A stretch of 64,000 nucleotides of DNA. It comes from Candidatus Polarisedimenticolaceae bacterium. Its GTDB lineage: Bacteria > Acidobacteriota > Polarisedimenticolia > Polarisedimenticolales > DASRJG01. The stretch spans positions 1 to 64,000 of the forward strand of contig DASUCV010000009.1 of assembly GCA_036275915.1 (NCBI GenBank), written 5' to 3'. The notes beneath the pieces were generated by a model that searched no databases, was not told the DNA's origin, and saw only the letters and a list, made by a program, of their open reading frames with translations. The first letter of the stretch is position 1. Each line of letters starts with the position of its first letter. The position numbers were made by a program, and so were the translations under genes. Positions 1 to 64,000 of the stretch are shown piece after piece.

Positions 1-2
1 TC

Positions 3-626
3 GACGTCCGCTCGTCGGCGACCGGCGGCGCGTGGGTCAACGTCTTCCGCCAGCAGGGCGCCGGAAGCGCCAACCCCGACCACCGCGCGATCGACATCAG
101 CGCCGCGGCGGGACGCGCCTCGAGCGTCCAGGTGCGCTTCCACGACTACAACGGCAGCTCGGAGTGGTGGTGGGAGCTCGACAACGTGCGGATCGACACG
201 GGAGCGTACGTGGGCTGCGACATGCCGGTCTGCGGGGGCGCGCAGCCGAACGTCGCGCGGCCGGTCGCCGACGGCCTCTTCGGTACGCCCATGCTGGCGT
301 CACGCGCGAACGGCGCCGGCTCGTCGATCGCGCTCACGTGGGACACGTCGACGTGCACGTCGACGGACCACCATGTTCTCTTCGGCGACCTCGGCAACGT
401 CGCGTCGGTCTCGCCGACCGGCGCGTTCTGCGACCTCGGGACGTCCGGGAACGCGACGTGGACGCAGGTCCCCGCCGGCAACCTCTGGTTCGTCATCGCG
501 GGAGACAACAACGCGACGATCGAGGGAACCTGGGGCACCGACGGTGTCGGCGGCCAGCGCGGCGGCCCGTCACCCTCGGGCTTCTGCGGCATGACGTCGC
601 GCAACAACGGCACGACCTGCCCGTAG
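3..626 (+). CDS. C-terminal part of a secreted protein (5' end outside window)
   Basis: The reading frame is open from the window edge to a TAG at 624-626, giving about 207 residues, so the true start lies upstream. The first part (DNVRIDTG, WWWELDNVRI) resembles the end of a jelly-roll or MAM-like domain of extracellular enzymes. The second part has a Cys-containing repeat (CDMPVCGG, LTWDTSTC, GNLWFVIAGD) and ends in CGMTSRNNGTTCP, a layout I associate with large secreted proteins of Acidobacteria-like genomes. There is no transmembrane segment in the visible part. The catalytic or binding domain, if any, is outside the window, so no function is assigned. A palindromic element begins almost directly after the stop. 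Confidence 0.72.
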   Translation, partial: DVRSSATGGAWVNVFRQQGAGSANPDHRAIDISAAAGRASSVQVRFHDYNGSSEWWWELDNVRIDTGAYVGCDMPVCGGAQPNVARPVADGLFGTPMLASRANGAGSSIALTWDTSTCTSTDHHVLFGDLGNVASVSPTGAFCDLGTSGNATWTQVPAGNLWFVIAGDNNATIEGTWGTDGVGGQRGGPSPSGFCGMTSRNNGTTCP

Positions 627-630
627 GAAT

Positions 631-685
631 CTAAGGGGACAGTAACCGAGTTTTTCTTACCCGCGCAGTTCGCGCGTAAGAAAAA
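631..685. repeat. REP-like palindromic element, family A (incomplete)
   Basis: The element starts with the head AAGGGGACAGTAACCG and continues into the arms TTTTTCTTAC (651-660) and GTAAGAAAAA (676-685), perfect over 10 bp around a GC-rich loop. The outer right half (expected CGGTTACTGTCCCC) is missing, so the copy looks truncated. The head GGGGACAG is shared with elements at 8718-8786, 44798-44868 and 51734-51787. It lies between a stop on the plus strand and a convergent stop at 689, so it may also act as a terminator. Confidence 0.7.
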
Positions 686-688
686 GAT

Positions 689-1012
689 TCAGAACGGCAC
701 GCCGTCGTCGACGACGACGCTGAGCGGCGGCTCTCCGGAAGCGTCCTTCGGGAGGTCGCTCTTCAAAGTCGCCGTTTGGCTCCCGGCGACCTCGAAGCGC
801 GTGATCACGGTGGCGACGCCGTGGGCGGTTCGCACGCGGCTCATCACGATCCCGCGGAACGGAAGAGGCGACGGATTGACGACCCCCACGACGAGCGTCC
901 TGCCCTGGACCGAGGCCGTTCGGACGATCGGCGCGGAGCCCCCCGCCGCCAGTACCGCCGAACCGAGCAAGACGATGGAGACCACTGCCGTGAACCACCG
1001 GAGTTGCCGCAT
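689..1012 (-). CDS. small exported protein of unknown function
   Basis: About 107 residues. The N-terminus (MRQLRWFTAVVSIVLLGSAV) is a clear Sec signal peptide, probably cut after AGG or nearby. The mature part is a short beta-rich domain with motifs such as VVGVVNPSPLPFRG, RFEVAGSQ and PLSVVVDDG, resembling a small immunoglobulin- or FxLYD-like fold. The ATG at 1012 is chosen because a GGGGGAGGGGGT Shine-Dalgarno stretch precedes it; a longer reading frame to 1060 lacks this. It lies downstream of the large kinase-activator gene on the same strand with a 155-base gap, so it may have its own promoter. Function unknown. Confidence 0.7.
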   Translation of the reverse strand: MRQLRWFTAVVSIVLLGSAVLAAGGSAPIVRTASVQGRTLVVGVVNPSPLPFRGIVMSRVRTAHGVATVITRFEVAGSQTATLKSDLPKDASGEPPLSVVVDDGVPF

Positions 1013-1167
1013 GACCCCCTCCCCCGTTAACGCACCATCAACGATGCCTCCGTCGGCCAATCACATGTTTGCAACACGCCGGCGAATATAGGGGTCAGAT
1101 AGATTTCGACAACGTAAGTGAGTCAGTAGGAATTCAGCCATATATAAGGAAGGGAAGCGGGACCGGG

Positions 1168-4100
1168 CTAAAGGCGGTGCTTGCCGATCTTTCGATAGAG
1201 AGTCGCGCGGGAGACCCCGAGCAGCTTGGCGGCCTCGCTCCGGTTCCCGTTCGCGGCCTGGATCGCCTGGAGGATGTGGCTCTTCTCGCCCGAGACGAGC
1301 GAATAGGCGCTCGGCCTCCCGTCGGTCGACGGCATGAGCGCGCGCTTCATGACGGGGTCCGACGCGATGAGCGCCGCGGAGATCTCGCGGTCGCCCGCCA
1401 GAAGCGCCAGGCGCTGGAGCGCGTTCTGAAGCTCGCGGACGTTGCCGGGCCAGTGGTACCGCTCGAAGAGCGAGAACGCTTCGTCGTCGACGACGAGCGG
1501 CGGGCGCTTGCGCTCGGCGGCGATGCGCTCGAGCACGTGCGCGACCAGGACCGGGATGTCGCCGGGCCGGTCGCGGAGGGCCGGCAGCTCGACCGTGAGA
1601 ACTTGGAGACGATAGAGCAGGTCCTGGCGGAACGTCCCGTTCCGGATCGCGTCGCCGAGATCGCGGTGGGTCGCCGTGATGAGGCGCACGTCGACCTCGA
1701 GCGTCTTCTCGCCGCCCACCGGGCGGATGACCCCCTCCTCGACGACGCGGAGCAGACGGACCTGCATCGCCGGCGACATGTCGCCGACCTCGTCGAGGAA
1801 GAGCGTGCCGCCGTCGGCCTGCTCGAAGAGGCCGGGCTTCGGACGGTCGGCGCCGGTGAAGGCGCCGCGGACGTGGCCGAACAGCTCGGACTCGAGGAGC
1901 GCCTCGGGGATTGCCGCGCAGTTCTCGCCGAGGAACGGTTGACGCCGCCGCGGACTGCGCGCGTGGATCGCGCGGGCGACCAGCTCCTTGCCGGTCCCGC
2001 TCTCGCCGCGGATCAGGACCGGCAGCTGGGTGTCGGCGACCTTCTCGATCAGGCTGTAGACCGCGCGCATCGCCGGCGAGCGGCCGACGAGGTAGCCGAA
2101 GTTCGACGTCGCCTCGGCGGCGGCGGCGAGTCGGCGGTTCTCGCGCTCGAGCCTCGCCCTGAGGCGCGTGTTCTCGATCGCGATCGCCGCCTGGTCGGCG
2201 AGCGCTTCGACGAAGCGGAGATCGTCCTGGGTGAACAGGCGCCCGTCGACGCGACTGTCGAGGTAGACCGTACCGATGACGCGCCCGCGCGAGCGGAGGG
2301 GAACGCACATGAGCGAGCGGATGCGGTAGAGGCTCACCGACTTCAGCTCGCGGAAGCGCTCGTCCGTGCCGGCGTCGATCGCGAGGATCGGCCGGCCCAT
2401 GCCGGCCGCCTCGACGATGTGCCGGCTGTACTCCTCGGCATCCAGCCTGGTCTCGTCCTCTAGGTTCCGCGCGAGGTGGACGGCGAAGGTTCCCTGCGCC
2501 GGGCCCCCTCGGTCCTCGCGAAGGAAGATCATCCCGCGCGTCGCCTCGACGGCGCCGAGCGCGAGATCGAGGATCGTCTCGAGGAGCGACTCCGGATCGC
2601 GCTCGGAGTTCAAGACCCGGATCATGTCGTAGAGCGTGCGGAGGCGTGCCTGGCCGCGCTCCACGCGCGCCTCGTCGCGAAGCGCCGCGTAGACGGGACG
2701 ATCGAGGAAGTCGCGGCGCACGTGCGTGTTCTCGATACGCAGAGCGACGCCGTGGAGGAGCGCACGCCCCTCGGAGGCCGTGGCGTCGGCCAGCTCGAAT
2801 TTCCCCTGGCGGTCGAGCGCACGCCCCGCGAGCGCGCACCCGCGCGCCTGGAACGCGGGCCAGACGACCTCCTTGGCGATCCGCCGCGCGCTCTCCGCCT
2901 CCCCGAGCGCGGTCTTGAGGTCGCCGCGGACGAGCGCGTGCTCGCCGGCGGCGAGCGCCGCGCGGATCCGGATCTCGGGCTCGACCTCGTCGGCCTTCGC
3001 GGCGAGACGGTCGTACTCGGCGCGTGCCGGCTCGAACGGCTCGTGGGCGTCGAGCCGCGCGCGCCGCTCCATCTCGATGACGAGCCCCATGAGGAGGGCC
3101 CGCCCCTTGCCACGCGCGCGGCAGCGCTCGAGCGAGGAGGCGAGGAGCGCCGCGATCGCCGACTCGTCCCCGCCGCCCGCTTCGCCCCACGCGTCGGCGA
3201 GGAGCATCCGCGCGTAGTCGGCGTTCTCGGGCTCGACTTCGCCCTGCGGCCCCGCGAGCGCCTCGCGCAGGCCCGCCGCGGCCTCGCCCGCCCGCCCGCA
3301 ACGGATCTGCGCGTCCGCGAGCGCCATCCGCGAGACGAGGACGAGGTTGCGGTCGCCCAGATGACCGGCGAGGTCGGCGGCCTGCTCGGCCCAGTCGATC
3401 GCCCGGTCGAGACGGCCGAGATCGATCGCGTTGAGCGCGCTCTTCGAGAGCGCGATCTCCTGCAGACCGGGGTTCCCGCGCGAGGCCGCTTCCCTCCGCA
3501 CGGAGGCGAGGAGGCGCGCGGCCTCGTCGTAACGCCGCGCGCGCCCGTGGAGCACTGCGAGACCGACCTGTGCTCGGAGATCCTGCCCGTCGAGGGCGGC
3601 CGCGGGATCCGCCGCAGCCGCCTGCGCGTAGAGGACGACCGCGCGCGACAGCTCGGCCTCGGCGCGGTCATCGCCGAGCCGCGAGTGGCAGGCGGCGAGC
3701 GCGTGGAGCGCCTCGGCCTCCGCGCGGAGGTCCGCAGCGCCGCGCGCGAGCGTGACCGCCTCCTCCAAGACCGGCACCGCTTCCGCCTCGCGGCCGAGGC
3801 GCGCGAGCCCGATCCCGAGCGCGCGTTTCGCCCCTCCGAGACGCGCGTCGTTGCCCTCGGCCTCCGCCCTGCGCGCCGCCTCCTCGGCGACCGCGAGCGC
3901 GCGGCGGAAACGTCCCGACTGCACGAGCGCCAGGGCTTGAATCAGGAGGATCGCGCCGCGATCGCTCTCGGAAGCCAGGAACAGCGCCGCTCCCGCCGCG
4001 CGCGCCGCCGCGCGGTGCCGGCCCGAGCGCAGGAGCGCCTCGGCCTGGCGCCGCCTCAGGGCCGCTCGCCCGACACGATCGCGGCCGACGAGATCGAGCG

Positions 4101-5439
4101 CCTCTGCGTAGCGCGCCGGATCCACCTCCGCGCCGCGCTCCCACGCCCCTTCGATGAGGACCGCCTCGGCGCGCGCCGGCGAGCCCAGCGACGCTTCGGC
4201 GAGCCAGGCCACCCGCTCGTCCGAGACGGCGCCGCCGGTCGCACGCTCCGCCATCGCGCGGAGGCCCTGCTCGGAGAGGGATCCGAGATCGAATCGGAAC
4301 GCGTCCGGTGCTTCGAGAGGTCGGCTGAAGGCGCGCACCGCCGCCACGATCGTGAGCTTCAAGCGGACCGGCCCGGCGAGCAGGCGATCCGCGAAGATGC
4401 GTATCTCATCAGGGTCGGCGCGCCCGTCGTCGACGAGCGCGACAATCCGGGTCGTGAGCGCGCGATCGAGGATCGCCGCGTCGGGCAGGCCGCGCACCGC
4501 GAGAGCGCCGCGGCGGATCGCGCCGGCCTCGATCCATCGGAGGAAGCGCGTCTTCCCCGATCCCGGCTCACCGGAGATCCAGATGAGATGCGGCGCCGCG
4601 GCCGAGTCGAGCGCCGACTCGATCGCGCCGACGATCCGGTCGCGCCCGGCGGGGGCGCCGGACCGCAGCCGGGCGGCGCGCGTCGCGGGGGTCTCGATCG
4701 GATGCTCGGTGCCGGCCGCTTCGTTCAGGCGCGCGAGCGCCTCGGCGGCGCTCGCCGGTCGATGCCGCGGCGACTCGGCGGTCATCGCGTCGATCCAGTC
4801 GGCGATCGCGCGCGGCGCAACGCCTCCGGTCGCCTCGCGCACGATCGCGCCGAGCGCGAAGAGGTCCGACCGCCGGCTCGGCGACGCGTTCGACAGGATC
4901 TCGGGGGCGAGGTAGGCGAGCGTTCCCGCGGCGCGGCGCGCCTCGACCGACGGCTCGTGCTCGGCGAGCGCGAGACCGAAATCGACGAGGACGACACGGC
5001 TGCCGAGCTTGGGAGCCTGACGCACGAGCACGTTCGCCGGCTTCAAGTCCCGATGGATGAGGCCGAAGTCGTGGAGGAACGCGATCGCGCGGAGCGCCTC
5101 GACCGTGAGCGGGACGAGGGCGTCGCGCCCTTCGTGCCGGATCGCCTCGACGAAGTCCCGCCCTTCGACGTACTCGAGCGTGAAGCGCGGGAGGCCGCTT
5201 GCGGGATCGACGTCGAACTCTTCGACCTCGACAACACCGGGATGATGGAACCCCGCGAGCGTGGCGAACTCGCGGCGGAACGCCGCCTCGTGCTGCGGCG
5301 TGTGGGAAGAGGTCAGCTCCTTGAGCGCGAGACTGCGTCCTGCCTGCTTGCGATCGCCGACGAGCCACACTCGTCCCGCGCCCCCCTCGCCCAACAGGCG
5401 GTGGATGACGAATCGTGCAGCTCCCTCTTCGCCCATCAC
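1168..5439 (-). CDS. Ser/Thr kinase - ATPase/TPR - GAF - sigma54 activator - Fis HTH fusion
   Basis: A 1,423-residue protein that combines a signalling kinase and a transcription activator. Residues about 10-240 form a Hanks-type kinase: glycine loop LLGEGGAGRV, Lys40, HRDLKPAN with Asp131, and DFG at 153-155. A P-loop ATPase follows (GEPGSGKT, 290-297), then a long helical TPR-like region (about 420-900) as in PknK/MalT-type proteins. A GAF-like domain covers about 930-1090. The sigma54 AAA+ domain starts near 1117: Walker A GESGTGKE 1145-1152, GAFTGA 1192-1197, Walker B FLDE near 1214-1217. The Fis-type HTH is at 1390-1423. All catalytic motifs are intact. The start is GTG at 5439 or ATG at 5436. 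Targets are unknown. Confidence 0.93.
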   Translation of the reverse strand: MMGEEGAARFVIHRLLGEGGAGRVWLVGDRKQAGRSLALKELTSSHTPQHEAAFRREFATLAGFHHPGVVEVEEFDVDPASGLPRFTLEYVEGRDFVEAIRHEGRDALVPLTVEALRAIAFLHDFGLIHRDLKPANVLVRQAPKLGSRVVLVDFGLALAEHEPSVEARRAAGTLAYLAPEILSNASPSRRSDLFALGAIVREATGGVAPRAIADWIDAMTAESPRHRPASAAEALARLNEAAGTEHPIETPATRAARLRSGAPAGRDRIVGAIESALDSAAAPHLIWISGEPGSGKTRFLRWIEAGAIRRGALAVRGLPDAAILDRALTTRIVALVDDGRADPDEIRIFADRLLAGPVRLKLTIVAAVRAFSRPLEAPDAFRFDLGSLSEQGLRAMAERATGGAVSDERVAWLAEASLGSPARAEAVLIEGAWERGAEVDPARYAEALDLVGRDRVGRAALRRRQAEALLRSGRHRAAARAAGAALFLASESDRGAILLIQALALVQSGRFRRALAVAEEAARRAEAEGNDARLGGAKRALGIGLARLGREAEAVPVLEEAVTLARGAADLRAEAEALHALAACHSRLGDDRAEAELSRAVVLYAQAAAADPAAALDGQDLRAQVGLAVLHGRARRYDEAARLLASVRREAASRGNPGLQEIALSKSALNAIDLGRLDRAIDWAEQAADLAGHLGDRNLVLVSRMALADAQIRCGRAGEAAAGLREALAGPQGEVEPENADYARMLLADAWGEAGGGDESAIAALLASSLERCRARGKGRALLMGLVIEMERRARLDAHEPFEPARAEYDRLAAKADEVEPEIRIRAALAAGEHALVRGDLKTALGEAESARRIAKEVVWPAFQARGCALAGRALDRQGKFELADATASEGRALLHGVALRIENTHVRRDFLDRPVYAALRDEARVERGQARLRTLYDMIRVLNSERDPESLLETILDLALGAVEATRGMIFLREDRGGPAQGTFAVHLARNLEDETRLDAEEYSRHIVEAAGMGRPILAIDAGTDERFRELKSVSLYRIRSLMCVPLRSRGRVIGTVYLDSRVDGRLFTQDDLRFVEALADQAAIAIENTRLRARLERENRRLAAAAEATSNFGYLVGRSPAMRAVYSLIEKVADTQLPVLIRGESGTGKELVARAIHARSPRRRQPFLGENCAAIPEALLESELFGHVRGAFTGADRPKPGLFEQADGGTLFLDEVGDMSPAMQVRLLRVVEEGVIRPVGGEKTLEVDVRLITATHRDLGDAIRNGTFRQDLLYRLQVLTVELPALRDRPGDIPVLVAHVLERIAAERKRPPLVVDDEAFSLFERYHWPGNVRELQNALQRLALLAGDREISAALIASDPVMKRALMPSTDGRPSAYSLVSGEKSHILQAIQAANGNRSEAAKLLGVSRATLYRKIGKHRL

Positions 5440-5761
5440 TCCTGATAGTGCCTGATGGTCGTCCGGGATGGAATCGATTTGTCTCGGTTCCGAGACATTC
5501 GAGCAGGCGCTACCGCGACTCCATCTAAGTAACTCATCTTAATGATAGTTAAGGGAGATGCGAGGGGGTCGATGTCTCACCTCTGCGACATGACCCCGTG
5601 GTGCGACGAGGCGTGAGGGGCACGGAGAAACCGGTGCCTGCCGCTTCTTTCTCCCGCTTCGACGACCTTCCGGTCGCGTTGGTCCCGGACTTGCGATGTG
5701 AAGGGAGCGCGACGCATCGGGTCCCAGGCACGGGTCGGATGGGCCGCGAAGGAGGTGGGGG
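5440..5761. other. divergent intergenic region
   Basis: This 322-base region separates the divergent genes at 5439 and 5762. It holds a perfect 8-bp inverted repeat (5480-5497), a short CTTAA/TTAAG palindrome near 5538-5553, and an imperfect hairpin at 5565-5597 (GGGGTCGATGTC against GACATGACCCC). I see no convincing gene in it. Promoters for both flanking genes should lie here, but no clear -35/-10 pair stands out. Confidence 0.5.
5480..5497. promoter_or_regulatory. candidate operator palindrome TGTCTCGG-TT-CCGAGACA
   Basis: Two perfect 8-bp arms separated by two bases lie about 40 bases upstream of the kinase-activator start. The size and symmetry fit the binding site of a dimeric regulator, possibly the Fis-type HTH of the neighbouring activator itself. 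The function is inferred only from symmetry and position. Confidence 0.4.
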
Positions 5762-6220
5762 ATGAAATCGACCGGCATCGTGATCGCGGCCCTGACGCTC
5801 ATCCTGGCGATCGGGCTTCCTGCTCAGGCTCAGGAATGCGTCAGCGTCCGGATCGACGCGCCGTTCCGTCTTCCCGACGGGAGCGTGAGACCCGCCGGTC
5901 GGCTCACCTTGTGCGAGAGCCGTGCGTTCTCGCCGGTGACCGAGCTTCACGCGGTCCTCGTGAATGGCGCGTCCGTCGGGATGTTCCCGAGCCGCCGCCG
6001 CAGCAACGAGATCGGCACGATCGTAGCGCCGCAAGTCCTCTTCGAGCGTGAGGGAGAAGGCATGCTGGCGCTCGTGGGGTACGTCGTCCCGTCCGCGGGG
6101 CGAAGCCTCTCGTTCCGCCTCCGTCCGGACGATCTCAAATCGGTCGATCCGCCCGCGGTCGTCGCCTCGGCGCCTTCACCGGCGCCGGTCGCCGCGATCG
6201 TCGCCGTCAGCGCACGCTGA
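5762..6220 (+). CDS. small exported protein of unknown function
   Basis: 152 residues with a signal peptide (MKSTGIVIAALTLILAIG, likely cut after AQA). The mature protein is beta-rich (VRIDAPFRLPDGSVRPAGRL; LHAVLVNGASVGMFPSRR) with two Cys near the N-terminus and a low-complexity Ala/Pro/Val tail. A strong Shine-Dalgarno AAGGAGGTGGGGG directly precedes the ATG. The pattern of a short beta domain with a 'name, value' style of loops is common among small exported proteins of this kind of genome, but I do not recognise a family. It is a single-gene unit followed by a strong hairpin. Confidence 0.72.
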   Translation: MKSTGIVIAALTLILAIGLPAQAQECVSVRIDAPFRLPDGSVRPAGRLTLCESRAFSPVTELHAVLVNGASVGMFPSRRRSNEIGTIVAPQVLFEREGEGMLALVGYVVPSAGRSLSFRLRPDDLKSVDPPAVVASAPSPAPVAAIVAVSAR

Positions 6221-6230
6221 GCTTCCGAAG

Positions 6231-6286
6231 CAGAGGGGCATTCCATCCGCCCTCTCCCCTCCCGCGACGGATGGGGTGCCCCTCTG
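6231..6286 (+). terminator. long hairpin after the exported-protein gene
   Basis: The left arm CAGAGGGGCATTCCATCCG pairs with CGGATGGGGTGCCCCTCTG with only two mismatched positions around an 18-base loop. It begins 10 bases after the stop at 6220. There is no strong T-run, so it may act as a terminator without classical U-tract or as an mRNA 3' stabiliser. Confidence 0.55.
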
Positions 6287-6308
6287 GAATTTCAGTAGAG
6301 AGTCAGAG

Positions 6309-6367
6309 TTCGGAGTTCAGGGTTTCGGGTCCCGGGGGGTCCAGGACCAGGAACCCTGAGCTCCGAA
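6309..6367. repeat. imperfect palindromic repeat
   Basis: The arms TTCGGAGTTCAGGGTT (6309-6324) and AACCCTGAGCTCCGAA (6352-6367) pair over 16 bp with a single G-T position, and the inner part (GGGTCC against GGACC) pairs further. It is separate from the terminator at 6231-6286 and looks like a dispersed intergenic palindrome, upstream of the glycosyltransferase gene. Confidence 0.55.
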
Positions 6368-6487
6368 TGTTTTCGTCAGATGGGCGCGAGGACGGAGCCG
6401 GCCCGTGCAACGCGCTTTAGCGCGGTAGCTCTACGCCGAAGCTCGTGCCGATGTCCCCGCGCGACGGCGTATATCATCCGGCGCGCG

Positions 6488-7711
6488 ATGGGACTTCCGC
6501 TCAAGGTTTCAGTTCTTCAACAAGCCGATCGCATCATTTTTGCGCCGGTCTGTCTCGTCCTGACCGCCGTCCGGAGGCTCACCGGCGGGGCCGACGCTTC
6601 CGCGACTCCCGACCCGAAGAGCATCCTCTTCGTCAAGCTCGCCGAGCAGGGGTCGACCGTGCTCGCCGCCGGTGCGATCCGGCGAGCCGTCGAGCGGGTC
6701 GGCCGCCAGAACGTCTACTTCGTCGTCTTCGAGGAGAACCGCTTCATCCTCGATCTCATGGGGCTCGTCCCCGCCGAGAACGTGATCACGGTGCCGACGC
6801 AGTCGACCCTCGGCATGGCGCGGGGCGCGCTCGGGGCGCTCCGGCTCCTGCGCCGTCGGCGCATCGACGCGGCGGTCGATCTCGAGTTCTTCGCCCGCTT
6901 CTCGGCGGTGTTCACCTTCCTGAGCGGAGCCAAGTGGCGGGTGGGCCTCCATCCGTACTTCGGCGAGGGTCCGTATCGCGGCGACCTCATGACCCATCGC
7001 GTCATCTACAACCCGCACCTCCACACGAGCCAGATGTTCGGCGTGCTCGTCGAGGCGCTCCGGGTCGCGGCCGACAAGCTGCCGACCTTCGACGTGAGGA
7101 TCCCGCCGTTCCGCCACGCCGAGCCGACGTTCTTTCCTGACGCCGACGAGCAATCGCGCGTGCGCGCCCTGTTGCCCGCCGGCTCCGCGAGGCTCGTCCT
7201 CTTGAACCCGAACGCCGGCGACATGCTGCCACTGCGCCGCTGGCCCGAAGACCGGTACGCCGCGCTCGCCGCGGGGATCGTCGAGGCGCTCCCCGACGCG
7301 ACCGTCGTGATGACCGGCACGGCGGAGGAGGCCGGAGCGGCGCGGGCGCTCGTCGAGCGCGTCGGCTCGCCGCGCTGCCTGTCGCTCGCCGGGCGGACGA
7401 CGTTGCGCGAGCTGCTCGTCCTCTACACGATCGCCGACGTCCTCGTCTCGAACGACAGCGGGCCCGCGCATTTCGCGGCACTGACGCCGATCGACGTGAT
7501 CACGCTCTTCGGTCCCGAGACGCCGGCGCTCTTCGCGACCCTCTCACCCCACAGCGTCGCGATCTCCGCGGGGATCGCGTGCAGCCCGTGCATCAACGCG
7601 CTCAACAACCGTCAGTCGGCCTGCCGCGACAACCGGTGCATGCAGGCGATCGGCGTCGACGAGGTGCTTGCCGAGGTCGTGACGCGCTTCAGGGCGCGGG
7701 CGAGCCGATGA
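6488..7711 (+). CDS. glycosyltransferase family 9 (heptosyltransferase-like)
   Basis: 407 residues, GT9 fold as in LPS heptosyltransferases WaaC/WaaF, which add ADP-heptose-type sugars to lipid A core at the inner membrane. The N-terminal Rossmann half starts with ILFVKLAEQGSTVLAAGAI. The C-terminal half carries the nucleotide-sugar motifs LLNPNAGDMLPLRRWP, VSNDSGPAHFAA and LFGPETP. A Cys-rich C-terminal stretch (CSPCINALNNRQSACRDNRC) may bind metal, as in some GT9 relatives. The ATG at 6488 is preferred over the upstream start because homology-like sequence begins there; TATCAT lies about 10 bases before it. The next gene overlaps by ATGA. The acceptor is unknown, and sugar specificity cannot be read from sequence. 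Confidence 0.88.
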   Translation: MGLPLKVSVLQQADRIIFAPVCLVLTAVRRLTGGADASATPDPKSILFVKLAEQGSTVLAAGAIRRAVERVGRQNVYFVVFEENRFILDLMGLVPAENVITVPTQSTLGMARGALGALRLLRRRRIDAAVDLEFFARFSAVFTFLSGAKWRVGLHPYFGEGPYRGDLMTHRVIYNPHLHTSQMFGVLVEALRVAADKLPTFDVRIPPFRHAEPTFFPDADEQSRVRALLPAGSARLVLLNPNAGDMLPLRRWPEDRYAALAAGIVEALPDATVVMTGTAEEAGAARALVERVGSPRCLSLAGRTTLRELLVLYTIADVLVSNDSGPAHFAALTPIDVITLFGPETPALFATLSPHSVAISAGIACSPCINALNNRQSACRDNRCMQAIGVDEVLAEVVTRFRARASR

Positions 7712-8409
7712 GCGTCTGGCCGAAGGTGCTGCCGCCGCTCGATCCGGCGACGCGCCGCATCCACGACGAGTTCATGCACGACTGGCTCGAGGCGCTACCT
7801 CGGCGCTACGGGTTCGCCGACCGGTTCAACCACCGCTACCCGGCCTCGAGGAGCGGCGGCTTCACGACGACGCTCGAGATCGGCGCGGGCACCGGCGAGC
7901 ACCTGAGATGGGAGAACCTTTCCGAGGCACAGAAGGAGGGTTACGTCGCCCTCGACCTGCGTGAGAACGTCGCGGCGCGATTCCGCGAGCGCCACCCCGG
8001 CGTCCGCGTCGTCGTCGGCGATTGCCAGACCCGGCTCGCGTTCGACGACGCCTCCTTCGACCGGATCCTCGCCATCCACGTCTTCGAGCACCTTCCCGAT
8101 CTGCCGCGCGCGATCGACGAGGCGCACCGCCTCCTGGCGAAGCCCGCGGGACGCCTTCACGTCGTCATCCCCTGCGAGGGCGGCCTCGCCTACACGCTCG
8201 CGCGCCGCATCTCCGCGCAGCGCCAGTTCGAGCGTCGCTATCGCCTGCCGTACCGCCAGTTCATCGAGCGTGAGCACTTGAGCCGCCCCGGCGAGGTGGT
8301 GCGCGAGCTCGAGCGGAGGTTCACCGTCGTCCACCGGGCGTTCTTCCCGATGAAGCTGCCGGCGATCTTCTGCAATCTCTTCATCGGCCTCACGCTGGCG
8401 CCGCGATGA
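7708..8409 (+). CDS. class I SAM-dependent methyltransferase
   Basis: 233 residues. The SAM-binding motif I is LEIGAGTGEH (about residues 53-62), followed by YVALDLRENV (motif II acidic residue), VVVGDCQTRLAFDDASFDRIL and the motif IV region HVFEHLPDLPRAIDEAHRLL. This is the Methyltransf_11/23 type common in polysaccharide or lipid-linked sugar clusters. The start ATG overlaps the stop of the GT9 gene (ATGA) and its own stop overlaps the next start in the same manner, so the three genes are translationally coupled. The methyl acceptor is probably a glycan or its precursor, by context only. Confidence 0.88.
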   Translation: MSVWPKVLPPLDPATRRIHDEFMHDWLEALPRRYGFADRFNHRYPASRSGGFTTTLEIGAGTGEHLRWENLSEAQKEGYVALDLRENVAARFRERHPGVRVVVGDCQTRLAFDDASFDRILAIHVFEHLPDLPRAIDEAHRLLAKPAGRLHVVIPCEGGLAYTLARRISAQRQFERRYRLPYRQFIEREHLSRPGEVVRELERRFTVVHRAFFPMKLPAIFCNLFIGLTLAPR

Positions 8410-10025
8410 AGCGTTTTCCGTGGACCGCCGCGGCTGCGATCGTCATCACCGTTTTCGTCGTAGCGCTCGATCTTCGGTTCGCCCTCCACGCGGGCGGGCT
8501 CTGGCGCGACGAGTCCGCGACGGCGCATTTCGCGACGTTGCCGGCCGTCGGCGACATCGTGAGCCGGCTGCACCTCGACAACTTCCCGTGCCTCTCGCTC
8601 GCCGTCATCCGTGCGTGGTCCGCGGCGTTCGGCCCCGGCGACGCCGGCTACCGCGCGCTGGGGTTCCTCGTCGCCCTCGGCGTGCTGGCGGCCTTGTGGC
8701 TCCACGGCGCACTGATTGGAAATAAGGGGACAGGTACCGATTTTCAGAATCCGATTCTGAAAATCGGTACCTGTCCCCTTATTTCCCTGGTGCTCTTCGC
8801 AGCGAACCCTGTCGTGGTTCGCGCGATCTCGTCGATCCGGCCGTACGGGATCGGGGCGACGCTCCTCGTCCTCGCGCACGCGCTCGTCTGGCGCGCGACG
8901 GAGGCGCCGTCGCGGAGATCGTTCGCGACCGCCGCGATCGTCTCGGTCCTCGCCGTGCAGACGCTCTACCAGAACGCGATCCTCCTCGGCGCGATCGGTG
9001 TCTCGGCGGCGGCCGCGATCGCCGTCATTCGACCGCGCTCGGCGTGGATCCCGCTCGCGATCGGCGGAGTCGCCGCGGTATCGCTTCTCCCCTACGCCGG
9101 GTTCGTGCGGCGCGCGCAGGAGTGGTCGGTCCTCAATCGCGGCAGCGTGACGCTCGATCACCTCGTCTCCGTGTTCGGGTCGATGCTCTCTTCGGCCGGG
9201 CCGGCGGCGGTTCTGCTCGCGGCGCTCGCGGCGCTCGTCGCGGCGGCCGCAGGCCTACGACGCTCGAGACAGGACGGCGGACGCACGCTGTATGCGCTCC
9301 TCACGCTCGTCCTCGCGACGCTCGGCTTCCTCTTCTTCCTCCGCCTGCTCAGCATGCCGACGCAGATCTGGTACTACGTCCTTCCGTCGGCGGTCGCGGC
9401 CGTCTCGATCGACACGATCCTCGCGGCCGCGCCGAAGCCCCGTGTCGCGGCGCGCGGCGTCGCCGCGCTCGTGGGCCTCGCGCTCGTCGCCAGCGGCGCC
9501 TGGGCGGGCACCGCCGTGCGGCAGACGAACGCCGACCTCGTCGCCGCCGCCGTGCGCGCGGCGGCGAGGCCCGGCGATCTCGTCCTCGTCCACCCATGGT
9601 ATTGCGCGATCACGCTCACCCGTTACGGAACGGGCTCCGCCGCGATCGTTTCGATCCCGCCGCTCGACGATCTCTCGATCCACCGCTACGACCTCCTGAA
9701 GGCGCGCATGCAGGAGACCGACCCGATGGCGGCGCTCCGCCCACGCATCGACGGCGCGCTCCGCTCGGGCGCCAGGGTCTGGTACGCGGGCGATCTCGAG
9801 CTGCCCCCGCCCGGCACCGACCCGCAAGCGCCGCCGCCGGCACCCGTTCCCGGGATCGGCTGGAACGAGGGCGCGTATCTCGACGCGTGGTCGGCACAAG
9901 CCGCCGGCTGGCTCCGCTCGGAGGCGCGCGAGGTCCGCCAGGTGCAGGTCGAGGCGCCGGGGCCGGTGAACCCGCTCGAGACGCTGCCGCTCTACGTCTT
10001 CAGCGGCTGGCGCGGACCGGCGTAG
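8406..10025 (+). CDS. GT-C membrane glycosyltransferase-like protein with in-frame REP insert
   Basis: 539 residues, about 10 hydrophobic segments followed by a soluble C-terminal part. The first periplasmic loop has GLWRDESATAHFA, the acidic WRDE motif typical of PMT/ArnT-like GT-C enzymes that use polyprenyl-phosphate sugars. Residues 105-127 (NKGTGTDFQNPILKIGTCPL region) are encoded entirely by a 69-bp palindromic element and sit in a loop just after a predicted helix; the reading frame is preserved. The start ATG overlaps the previous stop. The C-terminal portion includes VLVHPWYCAITLTRYG and ELPPPGTDPQ. Whether the enzyme remains active is unknown. Confidence 0.85.
   Translation: MKRFPWTAAAAIVITVFVVALDLRFALHAGGLWRDESATAHFATLPAVGDIVSRLHLDNFPCLSLAVIRAWSAAFGPGDAGYRALGFLVALGVLAALWLHGALIGNKGTGTDFQNPILKIGTCPLISLVLFAANPVVVRAISSIRPYGIGATLLVLAHALVWRATEAPSRRSFATAAIVSVLAVQTLYQNAILLGAIGVSAAAAIAVIRPRSAWIPLAIGGVAAVSLLPYAGFVRRAQEWSVLNRGSVTLDHLVSVFGSMLSSAGPAAVLLAALAALVAAAAGLRRSRQDGGRTLYALLTLVLATLGFLFFLRLLSMPTQIWYYVLPSAVAAVSIDTILAAAPKPRVAARGVAALVGLALVASGAWAGTAVRQTNADLVAAAVRAAARPGDLVLVHPWYCAITLTRYGTGSAAIVSIPPLDDLSIHRYDLLKARMQETDPMAALRPRIDGALRSGARVWYAGDLELPPPGTDPQAPPPAPVPGIGWNEGAYLDAWSAQAAGWLRSEAREVRQVQVEAPGPVNPLETLPLYVFSGWRGPA
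8718..8786. repeat. REP-like palindrome, family C, inside a coding sequence
   Basis: Two perfect 33-bp arms (8718-8750 and 8754-8786) flank a 3-base spacer CCG. Total length is 69 bp, exactly 23 codons, so the host gene stays in frame. The outer end reads AATAAGGGGACAG and shares GGGGACAG with the other elements in the window. No transposase gene is nearby, in keeping with a non-autonomous element mobilised by a REP-associated (RAYT) transposase elsewhere. Confidence 0.92.
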
Positions 10026-10033
10026 GAGGCCCG

Positions 10034-10825
10034 TTGCCCGCCGACGCGATCCTGCGCACGTATCTCGCGAAGACGCCGGTGACCCTCGCTCTCTGGCGGA
10101 CGCTCGAATGCCGCGCGCTCGCCGCGATCCCCATGACGCCGCCGGTCCTCGACCTCGGCTGCGGCGACGGAATCTTCGGCTCGCTGCTCTTCGCGCCGGG
10201 CCTCGACGTCGTCGGCCTCGACGCGTCGGCGTCCGAGATCGCCCTCGCGCGACGCACCGGCACCTACCGCGGCCTCCTCACCGGGAACATCGAGGCGATC
10301 CCGCTGGCGGACGCGAGCGTCGCCACCGTGGTCTCGAACTGCGTCATGGAGCACGTCGATCATCTCGACCGCGCGCTCGCCGAGATCGCGCGCGTCCTGC
10401 GCCCCGGCGGCACGTTCGCCTTCACGACGCCGTCGGAGCGCTTCACCGAGTTCTTCGCCTACCCGCGCCTCCTGTCGCGCATCGGCCTCGGCGCCCTCGG
10501 CCGCCGGTGGGAGCGGTTCCGCAACGACTACCACCATCACGTCAATCTGTTCGGCCCCGAGGTGTGGAAAGCACGGCTCGAGGCGGCCGGCCTCGAGGTC
10601 GCCCTGCAGCGCTACCTCGTGCCGGAGCGGGTCGCGCGCCACTGCGATCTCGCGATCGCCAGCTCGCTTCCCGCCGTCGCGGTCCGAGCCGCCGCGGGAC
10701 GATGGATCCTCCCGCTGCGCCCGCTCGTCCTTCCTCTGCTCCTCCGGATCTACGGCCCCGCTCTCGATGAGACGAGCGACACCGGCGGCGGATTGCTTCA
10801 CGTTTGTCGAAGAGTTAACAGTTAA
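10034..10825 (+). CDS. class I SAM-dependent methyltransferase
   Basis: 263 residues from a TTG start with Shine-Dalgarno TAGGAGG five bases upstream; an ATG at 10133 would cut into the fold. Motif I is VLDLGCGDGIFGS, then VVGLDASASEIALA, the NIEAIPLADASVATVVSNCVMEHVDHLDRAL region and FAFTTPSERF. The C-terminal half has several hydrophobic stretches (WILPLRPLVLPLLLRI), so it may associate with the membrane. It is nine bases downstream of the GT-C gene and likely in the same operon. Its last codons and stop (VNS*) come from a short dispersed repeat shared with the gene ending at 60447. Confidence 0.87.
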   Translation: MPADAILRTYLAKTPVTLALWRTLECRALAAIPMTPPVLDLGCGDGIFGSLLFAPGLDVVGLDASASEIALARRTGTYRGLLTGNIEAIPLADASVATVVSNCVMEHVDHLDRALAEIARVLRPGGTFAFTTPSERFTEFFAYPRLLSRIGLGALGRRWERFRNDYHHHVNLFGPEVWKARLEAAGLEVALQRYLVPERVARHCDLAIASSLPAVAVRAAAGRWILPLRPLVLPLLLRIYGPALDETSDTGGGLLHVCRRVNS

Positions 10826-10844
10826 CAGTTCACGGTTCACAGTC
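10814..10844. repeat. GTTAACAG-type repeat at convergent gene ends
   Basis: Tandem variants of GTTAACAGTT / GTTCACGGTT / CACAGT run across the 3' ends of two convergent genes. The plus gene takes its last codons and TAA from it, and the minus gene takes its TGA at 10837-10839. A related repeat lies at 60441-60488. Confidence 0.5.
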
Positions 10845-12060
10845 CCCACGGCCAAGGAATGATGAGATCGCGATCGAGCACCATCGTGTGGATTCCCTGC
10901 ACGATCTCGAGGACGACCGCGGCGGCGCAGGCGACGGCGAGCACCCAGCGGCCCGCGCTCCTGGGAAGGCCGGCGCGGAGGAGCGCGGACGACTGCGCCA
11001 CGAAGAGCACGATCGCGGCGGGGCTGACGAGGATGACGTAGCGCAGCACCTTGGAGAAACCGATCGCGCCGAGGCCGACGTGGACGATCACGATCGTCGC
11101 GATCCACGCGACGAGTGCGAGGCTGATCGAGCGTAGCCGCACGCGTCCCGACTGCATCGCGGTGAGAACGCAGGCCGGAACCAGCGTCGGCAGCACCTCG
11201 GGGAGCAGGCGCAGGTAGACGAGAGGACCGCGCTCGACCGTCACGTAGTGGACGTAGGGGTTCGTCGCGACGAGGCGCGGCATCGGGCGCCCCGCGTAGC
11301 CGGGGAACGGCGTCCCCGTGACGTGCCAGCGCCAGAGGAGCCAGACGCCGTAGCACGCGGCCGCCGTCCCGAGAGCGACGGCGGCAGCGCGGCGCGCCGG
11401 CTTCACCCCGGCGTCCTTCGCGGCGATGAGCGCAAGGAGCGCGAGCCCCGGCATGATGAGGAACGCCGTCGGTTTGACGAGCGCGGCGGCGCCGAGGGCG
11501 AGGCCCGCGCCCGCCGCCCAGGCCACGCTGCCGCGGCGCGCCGCGACGAGGCCGAGAACCGCGGCGAGCGTCGCGAGAGCGACGACGGGGCCGTCGAGCC
11601 ACCAGCGCGCCGTCACCTGCACGACGATCGGCGAGAACCCGGCGAGGAGCGATCCCACCGTGGCCTCGAAGATCCCGAACGGCCGCACGAGGAGCGCCGT
11701 GAGCGCGAGAGTCGCCCAGAAGAAGACCGCGAAGCTCAAGACCTCGACGAGCATGAAGCCGGGATCGCCGAAGAAGCGGTGCGCGACCCAGAAGAGCGCG
11801 ATCCCACCGGGCGGGTGGAAGAACAGCTTCTGCCCGTACTGCTCGACGTCGGTGCCGGGCTCCTGGAGCAGCGGATGTCCCTGCAGGGTGTAACCGCGCC
11901 CTGCGTCCCATTGCTCGACGAGCGCGTGATAGATCCGCTCGTCTCCCTCGACGTGCGCGCGGATCTCGATGCCGCGGCGGACTGCGAGCGCGGCCGCGAA
12001 GACGACGACGGCGACGATCCACCTTCCGCGCCCGGGGGGCGATGCGTCGCGCTCGCTCAC
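10837..12060 (-). CDS. GT-C (PMT_2/GT39-like) membrane glycosyltransferase
   Basis: 407 residues with about ten transmembrane helices. The first periplasmic loop holds EGDERIYHALVEQW, an acidic D-E motif used by polyprenyl-phosphate-sugar dependent transferases (ArnT/PMT clan), followed by FFHPPGGIALFWVAHRFFGD, a hallmark of the PMT_2 family. Further helices include TLALTALLVRPFG, LALGAAALVKPTAFLIMPGL and VILVSPAAIVLFVAQ. The start is GTG at 12060 with TACTCT eight bases upstream, consistent with a leaderless transcript. It faces the preceding glycan genes and ends 11 bases from the methyltransferase stop. The acceptor is unknown. Confidence 0.86.
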   Translation of the reverse strand: MSERDASPPGRGRWIVAVVVFAAALAVRRGIEIRAHVEGDERIYHALVEQWDAGRGYTLQGHPLLQEPGTDVEQYGQKLFFHPPGGIALFWVAHRFFGDPGFMLVEVLSFAVFFWATLALTALLVRPFGIFEATVGSLLAGFSPIVVQVTARWWLDGPVVALATLAAVLGLVAARRGSVAWAAGAGLALGAAALVKPTAFLIMPGLALLALIAAKDAGVKPARRAAAVALGTAAACYGVWLLWRWHVTGTPFPGYAGRPMPRLVATNPYVHYVTVERGPLVYLRLLPEVLPTLVPACVLTAMQSGRVRLRSISLALVAWIATIVIVHVGLGAIGFSKVLRYVILVSPAAIVLFVAQSSALLRAGLPRSAGRWVLAVACAAAVVLEIVQGIHTMVLDRDLIIPWPWGL

Positions 12061-12171
12061 GCGGCGCTAGAGTAGCGCGAATGGGACGGTCGATCCGCAC
12101 GCCACGCGCAGGATCCTGACGGGAAATGCGGAGATCGCCGATCGGCTGAGACGGTTCCGGCCTTCGCCCGG

Positions 12172-12177
12172 TACACT
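12172..12177 (+). promoter_or_regulatory. candidate -10 box TACACT for a leaderless transcript
   Basis: TACACT ends six bases before the ATG at 12184, so transcription would begin at or next to the start codon. No Shine-Dalgarno sequence is present in the six-base gap. The same spacing recurs in front of several other genes in the window. Confidence 0.45.
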
Positions 12178-12183
12178 TTCCGC

Positions 12184-13329
12184 ATGGAATCGACCGGCGG
12201 CCGCCTTCGCGAGGAGCGCGAGACGCGCGGGATGTCGCTCGCCGACCTCGCCGAAGCGACCGGGGTCGGCCTCCCCTACCTCGAGGCGATGGAGGCGGGA
12301 GACTTCGACGCGCTTCCCGGCCGCGCCTTCGGCAAGCTCTACATCCGCGCCTACGCCGAGGTGCTCACCTTCGATCCGCAACCGCTCATCGAGCAATACG
12401 ACCGCGAGCGCCGCGGCGAAGGGCACGGCGGTCCTGATCCCACCCGCCCCGCCCCGGCCGGCTCGCGTCCCGTCGCCGAAGCGATCGCGCGATGGAAGGC
12501 CGCGCGGAGCGACGTCGTGGCGGAGTCGCTCGAGCCGGAGTTCGTCGAGCCGGAGTTCGTCGAGCCGGAGTTGGTCGAGCCGGAGACGGTCGAGCCGGAG
12601 GCGGTGGCCGACGCCGAGCCGGCGGCGACGCAGCCCGAACCCGAGCCCGTGCCGGTGCTCGAGCCGCTCGTGCCGGAGCCGGAGCCCGCGCTGGCGATCG
12701 GAATGATCGCGCCCGATCCGCTCGCTCCTCCCGTCGCTAACACGGACGCGCCGCGCTCTCGACGATCGCTCTTCATCGCCGGCCTCGTCGTGGCCGCGAT
12801 CGTCATCGCGATCCTCTTTGCCGTCTCACGCCGCTCGACTTCGACGGAACCCGCCTTGCCACCGGTGGCGACCGCTCCCGTCGCATCGCCGCCACCGGTT
12901 TCTCCTCCCGCGCCCGTCGTCAAAGAGGAAGCTCCCGCGGTCGCGAAGTCAGCGCCGGCGCCGCCTCCCAAGGTCTCGCCGCCGAAGCCTTCGGGACCAC
13001 CGAGCGATCTCACGATCTCGGAGTCGGGGCTCGGACGGCGCGTCGTCTCGGGACGTCTCGAAGGCGAGGGCACGGAGTTTCACGAAGGCGACGTCGTCTG
13101 CTTCCAGACGCGCGTGTTCGGCGGACGGCGCGGGGACGCGATCCGGCATGTCTGGATCTACGAAGGCCGCGCGCAGCAATCGATCCCTCTCCGCGTGGGC
13201 GACGCCGACTGGCGAACGCACAGCTCGAAGACGATCTACAAGTCGGGCTCGTGGTCGGTCGAGGCGCGCGACGCCGGCGGTCACGTCCTCGCCAGCGCTG
13301 CGTTCACGTGCAGACCTCGCGGACAGTGA
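12184..13329 (+). CDS. RodZ-like HTH membrane protein with DUF2914 domain
   Basis: 381 residues. Residues 4-70 form a RodZ/HTH_25-type helix-turn-helix (LREERETRGMSLADLAEATG; YLEAMEAGDFDALPGRAFGK). A Pro/Glu linker contains five near-identical EPE-V pentapeptides (about 117-141). One transmembrane helix (SLFIAGLVVAAIVIAILF, about 195-213) leads to a Pro/Ala-rich spacer and a C-terminal DUF2914 domain (about 275-380; VVCFQTRVF, RHVWIYEGR, GSWSVEARDAGG). The protein would have a cytoplasmic HTH and a periplasmic DUF2914 domain, suiting a cell-shape or envelope role. The start lacks a Shine-Dalgarno and follows TACACT, so the message may be leaderless. Confidence 0.87.
   Translation: MESTGGRLREERETRGMSLADLAEATGVGLPYLEAMEAGDFDALPGRAFGKLYIRAYAEVLTFDPQPLIEQYDRERRGEGHGGPDPTRPAPAGSRPVAEAIARWKAARSDVVAESLEPEFVEPEFVEPELVEPETVEPEAVADAEPAATQPEPEPVPVLEPLVPEPEPALAIGMIAPDPLAPPVANTDAPRSRRSLFIAGLVVAAIVIAILFAVSRRSTSTEPALPPVATAPVASPPPVSPPAPVVKEEAPAVAKSAPAPPPKVSPPKPSGPPSDLTISESGLGRRVVSGRLEGEGTEFHEGDVVCFQTRVFGGRRGDAIRHVWIYEGRAQQSIPLRVGDADWRTHSSKTIYKSGSWSVEARDAGGHVLASAAFTCRPRGQ
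12532..12600 (+). repeat. 15-bp tandem repeat in the HTH-DUF2914 linker
   Basis: About five copies of GAGCCGGAGTTCGTC lie in frame and encode the EPEFV/EPELV/EPETV pentapeptides. The first copies are identical and the later ones diverge, so copy number could change by slippage without breaking the frame. Confidence 0.8.
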
Positions 13330-13371
13330 CCGTGTTTCCAAGAATCCGAAGAGCGCGGTAGGTTCGTTCGA

Positions 13372-14232
13372 CTAATCGATCCCGTGATCGTGGAGCGAGA
13401 CGATCTGATCGACCGTGAGCCCGGTGTAGCCTGCGGCCGAGACGCGGGCGACATAGGCCGGATCGACGCCATGGTCGTGGAGACGGAGGATCTCGTCGAC
13501 GGTGAGCTCGGGGCGTCCGTTCGCGGTGAGCCCTTTGACGAACGACGCTGCGACGCCGTGATCGTGCAGGCGGACGGCGTCGTGCACGCCCACGTTCGCG
13601 TTTCCCGACGCGGCGAGATCGCGCACGTACGTGGGGTCGACACCGTGATCGTTGAGCTCGAGGACCGTCTCGACGTCGAGGCCGGGAGCGGCGGCGCCGA
13701 GCGCGCGGAGCGTCGATGCCTCGACACCGTGATCGCGGAGCCTCACGAGATCGGCGACGTTCGCGTCCTTCAAGCCAGCCGCCTTCACCGCCGCGGCGAA
13801 GTCGAGCGAGATCCCCCGGACCGCCATCCCGAGCAGCTCGTTCTGGGCGATCGTCTCGTAGCCGAGCGCGGCGAGCTTCGAGGCGAAATCGGGTGAGCCG
13901 ACGAAGCGGAACTCGCCCGAGGCGAATCCCAGGTTGGATCGTCCCGTGAGGAAGAACGTACCGGCGTCCCGCACCATGACGAACGACACCTCGGCGTGCG
14001 TGGCGCGGAGCTGGTCGCGGGTGAGACCCTTCAGCTCGGCGAGCGGCTGGGACGAGCCCCACTCCCATCGTGAGCTCGACGTGCCCTGCTTCAGGTCGAG
14101 CTGGACCTGCTCGCCGGGGATCCAGTTGTTGATGCTCCACGTGCCGGCGGGTGTCGCGGCCTCGTCGGCGGCGAGCGCAGCCGTGACGGCGAGACCGAGA
14201 GCCAGGCTGATGCAGGCGATACGTCCCCTCAT
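13372..14232 (-). CDS. secreted protein made of DHGV repeats
   Basis: 286 residues with a signal peptide (MRGRIACISLALGLAVTAAL). An N-terminal beta-like domain (WSINNWIPGEQVQLDLKQG) precedes at least five repeats of about 25 residues with the consensus LxDHGVdpxyvrdlaaaG..lTvdeil. The last repeat is cut by the stop right after LHDHGID. The same repeat occurs in the C-terminal half of the M56 protease encoded 14 bases upstream on the same strand, so the two products probably share a ligand or bind each other in the periplasm. Shine-Dalgarno GGGAGG is present. No enzymatic motif is visible, and the repeat function is unknown. Confidence 0.82.
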   Translation of the reverse strand: MRGRIACISLALGLAVTAALAADEAATPAGTWSINNWIPGEQVQLDLKQGTSSSRWEWGSSQPLAELKGLTRDQLRATHAEVSFVMVRDAGTFFLTGRSNLGFASGEFRFVGSPDFASKLAALGYETIAQNELLGMAVRGISLDFAAAVKAAGLKDANVADLVRLRDHGVEASTLRALGAAAPGLDVETVLELNDHGVDPTYVRDLAASGNANVGVHDAVRLHDHGVAASFVKGLTANGRPELTVDEILRLHDHGVDPAYVARVSAAGYTGLTVDQIVSLHDHGID

Positions 14233-14246
14233 CGTCGTCCTCCCGC

Positions 14247-15791
14247 TCAGATGACGCCGCCGCGCGCGAGCGCGAGCACCTGCGTCACCGTCATCTTGTC
14301 GAACCCTTGGCGCCGCATCGAGCGGATGCGGTCCATCGTGACCCCGTAGTTCCGGAGCTCGATCGCCTCGGCGGCCGGGTCGTCGCCGGGACCGATCGCG
14401 CGCAGCACCTCGAACGTGGCGGCGTCGACGCCGTGATCGCGAACGGCGATGAGCGTCTCCGTCGGGAACGGCCCGAACGAGAGCGCGCGGATGCGCGCCA
14501 GCTCAGCCGGATCGATGCCGTGCTCGGCGAGCCGGATCGCCGTATCGGTCGCGAGGTCGGCCACGAGTCCCGACTGCACGATGCCGCGGACGAAGTCCGG
14601 GCGCACGCCGTGGTCGTGGAGCTGGATGAGATCGTCGACTGGCAGGTGGCCGAGACCCGCCGATGCCATCGCTGAGGCGTAGGCGGGATCGACGCCGTGG
14701 TCGTGGAGCGCGAAGATCTGCTCGAGGCTGAGGTCGCCGTAACCGGCCGCGGTGAGGCCGCCGAGGAACCCGTCGAGCTGGGCAGGCTTGGCGGGCTTCG
14801 CCCCGGCGAGCGCCTCGGGCTGCGGCGCCCCGAGCCCGAGGACGACGGCCGACGCGACGGCGAGGGCGCCGAGCCACGCCGGTGCCGTGGAGCCTTCGCG
14901 GCGGGGCACGCCTGCGAGCCGCTCGATGCGCCCGAGGAGCGAACCGCCGCCTGCCGCGAGGACGGCGGCGGGTGCGACCTCCGCGTCGAGCGCCGCCATC
15001 GCGCGCGCGTAGGCGACGCGGTCGCCGCAGGCGGCGATCGCGAGATCGTCGGCGACGTGCTCGCGCTCGATGCGCATGCGACGGCTCACCCACCAAACCG
15101 CGGGATGGTAGAAGAGCACCGTCTCGACGGCGATCTGGAGCAGGTTGACGAGGTAGTCGCGGCGGACGATGTGGGCCAGCTCGTGCGCGAGCACCATCTC
15201 GATCTCCGCCGGCGTGAGCGCGGTCACCGTCGAGAACGGCAAGAGGATGACGGGCCGCCACCAACCCAGCGTCACCGGCCCAGGCGCCGTCGTCGAGAGC
15301 GAGATCTCGACCGGCCGGACGAGGCCGAGCCGTGCGCCCAGGGAACGAGCCGTCTCGATCCATGCGACCGCCGGCGATGCCCCACGCCGGCGCATGCGCT
15401 GCGCGCCCCACCAGCCGGCGAGCGCGCGGAGCCCCGAGAGCGCGACGCCGCAGATCCAGAGGGCGACGATCCACCTCAGCGCATCGGGAGGAGCAGGAGC
15501 GGCGGCCGGCGATGCGGCGACGGCCGGGGCCGCGGGACTCTCGCTCGCGACGACCGCCGCCGCGGAAAACGAGATCGCTTCCCGGCTCGGCCGCATCGTC
15601 CTCGCGACGAGCGTCATCACCGGCGACGCCGCCATGAGCGCGAGTGCCGTGCCCAGGACGGCGTAGCGCGCCCGCGGCCGGCTCTTCACGAGCAGCGCGA
15701 GCGCGAGCGCGGAGGCGAGCGCGATCGCCGCGCCTTGCCAGACGAAGTGGATGAGCGTCCAGGCCAACGCATCGACGATCGTGGGCGTCAT
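14247..15791 (-). CDS. M56 (BlaR1-type) membrane metallopeptidase with DHGV repeats
   Basis: 514 residues. N-terminal membrane helices (FVWQGAAIALASALALALL; YAVLGTALALMAASPVM; WIVALWICGVALSGLRAL) surround the zinc protease domain: HELAH at 203-207 and a downstream EREHVADDLA with the third ligand near Glu244. A further helix lies near 305-322. In place of the penicillin-binding sensor of classical BlaR1, the C-terminus has five DHGV-type repeats (about 350-505). Known relatives cleave a BlaI-type repressor after sensing a signal; the blaI-like gene overlaps its start by ATGA. The signal is probably not a beta-lactam, since no SxxK sensor domain is present. Confidence 0.9.
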   Translation of the reverse strand: MTPTIVDALAWTLIHFVWQGAAIALASALALALLVKSRPRARYAVLGTALALMAASPVMTLVARTMRPSREAISFSAAAVVASESPAAPAVAASPAAAPAPPDALRWIVALWICGVALSGLRALAGWWGAQRMRRRGASPAVAWIETARSLGARLGLVRPVEISLSTTAPGPVTLGWWRPVILLPFSTVTALTPAEIEMVLAHELAHIVRRDYLVNLLQIAVETVLFYHPAVWWVSRRMRIEREHVADDLAIAACGDRVAYARAMAALDAEVAPAAVLAAGGGSLLGRIERLAGVPRREGSTAPAWLGALAVASAVVLGLGAPQPEALAGAKPAKPAQLDGFLGGLTAAGYGDLSLEQIFALHDHGVDPAYASAMASAGLGHLPVDDLIQLHDHGVRPDFVRGIVQSGLVADLATDTAIRLAEHGIDPAELARIRALSFGPFPTETLIAVRDHGVDAATFEVLRAIGPGDDPAAEAIELRNYGVTMDRIRSMRRQGFDKMTVTQVLALARGGVI

Positions 15792-16162
15792 CGGCGTTTC
15801 TCCTCCATCGCGTCGAGCAGGCGGCGAATCTCCTGCCGCTCGGCGGGGCTCGACGGCTTGGCGGCGAGGGCGTGAACGACGAGACGCGACGCCGAGCCGC
15901 CGAACACCGAGTCGACGAGGTCGCGGACGAGCTGCGCCTGCGTCTTCTCGCGCGGCAGGCGCGCCTCGTACACGTGGGCGCGCTGCGACTCGTTGCGCCG
16001 GACGAGGCCCTTGTCGGCCATGATCTGCAGGAGCTTGAGCGTCGTCGTGTAGCCGGTCGCGGTCTCCTCGCGCGCGTCGTGGACCTGCCGCACCGTCGAC
16101 GGGCCCAAGGCCCAGAGCGTCCGCAGGATCGTGAGCTCGGCGGCCGTCGGTTTATTGCGCAT
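15788..16162 (-). CDS. BlaI/MecI/CopY-family repressor
   Basis: 124 residues, the usual size. The winged-helix domain reads AELTILRTLWALGPSTVRQVHD, YTTTLKLLQIMADKGLVRR, RAHVYEARL, followed by the C-terminal dimerisation helices (LVRDLVDSVFGGSASRLVVH; ERQEIRRLLDAMEEKRR). Family members repress their own operon until the partner M56 protease cleaves them. The ATG at 16162 matches the family start; the longer upstream reading frame is not supported. A 9-bp perfect palindrome lies 10-31 bases upstream of the start and is the likely operator. Confidence 0.92.
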   Translation of the reverse strand: MRNKPTAAELTILRTLWALGPSTVRQVHDAREETATGYTTTLKLLQIMADKGLVRRNESQRAHVYEARLPREKTQAQLVRDLVDSVFGGSASRLVVHALAAKPSSPAERQEIRRLLDAMEEKRR

Positions 16163-16171
16163 GTGGAGATT

Positions 16172-16193
16172 ATCTACGAAGCTTTTCGTAGAT
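16172..16193. promoter_or_regulatory. candidate BlaI-type operator ATCTACGAA-GCTT-TTCGTAGAT
   Basis: Perfect 9-bp arms with a 4-base spacer begin 10 bases upstream of the repressor start codon. BlaI/MecI operators are dyads of similar size containing TACA/TGTA cores, here replaced by CTACGAA/TTCGTAG. The position fits autorepression of the blaI-like / M56 / repeat-protein operon. It also lies 124 bases upstream of the divergent sugar transferase. Confidence 0.62.
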
Positions 16194-16316
16194 GTCAACC
16201 CCCGGCAATCCTCGAGCGTGGGCCGCTCGGGCCGGATTTGCGGGAAATCCCGCCCGCGCGATCGGGAATCCGCCTCATGGTCGCGCTCACGGCGAGCTCG
16301 TATCGTCGATCTCAAC

Positions 16317-17537
16317 ATGACGATGCTCCTCGACGAAGTCCAGATCCAGGCGGAAGCGGCGACGCCCACCCTCGCGTCACGTCCAGGTCGTCGCGTCCCC
16401 CGTTCGGTTCTCGTCCCGGCGCTCACGCGCCTCGAGCCCCCGATCGCCTCGGCCGCGCCGATCCGTCGCCTCCTCGTGGTCGGCACCGGCGCTCTGGCGC
16501 ACAGCGTCGTCGCCGCGGTGCGCGCGGACCGGACCCGTCGTTACGAGTTCGTCGGAGCCTGCGGGGAGGCGGAGGGCGACGGCCTACCGGCCGGCACCTT
16601 CCCGATCCTGGGGCCGGTCGATCGCCTCCCGCACCTCCTGGAGACGCACGCGATCGATACCGCAGTCGTCGCGATCGACGAAGGGAAGGTGCCGCTCCCC
16701 GTCCGCGGGCTCATGCGCGCGCGCCTGCGCGGCACGCGTTTCGAGCGCTCCACCGAGTTCTACGAGCGCCTCACCGGGAAGATCGCCATCGAGACGATGA
16801 CGCCGCGCGACGTCCTCTTCGCCTCCGGCTTCCCTCACCGCTGCCTCGCGGGCAGCCTCGCCCGCGTGACGAGCGCGCTCGTCGCCGGCCTCGCGCTCCT
16901 GGCGGCGTCGCCGCTCCTGGCGCTCATCGCCGTTGCAATCGTGCTCGACTCGCCGGGACCGGTGTTCTTCGTGCAGGAGCGCGTCGGCTTGCAGGGCCGC
17001 AGCTTCCGGCTCATCAAGTTCCGCACGATGCGCGTCGACCGCGAGGCGCCCTCCGAGTGGGTCCGTGACAACGGGCACCGGATCACGCGCGTCGGCTACT
17101 GGCTCCGCCGTTTCCGTCTCGACGAGCTCCCGCAGCTCATCAACATCGTGCGCGGCGAGATGAACCTCGTCGGCCCGCGTCCGCACCCCGCCGCGAACTA
17201 CCCCCTGCTCGCGACCGTGATGCGCAACGTGCCGGAAACTGGCGTCGAGATCCCGCTGTACTCGCTCCGAACCCTCGTGCGGCCCGGGATCACAGGTTGG
17301 GCCCAGGTCAAGTACGGCTACGCGAACGGAGTCGTCGAGGAGGTCGAGAAGCTCCGGTACGACCTCTACTACCTGAAGCACCGCTCGATGTGGCTCGACC
17401 TCCGGATCCTCCTCGAGACGTTCAGCGTCGTGTTCTTCTCGAGGACGTTCGAGACGTCGGCCTCTTCCGACGAGGACGAACAGGTGACCTACGGCCCCTC
17501 GAACTCCAGCCGGTCCTCGCTGAGATCCAGCCGGTAA
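16317..17537 (+). CDS. undecaprenyl-phosphate sugar phosphotransferase (exopolysaccharide initiation)
   Basis: 406 residues. Residues about 48-150 form a Rossmann-like CoA-binding-type domain (IRRLLVVGTGALAHSVVAAV; IDTAVVAIDEG). The C-terminal bacterial sugar transferase domain (about 175-395) has its membrane helix (VTSALVAGLALLAASPLLAL) and the signature motifs GPVFFVQERVG, IKFRTM, RRFRLDELPQLINIVRGEM, NLVGPRPHP and GITGWAQVKYGY. It would transfer hexose-1-phosphate to undecaprenyl phosphate, the first step of exopolysaccharide or O-antigen repeat assembly. It lacks the four N-terminal helices of full-length WbaP/WcaJ. Its 3' end overlaps the convergent regulator gene by 49 bases. Confidence 0.9.
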   Translation: MTMLLDEVQIQAEAATPTLASRPGRRVPRSVLVPALTRLEPPIASAAPIRRLLVVGTGALAHSVVAAVRADRTRRYEFVGACGEAEGDGLPAGTFPILGPVDRLPHLLETHAIDTAVVAIDEGKVPLPVRGLMRARLRGTRFERSTEFYERLTGKIAIETMTPRDVLFASGFPHRCLAGSLARVTSALVAGLALLAASPLLALIAVAIVLDSPGPVFFVQERVGLQGRSFRLIKFRTMRVDREAPSEWVRDNGHRITRVGYWLRRFRLDELPQLINIVRGEMNLVGPRPHPAANYPLLATVMRNVPETGVEIPLYSLRTLVRPGITGWAQVKYGYANGVVEEVEKLRYDLYYLKHRSMWLDLRILLETFSVVFFSRTFETSASSDEDEQVTYGPSNSSRSSLRSSR

Positions 17538-18202
17538 CCGACGCCCCTCACCGTCAAGATCCGCGGCCCCTCCATCTCCAGGATCCGCCGGAGGCGCCGG
17601 ATGTGGACGTCGAGCGTCCGCGACGTGATGCCGGTGCCCACGGCGTAACCCCACACCTTCGAGAACAGCGTCTCGCGGCGGACGATGCGCCCGCGCGCCT
17701 CGAGGAGGACGCGCAGCAGCTCGAACTCCTTCGACGTGAGGCGGAGCCGGCGCCCCGACGACGTCACCTTGTAGCGGTCGAGGTCCATCTCGACGGCGCC
17801 GGCGCGCAAGGTCACGCCTTCCGACGGCCGCGCGGTACGACGGAGCACGGCGCGCATCCGGGCGATGAGCTCGCGCGGGTTGAACGGGCGCGAGACGAAA
17901 TCGTCGGCGCCGTGCTCGAGGGCGGCGACCTTGTCGGCGTCCTCGGTGGTCGCACTCACGACGACGACGGGGATCTCGGGGGCGTGGAGGCGCTGGCGGA
18001 TGTGGCGGCAGACCTCGAGGCCGTCGAGCACGGGGCGCTCGAGATCGAGCAGGATGAGATCGGGCGCGGCCGACGAGGCGGCGGCGATCGCTTCCAACTC
18101 GTCGCGCGCCTGCACGACGTCGAAGCCTTCGTCGGCCAGGCGGTCACGGAGGCTCGGCCCGTTTTCGGGCCGGTCGCCCAGCATGAGGATCCGGTTGGGC
18201 AC
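17489..18202 (-). CDS. OmpR/PhoB-family response regulator
   Basis: 237 residues from a GTG start. The receiver domain (1-120) has the phospho-acceptor Asp53 in LILLDLERPVLDG. The N-terminal acidic pair is reduced to a single Asp10 (LMLGDRPENG), and the conserved Lys near the end of the domain is Arg (SRPFNPRE). The C-terminal winged helix (about 130-230) has LTSKEFELLRVLLEARGRIV and ITSRTLDVHIRRLRRILE plus RGVGYRLDL. It is the last gene of the stressosome/two-component run, 26 bases after the NarL-type regulator, and may be a modified receiver with altered phosphorylation. Its target genes are unknown. Confidence 0.9.
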   Translation of the reverse strand: MPNRILMLGDRPENGPSLRDRLADEGFDVVQARDELEAIAAASSAAPDLILLDLERPVLDGLEVCRHIRQRLHAPEIPVVVVSATTEDADKVAALEHGADDFVSRPFNPRELIARMRAVLRRTARPSEGVTLRAGAVEMDLDRYKVTSSGRRLRLTSKEFELLRVLLEARGRIVRRETLFSKVWGYAVGTGITSRTLDVHIRRLRRILEMEGPRILTVRGVGYRLDLSEDRLEFEGP

Positions 18203-18228
18203 GGCATACCTCGTCGCGTGCGCTCCAC

Positions 18229-18861
18229 TCAGGGTTGAATGATCCCTTCTCGGATGGCGTAGCGGACGAGGCCCGCCGTCTCGTGAATGTTGAGCTTCGC
18301 CATGATGCGGCCGCGGTGAGACTCGGCCGTCTTCACGCCGACGCCCAGGAGACTCGCGACCTCCTTCGTCGTCTTCCCCTCCGCGACGAGCTGGAGCACC
18401 TGCCGCTCGCGCGGCGAGAGCTCGACGGTGGCGAGGGGCTTGCGCGCCAAGTAGGCGTCCACGACGTCGCGTGACAGGCCGCGGCTGAGATAAACGCCGC
18501 CCCGCGTGACGTCCTTGATCGCGCGGACGAGGTCCTCGACCGCGCGCGTCTTGAGGAGATAGCCGGAGACTCCGGCCCGGAGCGCCTCCAGGAGGCGGTG
18601 GTCCTCCGAGAACATCGTGAGGAGGATCGTGCGGGTGTCGGGCGAGGCGCGCTGGATCTCGCGCGCCGCGTCGATCCCGTTCAGGTTCGGCATCGCGATG
18701 TCGAGGAGGGCGATGTCGGGGGAGAAGTGTTTCACGAGGCGTACGGCTTCGGCGCCGTCCTCCGCCTCGCCGACGACCTCGAAGCCGTCCTTCTCGAGGA
18801 GCGCCCGGAATCCCTGTCTCACGATCTGGTGGTCATCTGCGATCACGACACGAATGGCCAT
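18229..18861 (-). CDS. NarL/FixJ-family response regulator
   Basis: 210 residues. The receiver has the acidic pair D9-D10 (VVIADDHQIVRQG), phospho-acceptor Asp54 (ALLDIAMPNLNG), Thr in ILLTMFSE and Lys in GYLLKTRAVEDL. The LuxR-type HTH (about 148-205) contains LSPRERQVLQLVAEGKTTKEVASLLGVGVKTAESHRGRIMAKL. The start at 18861 lies two bases after the kinase stop (18863), so the pair is co-translated; a longer upstream frame is not supported. With its HisKA_3 kinase it forms the output of the stressosome locus. Confidence 0.93.
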   Translation of the reverse strand: MAIRVVIADDHQIVRQGFRALLEKDGFEVVGEAEDGAEAVRLVKHFSPDIALLDIAMPNLNGIDAAREIQRASPDTRTILLTMFSEDHRLLEALRAGVSGYLLKTRAVEDLVRAIKDVTRGGVYLSRGLSRDVVDAYLARKPLATVELSPRERQVLQLVAEGKTTKEVASLLGVGVKTAESHRGRIMAKLNIHETAGLVRYAIREGIIQP

Positions 18862-18862
18862 G

Positions 18863-19792
18863 TCATACCTCCGCGGGAATCGTCGCCATGACGACGGTGC
18901 CGCTCCCCGGAGCCGACGACACGTCGACCGTGCCGCCGAGCGCATCGGCGCGCTCCCGCATACCGACGAAGCCGAGGCCGCGGGACTCCTGGGGCGAGCC
19001 GTTCAGGATGCGCACGTCGAATCCGACGCCGTCGTCGGCGATCGAGCACCGGATCTTCGGACCGTCCCGGCTGACCCGGACGACGGCTTTCTTCGCGTGC
19101 GCGTGCTTGCCTACGTTGATGAGCGCTTGCTGGATGATGCGGTAGAGCACGGTCTGCGCGGTGATCGAGAGGCCAAGGGCCCCGGCGCACTCGACCGTGA
19201 CCGGGACGCCGGTACGGATCTCGACCCCTTCGGCGAGGAACGCGAGGGCGGCCGCGAGGCCGACGTCCTCGAGCACCATCGGCCGGAGCTCGTGGGAGAG
19301 GCGCCGGAGCTGCGACTCGACGACGTCCAGGCGCTCGCGCACCTCCTCCACCTGCGGACGCACCCTCGACGGCAGCTTCCGGTCGAGCTCATGGAGCGCC
19401 AAGTGGACGGAGACGAGGAGCGGCCCGAGGTCGTCGTGGAGGGCGTGAGCGATCCGGCGCGCTTCGTTCTCGAGCGTCTCGTTGACGCGGCGGAGCGCCG
19501 TGTTCGTCTCGAAGTAGCCGCGGTGCACGATCTCGAACGGCGAGAGCGCCTCGACGAGGAACGCCTGCGCGCCCACCCACGCCGAGCCGTCGCCCGTCAG
19601 GATGCCCGCCTCGTGGATCCTCACGAGCGCCTCGTCGTGGAGGCTCGCCACGTCGAGGACGCCCATGCCGGCGGCGAGGGCCTGGCGGCCGATCTCGTAG
19701 GCGTGGCTCAGCGGGCCCTCTCCCGCGGCCCTGAGATGGGCGCGCAGCCAGCTCGCGTAATCGTCGGCGAGGCGCTCGCGCTCGGCGATCAC
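18863..19792 (-). CDS. cytoplasmic HisKA_3 histidine kinase with RsbU_N-like N-terminal domain
   Basis: 309 residues, no membrane segment. The N-terminal 100 residues are helical (YEIGRQALAAGMGVLDVASL, HDEALVRIHEAG, FLVEALSPFEIVHRGYFETN) and resemble the RsbT-binding domain of RsbU. The kinase core has the HisKA_3 dimerisation motif RRIAHALHDDLGPLL (His119), then the ATPase: ITAQTVLYRIIQQALINVGKHA, DDGVGFD and GLGFVGMRERADALGG. GTG at 19792 overlaps the preceding stop (GTGA). The placement after rsbT and SpoIIE suggests that free RsbT switches this kinase instead of an RsbU phosphatase; this is inference. Confidence 0.88.
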   Translation of the reverse strand: MIAERERLADDYASWLRAHLRAAGEGPLSHAYEIGRQALAAGMGVLDVASLHDEALVRIHEAGILTGDGSAWVGAQAFLVEALSPFEIVHRGYFETNTALRRVNETLENEARRIAHALHDDLGPLLVSVHLALHELDRKLPSRVRPQVEEVRERLDVVESQLRRLSHELRPMVLEDVGLAAALAFLAEGVEIRTGVPVTVECAGALGLSITAQTVLYRIIQQALINVGKHAHAKKAVVRVSRDGPKIRCSIADDGVGFDVRILNGSPQESRGLGFVGMRERADALGGTVDVSSAPGSGTVVMATIPAEV

Positions 19793-20412
19793 GACGTCAC
19801 CGCCCCGCCGCAGAAGCGGCCGACGAGGACGAGCGCGTCGTCGTTGCCGCGGCCGAACTCGTCGATGATCCGGTGCGCGATGTCGCGCGGATCGCGGCCG
19901 GGGTGGTAAGCCGCGCGAAACCCCGGACGGACGCCGTCGGTCGCGAGGATGACGACGTCGCCCTCGACGACAGGCGTGATCTGGATCTGGAGCGTGGGGA
20001 GCACGGTGCCGATGAGCCCGCCGCGGACGAGCAAATTGACCTCGCGGCATCGGCCCGCTGGATCGAGGCGCATGAGCGTGGCGGCGACGTCGCCGACGCC
20101 CGCCCAGGAGAGCTCTTTCCGCGAGAGGTCGAAAGACGCGACGGTCATCGTCGCGCCCCGCGTGCCGCGGAGACGCGCGTGGCACTGGGTGATGAGCGCC
20201 GCGACGGACGACGACACGTTCGCCGCGAGGGTCGAGATCGCGATCCTCGCGACGCTCTCCGCCTCGACGCCGTGGCCGACGCCGTCGACGACCGCGAGGA
20301 GCGTCCCGCCGGGGAACTCGTGCACGAGGTAGGCGTCGCCGATGACGTGCTCCCCCGGATGCGGGGTCGCACCGACGGCCCAATCGACGCGCGCACCGCT
20401 CAACGTTTCCAT
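19789..20412 (-). CDS. rsbX: SpoIIE/PP2C-type phosphatase, RsbX-like
   Basis: 207 residues, one PP2C-like domain with no sensory extension, as in RsbX. Metal-binding Asp residues appear in GDAYLVHEF (Asp26) and VVDGVGHGVEAE (Asp43), later VILATDGVRPGF and GNDDALVLVG. In Bacillus and Vibrio, RsbX removes phosphates from RsbR and RsbS to reset the stressosome. Its start overlaps the rsbT 3' end (20400-20412) and its stop overlaps the histidine kinase start. The symbol follows from position and size; the substrate is not proven. Confidence 0.88.
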   Translation of the reverse strand: METLSGARVDWAVGATPHPGEHVIGDAYLVHEFPGGTLLAVVDGVGHGVEAESVARIAISTLAANVSSSVAALITQCHARLRGTRGATMTVASFDLSRKELSWAGVGDVAATLMRLDPAGRCREVNLLVRGGLIGTVLPTLQIQITPVVEGDVVILATDGVRPGFRAAYHPGRDPRDIAHRIIDEFGRGNDDALVLVGRFCGGAVTS

Positions 20413-20840
20413 TTCGTCGCCGTCACCGTCGTCCCCACGCCGACTTGGGTCTCGATGCTCATCTCGTCCATCAATCGCTTGACGCCCGGGAGGCCGAGGC
20501 CGAGCGACGAGGAGGTCGAGTAGCCGGGCTCCATCGCGCGGTCGACGTCCGCGATGCCGGGCCCGTCGTCGCTCGCGATCACCGTGACGCCGTTGACTTC
20601 GCGGTTCACGACCTGGCGCAGCGCGATCCTCCCGCCGTGCGCGTAGAGAAGGAGGTTACGCGCGAGCTCCGAGATCGCGGTCGTGATCAAGACCTGATCG
20701 GTCGCCCCGAACCCCGACCGCTCCGCGAGGAGCCGTCCCCGCCTCCGGGCCGTCACGATGTCCGCGTCGGTCCGGATGTGGAGATCCTCTTCAACGTCTT
20801 CGGGGATCGCTGCGCTCACTGTTGTGGCCCTTTTGTTCAA
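20400..20840 (-). CDS. rsbT: RsbT-like serine/threonine switch kinase
   Basis: 146 residues, GHKL fold. N-box is ISELARNLLLYA (Asn62), followed by DDGPGIAD (91-98) and the lid GLGLPGVKRLMDEM (114-127). RsbT phosphorylates RsbS and RsbR in the stressosome and, once released, activates a downstream partner. The start could be TTG at 20840 (overlapping rsbS by 50 bases) or GTG at 20819; both precede the conserved region. It is sandwiched between rsbS and the SpoIIE phosphatase as in known rsb operons. Confidence 0.92.
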   Translation of the reverse strand: MNKRATTVSAAIPEDVEEDLHIRTDADIVTARRRGRLLAERSGFGATDQVLITTAISELARNLLLYAHGGRIALRQVVNREVNGVTVIASDDGPGIADVDRAMEPGYSTSSSLGLGLPGVKRLMDEMSIETQVGVGTTVTATKWKR

Positions 20841-21174
20841 GATGCGCGAGCCCTTCCTCGAGATCGAGCGCCGTCGCCACGTCCTCCAGCATGAGTCCGA
20901 GCTGAACCATGGCGAAGGCGACCTCCGGCTGGATGCCGACGATCACCGTGTGCGCGCCGCGCAGCCGGATCATGTGCGCGATGTCGCTGAGCGTCCTGGT
21001 CGAGAACGAATCGATCACGTCGAGAGCGGTGACGTCGACGATGACGCCCTTCGAGCGCGACTTGCCCACCTTCTCCACGATCGCATCCCGGAGCTGCACG
21101 AGATCGGCGTCGTGCAGCGCGGTCTGGATGCTCGCGATCAAGTAGGGACCCTGCTTCAGGATCGGAACTTCCAC
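20791..21174 (-). CDS. rsbS: RsbS-like STAS scaffold protein
   Basis: 127 residues, a single STAS domain. Key features are PILKQGPYLIASIQTALHDADL at the start (first strand), VIVDVTALDVIDSFSTRTL with the phosphorylatable Ser56 in DSF, and GIQPEVAFAMVQLGLMLEDV plus ALDLEEGL at the end, all matching RsbS. RsbS forms the stressosome core with RsbR and binds RsbT when unphosphorylated. Shine-Dalgarno GAGGGAG lies in front of the ATG at 21174. Its gene follows rsbR by 26 bases. Confidence 0.93.
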   Translation of the reverse strand: MEVPILKQGPYLIASIQTALHDADLVQLRDAIVEKVGKSRSKGVIVDVTALDVIDSFSTRTLSDIAHMIRLRGAHTVIVGIQPEVAFAMVQLGLMLEDVATALDLEEGLAHLEQKGHNSERSDPRRR

Positions 21175-21200
21175 GGGACTCCCTCCTCGCGAGCCGGCCT

Positions 21201-22121
21201 CTAGACACCCTCGGGCTCGAGCGTGCCGTCGTCGTGCTTCGGCACGACGCGATAGCCGAGAAGGCGCTCCGCCTCCTCGATGCCGCCCTGGAGATCGCCC
21301 ACGGTCGTCATCTTCGACAGCTCGACGCCGATGTTGACGAGGGTCTGCGCGATCTCGGGGGAGAGGCCGGTGACGATGACCGTCGCGCCGAGGAGGCGCG
21401 ACGCCTCCACGGTCTGCACCAGGTGGTTCGCGACGTTGGTGTCCATCGCCGCGACCCCCGTGATGTCGATGACCACGACCTTCGCGCGGTTCGCGCGGAT
21501 CCCGCGCAGGAGCTGCTCGGTGAGCTGGCGCGCCCGCATCGGGTCGATGAGGCCGATGATCGGAAGGATGAGCAGCCGGTCGCGCACCTGGAGAACCGGC
21601 GTCGACAGCTCGCGGATCGCTTCCTGCTGCTCGCGGATCGTCCGCTCGCGCTCCTGGACGAAACCGACCGCGACCGTGATCGCGATGCGGTTCGCCGCCG
21701 GCTCGTAGGCGTCGAGAACGCGGCTCAGGTGACGGACATCCGATTGATATTTGGCGAACAGCGACCGCGCGAGCACGTCCCTCAAGAGGAGAACGATGCC
21801 GACGACCTCATTCGTTTCGACGCCGCGCGGGATGATGCGCTCGGAGAGGTTCCGCGCGTACGCCTGCATCGCCTGGAACGTCCCCGTCTCGAGCGCCTCG
21901 ACGTAATTGTCGTAGACCGACGTCGTCTCCGCGAAGATCTCGTCCTGGCTCATCGCCGTGAGGAAGCCCGCGCCGGTGATCCGCCGCGCCCACTCCTGAC
22001 GGAGCTGGCTCGACTGATCGCGCAGGTGCGCGACGAGCTGGCGCAAGAGCAACGTGTTGGCTTCGGGCTGAGGGTCGCCCGCTGCGATCCGGTCGTCATT
22101 CCTGTTGGTCAACGTGCTCAC
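21201..22121 (-). CDS. rsbR: RsbR-type stressosome sensor
   Basis: 306 residues. The N-terminal half (about 20-160) is helical and globin-like, the usual RsbR sensor turret, with no obvious haem or flavin motif. The C-terminal STAS domain (about 173-290) has LLILPIIGLIDPMRARQL, VVVIDITGVAAMDTNVANHL and GLSPEIAQTLVNIGVEL. Thr228 in MDT aligns with one RsbT target Thr of Bacillus RsbRA; the other target position is Pro (IDP, residue 194). GTG at 22121 is chosen for its AAGGAGGAGA Shine-Dalgarno. It is the first gene of the run. Confidence 0.93.
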   Translation of the reverse strand: MSTLTNRNDDRIAAGDPQPEANTLLLRQLVAHLRDQSSQLRQEWARRITGAGFLTAMSQDEIFAETTSVYDNYVEALETGTFQAMQAYARNLSERIIPRGVETNEVVGIVLLLRDVLARSLFAKYQSDVRHLSRVLDAYEPAANRIAITVAVGFVQERERTIREQQEAIRELSTPVLQVRDRLLILPIIGLIDPMRARQLTEQLLRGIRANRAKVVVIDITGVAAMDTNVANHLVQTVEASRLLGATVIVTGLSPEIAQTLVNIGVELSKMTTVGDLQGGIEEAERLLGYRVVPKHDDGTLEPEGV

Positions 22122-22458
22122 GGCTCTCCTCCTTGTCTGTCCCCGAGCGAAGTCACCGGAAATCCCGGCACGTCGTTTATACCGTCCCGCGGAAAGCCTC
22201 ACGACACATGCAAACTGCGTGTAAACGGCCACGTGAGCGCAGGGACGAAGGGGGAGAAGAGATCGACGCCGCAGGAAAGAGCGCGAGGGCGGGACTTCGA
22301 GCGCCGCAGGCCGGTCGCGCGACGGGAAGACGCCGGAGCCGGCTCCCGCGAATCCCTTCCGCGACCGAGGAGATATTCCCTACGGCACTGAGGTGATCAC
22401 CGGAGGGAAGGCGCGTCGAAAGTGAGGGAGCGGCTCGATGAGCCGCCCCCTTTTCTCT
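22122..22458. other. intergenic region upstream of rsbR
   Basis: This 337-base region lies between rsbR and the exported-protein gene ending at 22459. It contains the Shine-Dalgarno of rsbR, a possible -10 (GGTATAAAC on the minus strand, complement of bases near 22173-22182) without a fitting -35, and a terminator hairpin at 22426-22450. I see no gene with coding support. Confidence 0.5.
22426..22450 (-). terminator. terminator hairpin of the ECF/anti-sigma/exported-protein operon
   Basis: On the minus strand GGGGGCGGCTC pairs with GAGCCGCTCCC around the loop ATC, nine bases after the stop at 22459. Read on the plus strand the same hairpin is followed by CCCCTTTTCTCTCT, so it could work in both directions. 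Confidence 0.7.
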
Positions 22459-22950
22459 CTAGGGAAGCGACGTGACGAGCACCACGCGAGCCTGCTGGTC
22501 GGTGGTCGACGTTCCGAGCACGATCGTTTCGCCGCGCTTGATGGTGAACGACGTCTGGATGTAGGTGGGCGTACCCATCGCGCCGCTCGCCATCGGAATC
22601 GGCTCGGCCGCGCGGAGCTGGAACGCGTGGATGTTGATCGAGTCGCCGGAGCTCCGGTCGCGATCGAGCACGAATTCCACGGTGTAAGTGCCGAGCCGCG
22701 CTTGCGCTTGCTGGTCCAATTGCAGCAAGGTCTCGGCCTCGACCGCGAAGCTGCGATACGTCGTCATCACCTTCCGGAAGTCGGCGAGCGCCTTCGCCTC
22801 GCCCGGCGGCAGGTCGGGGACCGTCCCGTCCTTGCGCGACGCCGCCATCACGGCGACGTGGAAGCGCTCGGTCGTGGGACGATCCGCGGCGAACACGGCG
22901 ACGCTCGCGATCGTCAGAACGATCATCGTCATCAAGAGAACTCGCTTCAT
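22459..22950 (-). CDS. small exported beta-rich protein of ECF operon
   Basis: 163 residues with a signal peptide (MKRVLLMTMIVLTIASVAVF, cut after AFA). A helical stretch (GEAKALADFRKVMTTYRSFA) precedes a beta-rich second half (YTVEFVLDRDRSSGD, TSFTIKRGETIVLGTS). The ATG overlaps the stop of the anti-sigma-like gene (ATGA), so it is the third gene of a sigma / anti-sigma / exported-protein operon. A role as an envelope sensor or target of that sigma factor is likely, but the family is not recognised. Confidence 0.72.
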   Translation of the reverse strand: MKRVLLMTMIVLTIASVAVFAADRPTTERFHVAVMAASRKDGTVPDLPPGEAKALADFRKVMTTYRSFAVEAETLLQLDQQAQARLGTYTVEFVLDRDRSSGDSINIHAFQLRAAEPIPMASGAMGTPTYIQTSFTIKRGETIVLGTSTTDQQARVVLVTSLP

Positions 22951-23258
22951 GATCTGAGCTCCTTCGCGTCGGGCGTGCCGACGAACCAGAGGATCCGTGT
23001 ACCAGCGGGGGCGGTGAGGAGGATGCGCGTCGGCGCAGGGGGCGACGCCGCGGTTGGAGTCTCGGGGAGGCGCACCTCGGTCCAGACGAAGAAGACGACC
23101 GCGACGACGGTCGCGGCGGCGAGCGCCCAGCGCGGCAACGGGCGGCCGGCCGCGGGACGCTCCGCCGCGGCCACGAGGCGAGCGCGCATCGCGGCGCGGT
23201 CGAAGCTCGAGAGCTCGCGCCCCGTCGCGGGGTCGTGCTCGCGCAACAGATCTCTCAT
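22947..23258 (-). CDS. small single-pass membrane protein, putative anti-sigma factor
   Basis: 103 residues. A short cytoplasmic part (MRDLLREHDPATGRELSSFD) precedes one transmembrane helix (WALAAATVVAVVFFVW, about 44-60) and a short periplasmic tail. No zinc-binding HxxxCxxC motif is present. Its start overlaps the stop of the ECF sigma gene by ATGA, the usual sign of a co-expressed anti-sigma factor. Identification rests on position and topology, not on a recognised domain. Confidence 0.68.
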   Translation of the reverse strand: MRDLLREHDPATGRELSSFDRAAMRARLVAAAERPAAGRPLPRWALAAATVVAVVFFVWTEVRLPETPTAASPPAPTRILLTAPAGTRILWFVGTPDAKELRS

Positions 23259-23758
23259 GACAGCTCCCTCCGCAGGGCCTTGAGCGCCGTGTGGTGGTGC
23301 CACCGCGCCGTGACCGCCGCGATGCCGAGGATCTCCGCGACCTCGGCGAGCGTGTGACCTTCGATCTCGTGGAGGACGACGACCGCGCGCTGGCGGACCG
23401 GCAGCTTCCACACCGCGTCGCGGACCGCGGCGCTCATCCCCGGATCGGCGTCGCGATGCGAATCCTCCTGCGCGGCCTCGGCGGCGTGCGCGCGGCGGAC
23501 GACCGCGCGGCGATGCCGGTCGCGGCAGAGGTTGACGAGCACCCGCACGAGCCACCGCTCGGCGGCGACGGGGTCGTCCGGAGGCCGGTGCTCGATCGCG
23601 CGCAGGAACGATTCCTGGACGAGGTCGCGCGCGTCGTCGCCGCCCCACGTCATCCGGAGCGCCAGCCGGTAGAGGCGCGCGTGGTGGCGGTCGAACAGCT
23701 CGCCGATATCCGACGTCACCGTACCGTGTCCCTCGAGAAAGAGCGTCCGTTCCATCAC
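23255..23758 (-). CDS. ECF-type RNA polymerase sigma factor
   Basis: 167 residues. Region 2 reads LFDRHHARLYRLALRMTWGGDDARDLVQESFLRAIEH and region 4 reads KLPVRQRAVVVLHEIEGHTLAEVAEILGIAAVTARWHHHTALKALR. This is the classical two-domain ECF layout. It is translated first in an operon with a putative anti-sigma factor and a small exported protein. The divergent Spy-like gene at 23885 may share its promoter region (23759-23884), which contains GGAAAACC, reminiscent of an ECF -35. Confidence 0.93.
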   Translation of the reverse strand: MMERTLFLEGHGTVTSDIGELFDRHHARLYRLALRMTWGGDDARDLVQESFLRAIEHRPPDDPVAAERWLVRVLVNLCRDRHRRAVVRRAHAAEAAQEDSHRDADPGMSAAVRDAVWKLPVRQRAVVVLHEIEGHTLAEVAEILGIAAVTARWHHHTALKALRRELS

Positions 23759-23884
23759 CCCTACCTACGCGAGGGGCCGGAAAACCGTTGGGCGAGGTTA
23801 CGATTGTTTTGGTCCGGATGACACACCGGAGCCCCGCCGGTCGTCTCCTCGGGGAACGCCCCCGGAGGCGTAAGGAGAAGAAAG

Positions 23885-24346
23885 ATGAAGAGAGTCCTGA
23901 GCTTTGCCGCGATGATCGTCCTGGCGGTGACCGTTGCCGCGGCGCAGGGTTACGGACACGGGCCCCACGGTCCAGGCGAGCCCGGCATGAATCTGGCGGA
24001 CCACCTCACCAAGATGCTCGACCTGACGCCCGATCAGACGTCGAAGGTCCAGGCGATCGTCTCGAAGTACACGGACGGGTCGATGGGAGAGAAGATGCGC
24101 TCGATGCAAGAAGCGCAGTCCACGCTGCATCGCACGGTCCACAATCCGGACGCCACCGACGCACAGGTCCAGCAGGCAGTTGGCGTCGTCAGCGGGATCC
24201 AGGGCCAACTCGCCCTCGAGCAGCATCACATGGCGGTCGAGGTCGGCACCGTCCTCACCGCCGACCAGAAGGCGAAGTTCCAGCAGATGATGAGCGAGCA
24301 CCGCGAACACGACGGTCCCCCGCCCATGCAGGGCGGCGGATTCTGA
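23885..24346 (+). CDS. Spy/CpxP-family periplasmic protein
   Basis: 153 residues with a signal peptide (MKRVLSFAAMIVLAVTVAAA). The mature protein is helical and has LDLTPDQTSKVQAI and VLTADQKAKFQQMM, two LTxxQ-type motifs of the Spy/CpxP family, plus a His/Gly-rich N-terminal segment (YGHGPHGPG) that could bind metal. Family members act as periplasmic chaperones or regulators under envelope stress. Shine-Dalgarno AAGGAGAAG is present. It is divergent from one ECF operon and directly upstream of another, so it is probably sigma-dependent. Confidence 0.85.
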   Translation: MKRVLSFAAMIVLAVTVAAAQGYGHGPHGPGEPGMNLADHLTKMLDLTPDQTSKVQAIVSKYTDGSMGEKMRSMQEAQSTLHRTVHNPDATDAQVQQAVGVVSGIQGQLALEQHHMAVEVGTVLTADQKAKFQQMMSEHREHDGPPPMQGGGF

Positions 24347-24356
24347 TCACGCTTCC

Positions 24357-24878
24357 GTGGTGGCCCCCCCTCTCGCGGACGAGGCCTCGCTTCTTGCCGC
24401 GGCCCGGGAGGGGGACCACGAAGCAGGACGCCTCCTGATGCGCGAGCACGGTCCCTCGATGGTGCGCACGGCCTGGGCGGTCCTCGGCCGCTACGGATCG
24501 CGCGATGCCGATGACGTGGTGCAGGAGGCGTTCCTGGCCGCGCTCACGACGCCGGCGCTTCCGTCGGGTGACGTCGGCGCGTGGCTGCGGTCGATCACGG
24601 CGCGGAAGGCCCTCGACGCCGCGCGCGCGACGAAACGACGGGGCGAGGGCGAGCTGGTCGACGTCCCGCGGGCCGATGCGGCGGGAGACGTCCTCGCGGT
24701 ACGTCAGGCGCTCGCGCGTCTCGCCCCCACGGACCGCGCGGTCATCGTGCTCGTCGATCTCGAGGGTCGATCGATGGCGGAAGCCGCCCTGAGCCTCGGC
24801 ATCACGAACGTCGCCGCGCGCCTGCGCGCCGTCCGCGCGCGGCGCAAGCTCGCGAAGATCCTGGAGCCGGCGCGATGA
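24357..24878 (+). CDS. ECF-type RNA polymerase sigma factor
   Basis: 173 residues from GTG. Region 2: LLMREHGPSMVRTAWAVLG, RDADDVVQEAFLAAL, GAWLRSITARKALDAARAT. Region 4: LARLAPTDRAVIVLVDLEGR, SMAEAALSLGITNVAARLRAVRARRKLAKIL. It lies 10 bases after the Spy-like gene and overlaps the following putative anti-sigma gene by ATGA; a membrane-anchored sensor follows. The order sigma / anti-sigma / anchored periplasmic sensor recalls cnrH-cnrY-cnrX. Confidence 0.92.
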   Translation: MVAPPLADEASLLAAAREGDHEAGRLLMREHGPSMVRTAWAVLGRYGSRDADDVVQEAFLAALTTPALPSGDVGAWLRSITARKALDAARATKRRGEGELVDVPRADAAGDVLAVRQALARLAPTDRAVIVLVDLEGRSMAEAALSLGITNVAARLRAVRARRKLAKILEPAR

Positions 24879-25192
24879 AGCGCGACGACGTCCGCCGCGC
24901 CTTCCGCTGGGCCGAGGGCGACGAGATCCCTCGGGTCGATCCGCTCGTCGATGCCGTCCCTTCGCTGATCGCCCGGGCGAGGAGCGCGCCCGCCGCTCCG
25001 GTCTCGTACTGGCCCGCGGTGCCGCGTCTCGCGACCATCACGGCACTCGCCGTCGTCGTCGCGGTCGCGCTCACGCTCACGAGCCGGAGCGAGACCTCGA
25101 GCACGTTCGAGCGCGTGATGATGGGAGGATCGGCGAGCACCGGCGATCTGCTCCTCGACGCCGTCCTCGGCGTGGGACGGAACGATGGCTGA
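24875..25192 (+). CDS. small single-pass membrane protein, putative anti-sigma factor
   Basis: 105 residues. The N-terminal cytoplasmic part (DDVRRAFRWAEGDEIPRVDP) leads to one transmembrane helix (ATITALAVVVAVALTLT, about 53-69) and a periplasmic tail of about 35 residues. It overlaps the sigma gene (ATGA) and the next gene (8 bases). Size and topology resemble CnrY-like anti-sigma factors. No zinc motif is present, so the assignment is positional. Confidence 0.7.
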   Translation: MKRDDVRRAFRWAEGDEIPRVDPLVDAVPSLIARARSAPAAPVSYWPAVPRLATITALAVVVAVALTLTSRSETSSTFERVMMGGSASTGDLLLDAVLGVGRNDG

Positions 25193-25574
25193 CGCGGCGC
25201 CGTCGCGGTCGTACGCCGTCGTCGTCGTGTTCGCCCTGGGGACGATCTTCGGCGCGGCGCTCACCGTGATCCTCCTCCATCTTCGCGGCGGCATGCCGAT
25301 GCCGTTCGGCCATCACGGCGGCGTGCACGGACCGCGCGCCGAAGCCGACGCGATGGTCGAGCACATGGAGCACGAGCTGGGCCTGAACGAGGCGCAGCGC
25401 GCTCGGATCAAGGAGATCCTGGACGACGCGCACGACAGGGTCCACCAGACTCTCGAAGAGACGCACAAGAAGATCCGCGCGCTCCTGACGCCCGAGCAGC
25501 AGGAGAAGTTCGACGCCATGCGACCGCCGGAATTGCCGTTCCCTCACCGCGGAGGGGCGCCGCCGCCTCCGTAG
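25185..25574 (+). CDS. membrane-anchored CnrX/ZraP-like periplasmic sensor
   Basis: 129 residues. An N-terminal anchor (YAVVVVFALGTIFGAALTVILL) is followed by a His/Met-rich segment (MPMPFGHHGGVHGPR) and a helical hairpin: MEHELGLNEAQRARIKEIL and RALLTPEQQEKFDAM, with the LTxEQ motif of the Spy/ZraP/CnrX heavy-metal-resistance family. CnrX senses nickel/cobalt and releases a sigma factor through CnrY. The operon order here matches that logic; the metal is unknown. The C-terminus is Pro-rich and overlaps the convergent gene. Confidence 0.8.
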   Translation: MADAAPSRSYAVVVVFALGTIFGAALTVILLHLRGGMPMPFGHHGGVHGPRAEADAMVEHMEHELGLNEAQRARIKEILDDAHDRVHQTLEETHKKIRALLTPEQQEKFDAMRPPELPFPHRGGAPPPP

Positions 25575-25963
25575 CGCTCCTGGAGCGGCGCGAGGATGTA
25601 GCCGTAGAGGAGGAGCGCCATACCGATGAGCATCGGGATCAGGCCGGCGAACTGAACGTCTTGATCGCGTGCGACGTTCATCAGAAAGACCCAGATGCCG
25701 ACCCCCGCGGCGAAGGTCACGAGTCCGCCGAGCCGCATCGCCTCGCGCCTCCGGCGGTCCGCGGCGCGCTCCTGCTCCTTGAACAGCTCGATCGCCGTGG
25801 TTCCTCCGGCTCCGGTCGTCTCGGCGAGCTTCTTCAACGTTTCGCTCCGGTAGTACGCCTCGCGCTCGCGCCTCCGGGCGTCGGTCCACGTCGTCACCGC
25901 GAGAAACCCGAACAAGGAGAAGCTCCCCGCAGCTACGATCAAGGCGATGGCTGAGCCATTCAT
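25544..25963 (-). CDS. three-helix membrane protein of unknown function
   Basis: 139 residues. One N-terminal helix (IALIVAAGSFSLFGFLAV), a charged cytoplasmic stretch (WTDARRREREAYYRSETLKKLAET), and two C-terminal helices (LVTFAAGVGIWVFLM; LIPMLIGMALLLYGYIL). This layout recalls DUF6249-type proteins that often sit beside ECF sigma genes. ATG at 25963 has GGAGAGCAGG in front. It is divergent from the third sigma gene. Confidence 0.75.
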   Translation of the reverse strand: MNGSAIALIVAAGSFSLFGFLAVTTWTDARRREREAYYRSETLKKLAETTGAGGTTAIELFKEQERAADRRRREAMRLGGLVTFAAGVGIWVFLMNVARDQDVQFAGLIPMLIGMALLLYGYILAPLQERYGGGGAPPR

Positions 25964-26021
25964 CCTGCTCTCCCTCCGCGGCACCCTCGCCGCTGACGGT
26001 GAGACGCCGCCGGGTGCCGTA

Positions 26022-26058
26022 CGGTTGCTTTTTTTGGCGTCGAAAGAAAACGCAACCG
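26022..26058. promoter_or_regulatory. inverted repeat in divergent sigma promoter region
   Basis: Arms CGGTTGC (26022-26028) and GCAACCG (26052-26058) are perfect, and the inner T7 run faces AAAGAAAA, so a long stem can form. It lies between the divergent membrane-protein gene and the sigma start at 26106. It may be an operator or a hairpin repeat; the AT-rich centre stands out from the GC-rich surroundings. Confidence 0.45.
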
Positions 26059-26105
26059 CGGAGCATGCCGGGACGTCCAACTCCGCGAGAGGGTGGGCCC
26101 GGAGC

Positions 26106-26651
26106 GTGGCCGATGAGGACGATCGTGACGCCGTGTCCCGCGTGCTCGCGGGAGAAGCCGGAGCGTTCGACGGCATCGTCCGCCAATGGCAGGGGCCGCT
26201 CGTGAGCCTCGCCTACCGCTTCACGCGCGATCGAGGCCGGGCCGAGGATCTGGCGCAGGAGGCGTTCCTCCGCGCCTACCGCGCCCTCGACCGCTACCGC
26301 GGCGACGCGAGGTTCTCGACTTGGCTCTTCGCGCTGGCGGTGAACCTCTACCGGTCGGAGATTCGGCGCGTCCCGCCGCCGACGGTCTCGCTCGACGACG
26401 TCCGTGAGCCGGCAGCCCCCGCCGCGGACGATGACGACAAGACCATCCATGCGGCGCTCCACGCGCTGCCACCGAAGTACCGCGACGTGCTTCTTCTCTA
26501 CTACTTCCACGAGATGGACGTCGCGAGTGCGGCGCGGAGCCTCGATCTTCCCGAAGGAACGGTGAAGGCCCGGCTCGCGCGCGGACGCGAGCTCCTCCGC
26601 CGCAAGCTCGACGCGCTCTCGCATGCGCCGCGCCTCGAGGAGGCCCGATGA
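26106..26651 (+). CDS. ECF-type RNA polymerase sigma factor
   Basis: 181 residues from GTG at 26106. Region 2: FDGIVRQWQGPLVSLAYRFT, RGRAEDLAQEAFLRAYRAL, FSTWLFALAVNLYRSEIRR. Region 4: LHALPPKYRDVLLLYYFHEM, DVASAARSLDLPEGTVKARLARGRELLRRKL. A longer frame from 25947 would run through the divergent gene's start and the inverted repeat, so the internal start is preferred; it remains uncertain. An ATGA overlap leads to the putative anti-sigma gene. Confidence 0.88.
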   Translation: MADEDDRDAVSRVLAGEAGAFDGIVRQWQGPLVSLAYRFTRDRGRAEDLAQEAFLRAYRALDRYRGDARFSTWLFALAVNLYRSEIRRVPPPTVSLDDVREPAAPAADDDDKTIHAALHALPPKYRDVLLLYYFHEMDVASAARSLDLPEGTVKARLARGRELLRRKLDALSHAPRLEEAR

Positions 26652-26968
26652 AGCCCGAAGAGATCGACCGCATTCTCGCGGAGAAGGACGATCTGGTCCC
26701 GTCCTCGGGATTCACCGACGCGGTGATGGACGCCGTGCGCCGCGAGGCGGCGACCCCTCCGCCGATCCCGTTCCCGTGGAAGCGTGCGTGGCCGGTCGTC
26801 GTCGCGGGCGCGGCGGCGCTCGCCCTCGTTCCCGCCGTCGTCGTGATCGAAGCGGCGGCACCGTCGCCTCTCCGGGTGCCTCCCGAACTCGGATGGATCG
26901 CGCTCGCCGCGGCCGTCACCCTCGTCTCGATCGGCTTCTCCTGGCGCGCTGCTAAACTCCGGGGGTGA
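26648..26968 (+). CDS. small membrane protein, putative anti-sigma factor
   Basis: 106 residues. A cytoplasmic start (EEIDRILAEKDDLVPSSGFTDAVMDAVRREA) precedes two hydrophobic helices (AWPVVVAGAAALALVPAVVV and GWIALAAAVTLVSIGFS). The N-terminal 'I..il..kddl..SsgF...VM.AVr.ea' pattern is common in proteins encoded after ECF sigma genes. ATGA overlap with the sigma gene supports co-translation. Confidence 0.72.
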   Translation: MKPEEIDRILAEKDDLVPSSGFTDAVMDAVRREAATPPPIPFPWKRAWPVVVAGAAALALVPAVVVIEAAAPSPLRVPPELGWIALAAAVTLVSIGFSWRAAKLRG

Positions 26969-27042
26969 TCGGCACCCGGGTGGGGGTCTACGAAGTCGCC
27001 GACGACGAGTCCGACATTTGGATGGCGACGCTCGGGGAATGA
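26965..27042 (+). pseudogene. 25-codon mini-ORF resembling a Ser/Thr kinase N-terminus
   Basis: GTG at 26965 overlaps the previous stop and the TGA at 27040-27042 overlaps the hydrolase start (ATGA). The peptide begins VIGTRVGVYEVA, very like the usual first residues of Hanks-type kinases in such genomes (compare GEKVGPYDVVAPLG at 55808), then switches to DDESDIWMATLGE and stops. It may be a remnant of a kinase-propeller gene after internal deletion, or a coupling leader peptide. Confidence 0.4.
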
Positions 27043-27932
27043 GCCGGATCGTCAGTAAGCGCTTCCTTCTGGCGTTGCTGCTCGCGGGCGTCGCGGCCGC
27101 GGCCGGCGTCGTCCTCATCGAAGGCAACACTCTCGCCGGCCCGTCCCAGCGCGAGATCGGCTCCGCTCCGCCGAGCCTCCATGCCGAGACCGTCTCGTTT
27201 CCGAGCAAATCCGGCGCGACGCTGAAGGGCTGGCTTGCGCCCGGCACTCCGGGCAAGGGTGCCGTCCTCCTCATGCACGGAATCCACGCCGACCGGACTT
27301 CGATGCTGCCGCGCGCGCTCTTCCTCTCGAAGGCCGGCTACGGCGTGCTCCTCTTCGACTTCCAGGCCAACGGCGAGAGCATCGGTGCGCGCCAGACGTT
27401 CGGTCATCTCGAGAGCCTCGATGCGCGCTCGGCCCTGGAGTACTTGCGATCGAGGCTGCCGAACGAGCGCGTCGGTGTCATCGGCACCTCGCTCGGCGGG
27501 GCGGCCGCGCTCGTCGGTCCGGAGCCGCTCGACGTACAAGCGATGGTGCTCGAGGCCGTCTATCCGACGATCGAAGAAGCCACCGCCAATCGCATCGCCA
27601 TCCGCTTGGGACTGACGGCGGCGCGTCTCGCGGCGCCGGTGCTCTTGAGCCAGCTCCGCTTCAGAACCGGAGCGACCGCCGACGAGCTTCGACCCATCGA
27701 CCGGATCGCGAGCGTTCGCGCCCCCGTGTTCGTCATCGCCGGTGGCGCCGACCTCTACACGACCGCGGCCGAGTCCCGGCGCTTGTTCCAAGCCGCTCAC
27801 GAGCCGAAGGAGTATTGGGAGCTGGCCGGCGCCGGCCATCAAGACTTCCACGCGTTCGCGCGCGCGGAGTACGAGAGACGAGTGCTCGAGTTCCTGCAGC
27901 GCAACCTTCGCGACGGAGCAGGCGCGCCGTAG
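27039..27932 (+). CDS. alpha/beta hydrolase with N-terminal membrane anchor
   Basis: 297 residues. The N-terminal helix (FLLALLLAGVAAAAGVVLI) is a signal anchor. The fold shows LLMHGIHADRTSM (oxyanion loop), LFDFQANGESIG, the nucleophile elbow GVIGTSLGGAAAL (Ser151), a likely Asp in IAGGADLYT and His in AGAGHQDFH. This is the DUF1749/'BAAT-like' type of serine hydrolase, substrate unknown. The ATG at 27039 is preferred over an upstream TTG. It overlaps a 25-codon mini-ORF and lies downstream of the third sigma module. Confidence 0.85.
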   Translation: MSRIVSKRFLLALLLAGVAAAAGVVLIEGNTLAGPSQREIGSAPPSLHAETVSFPSKSGATLKGWLAPGTPGKGAVLLMHGIHADRTSMLPRALFLSKAGYGVLLFDFQANGESIGARQTFGHLESLDARSALEYLRSRLPNERVGVIGTSLGGAAALVGPEPLDVQAMVLEAVYPTIEEATANRIAIRLGLTAARLAAPVLLSQLRFRTGATADELRPIDRIASVRAPVFVIAGGADLYTTAAESRRLFQAAHEPKEYWELAGAGHQDFHAFARAEYERRVLEFLQRNLRDGAGAP

Positions 27933-27936
27933 CCTT

Positions 27937-27942
27937 TATACT
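27937..27942 (+). promoter_or_regulatory. candidate -10 box TATACT for a leaderless transcript
   Basis: TATACT ends six bases before the ATG at 27949, directly after the hydrolase stop. No Shine-Dalgarno fits in the gap, so the message would start at or near the A of the ATG. Confidence 0.5.
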
Positions 27943-27948
27943 GCTCGC

Positions 27949-28569
27949 ATGCCGCGCGACAAGCGGACACCTTCGAGTCCCAAGAACCTCCTCGAAGCGA
28001 GCCGTTTTCTCATGAGACAGGGAGATGTCTACGACGCGCTACGCCGTCTCGCGGAGCGTCTGCGCGACGAAGGGCTGGACTACGCGGTGGTCGGAGGAAT
28101 GGCGGTGGTCGAGCACGGGTCGAGACGTACCACCGAAGACATCGACATCTTGATGCGCCCCGAAACGCTCGAGGCCTTTCGCGAGCGTTGCCTCGGCCGC
28201 GGGTACTTGCCGGCGTTCGCCGGAGCGAAGCGTGCCTTCAAAGACACCGCCACCGGCGTTCGCATCGAAGTACTGGTCACGGGCGAGTATCCCGGTGACG
28301 GAAAACCCAAACCTGTTTCATTCCCGGATCCATCGAAGGTCTCGACCCAAGGTGACGATTTCAGGTTCATCAATCTCGAGACCCTCTTGAACCTCAAGCT
28401 CGCCTCCGGCATGAGCGCACCGCATCGCCTTCGCGATCTCGCCGACGTGCAAGACCTGATCGGGAGGACGCGGTTGTCGCGCGACCTCGGCGACAGCCTC
28501 GATCCCAGCGTCCGTGACGAGTACCGCCGCCTCTGGGACGCTGTGGCGGCCGGAGAGAGACAGCCCTGA
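27949..28569 (+). CDS. nucleotidyltransferase-fold protein (AbiEii/MNT-like)
   Basis: 206 residues. The central motif YAVVGGMAVVEHGSRRTTEDIDILM holds the G-G and D-x-D features of the nucleotidyltransferase superfamily (DUF6036/AbiEii-type), followed by VRIEVLVTGEYPGDGKP and INLETLLNLKLASG, HRLRDLADVQDLI near the C-terminus. Such proteins can be antitoxin/toxin partners, but no second toxin-antitoxin gene is adjacent. Start ATG is preceded by TATACT at six bases and no Shine-Dalgarno. Its substrate is unknown. Confidence 0.82.
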   Translation: MPRDKRTPSSPKNLLEASRFLMRQGDVYDALRRLAERLRDEGLDYAVVGGMAVVEHGSRRTTEDIDILMRPETLEAFRERCLGRGYLPAFAGAKRAFKDTATGVRIEVLVTGEYPGDGKPKPVSFPDPSKVSTQGDDFRFINLETLLNLKLASGMSAPHRLRDLADVQDLIGRTRLSRDLGDSLDPSVRDEYRRLWDAVAAGERQP

Positions 28570-28692
28570 TTCGTCACGACGCTGGGTGCCACGTTTCCGC
28601 GGCGAGCGCGAGCGCCGAAAATTCGTCCTGGGTCTTGACTCGCCCTTTGATTTGGCGAGACCATCCCGGATTCTCGGTGGGGGTCGGGTTCC

Positions 28693-29469
28693 ATGGTCAT
28701 TCTGGGGGATCCAGCGCGCTTCGTCTCGTTCCTCGTCGCCGCGCTGATGCTCACGCTTCTCGCCGGCCTGATCTGGCGACAGCTCGCCCGGCGGAAGACG
28801 CCGCCCCGGGACCCGGTGAGGCTTCACCGCTGGTTCCGCGGCTACCACTACGACTGGGCGACGGGGACCGTGGTCGACGTGTCCCACATCAGCCACCGCC
28901 AGCGCGAGCTCGCGATCGTTGGTAACACCGGCCAGGGCATCGCGCTGAGCCGCGCCTATGCCGGCGACGTGATCACCGTCGTCGAGGAGGTCACGCTGCT
29001 CTTCGACGGCGGTCAGCACGACATCAGGGTCTCGTTCACCGACGACGAACACGACGCGACGACGTTGCCGGTGTTCCAGGGGTGCGAAGGGCATCGCGTC
29101 ACGGCGCTCTGGCGGCGGCACAAGGACGCCGCCCACGGCGAGTACGTGGTCTTCCGCGACTGGACGACCGGCCGGAATCTCGATCATCCGGCCGCATCGC
29201 CGTACATCCATCATTCGGATGCGCCGATCTTCTCCGTCGTGCCGGTGGTCGTCCTCGGCTGGATCGTGGGCGTGTGGACGAACCTGCCGTTCGCCCACGG
29301 CATCGTCCGCGATGTCCTCTTTGCGGCGGCGTTCGGTCTTCTCTGGTTCGCGATCCAGTTCCTGATCGGCACGATCGACCGCGGCCGCTCGGTCGAGCAG
29401 CTCTCCCGGGCGCTCCATGTCATCGGCGCCAGGGACGCAGCGCCCGAGAACCCCAACGCCGCCCCGTGA
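28693..29469 (+). CDS. membrane protein of unknown function
   Basis: 258 residues. One N-terminal helix (FVSFLVAALMLTLLAGLIW), a soluble middle (WFRGYHYDWATGTVVDVSHI, VFQGCEGHRVTALWRRH) and two C-terminal helices (FSVVPVVVLGWIVGVWTNL; VLFAAAFGLLWFAIQFLIG). The middle part has the flavour of DUF3592-like beta modules but I do not recognise it. The gene stands alone, 17 bases before the PP2C gene. Confidence 0.72.
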   Translation: MVILGDPARFVSFLVAALMLTLLAGLIWRQLARRKTPPRDPVRLHRWFRGYHYDWATGTVVDVSHISHRQRELAIVGNTGQGIALSRAYAGDVITVVEEVTLLFDGGQHDIRVSFTDDEHDATTLPVFQGCEGHRVTALWRRHKDAAHGEYVVFRDWTTGRNLDHPAASPYIHHSDAPIFSVVPVVVLGWIVGVWTNLPFAHGIVRDVLFAAAFGLLWFAIQFLIGTIDRGRSVEQLSRALHVIGARDAAPENPNAAP

Positions 29470-29474
29470 CGTGG

Positions 29475-29480
29475 TAGTCT
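29475..29480 (+). promoter_or_regulatory. candidate -10 box TAGTCT for a leaderless transcript
   Basis: TAGTCT ends six bases before the ATG at 29487 and follows the previous stop by five bases. The gap CGGCTC has no Shine-Dalgarno. Confidence 0.45.
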
Positions 29481-29486
29481 CGGCTC

Positions 29487-30407
29487 ATGTCCGACCCGTC
29501 CGATCAGGACACGATTCCGCCGCCGCTCCGGTCGACCGCGCTCGGGCACGACGAGGTCTGGCCGCCGAAGCCGCTCGACATCGTGCAGGTCGACGCGTTC
29601 GGGATAACCGACCAGGGTAAGGTTCGCCAGGACAACCAGGACCACTTCTACCTCGGTCAGATCGGGCGCTTTTCGCGTGTTCTCGCCACCTCGCTCCCGC
29701 CGGGAGAGCTGCCCGAGCGGATGGAGCAGGCGAACCACGTGGCCGTCGTCGCCGACGGGATGGGCGGTCACAAGGGGGGCGAGGTCGCGAGCCGCACTGC
29801 GATCATCGTCTTCTTCCACCTCCTCTTCGACACGACCGATTGGGTCCTCCGCGTCGACGACAAGAGCGCGCAGCGCATCCTCGACCGCGCCGGCCAGCGC
29901 TACCGGAGCCTCGACGAGCTGCTCGACGAACGCGCCCGCATCGATCCCAACCTCCAGGGGATGGGAACGACGATGACGCTGACCTACAGCATCGGCTACG
30001 ACCTCTTCCTCGCGCACTGCGGCGACTCGCGTGCTTACCTGTGCCGCAGCGGCAGGCTCGAGCAGCTCACGCGCGACCACACGCGCGTCCAGGAGATGGT
30101 CGATCTCGGCGTCATGTCGCGCGAGGAGGCGGCGACGCACAAGCTGCGGAACGTGCTGACGAACGTGCTCGGCGGCGGCGTCCCGCTGACGGACGTCGAT
30201 CTCCACCGCGTGAAGCTCGCCCCCGGCGACGCCGTCCTCCTGTGCTCAGACGGCCTCTACGACGTCGTCAAGGACGAGGAGATCGCCTCGATTCTCTCGA
30301 CCGTGCACTCCGCGCAGGCCGCGTGCCGCGCGCTGATCGACCTCGCCCTCGACCGCAACGCGCCCGACAACGTCACCGTCGTCGTGTCGAGGTACGCGGC
30401 GCGCTAA
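29487..30407 (+). CDS. PP2C-family serine/threonine phosphatase
   Basis: 306 residues. The PPM motifs are in order: GKVRQDNQDHFYL (motif 1 Asp), VAVVADGMGGHKGGEVAS (motif 2, metal-binding DGMGG), GMGTTMTLTYSIG, HCGDSRAYLCRSG, LTRDHTRVQEMV, VLTNVLGGG, VLLCSDGLYDVV and APDNVTVVV (motif 11 Asp-Asn). It would dephosphorylate targets of the Hanks-type kinases found elsewhere in the window. Soluble, no membrane segment. The stop overlaps that of the convergent monooxygenase-like gene. Confidence 0.93.
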   Translation: MSDPSDQDTIPPPLRSTALGHDEVWPPKPLDIVQVDAFGITDQGKVRQDNQDHFYLGQIGRFSRVLATSLPPGELPERMEQANHVAVVADGMGGHKGGEVASRTAIIVFFHLLFDTTDWVLRVDDKSAQRILDRAGQRYRSLDELLDERARIDPNLQGMGTTMTLTYSIGYDLFLAHCGDSRAYLCRSGRLEQLTRDHTRVQEMVDLGVMSREEAATHKLRNVLTNVLGGGVPLTDVDLHRVKLAPGDAVLLCSDGLYDVVKDEEIASILSTVHSAQAACRALIDLALDRNAPDNVTVVVSRYAAR

Positions 30408-30730
30408 CGGTTCGCGTCGACCTGCCTGTACTCGATGAACTCCACCGGCTGCACGCAGTTGGGATAGAGAATGCCGGCGAACTTCTTCACGGCAGCGGAT
30501 TCGCCGTGCACGCGGTTCGCCTCTTCGTCACGCCACACGAAGAGGTGGACGAAGCGCGTCGGATGCTCGGTCTCCTGCCATACCTCGTAGCGCAGCGCGC
30601 CGGGCTCGTTCGCGCGCACGTAGGCCACGAACTCGTGAATCGCCGCGAGGCATTCATCGAGCGCCTCGGGACGCACCTCGTAGCGGGCCAGCTCGTGGAT
30701 CTCGCCGGGGTTGCCTCGGATGGTGGTCAT
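30404..30730 (-). CDS. antibiotic biosynthesis monooxygenase (ABM) family protein
   Basis: 108 residues, a single dimeric ferredoxin-like ABM fold: IHELARYEVRPEALDECLAAI, YVRANEPGALRYEVWQETEH, PTRFVHLFVWRDEEANRVHG, and FIEYRQVDANR at the end. Family members are small quinol or haem-related oxygenases or scavengers of reactive compounds. The start ATG at 30730 has CATACT six bases upstream and no Shine-Dalgarno. Substrate unknown. Confidence 0.85.
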   Translation of the reverse strand: MTTIRGNPGEIHELARYEVRPEALDECLAAIHEFVAYVRANEPGALRYEVWQETEHPTRFVHLFVWRDEEANRVHGESAAVKKFAGILYPNCVQPVEFIEYRQVDANR

Positions 30731-30736
30731 GGGGCG

Positions 30737-30742
30737 AGTATG
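30737..30742 (-). promoter_or_regulatory. candidate -10 box CATACT for a leaderless transcript
   Basis: On the minus strand CATACT is separated by six bases (CGCCCC) from the ATG at 30730, matching the spacing at four plus-strand genes. Confidence 0.42.
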
Positions 30743-30807
30743 ACGGAAGATCAGGCCTGCTTGCTCCGGTAAATGACCCAGATCGCGAGCGAGGCAAGGT
30801 GGCGCGG

Positions 30808-31677
30808 TTACGGCATCGACGGGCGCTTGCGCACGAAGTCGCGGACGATCTTCATCGTGCGGTCGCCGGGCTCGGAGAACTTTCGGATCGCAGTCATGTG
30901 CGTCAGGCCGGGAAGGACGCGGTACTCCGCGCCGTTGCCGAGGGCGCGCGTGTCGTCGACGAACTTCTTGTTCGTCATCAGAACCGGCGGCTGCTCCTGC
31001 TCGGCCTCCGCGATCAGAAAGAGATACGGCGGAAGACCGGCGTGGAGATGGCGGATCGGCCAGTGATCGAGGTAGGCATCGAGGCTCCCGAACATCGCGT
31101 TGTCGGGGTCCTTCTTGAACGCCGCCTCGACACGCGGCCGGCCGTGCTGCTGGATCGCCTTGTCCAGCTCGTCGTCCCACATGATCGACCCCATGGCGAT
31201 GACGCCGCCGAGCTCCTTCGCGTCGATCCTGTGCGCGCCGAGCCACCGCGCCTCGGCGGCGACGAGGGCGACGAGCATCGCGCCCGAGCTGTGGCCCATG
31301 AGGAAGATCTTGCGCGGGTCGCCGTCGCGCTCCTCGATGTGCGCCTTCACCCACGCGACCGCGGAGGCGACGTCTTCCGCGGGCGCCGGCCACGCCGCCT
31401 TCGGCGCCAACCGGTAGTTCACGCTCGTGCACCCGATCCCCTCCGCGACGAGCGCCGGGCAGACTTTCCCGTAGTCGTCGTCTTGCTTGTCGCCGCTCGA
31501 CAGACTCCCGCCGTGGACGAAGACGACGGTCGCAAACGCCTTCGCCTCCGGGGTCTCGAGGTCGAGCGTTTGAAGGGGATCGTGCCCGTACGCGACGTCG
31601 CGCTCGATGTGCGTGAACGGCGCCGCATGGGCGGCGGCCGCCACGAGAGCGACGACGGCGAGCCCGGGGATCCTCAC
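30808..31677 (-). CDS. exported alpha/beta hydrolase (carboxylesterase-like)
   Basis: 289 residues from a GTG that overlaps the stop of the antiporter gene (GTGA). Signal peptide VRIPGLAVVALVAAAAHAA. Motifs: VVFVHGGSLSSGDKQD (HGG oxyanion hole), VNYRLAPKAAWPAPAEDV, the nucleophile elbow FLMGHSSGAMLVAL, and late His in LPGLTHMTAI. This is the alpha/beta-hydrolase-3/kynurenine-formamidase-like class of periplasmic esterases. Substrate unknown. Confidence 0.87.
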   Translation of the reverse strand: MRIPGLAVVALVAAAAHAAPFTHIERDVAYGHDPLQTLDLETPEAKAFATVVFVHGGSLSSGDKQDDDYGKVCPALVAEGIGCTSVNYRLAPKAAWPAPAEDVASAVAWVKAHIEERDGDPRKIFLMGHSSGAMLVALVAAEARWLGAHRIDAKELGGVIAMGSIMWDDELDKAIQQHGRPRVEAAFKKDPDNAMFGSLDAYLDHWPIRHLHAGLPPYLFLIAEAEQEQPPVLMTNKKFVDDTRALGNGAEYRVLPGLTHMTAIRKFSEPGDRTMKIVRDFVRKRPSMP

Positions 31678-32747
31678 GGCACGAACGCGAGCACGAGATA
31701 CGCGGCGAAGACGACGAGGTGCACGGCGCCGTGGAGCACCGTGGCCCGCCCGCTCGCCAGCGTGATCGTCGAGAGGATGAGCGTCAGGACGAGGAGGACG
31801 ATCTGCGCCGCGCCGAGCCCCAGCTCGAGCCGAAGGCCGAGCCAGACAGATAGCGCCGCCACGCACGGGATCGTGAGGCCGATGGAAGCGAGCGCCGAGC
31901 CGAGCGCCAGGTTGAGGCTCGTCTGCATCCGGTTGCGCGACGCCGCCCGCACCGCCGCCGTCGATTCGGGAGAGAGGACGACGAGCGCGATGATCAGCCC
32001 GACGGCGGAGGCCGGCGCGGCGATCGCACGCACGCCTTCTTCGATGGCGGGTGAAAGCTGTTTCGCGAGGCCGACGACGGCGACGAGACACAGCAGGAGC
32101 AGGCCCATGCTCGTCGCCGCGACGCGGTTCGAAGGCGGCGTGTGCGGCTCCTCGTCGTCCGGCGTCTCGGCGAGGAAGTAGTCCCGGTGACGGACGGTCT
32201 GCGCGAACACGAAGACGGCGTAGAGGATCAACGACGAGAACCCGGCGAAGGCGAGCTGCGCCGGCGCATACGTGGGCCCCGGTGTCGTCAACGTGAAGTT
32301 GGGCAGGATCAACGTCAGCGTGACGAGCGGCGCCAGCGCAGCGAGCGCATGCCCCGCCCCTTCGACCCGGAACGGCAGCACGTGATGCTTGAGCGCGCCG
32401 ACGACGAGGCAGCCCCCGACGACGCCGTTGCAGACGATCATCACCGTCGCGAAGAGGGTGTCGCGAGCCAGCGTCACGCTGCCGGGAACCTTCGACACCA
32501 TGATCGATCCGATGAGCCCCAGCTCGATCACGGTGACGGCGAGCGCCAGCACGAGAGTCCCGAACGGCTCGCCCACGCGCAGCGCGACCACCTCGGCATG
32601 ATGCACCCCGACGATGACCGCAGCCACGAGCCCCGCCCCGGCGAGCGCCATGAGGAACCAGCCGAGCGAGCGACCCCAGACGAGGGCGAGCGCGAGACAC
32701 GCCACGAGGGGAAGAAGGACGCTCCAGTGCAGGAGTTTGAGCTTCAC
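31674..32747 (-). CDS. CaCA-family cation:proton antiporter (ChaA-like)
   Basis: 357 residues and about 10-11 helices. The two alpha-repeat motifs are visible: VTVIELGLIGSIMVSK (first, with a conserved Glu) and LALGSALASIGLTIPCVA (second), plus VLSPESTAAVRAASRNRMQTS, features of ChaA-type Ca2+/Na+:H+ antiporters. It would export Ca2+ or Na+ in exchange for protons at the inner membrane. GTG start with TAGACT seven bases upstream. It is co-transcribed with the esterase by GTGA overlap. Confidence 0.88.
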   Translation of the reverse strand: MKLKLLHWSVLLPLVACLALALVWGRSLGWFLMALAGAGLVAAVIVGVHHAEVVALRVGEPFGTLVLALAVTVIELGLIGSIMVSKVPGSVTLARDTLFATVMIVCNGVVGGCLVVGALKHHVLPFRVEGAGHALAALAPLVTLTLILPNFTLTTPGPTYAPAQLAFAGFSSLILYAVFVFAQTVRHRDYFLAETPDDEEPHTPPSNRVAATSMGLLLLCLVAVVGLAKQLSPAIEEGVRAIAAPASAVGLIIALVVLSPESTAAVRAASRNRMQTSLNLALGSALASIGLTIPCVAALSVWLGLRLELGLGAAQIVLLVLTLILSTITLASGRATVLHGAVHLVVFAAYLVLAFVP

Positions 32748-32754
32748 CGGAGCC

Positions 32755-32760
32755 AGTCTA
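32755..32760 (-). promoter_or_regulatory. candidate -10 box TAGACT for a leaderless transcript
   Basis: On the minus strand TAGACT ends seven bases before the GTG at 32747, with GGCTCCG between and no clear Shine-Dalgarno. Confidence 0.4.
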
Positions 32761-32770
32761 GCGGAGGCGG

Positions 32771-33454
32771 CTACCCCGTCGTCGTGAAGAGCCACGCCAC
32801 ACGGCCCTCGAGAGGCGATCGGCCGTCGTAGAAGGGCCAACCCTCGGCACGGAACCACGGCTTCAAACAATGTTCCGGCGGCTCGTCCCCTCGGTAGCTC
32901 CCGTAGTGAACTTGACTGAAGAAGATCCCCCGTGCCGCGAGGCGCCCGGCGACGGCGCGAATGGCCTCGGAATCGCTGCCGTCCGGATAGAGCTGGAGCG
33001 TCCTCCGCTCGATCACGACGTCGAACGGGCCCTGACAACACTTCGCGTCGCACAAGTCGCCGGCGACGAAGCGCGCGTGGCCACCGGGGCGCGCGCCCCG
33101 CCCACCGAGGAGATGGGAGAACAGCTCGGCCGGGGGCGTCTCGTGGCTCACGGCCGCCATCGCGAACGGCGACAGATCGAGCGCCGTCACGTCGAAGCCG
33201 GCCGAAGCGAGCGCCCACGGCTCCATGGAGAGTCCGGTCCCGACGCAGAGCACCGTCCTGAAGTCATGCGACCTCATGACGTCCACGAGCTCGCCGTCGT
33301 CGCAGAAGATGTCGACGAAGCCCACGATGTCCTTGTCGATCTGCGCGCGCCAGTACTGATCCCAAGGCGCGGGGTCGGTCATCGTCTTCGGCGGCAACCA
33401 GCCGAGTTCGTCGTCGATCTTCCGGCCCAGGAGCCGGTCGATGATTCCGCGCAT
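32771..33454 (-). CDS. class I SAM-dependent methyltransferase-like protein
   Basis: 227 residues. Motif I TVLCVGTGLSMEPWAL, motif II FDVTALDLSPFAMAAV, then RFVAGDLCDAK and FDVVIERRTLQLYPDG. The C-terminal part has several Trp/Tyr-rich stretches (YGSYRGDEPPEHCLKPWFRAEGWPFY). Strong Shine-Dalgarno CCAAGGAGGTG. It stands alone between an antiporter gene and a small membrane-protein gene. Acceptor unknown. Confidence 0.8.
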   Translation of the reverse strand: MRGIIDRLLGRKIDDELGWLPPKTMTDPAPWDQYWRAQIDKDIVGFVDIFCDDGELVDVMRSHDFRTVLCVGTGLSMEPWALASAGFDVTALDLSPFAMAAVSHETPPAELFSHLLGGRGARPGGHARFVAGDLCDAKCCQGPFDVVIERRTLQLYPDGSDSEAIRAVAGRLAARGIFFSQVHYGSYRGDEPPEHCLKPWFRAEGWPFYDGRSPLEGRVAWLFTTTG

Positions 33455-33555
33455 GAGAGCACCTCCTTGGAGAGCTCCTCTCGTTGCCGGCGATCATCGC
33501 ACGGCGGCCCAACATTTTGGCGGGGAGTCACCAACAAGCTCACGGCCACGGTGCG

Positions 33556-33966
33556 TCAGTCGCTGTCCGGTGATGTACGCCGCTCCACCACCGCGACCAC
33601 CGCGATCACTCCCACGACCCAGCCACCCACCGCGTAGGCCGCCCAGTCGGGCCATGGGATCTTCATGACGGAGGTCACGATCCATGCCGCGAGAGGCGGC
33701 GCGATGACGAGAAGAAGCGACCGGCCGACGCTCCGGCTCAGCGGAGCGGCCGCGCGCTCCGAATCGGCGATCCAGCTCTGCAAGATCTCTCGAGCGCGCG
33801 CGACCTGAGGCGCAGGAACGGCGACGCCGACCGTCAACGTCAAGCCCGATTTCTGACGGACCACGGGAGGAGGATCGTCGATGATCTCCGCCGAGATCCC
33901 CGCCGCTCGCAGGACCACGAGCGCTTGTTGCGCGAATCTCGGCTCCGCCCGATAGATCGTCGTCAC
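33556..33966 (-). CDS. small membrane protein with DUF2007-like N-terminus
   Basis: 136 residues from GTG, overlapping the previous stop (GTGA). The first 70 residues (IYRAEPRFAQQALVVLRAAG; VAVPAPQVARAREIL) look like the DUF2007 ferredoxin-like signal-transducing domain. Two membrane helices follow (SLLLVIAPPLAAWIVTS; YAVGGWVVGVIAVVAVV). Co-transcribed with the esterase and VOC genes. Function unknown. Confidence 0.7.
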   Translation of the reverse strand: MTTIYRAEPRFAQQALVVLRAAGISAEIIDDPPPVVRQKSGLTLTVGVAVPAPQVARAREILQSWIADSERAAAPLSRSVGRSLLLVIAPPLAAWIVTSVMKIPWPDWAAYAVGGWVVGVIAVVAVVERRTSPDSD

Positions 33967-34913
33967 GGCAACATGCCGATCGACCGCATCCAGGTCTCCG
34001 CCAGCTCCGGCCACGCGGTGATCGCCATCTTCGTCCGCCTCAAACCGAACGCGTGGCCGCCCTCGGGGAAGACGTGCAGCTCGGCGGGGACTCGGGCCTT
34101 CTGGAGCGCGGCGTAATAGAAGAGCGAGTTCCGGATGTCGTCGACGTCGTCGTTCTCCGCCTGCACGATGAAGGTCGGGGGCGTGTTCTTGGTGACGCGG
34201 ATGTCGCGGTTGAGCGCTCCGCCCTGCGATTTCTCGAGCCAGTCGAGCCACAGATGCCCGGGATAGAGAGCCACTGCGAAGTCGGGGCGGCAGCTCTCCT
34301 TGTCCGCCGCATCGACGGCCGGATACACGCGCTTCTCGTAGCGGGTACTGATCGCCGCGACGAGGTGCCCGCCCGCGGAGAAGCCGAGGACGCCGATCTT
34401 GTGCGGATCGATGTGCCACTCCGCGGCGTGGAGGCGCACGAGGCCGAGCGCGCGCTGCGCATCTTCGAGCGCCATCGATGTGCCCGTGTCGGTGAACACG
34501 CCACGCGACTGGCTCCACTTGTCGCCGCCGTGGGGCACACGGTACTTGAGGACGAGGCAGGCGATCCCCCTCGCGTTCAGCCAGTCGCAGACCTCGGTCC
34601 CCTCGAGGTCGATCGCGAGGATGCGATAACCGCCGCCGGGGAAGACGACGACCGCCGCCCCGTTTGCGTCCGTCTTCGGCGCGTACAACGTGAGGGTCGG
34701 CTGGGACACGTTCGTCACGTAGGTCCAAGGCTTTCCGGCGACGAGCGACCCGACGACCGGCGCCGCCGTCTCGGGATCGGAAGGCGTATGCGTCCCCGGC
34801 GGCTTGCCGGGCCAGAGCGCAATCTGCTCGTGCCCTGCCGCCGGCTGCCACGGCACCGGCGGCGCACCGGTGGCGGCCCACAGTCCGGCCGACAACATGA
34901 ACGTGGCGATCAC
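33963..34913 (-). CDS. exported acetyl-esterase-like alpha/beta hydrolase
   Basis: 316 residues, GTG start overlapping the VOC stop. Signal peptide MIATFMLSAGLWAATG. Motifs: AVVVFPGGGYRILA (oxyanion), CLVLKYRVPHGGDKW, GVLGFSAGGHLVAAIS (nucleophile Ser), FIVQAENDDVDDI (Asp) and FPEGGHAFGLRR (His). This is the BD-FAE/xylan acetyl-esterase-like class, often active on polysaccharide esters. Middle gene of a three-gene unit. Confidence 0.86.
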   Translation of the reverse strand: MIATFMLSAGLWAATGAPPVPWQPAAGHEQIALWPGKPPGTHTPSDPETAAPVVGSLVAGKPWTYVTNVSQPTLTLYAPKTDANGAAVVVFPGGGYRILAIDLEGTEVCDWLNARGIACLVLKYRVPHGGDKWSQSRGVFTDTGTSMALEDAQRALGLVRLHAAEWHIDPHKIGVLGFSAGGHLVAAISTRYEKRVYPAVDAADKESCRPDFAVALYPGHLWLDWLEKSQGGALNRDIRVTKNTPPTFIVQAENDDVDDIRNSLFYYAALQKARVPAELHVFPEGGHAFGLRRTKMAITAWPELAETWMRSIGMLP

Positions 34914-35293
34914 GCGGAGAGCGGGCGCTCGTGCATGAGCGCGAGATGGTTGCCGTCGGGATCGGTGAACTCAGCGAGCCACAGCTCGAACGTAGGCGCG
35001 CGATGGACGACGTGCGGATCAGCAATGAACGTCACGCCCTTCACCTTCAGCTCCGCAGCGAGGCCCTCGATCTCGTCGACCTTGAAGTAGATCGTCGCGC
35101 CGCGCTGCGCGGTGTGGCCTTGAGGCAGCACGCCGACGAGCAGGCGCACCGGGCCGCACATGAAGAACGCCATCTGCGGTGGCGCCACGAACAGGAATGG
35201 GAGGCCGAGCACGTCGCGATAGAAGCCGACGGCTCGATCGAGGTCATCGACGGGAATCATGAGCTGACCGATCGTGGCGTTCGCGAGGTTCAT
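34910..35293 (-). CDS. VOC (glyoxalase/dioxygenase) superfamily protein
   Basis: 127 residues with two beta-alpha-beta-beta-beta modules: IGQLMIPVDDLDRAVGFYRDVLGL, FFMCGPVRLLVGV, ATIYFKVDEIEGLAAELKVKGV and FTDPDGNHLALMHERP. Metal-ligand type Glu/His residues are present near the ends. Small VOC proteins include lyases and antibiotic-binding proteins; the substrate is not inferable. First gene of the unit with the esterase. Confidence 0.87.
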   Translation of the reverse strand: MNLANATIGQLMIPVDDLDRAVGFYRDVLGLPFLFVAPPQMAFFMCGPVRLLVGVLPQGHTAQRGATIYFKVDEIEGLAAELKVKGVTFIADPHVVHRAPTFELWLAEFTDPDGNHLALMHERPLSA

Positions 35294-35305
35294 ACGGGTC
35301 CTTGC

Positions 35306-36064
35306 TCAGGAACCGGCTTTCGGACGGAGGTACCTGTTGGGAACGTTCGGAAGCGGCGGCACCGTTCGGCCCGCCGCTTCGAGCAACGCGCGGACGTTGT
35401 CGTAGATCTGCCGCTCGTCGCGATGGACCTGCGGCATCAGGCCGTGCTGTGCGTAGGAGACCGGCGTCACGTCGAAGAACGTCGTTTCCCACTCGAAGCC
35501 TCTACCCCACGTGATCCCGGCGAGGCGCACGTCGGCGCGCGCGCCGGCGTCGAGCAGCATCCGCATGAGCGGCGCCGACCGGTTCGCGTTCGAGCTCACG
35601 GTGTGGAAGAGCGGCGTGTGGCCGCCCAGCCCGTGCTCATCGACCGCCGCCCGCGCGTCGACCTCGGCGCCGGCTTCGAGCAGCGCCTGCGCCGCACGCA
35701 CGTTCCCGTACTCGGCCGCGACGTGCAGGAGCGACGCGCTGTCAAGTGGCGTGAACGTGCAGGCCATCGTCGTTCGATGCCAGATCAACGACGGGTCGCG
35801 TCGAAGCGCCGCCGCCAGCCCATCCGCATCGTCGAGAAGCACCTCGCGCAGGTGCGGATCGTCGAGGCGCCCGCCGCGATCGAGGAGGAGAGCCAGACAT
35901 TCGGGGAAACGATCGGACCGGAAGTACATCTCGACGAGGTGCGTGATCGCCGACTTTCCGTGGATCGGCGTCGCGACGTCGAACCCGCCGTCCAAGACCC
36001 GGCGAATCCCCTCGACGGAATGCGTCTCGAAGGCGCCGAGCAGGTCGAACTCCAGAGTCGTCAC
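35306..36064 (-). CDS. ankyrin-repeat protein
   Basis: 252 residues from GTG overlapping the upstream stop (GTGA). Repeats include FETHSVEGIRRVLDGGFDV, SLLHVAAEYGNVRAAQALLEAGAEVDAR, HTPLFHTVSSNANRSAPLMRMLLDAGARADVR and YDNVRALLEAAG. The TPLF/ALLEAGA patterns are classic ankyrin. No signal peptide. Probably a protein-binding module. Confidence 0.82.
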   Translation of the reverse strand: MTTLEFDLLGAFETHSVEGIRRVLDGGFDVATPIHGKSAITHLVEMYFRSDRFPECLALLLDRGGRLDDPHLREVLLDDADGLAAALRRDPSLIWHRTTMACTFTPLDSASLLHVAAEYGNVRAAQALLEAGAEVDARAAVDEHGLGGHTPLFHTVSSNANRSAPLMRMLLDAGARADVRLAGITWGRGFEWETTFFDVTPVSYAQHGLMPQVHRDERQIYDNVRALLEAAGRTVPPLPNVPNRYLRPKAGS

Positions 36065-36402
36065 GTCGAGAAACGGTACCACCGACGCAAGCGCGCCGAG
36101 CGAAAGACGAGCGCCGACGCCAGCGTCACGACCGACACGGCGCCGAGAATGATGACGAGCCTGACGAACGGCTCCCCCGCCTCCGACCTTCTCCGCGCCA
36201 GCTCTACCGTCGTTCGCACCCACTCGACGGTTCCGAGCACGAGAGCGGCTTGGACGACGCGCACCGCCCACCGCCGCCTGACCGCCAGCAACCCGATCAA
36301 GACCAGGACCGCCGCGACCAGCCCGAACCGGCCGGCGCGATAGAAATGCGCGCCCAGAACGAGCAAGCTCAGGACGACGGGGGTGAGCTGGAGAACGATC
36401 AA
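36061..36402 (-). CDS. four-helix membrane protein of unknown function
   Basis: 113 residues, mostly hydrophobic: VLQLTPVVLSLLVLGAHFY, GLVAAVLVLIGLLAV, VVQAALVLGTVEWV, LVIILGAVSVVTLASALVF. The start is TTG, and a GTGA overlap leads into the ankyrin gene. No family recognised. Confidence 0.65.
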   Translation of the reverse strand: MIVLQLTPVVLSLLVLGAHFYRAGRFGLVAAVLVLIGLLAVRRRWAVRVVQAALVLGTVEWVRTTVELARRRSEAGEPFVRLVIILGAVSVVTLASALVFRSARLRRWYRFST

Positions 36403-36432
36403 GGTCGCATTCCGTCCTGCCTCGCGAGGTGA

Positions 36433-36495
36433 CTAGACCAAGAACGCAAGCCGAACGCTCAAGCAGAAGATCAGGCAGACCAGCCGCCAGAACAT
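36433..36495 (-). CDS. possible 20-residue hydrophobic peptide
   Basis: ATG at 36495 to TAG at 36433 encodes MFWRLVCLIFCLSVRLAFLV, a single hydrophobic helix with two Cys. The upstream GGTGGGA is a weak Shine-Dalgarno. It may be a real small membrane peptide or chance. Confidence 0.2.
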   Translation of the reverse strand: MFWRLVCLIFCLSVRLAFLV

Positions 36496-36513
36496 CTCAG
36501 ATCCCACCGGACT

Positions 36514-36927
36514 CTAACTCGGATCGGACCAACGGTCGTCCGGCTCGTCGTACCTCCGGTTGATCTCTTCTGTCGCCGCTTCGCGGCGAGCGGCGCGGTA
36601 GCGCAACGTGACCTTCCAGAGGATCGCGCCATAGAGAAAAAGGAGGGGCCCCGAGGTCACGAGGCTGCGGGCGCCTGTCGAGATCGCGAGCAGGACAAAG
36701 ATGACGAATGTCGGACCGAAGAGCAGCCACATGCCGACGACCACGATGCCGGATGGGCTGTGCGCGCCGCGTCGGAGCATCTCGCCTTGCGCGCGGATGA
36801 TCGACAGGTGATCGAAGCTCGACGACGGGGCGAGGGACGCGCCGCACTCGGGGCATTGCTCGGTGTCGGACTCGTGAAGCGGGAAGAAGCACGTCGGGCA
36901 GACGAGCGAGCGCTCCGAGTCGGTCAT
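36514..36927 (-). CDS. zinc-ribbon membrane protein
   Basis: 137 residues. N-terminal zinc ribbon: CPTCFFPLHESDTEQCPEC, then a linker, and two membrane helices (IVVVGMWLLFGPTFVIFVLLA; LVTSGPLLFLYGAILWKVTL). The C-terminus is charged (RAARREAATEEINRRYDEP). This CPxC-x-CPxC plus TM layout is common in small uncharacterised bacterial proteins. Confidence 0.72.
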   Translation of the reverse strand: MTDSERSLVCPTCFFPLHESDTEQCPECGASLAPSSSFDHLSIIRAQGEMLRRGAHSPSGIVVVGMWLLFGPTFVIFVLLAISTGARSLVTSGPLLFLYGAILWKVTLRYRAARREAATEEINRRYDEPDDRWSDPS

Positions 36928-37009
36928 CGCGCCGTCGGAAGCGCGACCCGGCTCAATCCGCGGGTGCCTCGCCTACGGCGCTCGGGATGTCGCCTCGCGA
37001 TGCCTCGAT

Positions 37010-37513
37010 TCATCCTTGTCGCCCGCGGATGACGTGCTCGGCGAGGCTGCCGGGCGGGACGGTCGACACATCGTACGAGGGAAACGTGACGGACGGCTTG
37101 TCGAGCAAGAACCCGTCGATGAGAGCGCGTACGAGGCGTCGCTCGTAGACCCAATCGTCCGCACCGTACTGCTCGGGGTCGCCGTTGACCCACGACTCGG
37201 CGACGAAGACGCCGTCTCCGTGCTTTCGGTGAGCCAGGCGCAGCCCGAAGATGAAGAATCGGGTCCAGCTCCGATGGAAACGCAGCCACCCGTCTTCGAA
37301 ATAGATGAACCACTTGTCTTCCATGCCTCGGGGCACGAAAGCGCGAAGGAGCTGCTCTGTCTCCGCGGGCGTGAACGTCGCGTTGAAGCCGAGCGGGATG
37401 CGGCGCACGGGCGGCGGGAACAGCTTGACCCATTCGACGATCTCGGCGATCTCGGGGTTGTAAGGCGCCGTGAGACTCGCCTTGCGGCGTTGCCGATTCG
37501 ATTCGGTGCGCAT
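37010..37513 (-). CDS. conserved-looking hypothetical protein
   Basis: 167 residues. It is soluble with many aromatic residues (MEDKWFIYFEDGWLRFHRSW, RFFIFGLRLAHR, ADDWVYERRLVRALIDGFLL). The start ATG at 37513 gives the most compact protein. No recognised family; it neighbours a YdeI-like gene on the same strand. Confidence 0.62.
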   Translation of the reverse strand: MRTESNRQRRKASLTAPYNPEIAEIVEWVKLFPPPVRRIPLGFNATFTPAETEQLLRAFVPRGMEDKWFIYFEDGWLRFHRSWTRFFIFGLRLAHRKHGDGVFVAESWVNGDPEQYGADDWVYERRLVRALIDGFLLDKPSVTFPSYDVSTVPPGSLAEHVIRGRQG

Positions 37514-37569
37514 GCGTGCCGCCCTCGCTGGCTTCGACTTTAGCGCACGCGGCGGCCGGCGCCAGTGGA

Positions 37570-38139
37570 TCAGAACAGCCGCTTCCCCCGCTCGCTCGCG
37601 TCGATGAGGCGGGCGAGGCGCTTCTCGCGCGTCTCTTCCCGCTTGGCTGTTGTGATCCAGTGCATGATCACCTTGCGATAGCCGGGCGGCGTTCCTTCGA
37701 AATGCGTCCACGCGGCGGCGTTGCTCTTGAAGAGGCGGCGCTCCGCGACGGTCAGGACGGCCATTCCCTTCTGTTCGTACGAGTACACGACCGACTTGCG
37801 GGCGGTGCGCTTCGCGAAGGCGGCGAGGCCGGCTTCGGCCATGCGGCCTTCCTTGTCCAGCGCCTTCGCCTTCGCGATGTTGATGGCGCTCCAGATCGAG
37901 CCGGGGCGCCGCTTCGAGAAGCGGATCGTGTAGGCGTCCTTGCCGAGCGACTTCCTCACACCGTCGATCCAGCCGAAGCAGAGCGCTTCGTCGACCGACT
38001 CGGACCACGTCATCGAGGGTTTCCCGCTTTTGACCTTGTGGAAGCCGACGAGGAGCTCGGGGGCGTTCGCGGCGTTTCGTGCGAGCCATTTGCGGAACGC
38101 CTGCGGCGTCGCGAAGTACTTCGGCGGGGCCGCGGTCAC
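37570..38139 (-). CDS. YdeI/OmpD-associated family protein
   Basis: 189 residues from GTG overlapping the previous stop (GTGA). Key stretches: ATPQAFRKWLARNAANAPELL, WSESVDEALCFGWIDGVRKSL, IRFSKRRPGSIWSAINIAKAK, and MHWITTAKREETREKRLARLIDAS, typical of the YdeI/OmpD-associated (bacteriocin-protection) family. Cellular role uncertain. Confidence 0.85.
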   Translation of the reverse strand: MTAAPPKYFATPQAFRKWLARNAANAPELLVGFHKVKSGKPSMTWSESVDEALCFGWIDGVRKSLGKDAYTIRFSKRRPGSIWSAINIAKAKALDKEGRMAEAGLAAFAKRTARKSVVYSYEQKGMAVLTVAERRLFKSNAAAWTHFEGTPPGYRKVIMHWITTAKREETREKRLARLIDASERGKRLF

Positions 38140-38669
38140 GGTTTGTATTCGGGCGCGGACGGGCTGTACGGCTTCGACGGGTCGACGCGCTTGCCGTCGA
38201 CGCGCCATTCGCCGGGCTGGATCTCGTCGATCTTGGAGAGCATCCAGCCGCCTTTGGTGCGTGTCCAGGTCTCGCGCTGGCGCGCATCCGTCTCGACGGT
38301 GCGGAGCGCGCCGATCTTGTACTGGAGGCGCATCCAGTGTTGAAGGATGCGGACGGCGGCCTTGTTGCCGCGAAGCTCGATCCCCTCGATCGTGAAGGTG
38401 ACGTCGATCGTCTTGATCACCTGTTGAAACGCCGCGCGCGTGTACTCGGCCGCCTTCTCGCGGTCCCACACCTCGCCGCTCGGCAGGTGAGCCGTGTAGT
38501 CGGCGGTGCGCATCGCGATCACCTTGTCGGGGCCGCGGTTCTCGAGGTAGATCGCGCGGAGGTCGGCGTAGCGCTTCTCGATCTCCGACTTCACGCGTTC
38601 GGCGTTGGACGCCGGAGCGGCCGCGAGCATGACCGGGAGCAGGAGTGCGAATCCTCGGAGGGCGGCCAT
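38136..38669 (-). CDS. exported NTF2/SnoaL-like (DUF4440-type) protein
   Basis: 177 residues. Signal peptide MAALRGFALLLPVMLAAAPA. The mature part (VKSEIEKRYADLRAIYLENRGPDK; FTIEGIELRGNKAAVRILQH; WTRTKGGWMLSKIDEIQPGE) matches the NTF2-like fold. Likely binds a small molecule. TAAGAT lies seven bases upstream of the ATG together with GGAGGG, so the start context is ambiguous between leaderless and Shine-Dalgarno. Confidence 0.75.
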   Translation of the reverse strand: MAALRGFALLLPVMLAAAPASNAERVKSEIEKRYADLRAIYLENRGPDKVIAMRTADYTAHLPSGEVWDREKAAEYTRAAFQQVIKTIDVTFTIEGIELRGNKAAVRILQHWMRLQYKIGALRTVETDARQRETWTRTKGGWMLSKIDEIQPGEWRVDGKRVDPSKPYSPSAPEYKP

Positions 38670-38682
38670 CCCTCCGATCTTA

Positions 38683-40257
38683 TCAATGCGGCGAGATCGC
38701 GACGCCGCGGTAGGAGTAGCGGGCCGGCGCCGTGGCCAGCACGGTGGCGGTCGGAGGGTGCACGAAATCATCGATGAACTTGACGAGCTCGACCGGCGCC
38801 GAGACCGTCGTCGCGAAGATGGCGATCGTTCCGTCGGGCATCTTCGCGGCGGCGAGATCACGAATGCCTGCCGTAATCCCGCTGTTGAACGTGGCGACCT
38901 GCGTCCACGCCGTGCCGTTCCACGTCCACTTCTGGATGCCGCCGCCCATCGCGAGCCCGCGGGAATCGGCCAGATACAGGGTGTCGATACCGGCGACGTT
39001 CGGATTGAGATCGAAGAAGGCGAACCCTTCGGGCTCGGAGTTCGTGAGGGACGGGAGCCCCGTCAGCGCGCCTGCGGATTGACCGGTCGTCGTCGGGAGC
39101 CCGGAGCCGACGGTGAAGACGTTCGTCGTGGGGCTCGACGGGGAGTCTGCGTAGAGCTGTCCGCCGTAGATGCCGACGGTGCGCACGTCGGTCGGACTCG
39201 AAAGGACCTGCGTGCCGCCGGCGGCGCCGAGGGTCGCGTACCAGATGCCGCCGGACGAGCCCGTGGAAGCCCCCGATACCCAGAACGTGGTCCCGTCGTT
39301 CGAGACCGCGTCCTTCACATCGCCGGAGCTGAAGGCGGAGGTGAGCCGCGTCGTCGTGTCGATGTTGCCGCCTACGTCCACGCGGCACACGACCCGGGGG
39401 ACGAACGTCGGGTTGCTCGAGGCGACCGAGGGCGAGCCAGGGTTGGCGCCGTAGCCGGCGAGGGTGAGATAGGAGTCGTCGGCCGATCGGGACAGACCGC
39501 CTTCGGCCGTCGCGGTTCCCGCCAGCGTGCACTGCTGGTTCGAGCCGCTGATGGCAGTCGGGAGCGCGACCGTGCTGAGGAGGGTGCCGTCGGTTTTTCT
39601 ACGCTCGATCGCCACGGCCGTCGCCGAGGTGCTGAGCGCCCCTGAGCCGTCGCCGACGCGGACGAGGCTCACGGTCGGCATGCACACAGCGTTCTCGCAC
39701 TCGCTGCCGTCACCGTTGGTGCATGTGATGCCGTCGGCGAGCGGGATGTGCCCCGGCACGCCGTTCGAGCAGGTGTCACTCGTGCAGTCGTTGCCGTCGT
39801 TGGGGACGTCGAGGTCGTCGGCGGCCTGGAAGCTGCCGCCGTTGCCGTCGCACACCGTCTGCTGGCAGTCGCCGGCCGTCTGGTCCGGAGAGTCGGTGCC
39901 GTACTGCACCGGGACGGTCGTGCAGCTGTGCGCGCTGCACGAAGCGTTGAGGCACCCGTTGCCGGTCGGCGGGCAGTCCGCGTCGAACGAGCAGGCGCCT
40001 TCATCCACGAGATAGAAAAGGATCGAGCCGCTGGCCGCGCCGTCGGTGTAGGTGGTCCCGCCCGAAAGGGCCAGGAAGTTCCCTGAGGACGCGACCCCCG
40101 ACGGCAGCGCCGAGCGATACACGCCGTAGTCCGCCGTGCCCGCGGTCCAGTCCAGCTCGACGGTCGTTGGACCGATCCGCTTGGCGGTCAGGGTGACGTC
40201 GGCATGGGCCAGCGATCCGACGAGGAGCGCGCCGAGGAGAGCGAGATGGGTCCGCAT
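38683..40257 (-). CDS. secreted Cys-rich protein with Fn3-like and beta-propeller parts (copy 1)
   Basis: 524 residues. Signal peptide MRTHLALLGALLVGSLAHA, an Fn3-like module (VTLTAKRIGPTTVELDWTAG), a Cys-rich segment (about 88-195; CSFDADCPPTGNGC, GDCQQTVCDGNGG, DCTSDTCSNGVPG, CENAVCMP), and a C-terminal propeller-like part (GTTFWVSGASTGSSGGIW; FAFFDLNPNVAGIDTLYLAD; IAIFATTVSAPVE), ending YRGVAISPH. It is about half identical by eye to the next gene upstream. Probably surface-associated; ligand unknown. Confidence 0.8.
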   Translation of the reverse strand: MRTHLALLGALLVGSLAHADVTLTAKRIGPTTVELDWTAGTADYGVYRSALPSGVASSGNFLALSGGTTYTDGAASGSILFYLVDEGACSFDADCPPTGNGCLNASCSAHSCTTVPVQYGTDSPDQTAGDCQQTVCDGNGGSFQAADDLDVPNDGNDCTSDTCSNGVPGHIPLADGITCTNGDGSECENAVCMPTVSLVRVGDGSGALSTSATAVAIERRKTDGTLLSTVALPTAISGSNQQCTLAGTATAEGGLSRSADDSYLTLAGYGANPGSPSVASSNPTFVPRVVCRVDVGGNIDTTTRLTSAFSSGDVKDAVSNDGTTFWVSGASTGSSGGIWYATLGAAGGTQVLSSPTDVRTVGIYGGQLYADSPSSPTTNVFTVGSGLPTTTGQSAGALTGLPSLTNSEPEGFAFFDLNPNVAGIDTLYLADSRGLAMGGGIQKWTWNGTAWTQVATFNSGITAGIRDLAAAKMPDGTIAIFATTVSAPVELVKFIDDFVHPPTATVLATAPARYSYRGVAISPH

Positions 40258-40336
40258 GAAACCCCCACGTGCGGTCGCTTCGAATATACGAGGACGTCGG
40301 GACGACTGCGTGCTTTTCCTCCGGAAAACCCAAACC

Positions 40337-40352
40337 GCTGCCTAACGGCAGC
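40337..40352 (-). terminator. short terminator between tandem paralogues
   Basis: On the minus strand GCTGCC-GTTA-GGCAGC follows the TGA at 40354 by one base and is followed by GGTTTGGGTTTTCC. The six-base stem is small but well placed. Confidence 0.5.
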
Positions 40353-40353
40353 A

Positions 40354-41925
40354 TCAATGCGGCGAGAGCGCCACGCCGCGGTAGGCGGTGTTCGTCGCCG
40401 CGGTCGAGAGCAGTGTGGCCGCAGGGTTCGTGTTGACCCCGTCGTCGATGAAGCGGACGAGCTTGCCGTCGTTCGTCGTGGCGAAGAGCCAGACGGTGCC
40501 ATCGGACATGCGCGTCGCGGCGAGCCCGCGGACGCCGGTCGTGATGCCGTTCGTGAAGATCGCGGCGGTCGTCCAGGTCAGGCCGTCGATGGTCGTCCAC
40601 TTCTGCAGCCCTCCACCGATCGCGGGGCCGCGGTCGTCGGCGATGTAGAGGGTGTCGAGCCCGGCGACGTTGGGGTTCAGATCGAAGAACGCGAATCCAT
40701 TCGGCGATCCGTTCGACCCCGGAAGGCCGACCAACTGAGCGGCGGTCTGGCCGCTCGTCGTGGGGAGGCCCGTCCCGATGGTGAAGACGCTGTCGAAGGC
40801 CCCGGACGCAGCGTCGCCGTAGAGCTGTCCGCCCCAGATTCCGAGCCACCGCGAGCTGTTCGGCGTCGCCAGGATCTGGACGCTGTTGTGGGTGCCGCGA
40901 GGGATGTACCACACACCGCCGGTGGTGCCCGTCGAGGTGCCGGAAAGGTAGATCGAAGCGCCGTTGACGCTGGCGGCGCCACGGACGTTCGAGGCGTTGA
41001 ACCCGTTCGCGGTGTTGGTCGAGGTGTCGATGTTGCCGGCGCCGTCGATCATGACGGCCACCCGGTTGGTCGTCGAGGAGCTGCTCCCCGAAACGTTCGT
41101 CGCTCCCGGCATCGCGCCGTAGCACGCCATCACCAGGCACTGACCGCTCGTGCATCGCGACAGCTCGCCTTCGGTCGTCGCGGTGCCGGTGAGCGTGCAA
41201 GGCTGGTTCGAGGCCATGAACGTGGTCGGCAGAGCGATGGTGGCGAGCGAGGCGCCGTTGATCGTGAACCGGTCGATGAAGACCGCCGCGGCCGAGGTTG
41301 AAAGCGCGGTGGCGCCGTCACCGACGCGGACGACCGAGAGGGTGGGCGTGCACACGCCGGACTGGCAGGAAACGCCGTCGCCGTCGCTGCACGCCGTGCC
41401 GTCCGCCTGGGGCGGATTGCTCGGGACGCCGCCCGTGCACAGGTCGGCCGTGCAGGCGTTGCCGTCGACCGGGACGTCGGTGTTGTCGGGCTGCTGCGTG
41501 ATACCGCCGTTACCGTCGCAGACGTTCGTCTCGCAGTCGCCCGCCGTCTGTGCCGGCACGGCGGTGCCGATCGGCACGTTGTTCACCCCGCAATTGCCGA
41601 AGCTGCAGACCGCCTGCGTGCACGGATTGCCGGTCGCGGGGCAATCGGCGTCGCCCGCGCAGTGCCCGTCGGTGACGAGATAAAAGAGGAGGCCGCCCGA
41701 GGCCGAGGCGTCGGTGTACGTGGCGAGGCCGGTGAACGCGATCATGTTCGCGTTGACGGCGACCGCTCCCGGCGACGCCGAACGGTAGACCTGGTAGTAC
41801 GGAGACCCCGGGCTCCAGTCCAGCTCGACGGTCGACGGATCGACCCTCTTGGCGGACAGCGTCACGTCGGCATGAGCCGACGAGGCGATGAGCAGCAGAA
41901 CGAGACTGGCAACCTGGACTCTCAT
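40354..41925 (-). CDS. secreted Cys-rich protein with Fn3-like and beta-propeller parts (copy 2)
   Basis: 523 residues, tandem paralogue of 38683-40257. Signal peptide MRVQVASLVLLLIASSAHA; Fn3-like start VTLSAKRVDPSTVELDWSPG; Cys-rich segment (CAGDADCPATGNPC, GDCETNVCDGNGG, ACTADLCTGGVPS, CQSGVCTP); propeller-like C-terminus with FAFFDLNPNVAGLDTLYIAD and ending YRGVALSPH. An extra Cys pair occurs in ELSRCTSGQCLVMAC, absent from copy 1. GGAG Shine-Dalgarno lies near the ATG. The 5' leader can fold and is discussed separately. Confidence 0.8.
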   Translation of the reverse strand: MRVQVASLVLLLIASSAHADVTLSAKRVDPSTVELDWSPGSPYYQVYRSASPGAVAVNANMIAFTGLATYTDASASGGLLFYLVTDGHCAGDADCPATGNPCTQAVCSFGNCGVNNVPIGTAVPAQTAGDCETNVCDGNGGITQQPDNTDVPVDGNACTADLCTGGVPSNPPQADGTACSDGDGVSCQSGVCTPTLSVVRVGDGATALSTSAAAVFIDRFTINGASLATIALPTTFMASNQPCTLTGTATTEGELSRCTSGQCLVMACYGAMPGATNVSGSSSSTTNRVAVMIDGAGNIDTSTNTANGFNASNVRGAASVNGASIYLSGTSTGTTGGVWYIPRGTHNSVQILATPNSSRWLGIWGGQLYGDAASGAFDSVFTIGTGLPTTSGQTAAQLVGLPGSNGSPNGFAFFDLNPNVAGLDTLYIADDRGPAIGGGLQKWTTIDGLTWTTAAIFTNGITTGVRGLAATRMSDGTVWLFATTNDGKLVRFIDDGVNTNPAATLLSTAATNTAYRGVALSPH

Positions 41926-42048
41926 GGTGGCTCCATCCCTTTAATCGCAAAAAGGTACGGAGACCCGCCACGCCGGGCGCACTTTTCGCGCTGACGATTT
42001 CGCAACTTGAACGGTGGCCCTGCGTACGCATGCCAGAATGAGGGCCCT

Positions 42049-44229
42049 ATGACCAAACGACATGCCGTCACCGCCGCTCTTCTCGTCCTTCTCTCCGCAT
42101 GCTCGGCCGCGCCCAAGCCCGACCCCGCGCTGGCCGCCAAGGTGTCCTCATTGAAAGCCAAGGCCGATGCCGATCCGATGCTCGCCGAATGGACCGGTCC
42201 GTTCGGCGGCGTGCCGCCGTGGGACAAGGCCAAAGCGGACCTCTTCCCGGGGGCGTTCCAGACCGGCCTCGATCTCCTGCTCGCCGAGATCGACGTCGTC
42301 GCGCAGAACCCCGAGCCGCCGACCTTCGCGAACGTGATCGTGCCGCTCGAAAACGCCGGTCGTCACGAAGACCGCGCCGAGACTCTCTTCGGCGTGCTCA
42401 CGAACAACCTCAACGCTCCCGACGTGCAGAAGGTCGATCGCGAGTGGTCGCCGAAGCAGGCCGCCGCGCGCGACGCGATCGTCTTCAACGAGAAGCTCTT
42501 CCAGCGCATCGCGACGGTGTACGAAGGCCGCGCCAAGGCCGGCCTCACGCCGGAGCAGGATCGCCTGCTCACGCGGACGTACGACCAGTACGTGCGCGCC
42601 GGCGCCAAGCTCCCCGCCGAGCAGAAGAAGAAGCTCGGCGAGATCAACCAGGAGCTGGCGGTCGCCTACACCGATTTCGCCAACAAGGTCCTCGCCGACG
42701 AGAACACCTGGATCGTCCTGCAATCGAACGACCTTGCCGGGATTCCCGACTCGCTGAAGTCGGCCTACAAGGCGGCGGCGGACGAGCGCAAGCTCGCCGG
42801 GCAGTTCGCGGTCGTCAACACGCGCTCGTCGGTCGACCCGTTCTTGACCTACTCGTCGCGGCGCGATCTCAGAGAGAAGGTGTGGAAGGCGTTCAAGAAC
42901 CGCGGCGACAACGGCGACGCCAACGACACGAAAGCGACCATCGCGAAGATCGTCAAGCTGCGCGCGGACCGCGCGAAGCTCCTCGGCTTCGCGTCGCACG
43001 CGCACCTGCGCATGGCCGACACGATGGCGAAGGATCCCAAGACCGCGCAGGAGCTCATGATGAAGGTGTGGCCGGCGGCGGTCGCGCGCGTCAAGGAAGA
43101 GGTCGCCGACATGCAGGCGATCGCCGGCAAGGACAGCGCCAAGATCACGATCGAGCCGTGGGACTACCTCTACTACGCCGAGAAGGTCAGGAAGGCGAAG
43201 TACGACCTGAACCAGGACGACCTCAAGCCCTACTTCGAGCTCGACAGCATGATCCACGGCGCGTTTTACATGGCGGGCGAGCTGTACGGCCTCGAGTTCG
43301 AGGAGGTCACGCCGCAGGTGCCGGTGTTCTCAACGGGCGTCCGCGTTTGGGAGGTGAAGGACCGCACGAGCGGGAAGCACGTCGGCCTCTTCTACGGCGA
43401 TTACTTCGCGCGCGCGGGCAAGCGCTCGGGCGCGTGGGCCTCCCCGTACCAGGGGCACGAGACGTTCACCGGCAAGACGCTGCCGGCGATCACCTCGAAC
43501 AACAACAACTTCGTGAAGGGGGCGGAAGGCGAGCCGATCCTCATCTCGCTCGACGACGCGCAGACACTCTTCCACGAGTTCGGCCACGCGATCCACGGCC
43601 TGCTCTCCGAGGTCAACTACCCCGGCCTCTCGGGGACGCCGCGCGATTTCGTCGAGTACCCCTCGCAGGTCCACGAGATGTGGGTGCTTACGCGGCCGAT
43701 CCTCGACCGCTTCGCGCTGCACTACAAGACGAAGCAGCCGATGCCGCAGGCGCTCGTCGACAAGGTCGAAGCGTCGAAGAAGTTCAACACCGGCTACACG
43801 ACCGTCGAGTACCTCTCCGCGGCGATCGTCGACATGGAGCTGCACACGCTGCCCGACGGCGTCGTCGATCCCGCGGCCTTCGAGCGCGACACGCTCGCGA
43901 AGATCGGGAACCCGAAGGAGGTGGCGATGCGGCACCGGCTGCCGCAGTTCAACCACCTCTTCACGAGCGACGCCTACTCGGCCGGCTACTACAGCTACCT
44001 GTGGTCCGAGGTCATGGACGCCGACACGCGCGAGGCGTTCCAGGAGGCGGGGAACGTCTTCGACAAGGCCACGGCGGAGAAGATGAAGAAGTTCATCCTG
44101 GCCCCGGGGAACACGACCGATCGCGCCGAAGCGTACCGGCAGTTCCGCGGGCGCGACCCCGAGGTGTCCGCGCTCTTCAAGAAGCGCGGCTTCCCGATGG
44201 GAGGAGCGGCGGCCAGCGGGCAGCCCTGA
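42049..44229 (+). CDS. M3-family metallopeptidase lipoprotein (Dcp/thimet-like)
   Basis: 726 residues. Lipoprotein signal LLVLLSACSAAP (Cys18) implies an envelope location. The zinc site is HEFGHAIHG (His509, Glu510, His513) with the third ligand near Glu536 (FVEYPSQ), and the typical downstream NTGYTTVEYLSAAIVDMELH and YSAGYYSYLWSEV are present. M3 enzymes such as Dcp cleave peptides and dipeptides from C-termini; here it would act in the periplasm. Full length for the family. Confidence 0.93.
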   Translation: MTKRHAVTAALLVLLSACSAAPKPDPALAAKVSSLKAKADADPMLAEWTGPFGGVPPWDKAKADLFPGAFQTGLDLLLAEIDVVAQNPEPPTFANVIVPLENAGRHEDRAETLFGVLTNNLNAPDVQKVDREWSPKQAAARDAIVFNEKLFQRIATVYEGRAKAGLTPEQDRLLTRTYDQYVRAGAKLPAEQKKKLGEINQELAVAYTDFANKVLADENTWIVLQSNDLAGIPDSLKSAYKAAADERKLAGQFAVVNTRSSVDPFLTYSSRRDLREKVWKAFKNRGDNGDANDTKATIAKIVKLRADRAKLLGFASHAHLRMADTMAKDPKTAQELMMKVWPAAVARVKEEVADMQAIAGKDSAKITIEPWDYLYYAEKVRKAKYDLNQDDLKPYFELDSMIHGAFYMAGELYGLEFEEVTPQVPVFSTGVRVWEVKDRTSGKHVGLFYGDYFARAGKRSGAWASPYQGHETFTGKTLPAITSNNNNFVKGAEGEPILISLDDAQTLFHEFGHAIHGLLSEVNYPGLSGTPRDFVEYPSQVHEMWVLTRPILDRFALHYKTKQPMPQALVDKVEASKKFNTGYTTVEYLSAAIVDMELHTLPDGVVDPAAFERDTLAKIGNPKEVAMRHRLPQFNHLFTSDAYSAGYYSYLWSEVMDADTREAFQEAGNVFDKATAEKMKKFILAPGNTTDRAEAYRQFRGRDPEVSALFKKRGFPMGGAAASGQP

Positions 44230-44256
44230 GGCGAGCCGCCCGCCGGACGACTTCGA

Positions 44257-44727
44257 TCAGTTCGCGACGCGGAAGGCCGCCCACCAGGCGTTCGTGTCCT
44301 CGCAGACCAGGCTCGTCAGCATGCGCTGGCGCTGGCCGGAGTGCTCGTCGCCGACGGCGATCGTGTTGTTCTGCGCCTGGATGTTGAGGACGAACGAGCG
44401 GCTCCAGCACTTCTTCTGCATCGCGCGCCCGCTCGAGACCGGCGGCTTCCCCGTCGTCACCAGCTCCTCGTCGTCGAGCGGCTGGTAGCCGTTCTTGAGG
44501 ACGATGGTGTTGACGCGATCGCGGATCTCCTTCTGATCGACCGAGCCGCCCTTCGCCATGTCGTACCAGGCGAAGGAGTCCTTGATGTTGACGAAGCGGA
44601 TCTGGTCGGCCGGGTTTACGGAGTTCCACTTCGTGATGCTTTCGTCGAGCCACGCCGGAACCGACGCCGCCCGGGCGGCCACGGCGAGCGACATGAAGAA
44701 GATGCCGGTCACGATACGAGCACGCAT
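44257..44727 (-). CDS. small exported protein of unknown function
   Basis: 156 residues with signal peptide MRARIVTGIFFMSLAVAARA. The mature part has VPAWLDESITKWNSVNPADQ, FVNIKDSFAWYDM, two Cys (KKCWSRSF, SLVCEDTN), suggesting a disulphide, and a helical N-terminal half. GAGGAGATC Shine-Dalgarno. Convergent with the M3 peptidase gene (27-base gap). Unknown family. Confidence 0.7.
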   Translation of the reverse strand: MRARIVTGIFFMSLAVAARAASVPAWLDESITKWNSVNPADQIRFVNIKDSFAWYDMAKGGSVDQKEIRDRVNTIVLKNGYQPLDDEELVTTGKPPVSSGRAMQKKCWSRSFVLNIQAQNNTIAVGDEHSGQRQRMLTSLVCEDTNAWWAAFRVAN

Positions 44728-44797
44728 GTGTCGATCTCCTCGAGGAAATGTCCGCCCTAAACGTGGCTCCCGGCCGCCCGAAAGTCAAAATCGGGAG

Positions 44798-44868
44798 AGT
44801 CACCGCGTTTTTCTTACCCAATCGTAGCGCGGAGTTTCGGAAGCTGTCCCCTCTTCGGTTACTGTCCC
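44798..44868. repeat. mosaic REP-like element (families A and B)
   Basis: Three pieces of the palindromes elsewhere are joined: 44798-44817 matches the family A arm at 641-660 in 18 of 20 positions; 44831-44855 matches the right arm of the family B element at 51764-51788 completely; 44856-44868 matches the missing right end of family A (CGGTTACTGTCCC). It lies just before the GT2 start, so its last part may serve as promoter. Confidence 0.7.
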
Positions 44869-44872
44869 ACTC

Positions 44873-45616
44873 GTGATCAGCGTTCTCGTTCCCACGTACA
44901 AGCGCCCCGAGAAGCTCGCGCGGTGTCTCGCGGCGATCGCGGGTCAAACCTACGGTGACGTCGAAGCGGTCGTCGTCAACGACGGCGGGCCGAGCATGCG
45001 CGATGTCGTCGCCGCGATGGACGGGAAGCTCCGCGTCGTTCTCCACGAGGCGAAGCAGAACCGCGGTCATTTCGCGTGCCGCAACGTCGCCCTCGATCTC
45101 GCCCACGGCGACCTCATCGCCTTCTGCGACGACGACGACACGTACGCGCCGGATCATCTCGCGTCGCTGGCCCCCGCGATCGCGCACGCGGACCTCGCTT
45201 ACTCCGGCGTGACGATCCGCGCGACGCACGAGGGCGGCCGGGTGACGATGCTCCCGTTCTCGCATCCGTTCGACGCGGCGCTCCTCCGCAAGACGAACTT
45301 CATCGTCCCCTCGTCCGTTCTCTACCGGCGCCGGCTCCACGAGCGCCTCGGCCCGTTCGACGAAGCGGCCGGGCCGTACTGGGATTGGGACTGGGTTCTC
45401 CGCGTTTCCGCCGCCGGGGCGATCGTGCACCTGCCGACGATCGGCGTGACGTACGACTTCGATCTGCGCGGCGGAAACCTCTCGGATGGGCCCGAGAAGG
45501 ACCGTCCGTTCCTCGATTACTTGTCGGCGAAGCATCGCCTGGGGCCGCTGCCCTCGACGAACTTCTACCTGATGGCCTTGAACGATGCCGAGGCGGGCGA
45601 CACAATGCGCGGATGA
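44873..45616 (+). CDS. family 2 glycosyltransferase
   Basis: 247 residues, GT-A fold: VLVPTYKRPEKLARCLAAI, AVVVNDGGPSMRD, ALDLAHGDLIAFCDDDDTYAPDHL (metal-binding DDDD), then FIVPSSVLYRRRLHERLGPF and DWDWVLRVSAAGAIVHLP. The GTG start lies four bases after the REP-like element, with TACTGT seven bases upstream supplied by that element. Overlaps the LysC-LysA start by ATGA. Sugar and acceptor unknown. Confidence 0.88.
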   Translation: MISVLVPTYKRPEKLARCLAAIAGQTYGDVEAVVVNDGGPSMRDVVAAMDGKLRVVLHEAKQNRGHFACRNVALDLAHGDLIAFCDDDDTYAPDHLASLAPAIAHADLAYSGVTIRATHEGGRVTMLPFSHPFDAALLRKTNFIVPSSVLYRRRLHERLGPFDEAAGPYWDWDWVLRVSAAGAIVHLPTIGVTYDFDLRGGNLSDGPEKDRPFLDYLSAKHRLGPLPSTNFYLMALNDAEAGDTMRG

Positions 45617-48183
45617 TCGTCTGCAAATTCGGTGGCACCTCCGTCGGCGACGCCGAGGCTCTTCGCCGGCTCGTCGCGATCGTGAAGGGCCGCCTTCAGG
45701 AATCGCCGCTCGTCGTCGTCTCCGCGCTCTCCGGCGTGTCGGACGAGCTGATCCGTCTCGTCGGCGACGCCGCGGCGGGCGAGGACCGCCTTCGCGGCAT
45801 CGCCGAAAGGCATCGCGCGCTCCTCGCGCAGTGCGGCGACCGCCTTGCCGCGACCGAGTTGGCGCACGCTCTCGACGCCGACCTCGCGTCGCTCGAATCG
45901 CACCGCAAGGGCATCGCCCTTCTCGAGGATGCGAGCCCGCAGGTGCGGGCCCGCGTCGTCGGCACCGGCGAGCGGATGTCGAGCCGCATCGTCGCCGCGT
46001 GGCTCCGCGCGGCGGGGATGAACTGCGTCGAGATCGACGCCGCCGACGTCGTGCGGACGATCGGGCGCGACATCGAGCGCGACCCGCCCGATCCGGAGGC
46101 GATTCGCGAGCGCGCCGCCGCGGTCGTCGTACCGCATCTCGCCCAGGGCCGTGTCGTGCTCACGCAGGGGTTCATCGGCCGCGATCCGGCGGGGCGGCCC
46201 TCGCTCCTCGGGCGCGGCGGCTCCGACTACTCGGCGTCGCTCCTGGGCCGGACGCTCGGCGCGTCGCGGATCGAGATCTGGACCGACGTCGACGGCGTCC
46301 TCACCGCGAACCCGAAGATCGTCCGCGAGGCCCGCCGCGTCCGCGTGCTCTCGTTCGACGAGGCCAGCGAGCTGGCGTACTTCGGCGCGAAGGTCCTCCA
46401 CCCGAGCACGCTCCTCCCCGCGGTCGAGGCGGACATCCCGGTACACGTCCTGAACGCGCGGCGCCCGGAGGGAGAGGGCACGACGATCGTGCGCGAGGCG
46501 ATCCGCCCCAAGGACGCGCGCTTCGTCGTGAAGGCGATCGCGGAGAAGCGCGGGATCACGGTCGTCCACGTGACCAGCACGCGCATGCTCATGGCGCACG
46601 GCTTCCTCGCGCGCGTGTTCGAGGTGTTCGACCGCTTCCGGACGGCCGTCGACCTCGTCGCGACCTCCGAGGTGTCGGTCTCCGTCACCGTCGACGATGC
46701 GAGCGCCGTCTTCGAGGTCGCGGAGGCGCTCCGCAGCTTCGCGCGCGTCGAGATCGAGCGCGGCATGGCGGTCGTCTGCCTCGTCGGCGAAGGGATGCGC
46801 GGCCGCGCGTCGGTCGCCGCGGAAGTGTTCCGCGCGGTGCGCGACTTCCCGGTCGCGATGATCACGAAGGGCGCCTCCGCGATCAACATCAGCCTCGTCG
46901 TCGCCGAGTCCGACGTCGCGAGCGTCGTCGCCGCCCTCCATGAAACGTTCTTCCAGGGCACCGTCCCCGCCGAGATCTTCGGCGAGAGCGTGCAAGGGCC
47001 GCCCGCCTCCGAGCCCGCACCGGCCTGGCTCCGCGAGGTCGCCGAGAGCCACGGCACCCCGTGCTACGTCTACGACCTCGCCGAGATCGGGCGTCGCGCC
47101 GAAGCGGTCCGGGGCGCCGTCGCGACGCTCGGCGGGCGCGCCTTCTACGCGATGAAGGCGAACGCGAACGCCGAGATCCTCGCGCGCATCGTCGCCTGCG
47201 GCCTCGGCATCGAGGCGACGTCGCCCGGCGAGGTCGAGCGCGCGATCGCCTGCGGCTGCGATCCGGCGAATCTCCTCTTCTCCGCCGCGAACGCGCGCAC
47301 CGATGAGATCGTCTCCGTCCTCGACCGCGGCGGGCGCGTCACGCTCTCCGCGCTGTCGGAGATCGCGCGCGTCGGCCGAGAGCGAAAGGGGGCCGAGGTC
47401 CTCCTCCGCATCAACCCCGCGCTCGGCGCCGGACATCACCGCCACGTCGTCACCGGCGGCGCGCACTCGAAGTTCGGCATCGCCCTTCGCGATCTGCCCG
47501 AGGCGCTCGCGCTCGCGGAGAAGGAAGGCGTGAGGGTCGTGGGCCTCCACGCCCACATCGGCTCGGGCATCGACGACCCCGCGCCGCTCCTCGCGAATGC
47601 GCGCCTGCTCTTCGATCTCGCGGCGGCGCATCCCGGGATCCGCATCCTCGATCTCGGCGGTGGGTTCGGCATCCCCTACCGCGACGGCGAGCGCGCGCTC
47701 GATCTCGCCGCGGTCGTCGAGGGAATCCGGCCTCTGCTCACGGAACGCTCCCCCGAGATCTGGATCGAGCCCGGCCGGTTCATCGTCGGCGCGGCCGGCT
47801 GGCTCCTCGCGCGGGTCACCTGCCGCAAGGAATCCGACGGTCTGACGTTCGTCGGCCTCGACACCGGGATGAACCACCTCCTCCGGCCGGCGCTCTACGG
47901 CGCCTACCACCGCATCGACAACCTCTCGGGCGAAGGCCGTCCGATGGAGTGGGTCGAGATCGTGGGCAACGTCTGCGAGAGCTCGGACGTCTTCGCGTCG
48001 GGTCGCGCGATCGCGCGCTGCGAGGAGGGCGACCTCCTCGCGATCCGCGACGCCGGCGCGTACGGCTACGTCATGGCGAGCCGCTACAACCTGCGCGACC
48101 TCCCGAAGGAAGTCGTCCAGGACGGCGCGCCTACGGCGACGGCCGCTCGTACTTCGCGCGGATCTTCTCCAGGCTCGCGATGA
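45613..48183 (+). CDS. bifunctional aspartate kinase / diaminopimelate decarboxylase
   Basis: 856 residues. Residues 1 to about 455 are aspartokinase: MIVCKFGGTSVGDAEAL, GRGGSDYSASLLG, IWTDVDGVLTANP, and two ACT-type regions (VVHVTSTRMLMAHGFLARVF; VCLVGEGMRGRASVAAEVF). Residues about 470-840 are PLP-dependent LysA: AFYAMKANANAEIL (Lys515), LLRINPALGAGHH, GLHAHIGSGI, LDLGGGFGIPYRDGE, IEPGRFIVGAAG, CESSDVFA and DAGAYGYVMASRYN. The fusion covers the first and last steps of lysine synthesis, as known in Xanthomonas. The last 20 residues are atypical and overlap the convergent gene. Confidence 0.93.
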   Translation: MIVCKFGGTSVGDAEALRRLVAIVKGRLQESPLVVVSALSGVSDELIRLVGDAAAGEDRLRGIAERHRALLAQCGDRLAATELAHALDADLASLESHRKGIALLEDASPQVRARVVGTGERMSSRIVAAWLRAAGMNCVEIDAADVVRTIGRDIERDPPDPEAIRERAAAVVVPHLAQGRVVLTQGFIGRDPAGRPSLLGRGGSDYSASLLGRTLGASRIEIWTDVDGVLTANPKIVREARRVRVLSFDEASELAYFGAKVLHPSTLLPAVEADIPVHVLNARRPEGEGTTIVREAIRPKDARFVVKAIAEKRGITVVHVTSTRMLMAHGFLARVFEVFDRFRTAVDLVATSEVSVSVTVDDASAVFEVAEALRSFARVEIERGMAVVCLVGEGMRGRASVAAEVFRAVRDFPVAMITKGASAINISLVVAESDVASVVAALHETFFQGTVPAEIFGESVQGPPASEPAPAWLREVAESHGTPCYVYDLAEIGRRAEAVRGAVATLGGRAFYAMKANANAEILARIVACGLGIEATSPGEVERAIACGCDPANLLFSAANARTDEIVSVLDRGGRVTLSALSEIARVGRERKGAEVLLRINPALGAGHHRHVVTGGAHSKFGIALRDLPEALALAEKEGVRVVGLHAHIGSGIDDPAPLLANARLLFDLAAAHPGIRILDLGGGFGIPYRDGERALDLAAVVEGIRPLLTERSPEIWIEPGRFIVGAAGWLLARVTCRKESDGLTFVGLDTGMNHLLRPALYGAYHRIDNLSGEGRPMEWVEIVGNVCESSDVFASGRAIARCEEGDLLAIRDAGAYGYVMASRYNLRDLPKEVVQDGAPTATAARTSRGSSPGSR

Positions 48184-49162
48184 TCTCCGCGCGCATGTGG
48201 CGGCGCCCCAGCGAGTGCCGCGTGCCCTGCGGGAATCCGGCGACCTGATCGGTCGACGTGCGGTTGATGTAGAAGACGAGCGTCTCACCGCCGAGGCCGA
48301 GGCACCCCGACATGATGAGCAGGCAGTTGTACGAGTGGCCGACGTAGAACTGCCGCTCCATGCCGAGGAACGCGTCCTTTTGCTCGTAGAGGAGTCGGTG
48401 CACGAGCAGGAAGGCCGGCCGGTCCTGCACGTGCTGCTTGGCCCAGAAGAAGCGGCTCGTGATGCCGGGGATCGCGTGTTCGGGGTAATCGACGAACGCG
48501 CGGACGACATCGGGGAAGCGGTCGTGAACGAGCGCGCAACCGACCGCCGCCGCGCGCAGATCGTCGCCGGCGCGGACCACCTTCTCCCCCGACCTCGCAT
48601 AAGGGGCGATCGCGTTCGTGCCGCCGCTTCGATAGGCGCGCAAGCGCTCCGCGAGCGCAGCGCGGTAAGCGTCGGTGACCGCCTCGGCGCATGCGGCGTC
48701 GCACGTTCCGGTGAAGCGCGCGCGAACGGACTCGAAACGCGCGATCTCGGCGGCGCTCAGGTTGAACTCCGTGCCGCGCTTCGCCGTGAGAAGGCCGTGG
48801 AGCTCCGACGCCTCGTCCTTCGAGAAGGCGACCCCGGCGAAGTCGGCGTCCTTGACGTCGCCGTCGCCGAGCGCCTGGAACGTCATGATGTTGGGATCCG
48901 CCTCCATCATCCCGCTGCCGCGCACCGCCCCGGCGATGTCGGCGATCGGCCGCTTGACGAGCATCGCCACGGTGATCGCCAGCTCCCTCTCGGACAGCTC
49001 CTGGAAGTCGGTGCTGACGATCTTCCCGGCGCGGACGTCGGCTATCTGCTGCGCGGAGAGGCCGAGGCAGGCCGCGGCCTCCTCGATCGTGATCGGTGGC
49101 GAAGCCGCGGGGGCGACCGCCGCCCATGCCGCGATCGCTGCGATTGCGCCGAAAAAGACCAT
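48131..49162 (-). CDS. exported protein of unknown function
   Basis: 343 residues from ATG at 49162 (a GTG at 49180 is possible). Signal peptide MVFFGAIAAIAAWAAVAPAA. The first half is helical (IEEAAACLGLSAQQIADVRAG; FQELSERELAITVAMLVKRP), and the second half has a Cys pair (CDAACAEAV) and FFWAKQHVQDRPAFLLVHRL, FYVGHSYNCLLIMSGCLGL. No family recognised. The 3' end overlaps the LysC-LysA gene by 53 bases. Confidence 0.72.
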   Translation of the reverse strand: MVFFGAIAAIAAWAAVAPAASPPITIEEAAACLGLSAQQIADVRAGKIVSTDFQELSERELAITVAMLVKRPIADIAGAVRGSGMMEADPNIMTFQALGDGDVKDADFAGVAFSKDEASELHGLLTAKRGTEFNLSAAEIARFESVRARFTGTCDAACAEAVTDAYRAALAERLRAYRSGGTNAIAPYARSGEKVVRAGDDLRAAAVGCALVHDRFPDVVRAFVDYPEHAIPGITSRFFWAKQHVQDRPAFLLVHRLLYEQKDAFLGMERQFYVGHSYNCLLIMSGCLGLGGETLVFYINRTSTDQVAGFPQGTRHSLGRRHMRAEIIASLEKIRAKYERPSP

Positions 49163-49267
49163 CGAGGCTGAGGATCGCACAGCCCGACTCCGCTGTCGCC
49201 TTGCTCCGGCAATTCGATCTGTCCTATGCTCGCGATGCCTCGCTCGCGTGGCGAGAAAGGAAACTGG

Positions 49268-50785
49268 ATGATCTTCCTCCGTCGCATCGTGACCGTCCTC
49301 TGCATCGCGTCGCTGACAGGCGGCGAGACGCTCCTCCTGGCGCAGGAGAACAAGACGCCACCTCCCGCGTCTCCGCCGGCCGCCGCTCCGGCTCCCGCGC
49401 CCGCTCCGGCGAAACCGGCCGATCCCAACGCGAAGCCGGCGGACGCGGCCGCCAAGCCTGCCGAGCCCGAGTCGAAGCCGATTCCTCCCGAGCAGCTCGA
49501 CGCGCTCGTCGCACCGATCGCGCTCTACCCGGATCCGCTCCTGGCGAACACGCTCGTCGCTTCGACGTACCCGCTCGAGATCATCCAGCTCCACCAGTGG
49601 ATGCAGAAGGAAGAGAACAAGAAGCTCAAGGACAAGGCGCTCTCCGACGCGGTCGCGAAGCAGCCGTGGGACGCCTCGATCCAATCGATGGCGGCGTTCC
49701 CGGAAGTCGTGAAGCGCCTCTCCGACGACGTTCAGTGGACGACCGACCTTGGGAACGCCTTCCTCGCGCAGCAGAGCGACGTGATGGATGCGTGCCAGCG
49801 GATGCGGAAGAAGGCGAAGGACAAGGGCTCGCTCGAGTCGAACGAGCAGCAGAAGGTCGAGACCAAGACGGAAGAAGGCAAGACGGTCATCGTCGTTCAA
49901 CCGTCCAATCCCGAGGTGATCTACGTCCCGTCGTACTCGCCGACGGTCGTCTACGGCCCGCCGGTCTATCCGTACCCGCCGATCTACTACCCGCCGTATC
50001 CGCCGGGCGCCGCGTTCGTGTCGTTCTCGATCGGCGTGATGTGGGGTGCCGCGATGTGGGGCGGCTCTTGCTGCGGCTGCGGCTGGGGCGGTAACAACGT
50101 CAACATCAACGTGAACAACAATTTCAACAGGAACAACATCAATACCGGCGGCGGCAGACCGGGCGGAGTCGGAGGTGTCGGCGGCGCCGGTGGCGTAGGC
50201 GGAGTCGGTGGAGCCGGCGGCGTCGGAGGCGTCGGTGGCGCGGGCAAGCCGGGCGGAGTGGGCGGTGCCGGCGGTGTCGGTGGCGCAGGCAAGCCCGGAG
50301 GCGTCGGTGGCGCAGGCAAGCCCGGAGGCGCGGGCGGCGGCAACTGGCAACACAACCCGAGCCACCGCGGCGCGGCGCCTTACGGCGACAACAAGACGGC
50401 GAACAAGTTCGGCGGCTCGAGCGCCGGCAGCAACAATCGTGCGGGAGCGGGCGGAGGTAACCGCGCAGGCGGTGGCGCTACGGGCGCCCGGCCGAGCACC
50501 GGCGCCGTCGGTGGTGGTGGCGGAGCAGGCGGGGCCGGATCGCGGCCGAGCGCAGGGACGTCGAATCGAGGGGGCGGAGGCGGAGGCGGCGACCGCGTCG
50601 GCAATCGCAGCGTCGGCGGCGGCGGAGGCAGCAGCAGCTTCGGCGGCAGTGGCTCGCGCGGCGGTGGCGGGTTCGGCGGCGGCAGCGGCTTCTCGGGAAG
50701 CGGCGCGCGCTCGAGCTCGTCGCGCGGCTCGTCGAGCTTCGGTGGCTCACGCGGCGGTGGCGGTGGCGGTGGGAGGCGGAGATGA
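49268..50785 (+). CDS. DUF3300 secreted protein with Gly-rich tail
   Basis: 505 residues with a signal peptide (IFLRRIVTVLCIASLTGG). A Pro/Ala linker is followed by the DUF3300 domain (about 75-245): LDALVAPIALYPDPLLANTL, STYPLEIIQLHQWM, VKRLSDDVQWTTDLGNAFL, IYVPSYSPTVVYG. A hydrophobic YPPYPPGAAF segment and a long Gly-rich tail (GVGGVGGAGG, SRGGGG) follow. Shine-Dalgarno AAAGGAAAC precedes ATG 49268. ATGA overlap with DUF2950 gene; this pair is commonly adjacent. Confidence 0.88.
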   Translation: MIFLRRIVTVLCIASLTGGETLLLAQENKTPPPASPPAAAPAPAPAPAKPADPNAKPADAAAKPAEPESKPIPPEQLDALVAPIALYPDPLLANTLVASTYPLEIIQLHQWMQKEENKKLKDKALSDAVAKQPWDASIQSMAAFPEVVKRLSDDVQWTTDLGNAFLAQQSDVMDACQRMRKKAKDKGSLESNEQQKVETKTEEGKTVIVVQPSNPEVIYVPSYSPTVVYGPPVYPYPPIYYPPYPPGAAFVSFSIGVMWGAAMWGGSCCGCGWGGNNVNINVNNNFNRNNINTGGGRPGGVGGVGGAGGVGGVGGAGGVGGVGGAGKPGGVGGAGGVGGAGKPGGVGGAGKPGGAGGGNWQHNPSHRGAAPYGDNKTANKFGGSSAGSNNRAGAGGGNRAGGGATGARPSTGAVGGGGGAGGAGSRPSAGTSNRGGGGGGGDRVGNRSVGGGGGSSSFGGSGSRGGGGFGGGSGFSGSGARSSSSRGSSSFGGSRGGGGGGGRRR

Positions 50786-51729
50786 CGGCGATGAAGGCGA
50801 TCCTGGCGACGGCGTTCCTCGGGCTCGCGCTGGGTGCAACGGCAGCCGAGCCGGCGAAGCCGCCGAGTCATCCCGCGGCGCCGGCCGGGCAGAAGACGTA
50901 CTCGAGCCCCGACGAAGCGGCACGCGCGCTCATCCAGGCGGCGACCGCCGACGACATCGAGGCGCTCAAGCAGATCTTCGGCCCGAGCGGCCTCGATCTC
51001 GTCGTCACCGGCGACGACGTCCAGGACAAGAATCGCGCGAAGGCGTTCGCCGACCAGGCGGCGACCAAGCACCGCATCGAGCGCGACCCGAAAGACGCGA
51101 AGCGCGCGATCCTCTCCGTCGGCGACGACGACTGGCCGCTCCCGATCCCGATCGTCCAGGGTCCCGCTGGGCACTGGTACTTCGACACGAAGGCCGGCAG
51201 GCAGGAGATCCTCTACCGCCGCATCGGCCAGAACGAGCTCGACGCGATCGAGATCTGCGAAGGCTTCGTCGAGGCGCAGGACGAGTACGCGTCCACGAAG
51301 CACGACGGCGCCACGATCAACCAATACGCGCAGCGCATGGTGAGCACACCGGGCAAGCAAGACGGTCTCGCCTGGCAGAAGCCGGACGGGACGTGGGACG
51401 GTCCGGTCGCGGAGACGATCGCGAACGCGATCGCCGAGGGTTACACCGATCGCGCGCAGCCGTATCACGGCTACTTCTTCAAGGTGCTGAAGGGTCAGGG
51501 ATCGCACGCCAAGTTCGGCGCGCTCGACTTCGTCGTCAACAACGTCATGATCGGCGGCTTCGCGCTGGTCGCCGCGCCCGCCGAGTACCGCGGCACCGGC
51601 GTCAAGACGTTCATCGTCAACCAGGACGGGGTCGTCTACGAGAAAGACCTCGGCGCGAAGACGCTCGACGCGTTCAAGGCGATGACGATCTTCGATCCTG
51701 ACAAGGGCTGGACGCCGGTTCATCACTGA
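50782..51729 (+). CDS. DUF2950 exported protein
   Basis: 315 residues with a signal peptide (MKAILATAFLGLALGATAAE). DUF2950 features: TYSSPDEAARALIQAATADD, WYFDTKAGRQEILYRRIGQN, ELDAIEICEGFVEAQDEYAS, PYHGYFFKVLKGQG and FVVNNVMIGGFALVAAPAEY. It is translated from an ATG overlapping the DUF3300 stop. The two proteins probably work together in the envelope; biochemical role unknown. A REP-like palindrome follows its stop by five bases. Confidence 0.9.
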   Translation: MTAMKAILATAFLGLALGATAAEPAKPPSHPAAPAGQKTYSSPDEAARALIQAATADDIEALKQIFGPSGLDLVVTGDDVQDKNRAKAFADQAATKHRIERDPKDAKRAILSVGDDDWPLPIPIVQGPAGHWYFDTKAGRQEILYRRIGQNELDAIEICEGFVEAQDEYASTKHDGATINQYAQRMVSTPGKQDGLAWQKPDGTWDGPVAETIANAIAEGYTDRAQPYHGYFFKVLKGQGSHAKFGALDFVVNNVMIGGFALVAAPAEYRGTGVKTFIVNQDGVVYEKDLGAKTLDAFKAMTIFDPDKGWTPVHH

Positions 51730-51733
51730 GAGC

Positions 51734-51787
51734 AGAGGGGACAGCTTCCGAAACTCGCCCCTCGGAGTTTCGGAAGCTGTCCCCTCT
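51734..51787. repeat. REP-like palindrome, family B
   Basis: Perfect 23-bp arms (51734-51756 and 51765-51787) with an 8-base loop GCCCCTCG. The outer end reads AGAGGGGACAG, sharing the GGGGACAG head with the other elements. It lies between convergent genes and touches the stop codon of the outer-membrane protein, so it may also terminate transcription. Confidence 0.88.
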
Positions 51788-53007
51788 TATTCGTGATGCA
51801 TCGCGGCAGGATGCACGCGCAGGAAGATCGCACCCGAGACCGGATGCGACGTCCCGTACCGATCGGCGAGCTTCGAGCCGACGAAGCCGACGGAACCGCG
51901 GGCACCGGCGTCGATAATGACGCCGGCCTTCTCCAGGATGCGATGCGAGTAGCCGACCGCCAGGTCGCCGACCGGTAGTCGCTCGCCGGCGCCGCCGAGC
52001 TCGAACTCGCGAGCGTCCTTCTCGACGTACTCCGCGCGTCCGAAGACGGCGTGCGGCCCGAAGGCCCACGACGACTCGAGGAGCCAGGCGTCGCTCGGCG
52101 CCCCGTCGGACGGATCGTTCCGGCCCCACACGAGCGTCGATGCCCAGCCGGAAGCTTCGTAGCTCACCGACGCAGTCGTCCTCCAGACGTCGACGCCCGG
52201 CTCGTCCTGCTCGGGATCGTGGAGCTTTCCCGATGAGACCTGCGCGCTCCAGCTCTTCCCGGGATTGAACGACACACGCGCCGAATACGAGTCGAGCGGA
52301 TCGAGATCGATGTCGTAGCGGTCGGCGTCGGGCTCGCGCCCATTGAACGCCGATCCCTCGACCTTGACGTGCTTCCAGTACGCACCGGCGGTGATGACGC
52401 CGAAGGAGATGTGCGTCGAGTCCTCCCAGTGATGGCCGAGCGGGGCGAGCGGATTCGTCGCCGCCGAGGGACGATGGGCGAACGCCGGCGGCCCGAGCGC
52501 CGGCTCGCCGACCGGCGCCACGTAAGCCTCGAAGGTCGTGCTCGCGCAGAGAGGCAGGTCGTACCTGGCGGCCAGCTCCATGAAGAGGTCGTGCGGGTGC
52601 TGGCGATCGACGAGGCCCTCCCCCGTCTGCATGAGGAGCGGATAACCGTCCCGTCCGAGGAACGGCGCCTCGAGGCTCAACATCCCACGGAGCAGGAGCG
52701 TCCCCTTCGTCTTCCAGCGGGCCATCCCCATGAGCCAGTTCGTCGTGAACCCTTTCGTCGTGCCGTCATCGGCGTCGTTCGTCACGACGCCCGCGAACGC
52801 GTTGTAGTGAAACATGAGATCCCATGCACCGCGCTCGGTCATGAGCCCCTCATGCGGCGACGATGCGGGAAGCCACGACGTTCCCGATCCATCCTGGAAT
52901 GTCGGCTCCGGCTCGCCGTGGTGATGCATGTGCTCCATGGGCTCCTCTGCACGCGCGGCGGTGACCGCAAAGGCGAGAGCGAGTGCAGCGTGCGTGCGCG
53001 AGCGCAT
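51787..53007 (-). CDS. outer-membrane beta-barrel-like protein
   Basis: 406 residues. Signal peptide MRSRTHAALALAFAVTAARA, a His-rich start (MEHMHHHGEPEP), then alternating beta-strand sequence: GAWDLMFHYNAFAGVVTND, TLLLRGMLSLEAPFLGRD, ISFGVITAGAYWKHVKVEGS, YSARVSFNPGKSWSAQVSSG, ASVSYEASGWASTLVWGRND, VGYSHRILEKAGVIIDAGAR. The His-rich segment suggests metal contact. The stop TAA is read through the end of the family B palindrome. TAGCAT lies eight bases upstream of the ATG at 53007. Confidence 0.75.
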   Translation of the reverse strand: MRSRTHAALALAFAVTAARAEEPMEHMHHHGEPEPTFQDGSGTSWLPASSPHEGLMTERGAWDLMFHYNAFAGVVTNDADDGTTKGFTTNWLMGMARWKTKGTLLLRGMLSLEAPFLGRDGYPLLMQTGEGLVDRQHPHDLFMELAARYDLPLCASTTFEAYVAPVGEPALGPPAFAHRPSAATNPLAPLGHHWEDSTHISFGVITAGAYWKHVKVEGSAFNGREPDADRYDIDLDPLDSYSARVSFNPGKSWSAQVSSGKLHDPEQDEPGVDVWRTTASVSYEASGWASTLVWGRNDPSDGAPSDAWLLESSWAFGPHAVFGRAEYVEKDAREFELGGAGERLPVGDLAVGYSHRILEKAGVIIDAGARGSVGFVGSKLADRYGTSHPVSGAIFLRVHPAAMHHE

Positions 53008-53099
53008 GGGGACCGATGCTAACCGCGATGCGCGACCGGAGGATGCGACATCGATGTGCCCGTCGTATCCTGCGTCATCTTCTTCAATGAGGGGTAATC

Positions 53100-53777
53100 A
53101 TGAGAGCGAAGCGCAAGGTCTTGATTTCCAGCGTGATCCTCAGCGTTCTTCTTCTGACCGGCCGTGTGCTCGCACAAGAGGAACCGCCGCCCAAGGATGA
53201 CAAGGCGCCCGCCGCGGTGCCTGCGAAGGACGACGCGAAGCCCGAGGCTCCCGCCGCGGAAGCGGCTCCTGCCAAGGAGGCTGCTCCGGCCGCTGCGGCA
53301 CCATCGGCCGCGCCTGCATCGGCCGCCGCTCCATCCGCAGCTCCTGCTTCGGCCGCTGCTGCGTCCGCCGCTGCTCCGTCGCACGCTTCCGCCGCCGCAC
53401 CGGCGGTCGAGGCCAAGACGCTCGGCGCCTCCGCGAAGTCGTTCGAGGGGCTCGCCAACAGCTACAAGAAGGCCTACGACGACATGCAAGCGTTCATGGC
53501 GAACGTCGATTCGCAGATGAAGCCGGCGGACGAAAAGGTCGCCAAGCTCCAGGCACAGATCGCCAAGAACGACACCGACGCCACGGCGGCGAAGGCCGGC
53601 GGCGACAACAACAAGGCGAAATCGCTCACCAACGAGAACAAGAAACTCAAGAGCGAGCTCCAGGACGCGATGAAGAACGTCGCCAATGCGCGCGGCGACT
53701 TCGTCAAGCAGGCGACGCAGAAGGTGAAGGAGCTCGACGCCGCGACGGATGCCGCGCTTCAGCAGATCAAGAAGTAG
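53100..53777 (+). CDS. exported Ala/Pro-rich coiled-coil protein
   Basis: 225 residues. Signal peptide MRAKRKVLISSVILSVLLLT, an Ala/Pro/Ser low-complexity spacer (about 26-105), and a helical coiled-coil C-terminus (FEGLANSYKKAYDDMQAFMA; VAKLQAQIAKNDTDATAAKA; LKSELQDAMKNVANARGDFV). GAGGGGTAATC provides the ribosome site. Likely an envelope structural protein. Confidence 0.74.
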   Translation: MRAKRKVLISSVILSVLLLTGRVLAQEEPPPKDDKAPAAVPAKDDAKPEAPAAEAAPAKEAAPAAAAPSAAPASAAAPSAAPASAAAASAAAPSHASAAAPAVEAKTLGASAKSFEGLANSYKKAYDDMQAFMANVDSQMKPADEKVAKLQAQIAKNDTDATAAKAGGDNNKAKSLTNENKKLKSELQDAMKNVANARGDFVKQATQKVKELDAATDAALQQIKK

Positions 53778-53804
53778 CGTATGGAGGGGCCGGCGCTAGC
53801 CGTG

Positions 53805-53832
53805 CGGGCGGCGGCCCCGAGGCCGCCGCCCG
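53805..53832. terminator. bidirectional hairpin between convergent genes
   Basis: Perfect 12-bp arms CGGGCGGCGGCC and GGCCGCCGCCCG with loop CCGA lie between the stop at 53777 and the stop at 53836. There is no T-run on either side, so it would work by stem strength. Confidence 0.62.
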
Positions 53833-53835
53833 TCG

Positions 53836-54081
53836 TCACGCGCGCTTCAGGAGCCTGACGACCCAGACGAGGACGATCGCGCCGAGGATCGCAACCAGGA
53901 TCGTCCCCACCATCCCACCGGTCGTCGCGAAACCGAGCGCCCTCATGATCGCCCCGCCGATCACGGCGCCGACGATGCCGAGGACGATGTCGAGCGCGGC
54001 GCCGTAGCCGCTGCCCTTCATGATCTTCCCGGTCGCCCAGCCGGCGATCAAGCCGACGACGATCCACCAGACGATGAACAT
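53836..54081 (-). CDS. GlsB/YeaQ/YmgE-family stress membrane protein
   Basis: 81 residues, three glycine-rich helices: FIVWWIVVGLIAGWATGKIM, AALDIVLGIVGAVIGGAIM and MVGTILVAILGAIVLVWVV. This is the transglycosylase-associated (GlsB/YeaQ/YmgE) family of general-stress proteins. ATG at 54081 is chosen because AGGAGGTG is six bases upstream; a GTG at 54087 overlaps that site. Confidence 0.88.
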   Translation of the reverse strand: MFIVWWIVVGLIAGWATGKIMKGSGYGAALDIVLGIVGAVIGGAIMRALGFATTGGMVGTILVAILGAIVLVWVVRLLKRA

Positions 54082-54218
54082 GAGCACCTCCTTGCTGCGA
54101 GTCTAACCCCTCGGGGAAAACCCCTCATGGCGTCGGTTGAACCCTGCCATCGACTAGGAAATCTCCCGATTGACCGGCCCGGCCTTTGCTGACACCCTGC
54201 CAGGGAGGCACGAGGCCA

Positions 54219-55367
54219 TTGTTCGAGAGATTCCGTCGGTGGGCGAGGAGACGGCCCGGCCGCGCGGCCGGTGTCTTCGAAAGGCGTCTGGCCGAGGTCA
54301 TCGGCAGCCTGACCGACCCCTTCGTCATGTTCGACCGCCGCTTCCGGTTCGTCTTCGTGAACGACGTCGCGGTCACGGTGCTGCGAAAGTCCCGTGAAGA
54401 ATTGATCGGGAGCGACGTCCGGGAGGCGTTCCCCCAAGCGGAGCAGCTCCAGCGCGCGATGAAGGATCGCGTCCCGGTCGAGTTCGAGAGCTTCCATCAG
54501 CCGTTCCAGCGCTGGCACTTCGCGAAGGCCTACCCGACCTCCGACGGAGGCCTCGCGCTCTTCTTCCGCGACATCACGGACCGGAAGGCCGAGGCCGAGC
54601 GTGCGAGCGCCTTCAAGGACGAGTTCCTGTCGACGCTCGCGCACGAGCTTCGGACTCCGACGAACGCGATCCTGGGGTGGGTCCGCGTTCTCGAGCGGCG
54701 GCCGGACGACACCTCGCTCGCACACGAAGGGATCCAGGTCATCGCGCGGAACGCCAAGGCGCAATCCGATCTCATCGCCGATCTCCTCGACATGAGCCGG
54801 ATCATCTCCGGGAAGATCCGGCTCGAAGTCGCGACGGTCGATCTCTCGCACGTCATCGCGGCGGCGGTCGCGACGATGCGGCCCGCGGCCGAGGCGAAGC
54901 AGATCCGGATCGATCTCCTCCTCGACCCGAGCGCCGACACGATCCGCGGCGACGCCGGACGGATCCAGCAGGTCGTGACGAACCTCCTTTCGAACGCGGT
55001 GAAGTTCACCCCCAAGGACGGCCGCATCGAGATCGCGCTCTCGAAGTCCGGCTCGCAATCCGAGATCGCCGTCCGCGACACAGGCGTCGGGATCGCGCCG
55101 GCGTTCCTGCCGTACGTCTTCGATCGGTTCCGCCAGTGCGACGCGTCGACGACGAGGGAGCAGGGCGGCCTGGGTCTCGGGCTCGCGATCGTCAAGCAGC
55201 TCGTCGAGCTGCACGGGGGCACCGTGCGCGTCGACAGTCCGGGGACCGGGCACGGAACGACGTTCACCGTGGCGCTGCCGGTCGCGCTCCTGCACGCCGT
55301 CGACGACGACGCGGCGCCGGAGCTGCTGTCCACGCTCGCGGTCTTCGCCCGCGGCGCCAAACACTGA
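54219..55367 (+). CDS. PAS-domain histidine kinase
   Basis: 382 residues from TTG 54219 with GGGAGG about ten bases upstream (start uncertain). PAS domain (about 25-125; FVMFDRRFRFVFVNDVAVTV, FFRDITDRKAEAERA). HisKA: KDEFLSTLAHELRTPTNAIL with the phospho-His in LAHELRTP. ATPase: IQQVVTNLLSNAVKFTPKDG, VRDTGVGIAPAF, GGLGLGLAIVKQLVELHGG. No membrane helices, so it senses a cytoplasmic signal. It is followed by a stand-alone receiver. Confidence 0.92.
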   Translation: MFERFRRWARRRPGRAAGVFERRLAEVIGSLTDPFVMFDRRFRFVFVNDVAVTVLRKSREELIGSDVREAFPQAEQLQRAMKDRVPVEFESFHQPFQRWHFAKAYPTSDGGLALFFRDITDRKAEAERASAFKDEFLSTLAHELRTPTNAILGWVRVLERRPDDTSLAHEGIQVIARNAKAQSDLIADLLDMSRIISGKIRLEVATVDLSHVIAAAVATMRPAAEAKQIRIDLLLDPSADTIRGDAGRIQQVVTNLLSNAVKFTPKDGRIEIALSKSGSQSEIAVRDTGVGIAPAFLPYVFDRFRQCDASTTREQGGLGLGLAIVKQLVELHGGTVRVDSPGTGHGTTFTVALPVALLHAVDDDAAPELLSTLAVFARGAKH

Positions 55368-55378
55368 GGGGAGACGCC

Positions 55379-55798
55379 ATGGAGATCGCCAGGAGAACGA
55401 GGCTGCTGTTCGTCGACGACCGGGTCGAGTTCCGGCGCCTCTTCGAGCTGTTCATGGAGGAACACCCGGACCTCGAGATCGTCGGCATGTCGGCGCGCGC
55501 AACCGGCCTCGAGGAGAAGGTGTCGCAGCTCCAGCCCGACGTCGTCGTCCTCGACATCTCGATGCCCGGCGAAGATCCGCTCGAGGTCATGAGCGCGATC
55601 AAGCAGAGCGACTCGCACGTCCGCTTCCTCGTGTTCAGCCTCCGGGACGACGAGGCGACGATCGGCCGCGCGCTCGCCGCCGGCGCCGACGGTTACGCCG
55701 TCAAGGAAGGCAGCTTCGAGGCCCTGGCCCAGACGATCCGCAAGGTGGCGCGCGGCGAGTCGGTCATCGCGCGCGGCGGAGCGACATCCCTGAAGTAA
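55379..55798 (+). CDS. single-domain response regulator
   Basis: 139 residues, a receiver of NarL type without a DNA-binding domain. Acidic pair in LLFVDDRVEFRRL, phospho-acceptor Asp in DVVVLDISMPGEDP, then FLVFSLRDDEATI and GYAVKEGSFEALAQTIRKV with the conserved Lys. Starts 12 bases after the kinase stop, so it is probably its partner, acting by protein contact. Confidence 0.9.
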   Translation: MEIARRTRLLFVDDRVEFRRLFELFMEEHPDLEIVGMSARATGLEEKVSQLQPDVVVLDISMPGEDPLEVMSAIKQSDSHVRFLVFSLRDDEATIGRALAAGADGYAVKEGSFEALAQTIRKVARGESVIARGGATSLK

Positions 55799-55801
55799 GA
55801 T
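55796..55801 (+). promoter_or_regulatory. candidate -10 box TAAGAT for a leaderless transcript
   Basis: TAAGAT overlaps the TAA stop of the receiver gene and ends six bases before the GTG at 55808. The gap CGACCC has no Shine-Dalgarno. Confidence 0.45.
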
Positions 55802-55807
55802 CGACCC

Positions 55808-58444
<2,637 letters not shown>

Positions 58445-58592
58445 TCGATCCGTCTTCGCGATCGCGCGGTGCCGCGCGCCTGCGGCGCTCAGGGTGAATC
58501 ACCGGGAAAAGTGACGGATTCAGTCGGCCGATCCGGAGTCCGCAGGTGCACGACGGCGCACGAGGCCCGACAATGCTCGAGGAGGGTTCGTC

Positions 58593-59045
58593 ATGAAGAT
58601 CGCGGAGTTCATGACCCAGGGCGTTTACACCGTGCACTCGCACGACACTCTCGAGAAGGCGGCCGGCGTGATGTGGGAGCACGACTGCGGCGCGGTACCC
58701 GTCGTCGATGACGACGGCCGTGTCGTCTCGATGATCACCGATCGCGACGTCTGCATGGCCGCGTACACGCAGGGACAACTCCTCGCCGCGATTCCGGTGG
58801 CCAGCGCGATGTCGCAACGGTGCGTCTCGTGCAATGCCGAGGAGACCGCGCAGGCGGCCGAGCGCGCGATGCGCCAGCACCAGATCCGCCGCCTGCCGGT
58901 CGTCGACGACATGGGCCGCCTGGTCGGCATCGTCTCGATCAACGACATCGTGCTTGAGGCCACGACGAAGCCCGCCGAGATGGCGGTGACGCTCGCCGCG
59001 ATCTGCCGGCACCACAATCGCGACCTGTCGCCGGTTTCGACTTAA
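58593..59045 (+). CDS. CBS-domain pair protein
   Basis: 150 residues, two CBS domains: FMTQGVYTVHSHDTLEKAAG / GAVPVVDDDGRVVSMITDRD and ALAERAM-like HQIRRLPVVDDMGRLVGIVS. It binds adenosyl nucleotides in known relatives and regulates partner proteins. GAGGAGG ribosome site. No fused domain. Found alone between the kinase gene and the hydrolase gene. Confidence 0.88.
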   Translation: MKIAEFMTQGVYTVHSHDTLEKAAGVMWEHDCGAVPVVDDDGRVVSMITDRDVCMAAYTQGQLLAAIPVASAMSQRCVSCNAEETAQAAERAMRQHQIRRLPVVDDMGRLVGIVSINDIVLEATTKPAEMAVTLAAICRHHNRDLSPVST

Positions 59046-59062
59046 TTCCGGGACGCGCGTAT

Positions 59063-59099
59063 CACCCTCCCTGGGTCCAGGAGGGCTCGAGGGAGGGTG
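59063..59099 (+). promoter_or_regulatory. perfect hairpin covering a ribosome-binding site
   Basis: Arms CACCCTCCCT (59063-59072) and AGGGAGGGTG (59090-59099) pair perfectly over 10 bp with a 17-base loop. The right arm contains the Shine-Dalgarno of the gene starting at 59101, so the folded mRNA would hide it. It may also end the CBS transcript. Confidence 0.55.
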
Positions 59100-59100
59100 C

Positions 59101-60447
59101 ATGCTAAGGTTCGCCGTCGCTCTTCTCGCTTTCGGGTCCGTCCTCGCGCAGCAGGGCCCTCCGCCCCAGGTCCGCGCCGCGATCCAGTCCGTGGAGGGCA
59201 TGCTCGAGGGAACGGACGACGCCTCGCTCAAGTCTTTTGCCGACGAGCATTTGAGTCCGGCCTACCGTGCGAGCTTCGGCCCCGACGCGCTCATGGCGCA
59301 CCTCAAGTCGCTTCGCGCGGCGGTCGGCGGACAGATCGGCGGGCTCCGCGTCGAGCGCGCGGAGGACGGCCTTCGGCTCATGATCCAGGGCGCGAAGGAG
59401 GCGACCTTCGCCTTGAAGCTCGACGATGCGGGCCGCGTCGCGCTTCTCGACCTCGTCCCCGGCGAAGCGAAGCCGCCCTCGCCCGAGGCCGCGATCTTCG
59501 AGAAGACGACATGGGAGTCGCTGTCCTCCGACCTCGCGAAGTTCGCGGACACCGGATTCAGCGGCGTCGTCCTCGCCCGGCGCGACGGGAAGGAAGTCTT
59601 GCGCTCGAGTTACGGCCTCGCCGACCGAGCGGGCGGGCGGCACACCGCCGGCGACACGATCTACTGCATCGGCTCGACGCCGATCGACTTCACGATGACG
59701 GGGATCCTCCTGCTCGGTCAGCGTGGACAGCTCGGCCTCGACGATCCGGTCGCGAAGTTCATCCCCGGCGTCCCCGACGACAAGAAGGCGATGACGATCC
59801 GGCAGCTCATGAGCGGCAAGTCGGGCCTGCCGAACTTCCACCACATCGAGGGAAAGGACTGGGACGCCGATCTCGCCTGGATCGATCGCGAGACGGCGGT
59901 GCGACGGATCCTCTCCCAGCCTCTCCTCTTCGCTCCCGGCGCGGGCGAGGCTCACTCGCACTCGGCGTTCGTCCTCCTCGCGGCGGTGATCGAGAGCATC
60001 ACCAAGACCAGCTATCAAGGCTTCGTGCGCGGCGAGATCCTGAAGCCGCTCGGGATGGCGCGCACCGGCTTCTACGGAGAGTCGCTGAAGCTCGACGCCT
60101 CGCAGTTCGCGGTCGGCTACGGCGCGTCGTCGGTCGGCGTTCCCAACATCCCGCCGAACTGGGGGCCGGTCTCCTGGCTGGTAATGGGAAGCGGCGGGAT
60201 GTTCTCGACGCTCGACGACATGGACCGCTACGATGCCGCGATCGCCTCGGGCAAACTTCTCACCGGACCCTGGGCGAAGTGGCAGCAGGGCCAGCAGGCG
60301 AACGCCGGCGGCTCGGACCGCGGCTTCTTCATCTTCCACGTCACGAACGGGCGCGGAACCGAGGTCCTCTTCCTCATGAACGGCGAGGGACGCGCGGCGG
60401 GAGCGCGTGCGATGACGCGAGCGATGGAGAAGCTGGTCAACAGTTGA
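59101..60447 (+). CDS. exported serine-hydrolase-fold protein with degenerate catalytic motifs
   Basis: 448 residues with signal peptide MLRFAVALLAFGSVLAQ. After an N-terminal NTF2-like segment (VRAAIQSVEGMLEGTDD) the beta-lactamase/transpeptidase-like fold starts near 140. The SxxK motif is replaced: IGSTPIDFT has Ser192 but Ile195 where Lys is needed. The YxN motif is HSHS (285-288). LMSGKSGLPNFHH and SGGMFSTLDDM remain. It is probably a binding protein or pseudoenzyme. Its last codons VNS and stop come from a dispersed repeat. Confidence 0.8.
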   Translation: MLRFAVALLAFGSVLAQQGPPPQVRAAIQSVEGMLEGTDDASLKSFADEHLSPAYRASFGPDALMAHLKSLRAAVGGQIGGLRVERAEDGLRLMIQGAKEATFALKLDDAGRVALLDLVPGEAKPPSPEAAIFEKTTWESLSSDLAKFADTGFSGVVLARRDGKEVLRSSYGLADRAGGRHTAGDTIYCIGSTPIDFTMTGILLLGQRGQLGLDDPVAKFIPGVPDDKKAMTIRQLMSGKSGLPNFHHIEGKDWDADLAWIDRETAVRRILSQPLLFAPGAGEAHSHSAFVLLAAVIESITKTSYQGFVRGEILKPLGMARTGFYGESLKLDASQFAVGYGASSVGVPNIPPNWGPVSWLVMGSGGMFSTLDDMDRYDAAIASGKLLTGPWAKWQQGQQANAGGSDRGFFIFHVTNGRGTEVLFLMNGEGRAAGARAMTRAMEKLVNS

Positions 60448-60488
60448 CAGTCAACAGTTCAGAGACCGTCAACTGTCAACGGTCAACT
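60441..60488. repeat. GTTGACAG/GTCAAC inverted repeat cluster
   Basis: Direct and inverted copies of GTTGACAGTCAAC / GTCAACTGTCAAC form an imperfect hairpin. It supplies the TGA of the preceding gene (VNS*), like the related repeat at 10814-10844. Confidence 0.55.
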
Positions 60489-60507
60489 CCCCGCCCGAGG
60501 ACGCGCC

Positions 60508-61496
60508 TCAACCCCTCCAGCTCTGAAGGATCTGCATGTAATTGACCCGCTCGTACGCCTTCGGATCGGGGCAGCGTGTCAGGCTCATGCTGCCGCGAAC
60601 CTGGTCGAGCGAGTCGTACTCGTTGTCGGCGAGCGCGCGCTCGAGCTCGCGGCGGACCTCGGTGAGACGCCCTACCCCTTTCATGAGGAGCGACGACACC
60701 ATCTGCACGCCGGAGGCCCCGCACATGACAGCCTTCAGCGCGTCGACGCCGGTGTGGACGCCGCCGGTGACCGCGAGCGGAAGCCGCGTCGCGGCGGCGA
60801 CGATCGCGAGGCCGTGGAGGCGCGGCAGCAGCTCGGAGGACCGCGAGAGCGAGAGCATGCGGAGCACGGTCTGCTCCCGGACGTCGATGTCCGGCTCGTA
60901 GAAGCGGTTGAAGAGGACGAGACCGTCGACGTGCTCGGCCTCGAGCCGGCGCGCGAAGTGGGCGACCGACGTGAAGAACGGCGACAGCTTGACCGCGAGC
61001 GGGATCGCGATGCACCCGCGGACGGCATGGACGAGCGCGACGAGGCGGTCCTCGATCGCCGCGGCGGACTCCGCGGCATCGGTCGGCACGAGGAAGAGAT
61101 TGAGCTCGAGCGCATCCGCTCCGGCGTTCTCGAGGGCGTGAGCGTACTCGACCCAGCCGCCCGGCGTCGTGCCGTTGAGCGAGGCGACGACGGGGACGCC
61201 GACGGCGCGCTTCACCCGCGCGAGGTGCTCGAGGTAGCTCCCCGGCCCGAACCGGAACGCCTCGGGCGACGGGAGATAGGAGAGCGCTTCGGCGAAGGCG
61301 TTCTCGTGCGCATCGATGCCGTGCTGCGCCGCCATTTGCTCGTGGACAAGCTGCTCCTCGAAGAGGGAGCGCAGGACGATCATCGACGCGCCGGCGTCCT
61401 CGAGGCGGCGCACGCCGTCGATCTCGTCGGCGAGCGGGGAGGCGCCCGGAATGAGCGGATGCGGGAGGCGGAAGCCGAGGTAGCTCGTCTGAAGGC

Positions 61497-61500
<4 letters not shown>
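60508..61500 (-). CDS. dihydroorotate dehydrogenase-like flavoprotein
   Basis: 330 residues, TIM barrel: TSYLGFRLPHPLIPGASPLA, VPVVASLNGTTPGGWVEYAH, ENAGADALELNLFLVP, IPLAVKLSPFFTSVAHFARR, GLVLFNRFYEPDID, PLAVTGGVHTGVDALKAVMCGA and GVQMVSSLLMKG. It lacks the typical DHOD Cys/Ser base region in an obvious form. Its ATG overlaps the nifJ stop (ATGA); DHOD-like genes are often beside PFOR. The actual reaction is uncertain; electron transfer to or from ferredoxin is possible. Confidence 0.85.

Positions 61501-64000
<2,500 letters not shown>

Follow-up and report, generated by a model that had tools for sequence, protein, structure and literature searches.

A palindromic repeat with TIRYT-type ends read in frame in a likely GT-C-type glycosyltransferase gene of a Candidatus Polarisedimenticolaceae genome

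The window analyzed here is a 64,000-nucleotide stretch (positions 1 to 64,000, forward strand, of contig DASUCV010000009.1, assembly GCA_036275915.1) from a Candidatus Polarisedimenticolaceae bacterium. It contains a gene for a predicted membrane protein that is joined by an ATGA overlap to an upstream methyltransferase gene and neighbored by glycosyltransferase genes. A Pfam search of the encoded protein returned no significant match; among its distant homologs, those at loci L094 and L009 matched PMT_2 above the cutoff and that at L093 fell just below it. Based on these matches, a W-R-D-E motif, and the glycosyltransferase neighbors, the host is likely a GT-C-type enzyme. The features of the locus are as follows.

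8406 to 10025, forward strand: host gene of 539 codons, encoding a PMT_2/GT-C-like membrane glycosyltransferase with the W-R-D-E motif at residues 33-36, after the first helix
8718 to 8786, no strand: perfect palindrome (arms 8718-8751 and 8753-8786, center 8752), read from its arms and the genome-wide family as a miniature TIRYT-type inverted-repeat element (class defined below) of the GGTACCGATTTTC subtype
8730 to 8774, no strand: 45-bp core matching the net gain in length, placed by alignment, which leaves 12 bp at each outer end of the palindrome on native positions
8775 to 8786, forward strand: right-arm end, CCC CTT ATT TCC, encoding PLIS (residues 124-127) and aligned to the conserved PLIS, PLVS, PLLS, or PLLT of homologs

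An arm search showed that the 69-bp palindrome has arms of 34 nt that are 100% complementary and separated by 1 nt; the arm reads GGAAATAAGGGGACAGGTACCGATTTTCAGAATC, and both ends carry GGGGACAG, which fits the consensus GGGGWSAS. The likelihood that perfect 34-bp arms arose by chance is negligible. The initial annotation had described perfect 33-bp arms; their perfection stands, and their length is corrected to 34 nt plus one center base. Its statement that the palindrome lies in frame in a gene that stays open was confirmed, as the 69 bp form codons 105-127 of the open reading frame, contain no stop, and encode GNKGTGTDFQNPILKIGTCPLIS, with a predicted tryptic peptide, GTGTDFQNPILK, at residues 108-119. 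The Gly-Thr frame (GGG-ACA-GGT) is the only open forward frame of the palindrome, since both others contain stops (AAA TAA and TTC TGA). Codon bias is strong and keeps the same frame to the left and right of the palindrome, which argues for one gene rather than two. An assembly artifact at the inverted repeat might be suspected from the several contig ends of this assembly that fall at such elements, but it is extremely improbable here, where the two halves of the gene lie on either side of the palindrome, correctly ordered and in frame, and match the same full-length homologs.

A low-confidence AlphaFold model of the host protein (pLDDT 38.7) places residues 105-124 between helices at 79-104 and 125-132. 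This poor model agrees with the earlier placement of the insert in a loop after a membrane helix and weakly supports a position in the short loop that joins predicted membrane helices 2 and 3, at a distance from the W-R-D-E motif. By the topology usual for GT-C enzymes, this loop would be cytoplasmic and distant from the catalytic loop. Given its location in a short interhelix loop away from the motif, the insertion is probably tolerated.

The homologs of the host protein share 27 to 40% identity with it, and a scan of genome contigs for relatives yielded a single one, a Rokubacteria metagenome-assembled genome. To compare loop lengths, spacing was measured in the seven closest homologs from an arginine where the second long helix begins to an S-x-R-[PG]-[YH]-G motif. 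The distance was 45 residues in all seven homologs versus 60 in the window protein, a net gain of exactly 15 residues (45 bp). The loop sequence itself varied among homologs. The comparison includes a conserved locus, since the homolog at L089 also has the neighboring GT9 (heptosyltransferase-family) gene, with 53% identity. An insert is thus absent from the homologs, as had been proposed, but it amounts to 15 residues rather than the 23 first reported, because the 8 outermost codons (four per arm, or 24 of the 69 bp) align to native positions. The usual reading of such a palindrome as wholly extra sequence is thereby corrected to a net gain of 45 of its 69 bp. At the left end, G105 aligns with a glycine common among the homologs; at the right end, the residues at 124-127 occur in homologs without any palindrome, which for these residues refutes the first claim by the standard that the initial annotation itself had set. 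The codons for PLIS are atypical of the host gene, in which CTT accounts for 3 of 70 leucine codons and ATT for 2 of 24 isoleucine codons, and CCC CTT ATT TCC equals the standard end of the element. For these two reasons, the DNA of this stretch probably derives from the element, with the amino acids being native. Either the insertion replaced native bases, possibly steered by similarity, or it entered a palindromic target that existed beforehand.

The element was surveyed in the whole genome (4.53 Mb in 24 contigs). The end motif GGGGACAGNNNCCNA had 177 exact matches, versus 1 for the reversed control, and the end motif AATAAGGGGACAG, allowing up to 2 mismatches, had 93 matches versus 10. Some 50 complete palindromic loci were examined; they vary widely in length, and all share the GGGGACAG end. 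By inner sequence they fall into the subtypes CTTCCGAAACTC, CTACCGAATT, TAACCGAGTTTTTCTTAC, and GGTACCGATTTTC or GGCACCGATTTTC, the last (GGTACC) being the subtype of the palindrome at 8718-8786. The CTTCCGAAACTC subtype, with 48 bp between the motif ends, was the most common among the loci read. The window holds three further representatives of the family.

635 to 649, forward strand: element end, TAACC subtype, with the right end truncated
44837 to 44851, reverse strand: element end, CTTCC subtype
51737 to 51784, no strand: complete palindromic copy of the CTTCC subtype, with 48 bp between motif ends, outside the in-frame set

Across 148 relatives, genomes from outside the order had the motif at near the control level; within the order, two genomes (G002 and G006) had 13 and 26 matches, mostly of the CAACC subtype. 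The ends of contigs C3, C7, C9, C15, and C19 (L031, L032, L043, L051, L069, and L074) fall inside long palindromic elements, and the end of C9 and the start of C15 have a hairpin arm in common, and these contigs may adjoin.

At five loci, an element of one subtype sits at the exact dyad center of a palindrome of another subtype, whose central loop appears to have been replaced.

C4:730039-730148: nested copy (L119)
C4:793302-793423: nested copy (L039)
C6:89271-89380: nested copy (L125)
C10:87527: nested copy (L133)
C16:29221: nested copy (L071)

In many other copies (for example, L036 at C4:510521-510568, L019, L073, L063, and L040), symmetric flanks extend 10 to 25 bases past the element ends. 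Nesting and symmetric flanks together suggest either a preference for hairpin centers or outward growth of the palindrome by inverse copying of the flank.

These observations bear on whether the host gene already had a native 24-bp palindrome (GGAAATAAGGGG/CCCCTTATTTCC, encoding GNKGPLIS) into whose exact center the 45-bp core was inserted, in which case the empty site would have read GGAAATAAGGGGCCCCTTATTTCC. Such an origin would account for a gain of exactly 45 bp, GNKGPLIS suits the loop length of the homologs, and many copies in the genome have symmetric flanks, several being nested at the centers of other elements. However, AATAAGGGGACAG recurs as an element end at many unrelated sites, which points to element rather than target sequence, and the host gene rarely uses the codons AAT, CTT, and ATT. 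A preexisting palindromic target is further disfavored because the genome search found no unoccupied TAAGGGG...CCCCTTA site, and we consider this origin unlikely.

The genome has two Y1_Tnp genes. The first (L024, C1:148369-149154; Pfam Y1_Tnp, 6.4e-12) encodes an IS200-like transposase of the Y1/RAYT type and lies between GGGGACAGTAACCGAGTTTTTCTTACC and the reverse complement of that sequence, at C1:148241-148255 and C1:149195-149209, which are the ends of TAACC palindromes. About 110 residues follow its Y1 domain, with no helix-turn-helix Pfam match at an E value of ≤1; a C-terminal domain of that type is a feature of TnpA-REP subclass 2.1. No transposase with the GGTACC-subtype ends of the window's palindrome was found in the genome. 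The second transposase gene (L055, C10:47899-48579) lies beside a GGGGACATTCTGCTTTT end that represents a further palindrome family, and its right inverted repeat looks to have been lost.

Tyrosine transposases with terminal inverted repeats bearing GGGGWSAS are described as TIRYT (PMC3733652) and correspond largely to TnpA-REP subclass 2.1 (PMC6006769). Since the GGGGACAG ends fit GGGGWSAS and related ends flank a Y1 transposase, the palindrome is best read, from its sequence, as a miniature, nonautonomous TIRYT-type element. The family resembles TIRYT and TIR repeats, as characterized in those two papers, in its GGGGWSAS-type ends, its Y1 transposase flanked by TAACC-subtype repeats, and its scattered dimeric palindromes. 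A classical REP of the GTAG/CGTC superfamily was also considered and was rejected, as the hairpin end has no GTAG or CGTC tag. Of the original designation as a REP-like element, a repeat of probable mobile origin thus survives, but one with TIRYT-type ends in place of a GTAG/CGTC REP.

We consider it likely that a TIRYT-type element landed in frame in the GT-C-like gene, replacing 24 native bases and adding 15 residues to a protein that probably remains functional. The palindrome would represent the paired terminal inverted repeats of a Y1/HUH tyrosine transposase element, nonautonomous itself and presumably mobilized by a Y1 transposase. It would have landed in the short loop that joins predicted membrane helices 2 and 3 of the GT-C-like glycosyltransferase, and with the Gly-Thr frame kept on landing, the ribosome would read through and add the 15 residues. 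The element ends would have taken the place of the 24 native bases, with the right end reencoding the native PLIS at the start of the next helix, and the protein with the longer loop is probably still made and functional. The palindrome, its repeat family, a transposase bearing the same kind of ends, the open frame, and the exact gain of 15 residues over the homologs are the observed parts of this account; mobilization by the transposase, replacement of native bases, translation, and tolerance are inferred from them. The exact loop spacing in the homologs makes this a clean site at which to ask how TIRYT-type elements integrate.

The perfect arms suggest a recent event, and the gene could be a recently hit pseudogene, or the insertion harmful, with the frame staying open by luck, as it would in one frame of three. 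The RNA fold of the 181-nt region around the palindrome is very strong (−105.7 kcal/mol, z −10.2); the hairpin may influence translation or mRNA decay, and hindered translation would fit a harmful insertion. However, the rest of the open reading frame is intact to a normal C terminus with undisturbed codon bias, the gain is an exact multiple of a codon, PLIS is kept, and, among the matches listed, no other full-size copy lies in frame inside a gene. We regard a pseudogene or harmful insertion as rather improbable and a tolerated insertion as the preferred reading. The perfect arms also speak for a recent, tolerated insertion instead of the earlier view that the element had been adopted as coding sequence. 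Domestication, with selection for a function of the new loop, could draw on the element-like coding sequence present in one frame in several genes of this genome, but the loop is variable among homologs, the peptide is not known to be conserved, and the arms are undiverged; it is very unlikely.

In-frame palindromic repeats are already known from Rickettsia and other bacteria (PMC10969869; PMC3733652). The Rickettsia palindromic elements (RPEs; Ogata et al. 2000, 2002, as cited in PMC10969869) also lie in frame in unrelated genes and add a short peptide, a likeness of behavior only; as outlined in PMC10969869, they occupy a different host, have a much higher in-frame fraction, and are about 150 bp long. 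Dimers of GTAG/CGTC REPs within open reading frames, encoding 20 to 30 residues, are likewise noted in PMC3733652, but the window's element has neither tag. Where intragenic in-frame copies are discussed in PMC3733652 and PMC6006769, it is for GTAG/CGTC REPs and RPEs rather than for TIR repeats. With the present case, TIRYT-type repeats in a GC-rich genome join the palindromic mobile repeats that are used in frame as coding sequence.

The case, which the initial annotation called rare, is also not alone: among the sampled loci, at least four other genes read element-like sequence in the Gly-Thr frame, in partial or short hairpin forms. In queG (L084, C24:6369), KEGTASESHPN/NYKEGTASESHPNSRRGR is in frame without net lengthening relative to the solved Bacillus QueG; a membrane protein (L066) has RGTGTDSPYLSLSPL in frame and is a few residues longer than its homologs; TGTVPVFEGTVPSVGTLPS (L027, C2:136469-136520) lies in frame in a linker of variable length; and an oxidase-like membrane protein carries EGTVPLKTGTVP (L026, C2:131809-131842) in frame in its C-terminal tail. 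Because queG is not lengthened and the L027 linker varies in length, neither of these two sequences proves a clean insertion. Only the window's palindrome is full size and in frame among the matches listed. It is conceivable, though doubtful, that beyond Rickettsia, TIRYT repeats are a recurrent source of in-frame loops in which Gly-Thr is the one privileged open frame, and that they integrate not by simple insertion but by replacing end-like native sequence, here the PLIS codons, or hairpin centers. Isolated 13-base end matches that had one mismatch and fell mid-gene (e.g., C1:53950) were attributed to chance and left out of the in-frame count. The L026 and L027 genes lie about 5 kb apart, and both carry tandem short GGGGACAGTCCCC hairpins in frame.
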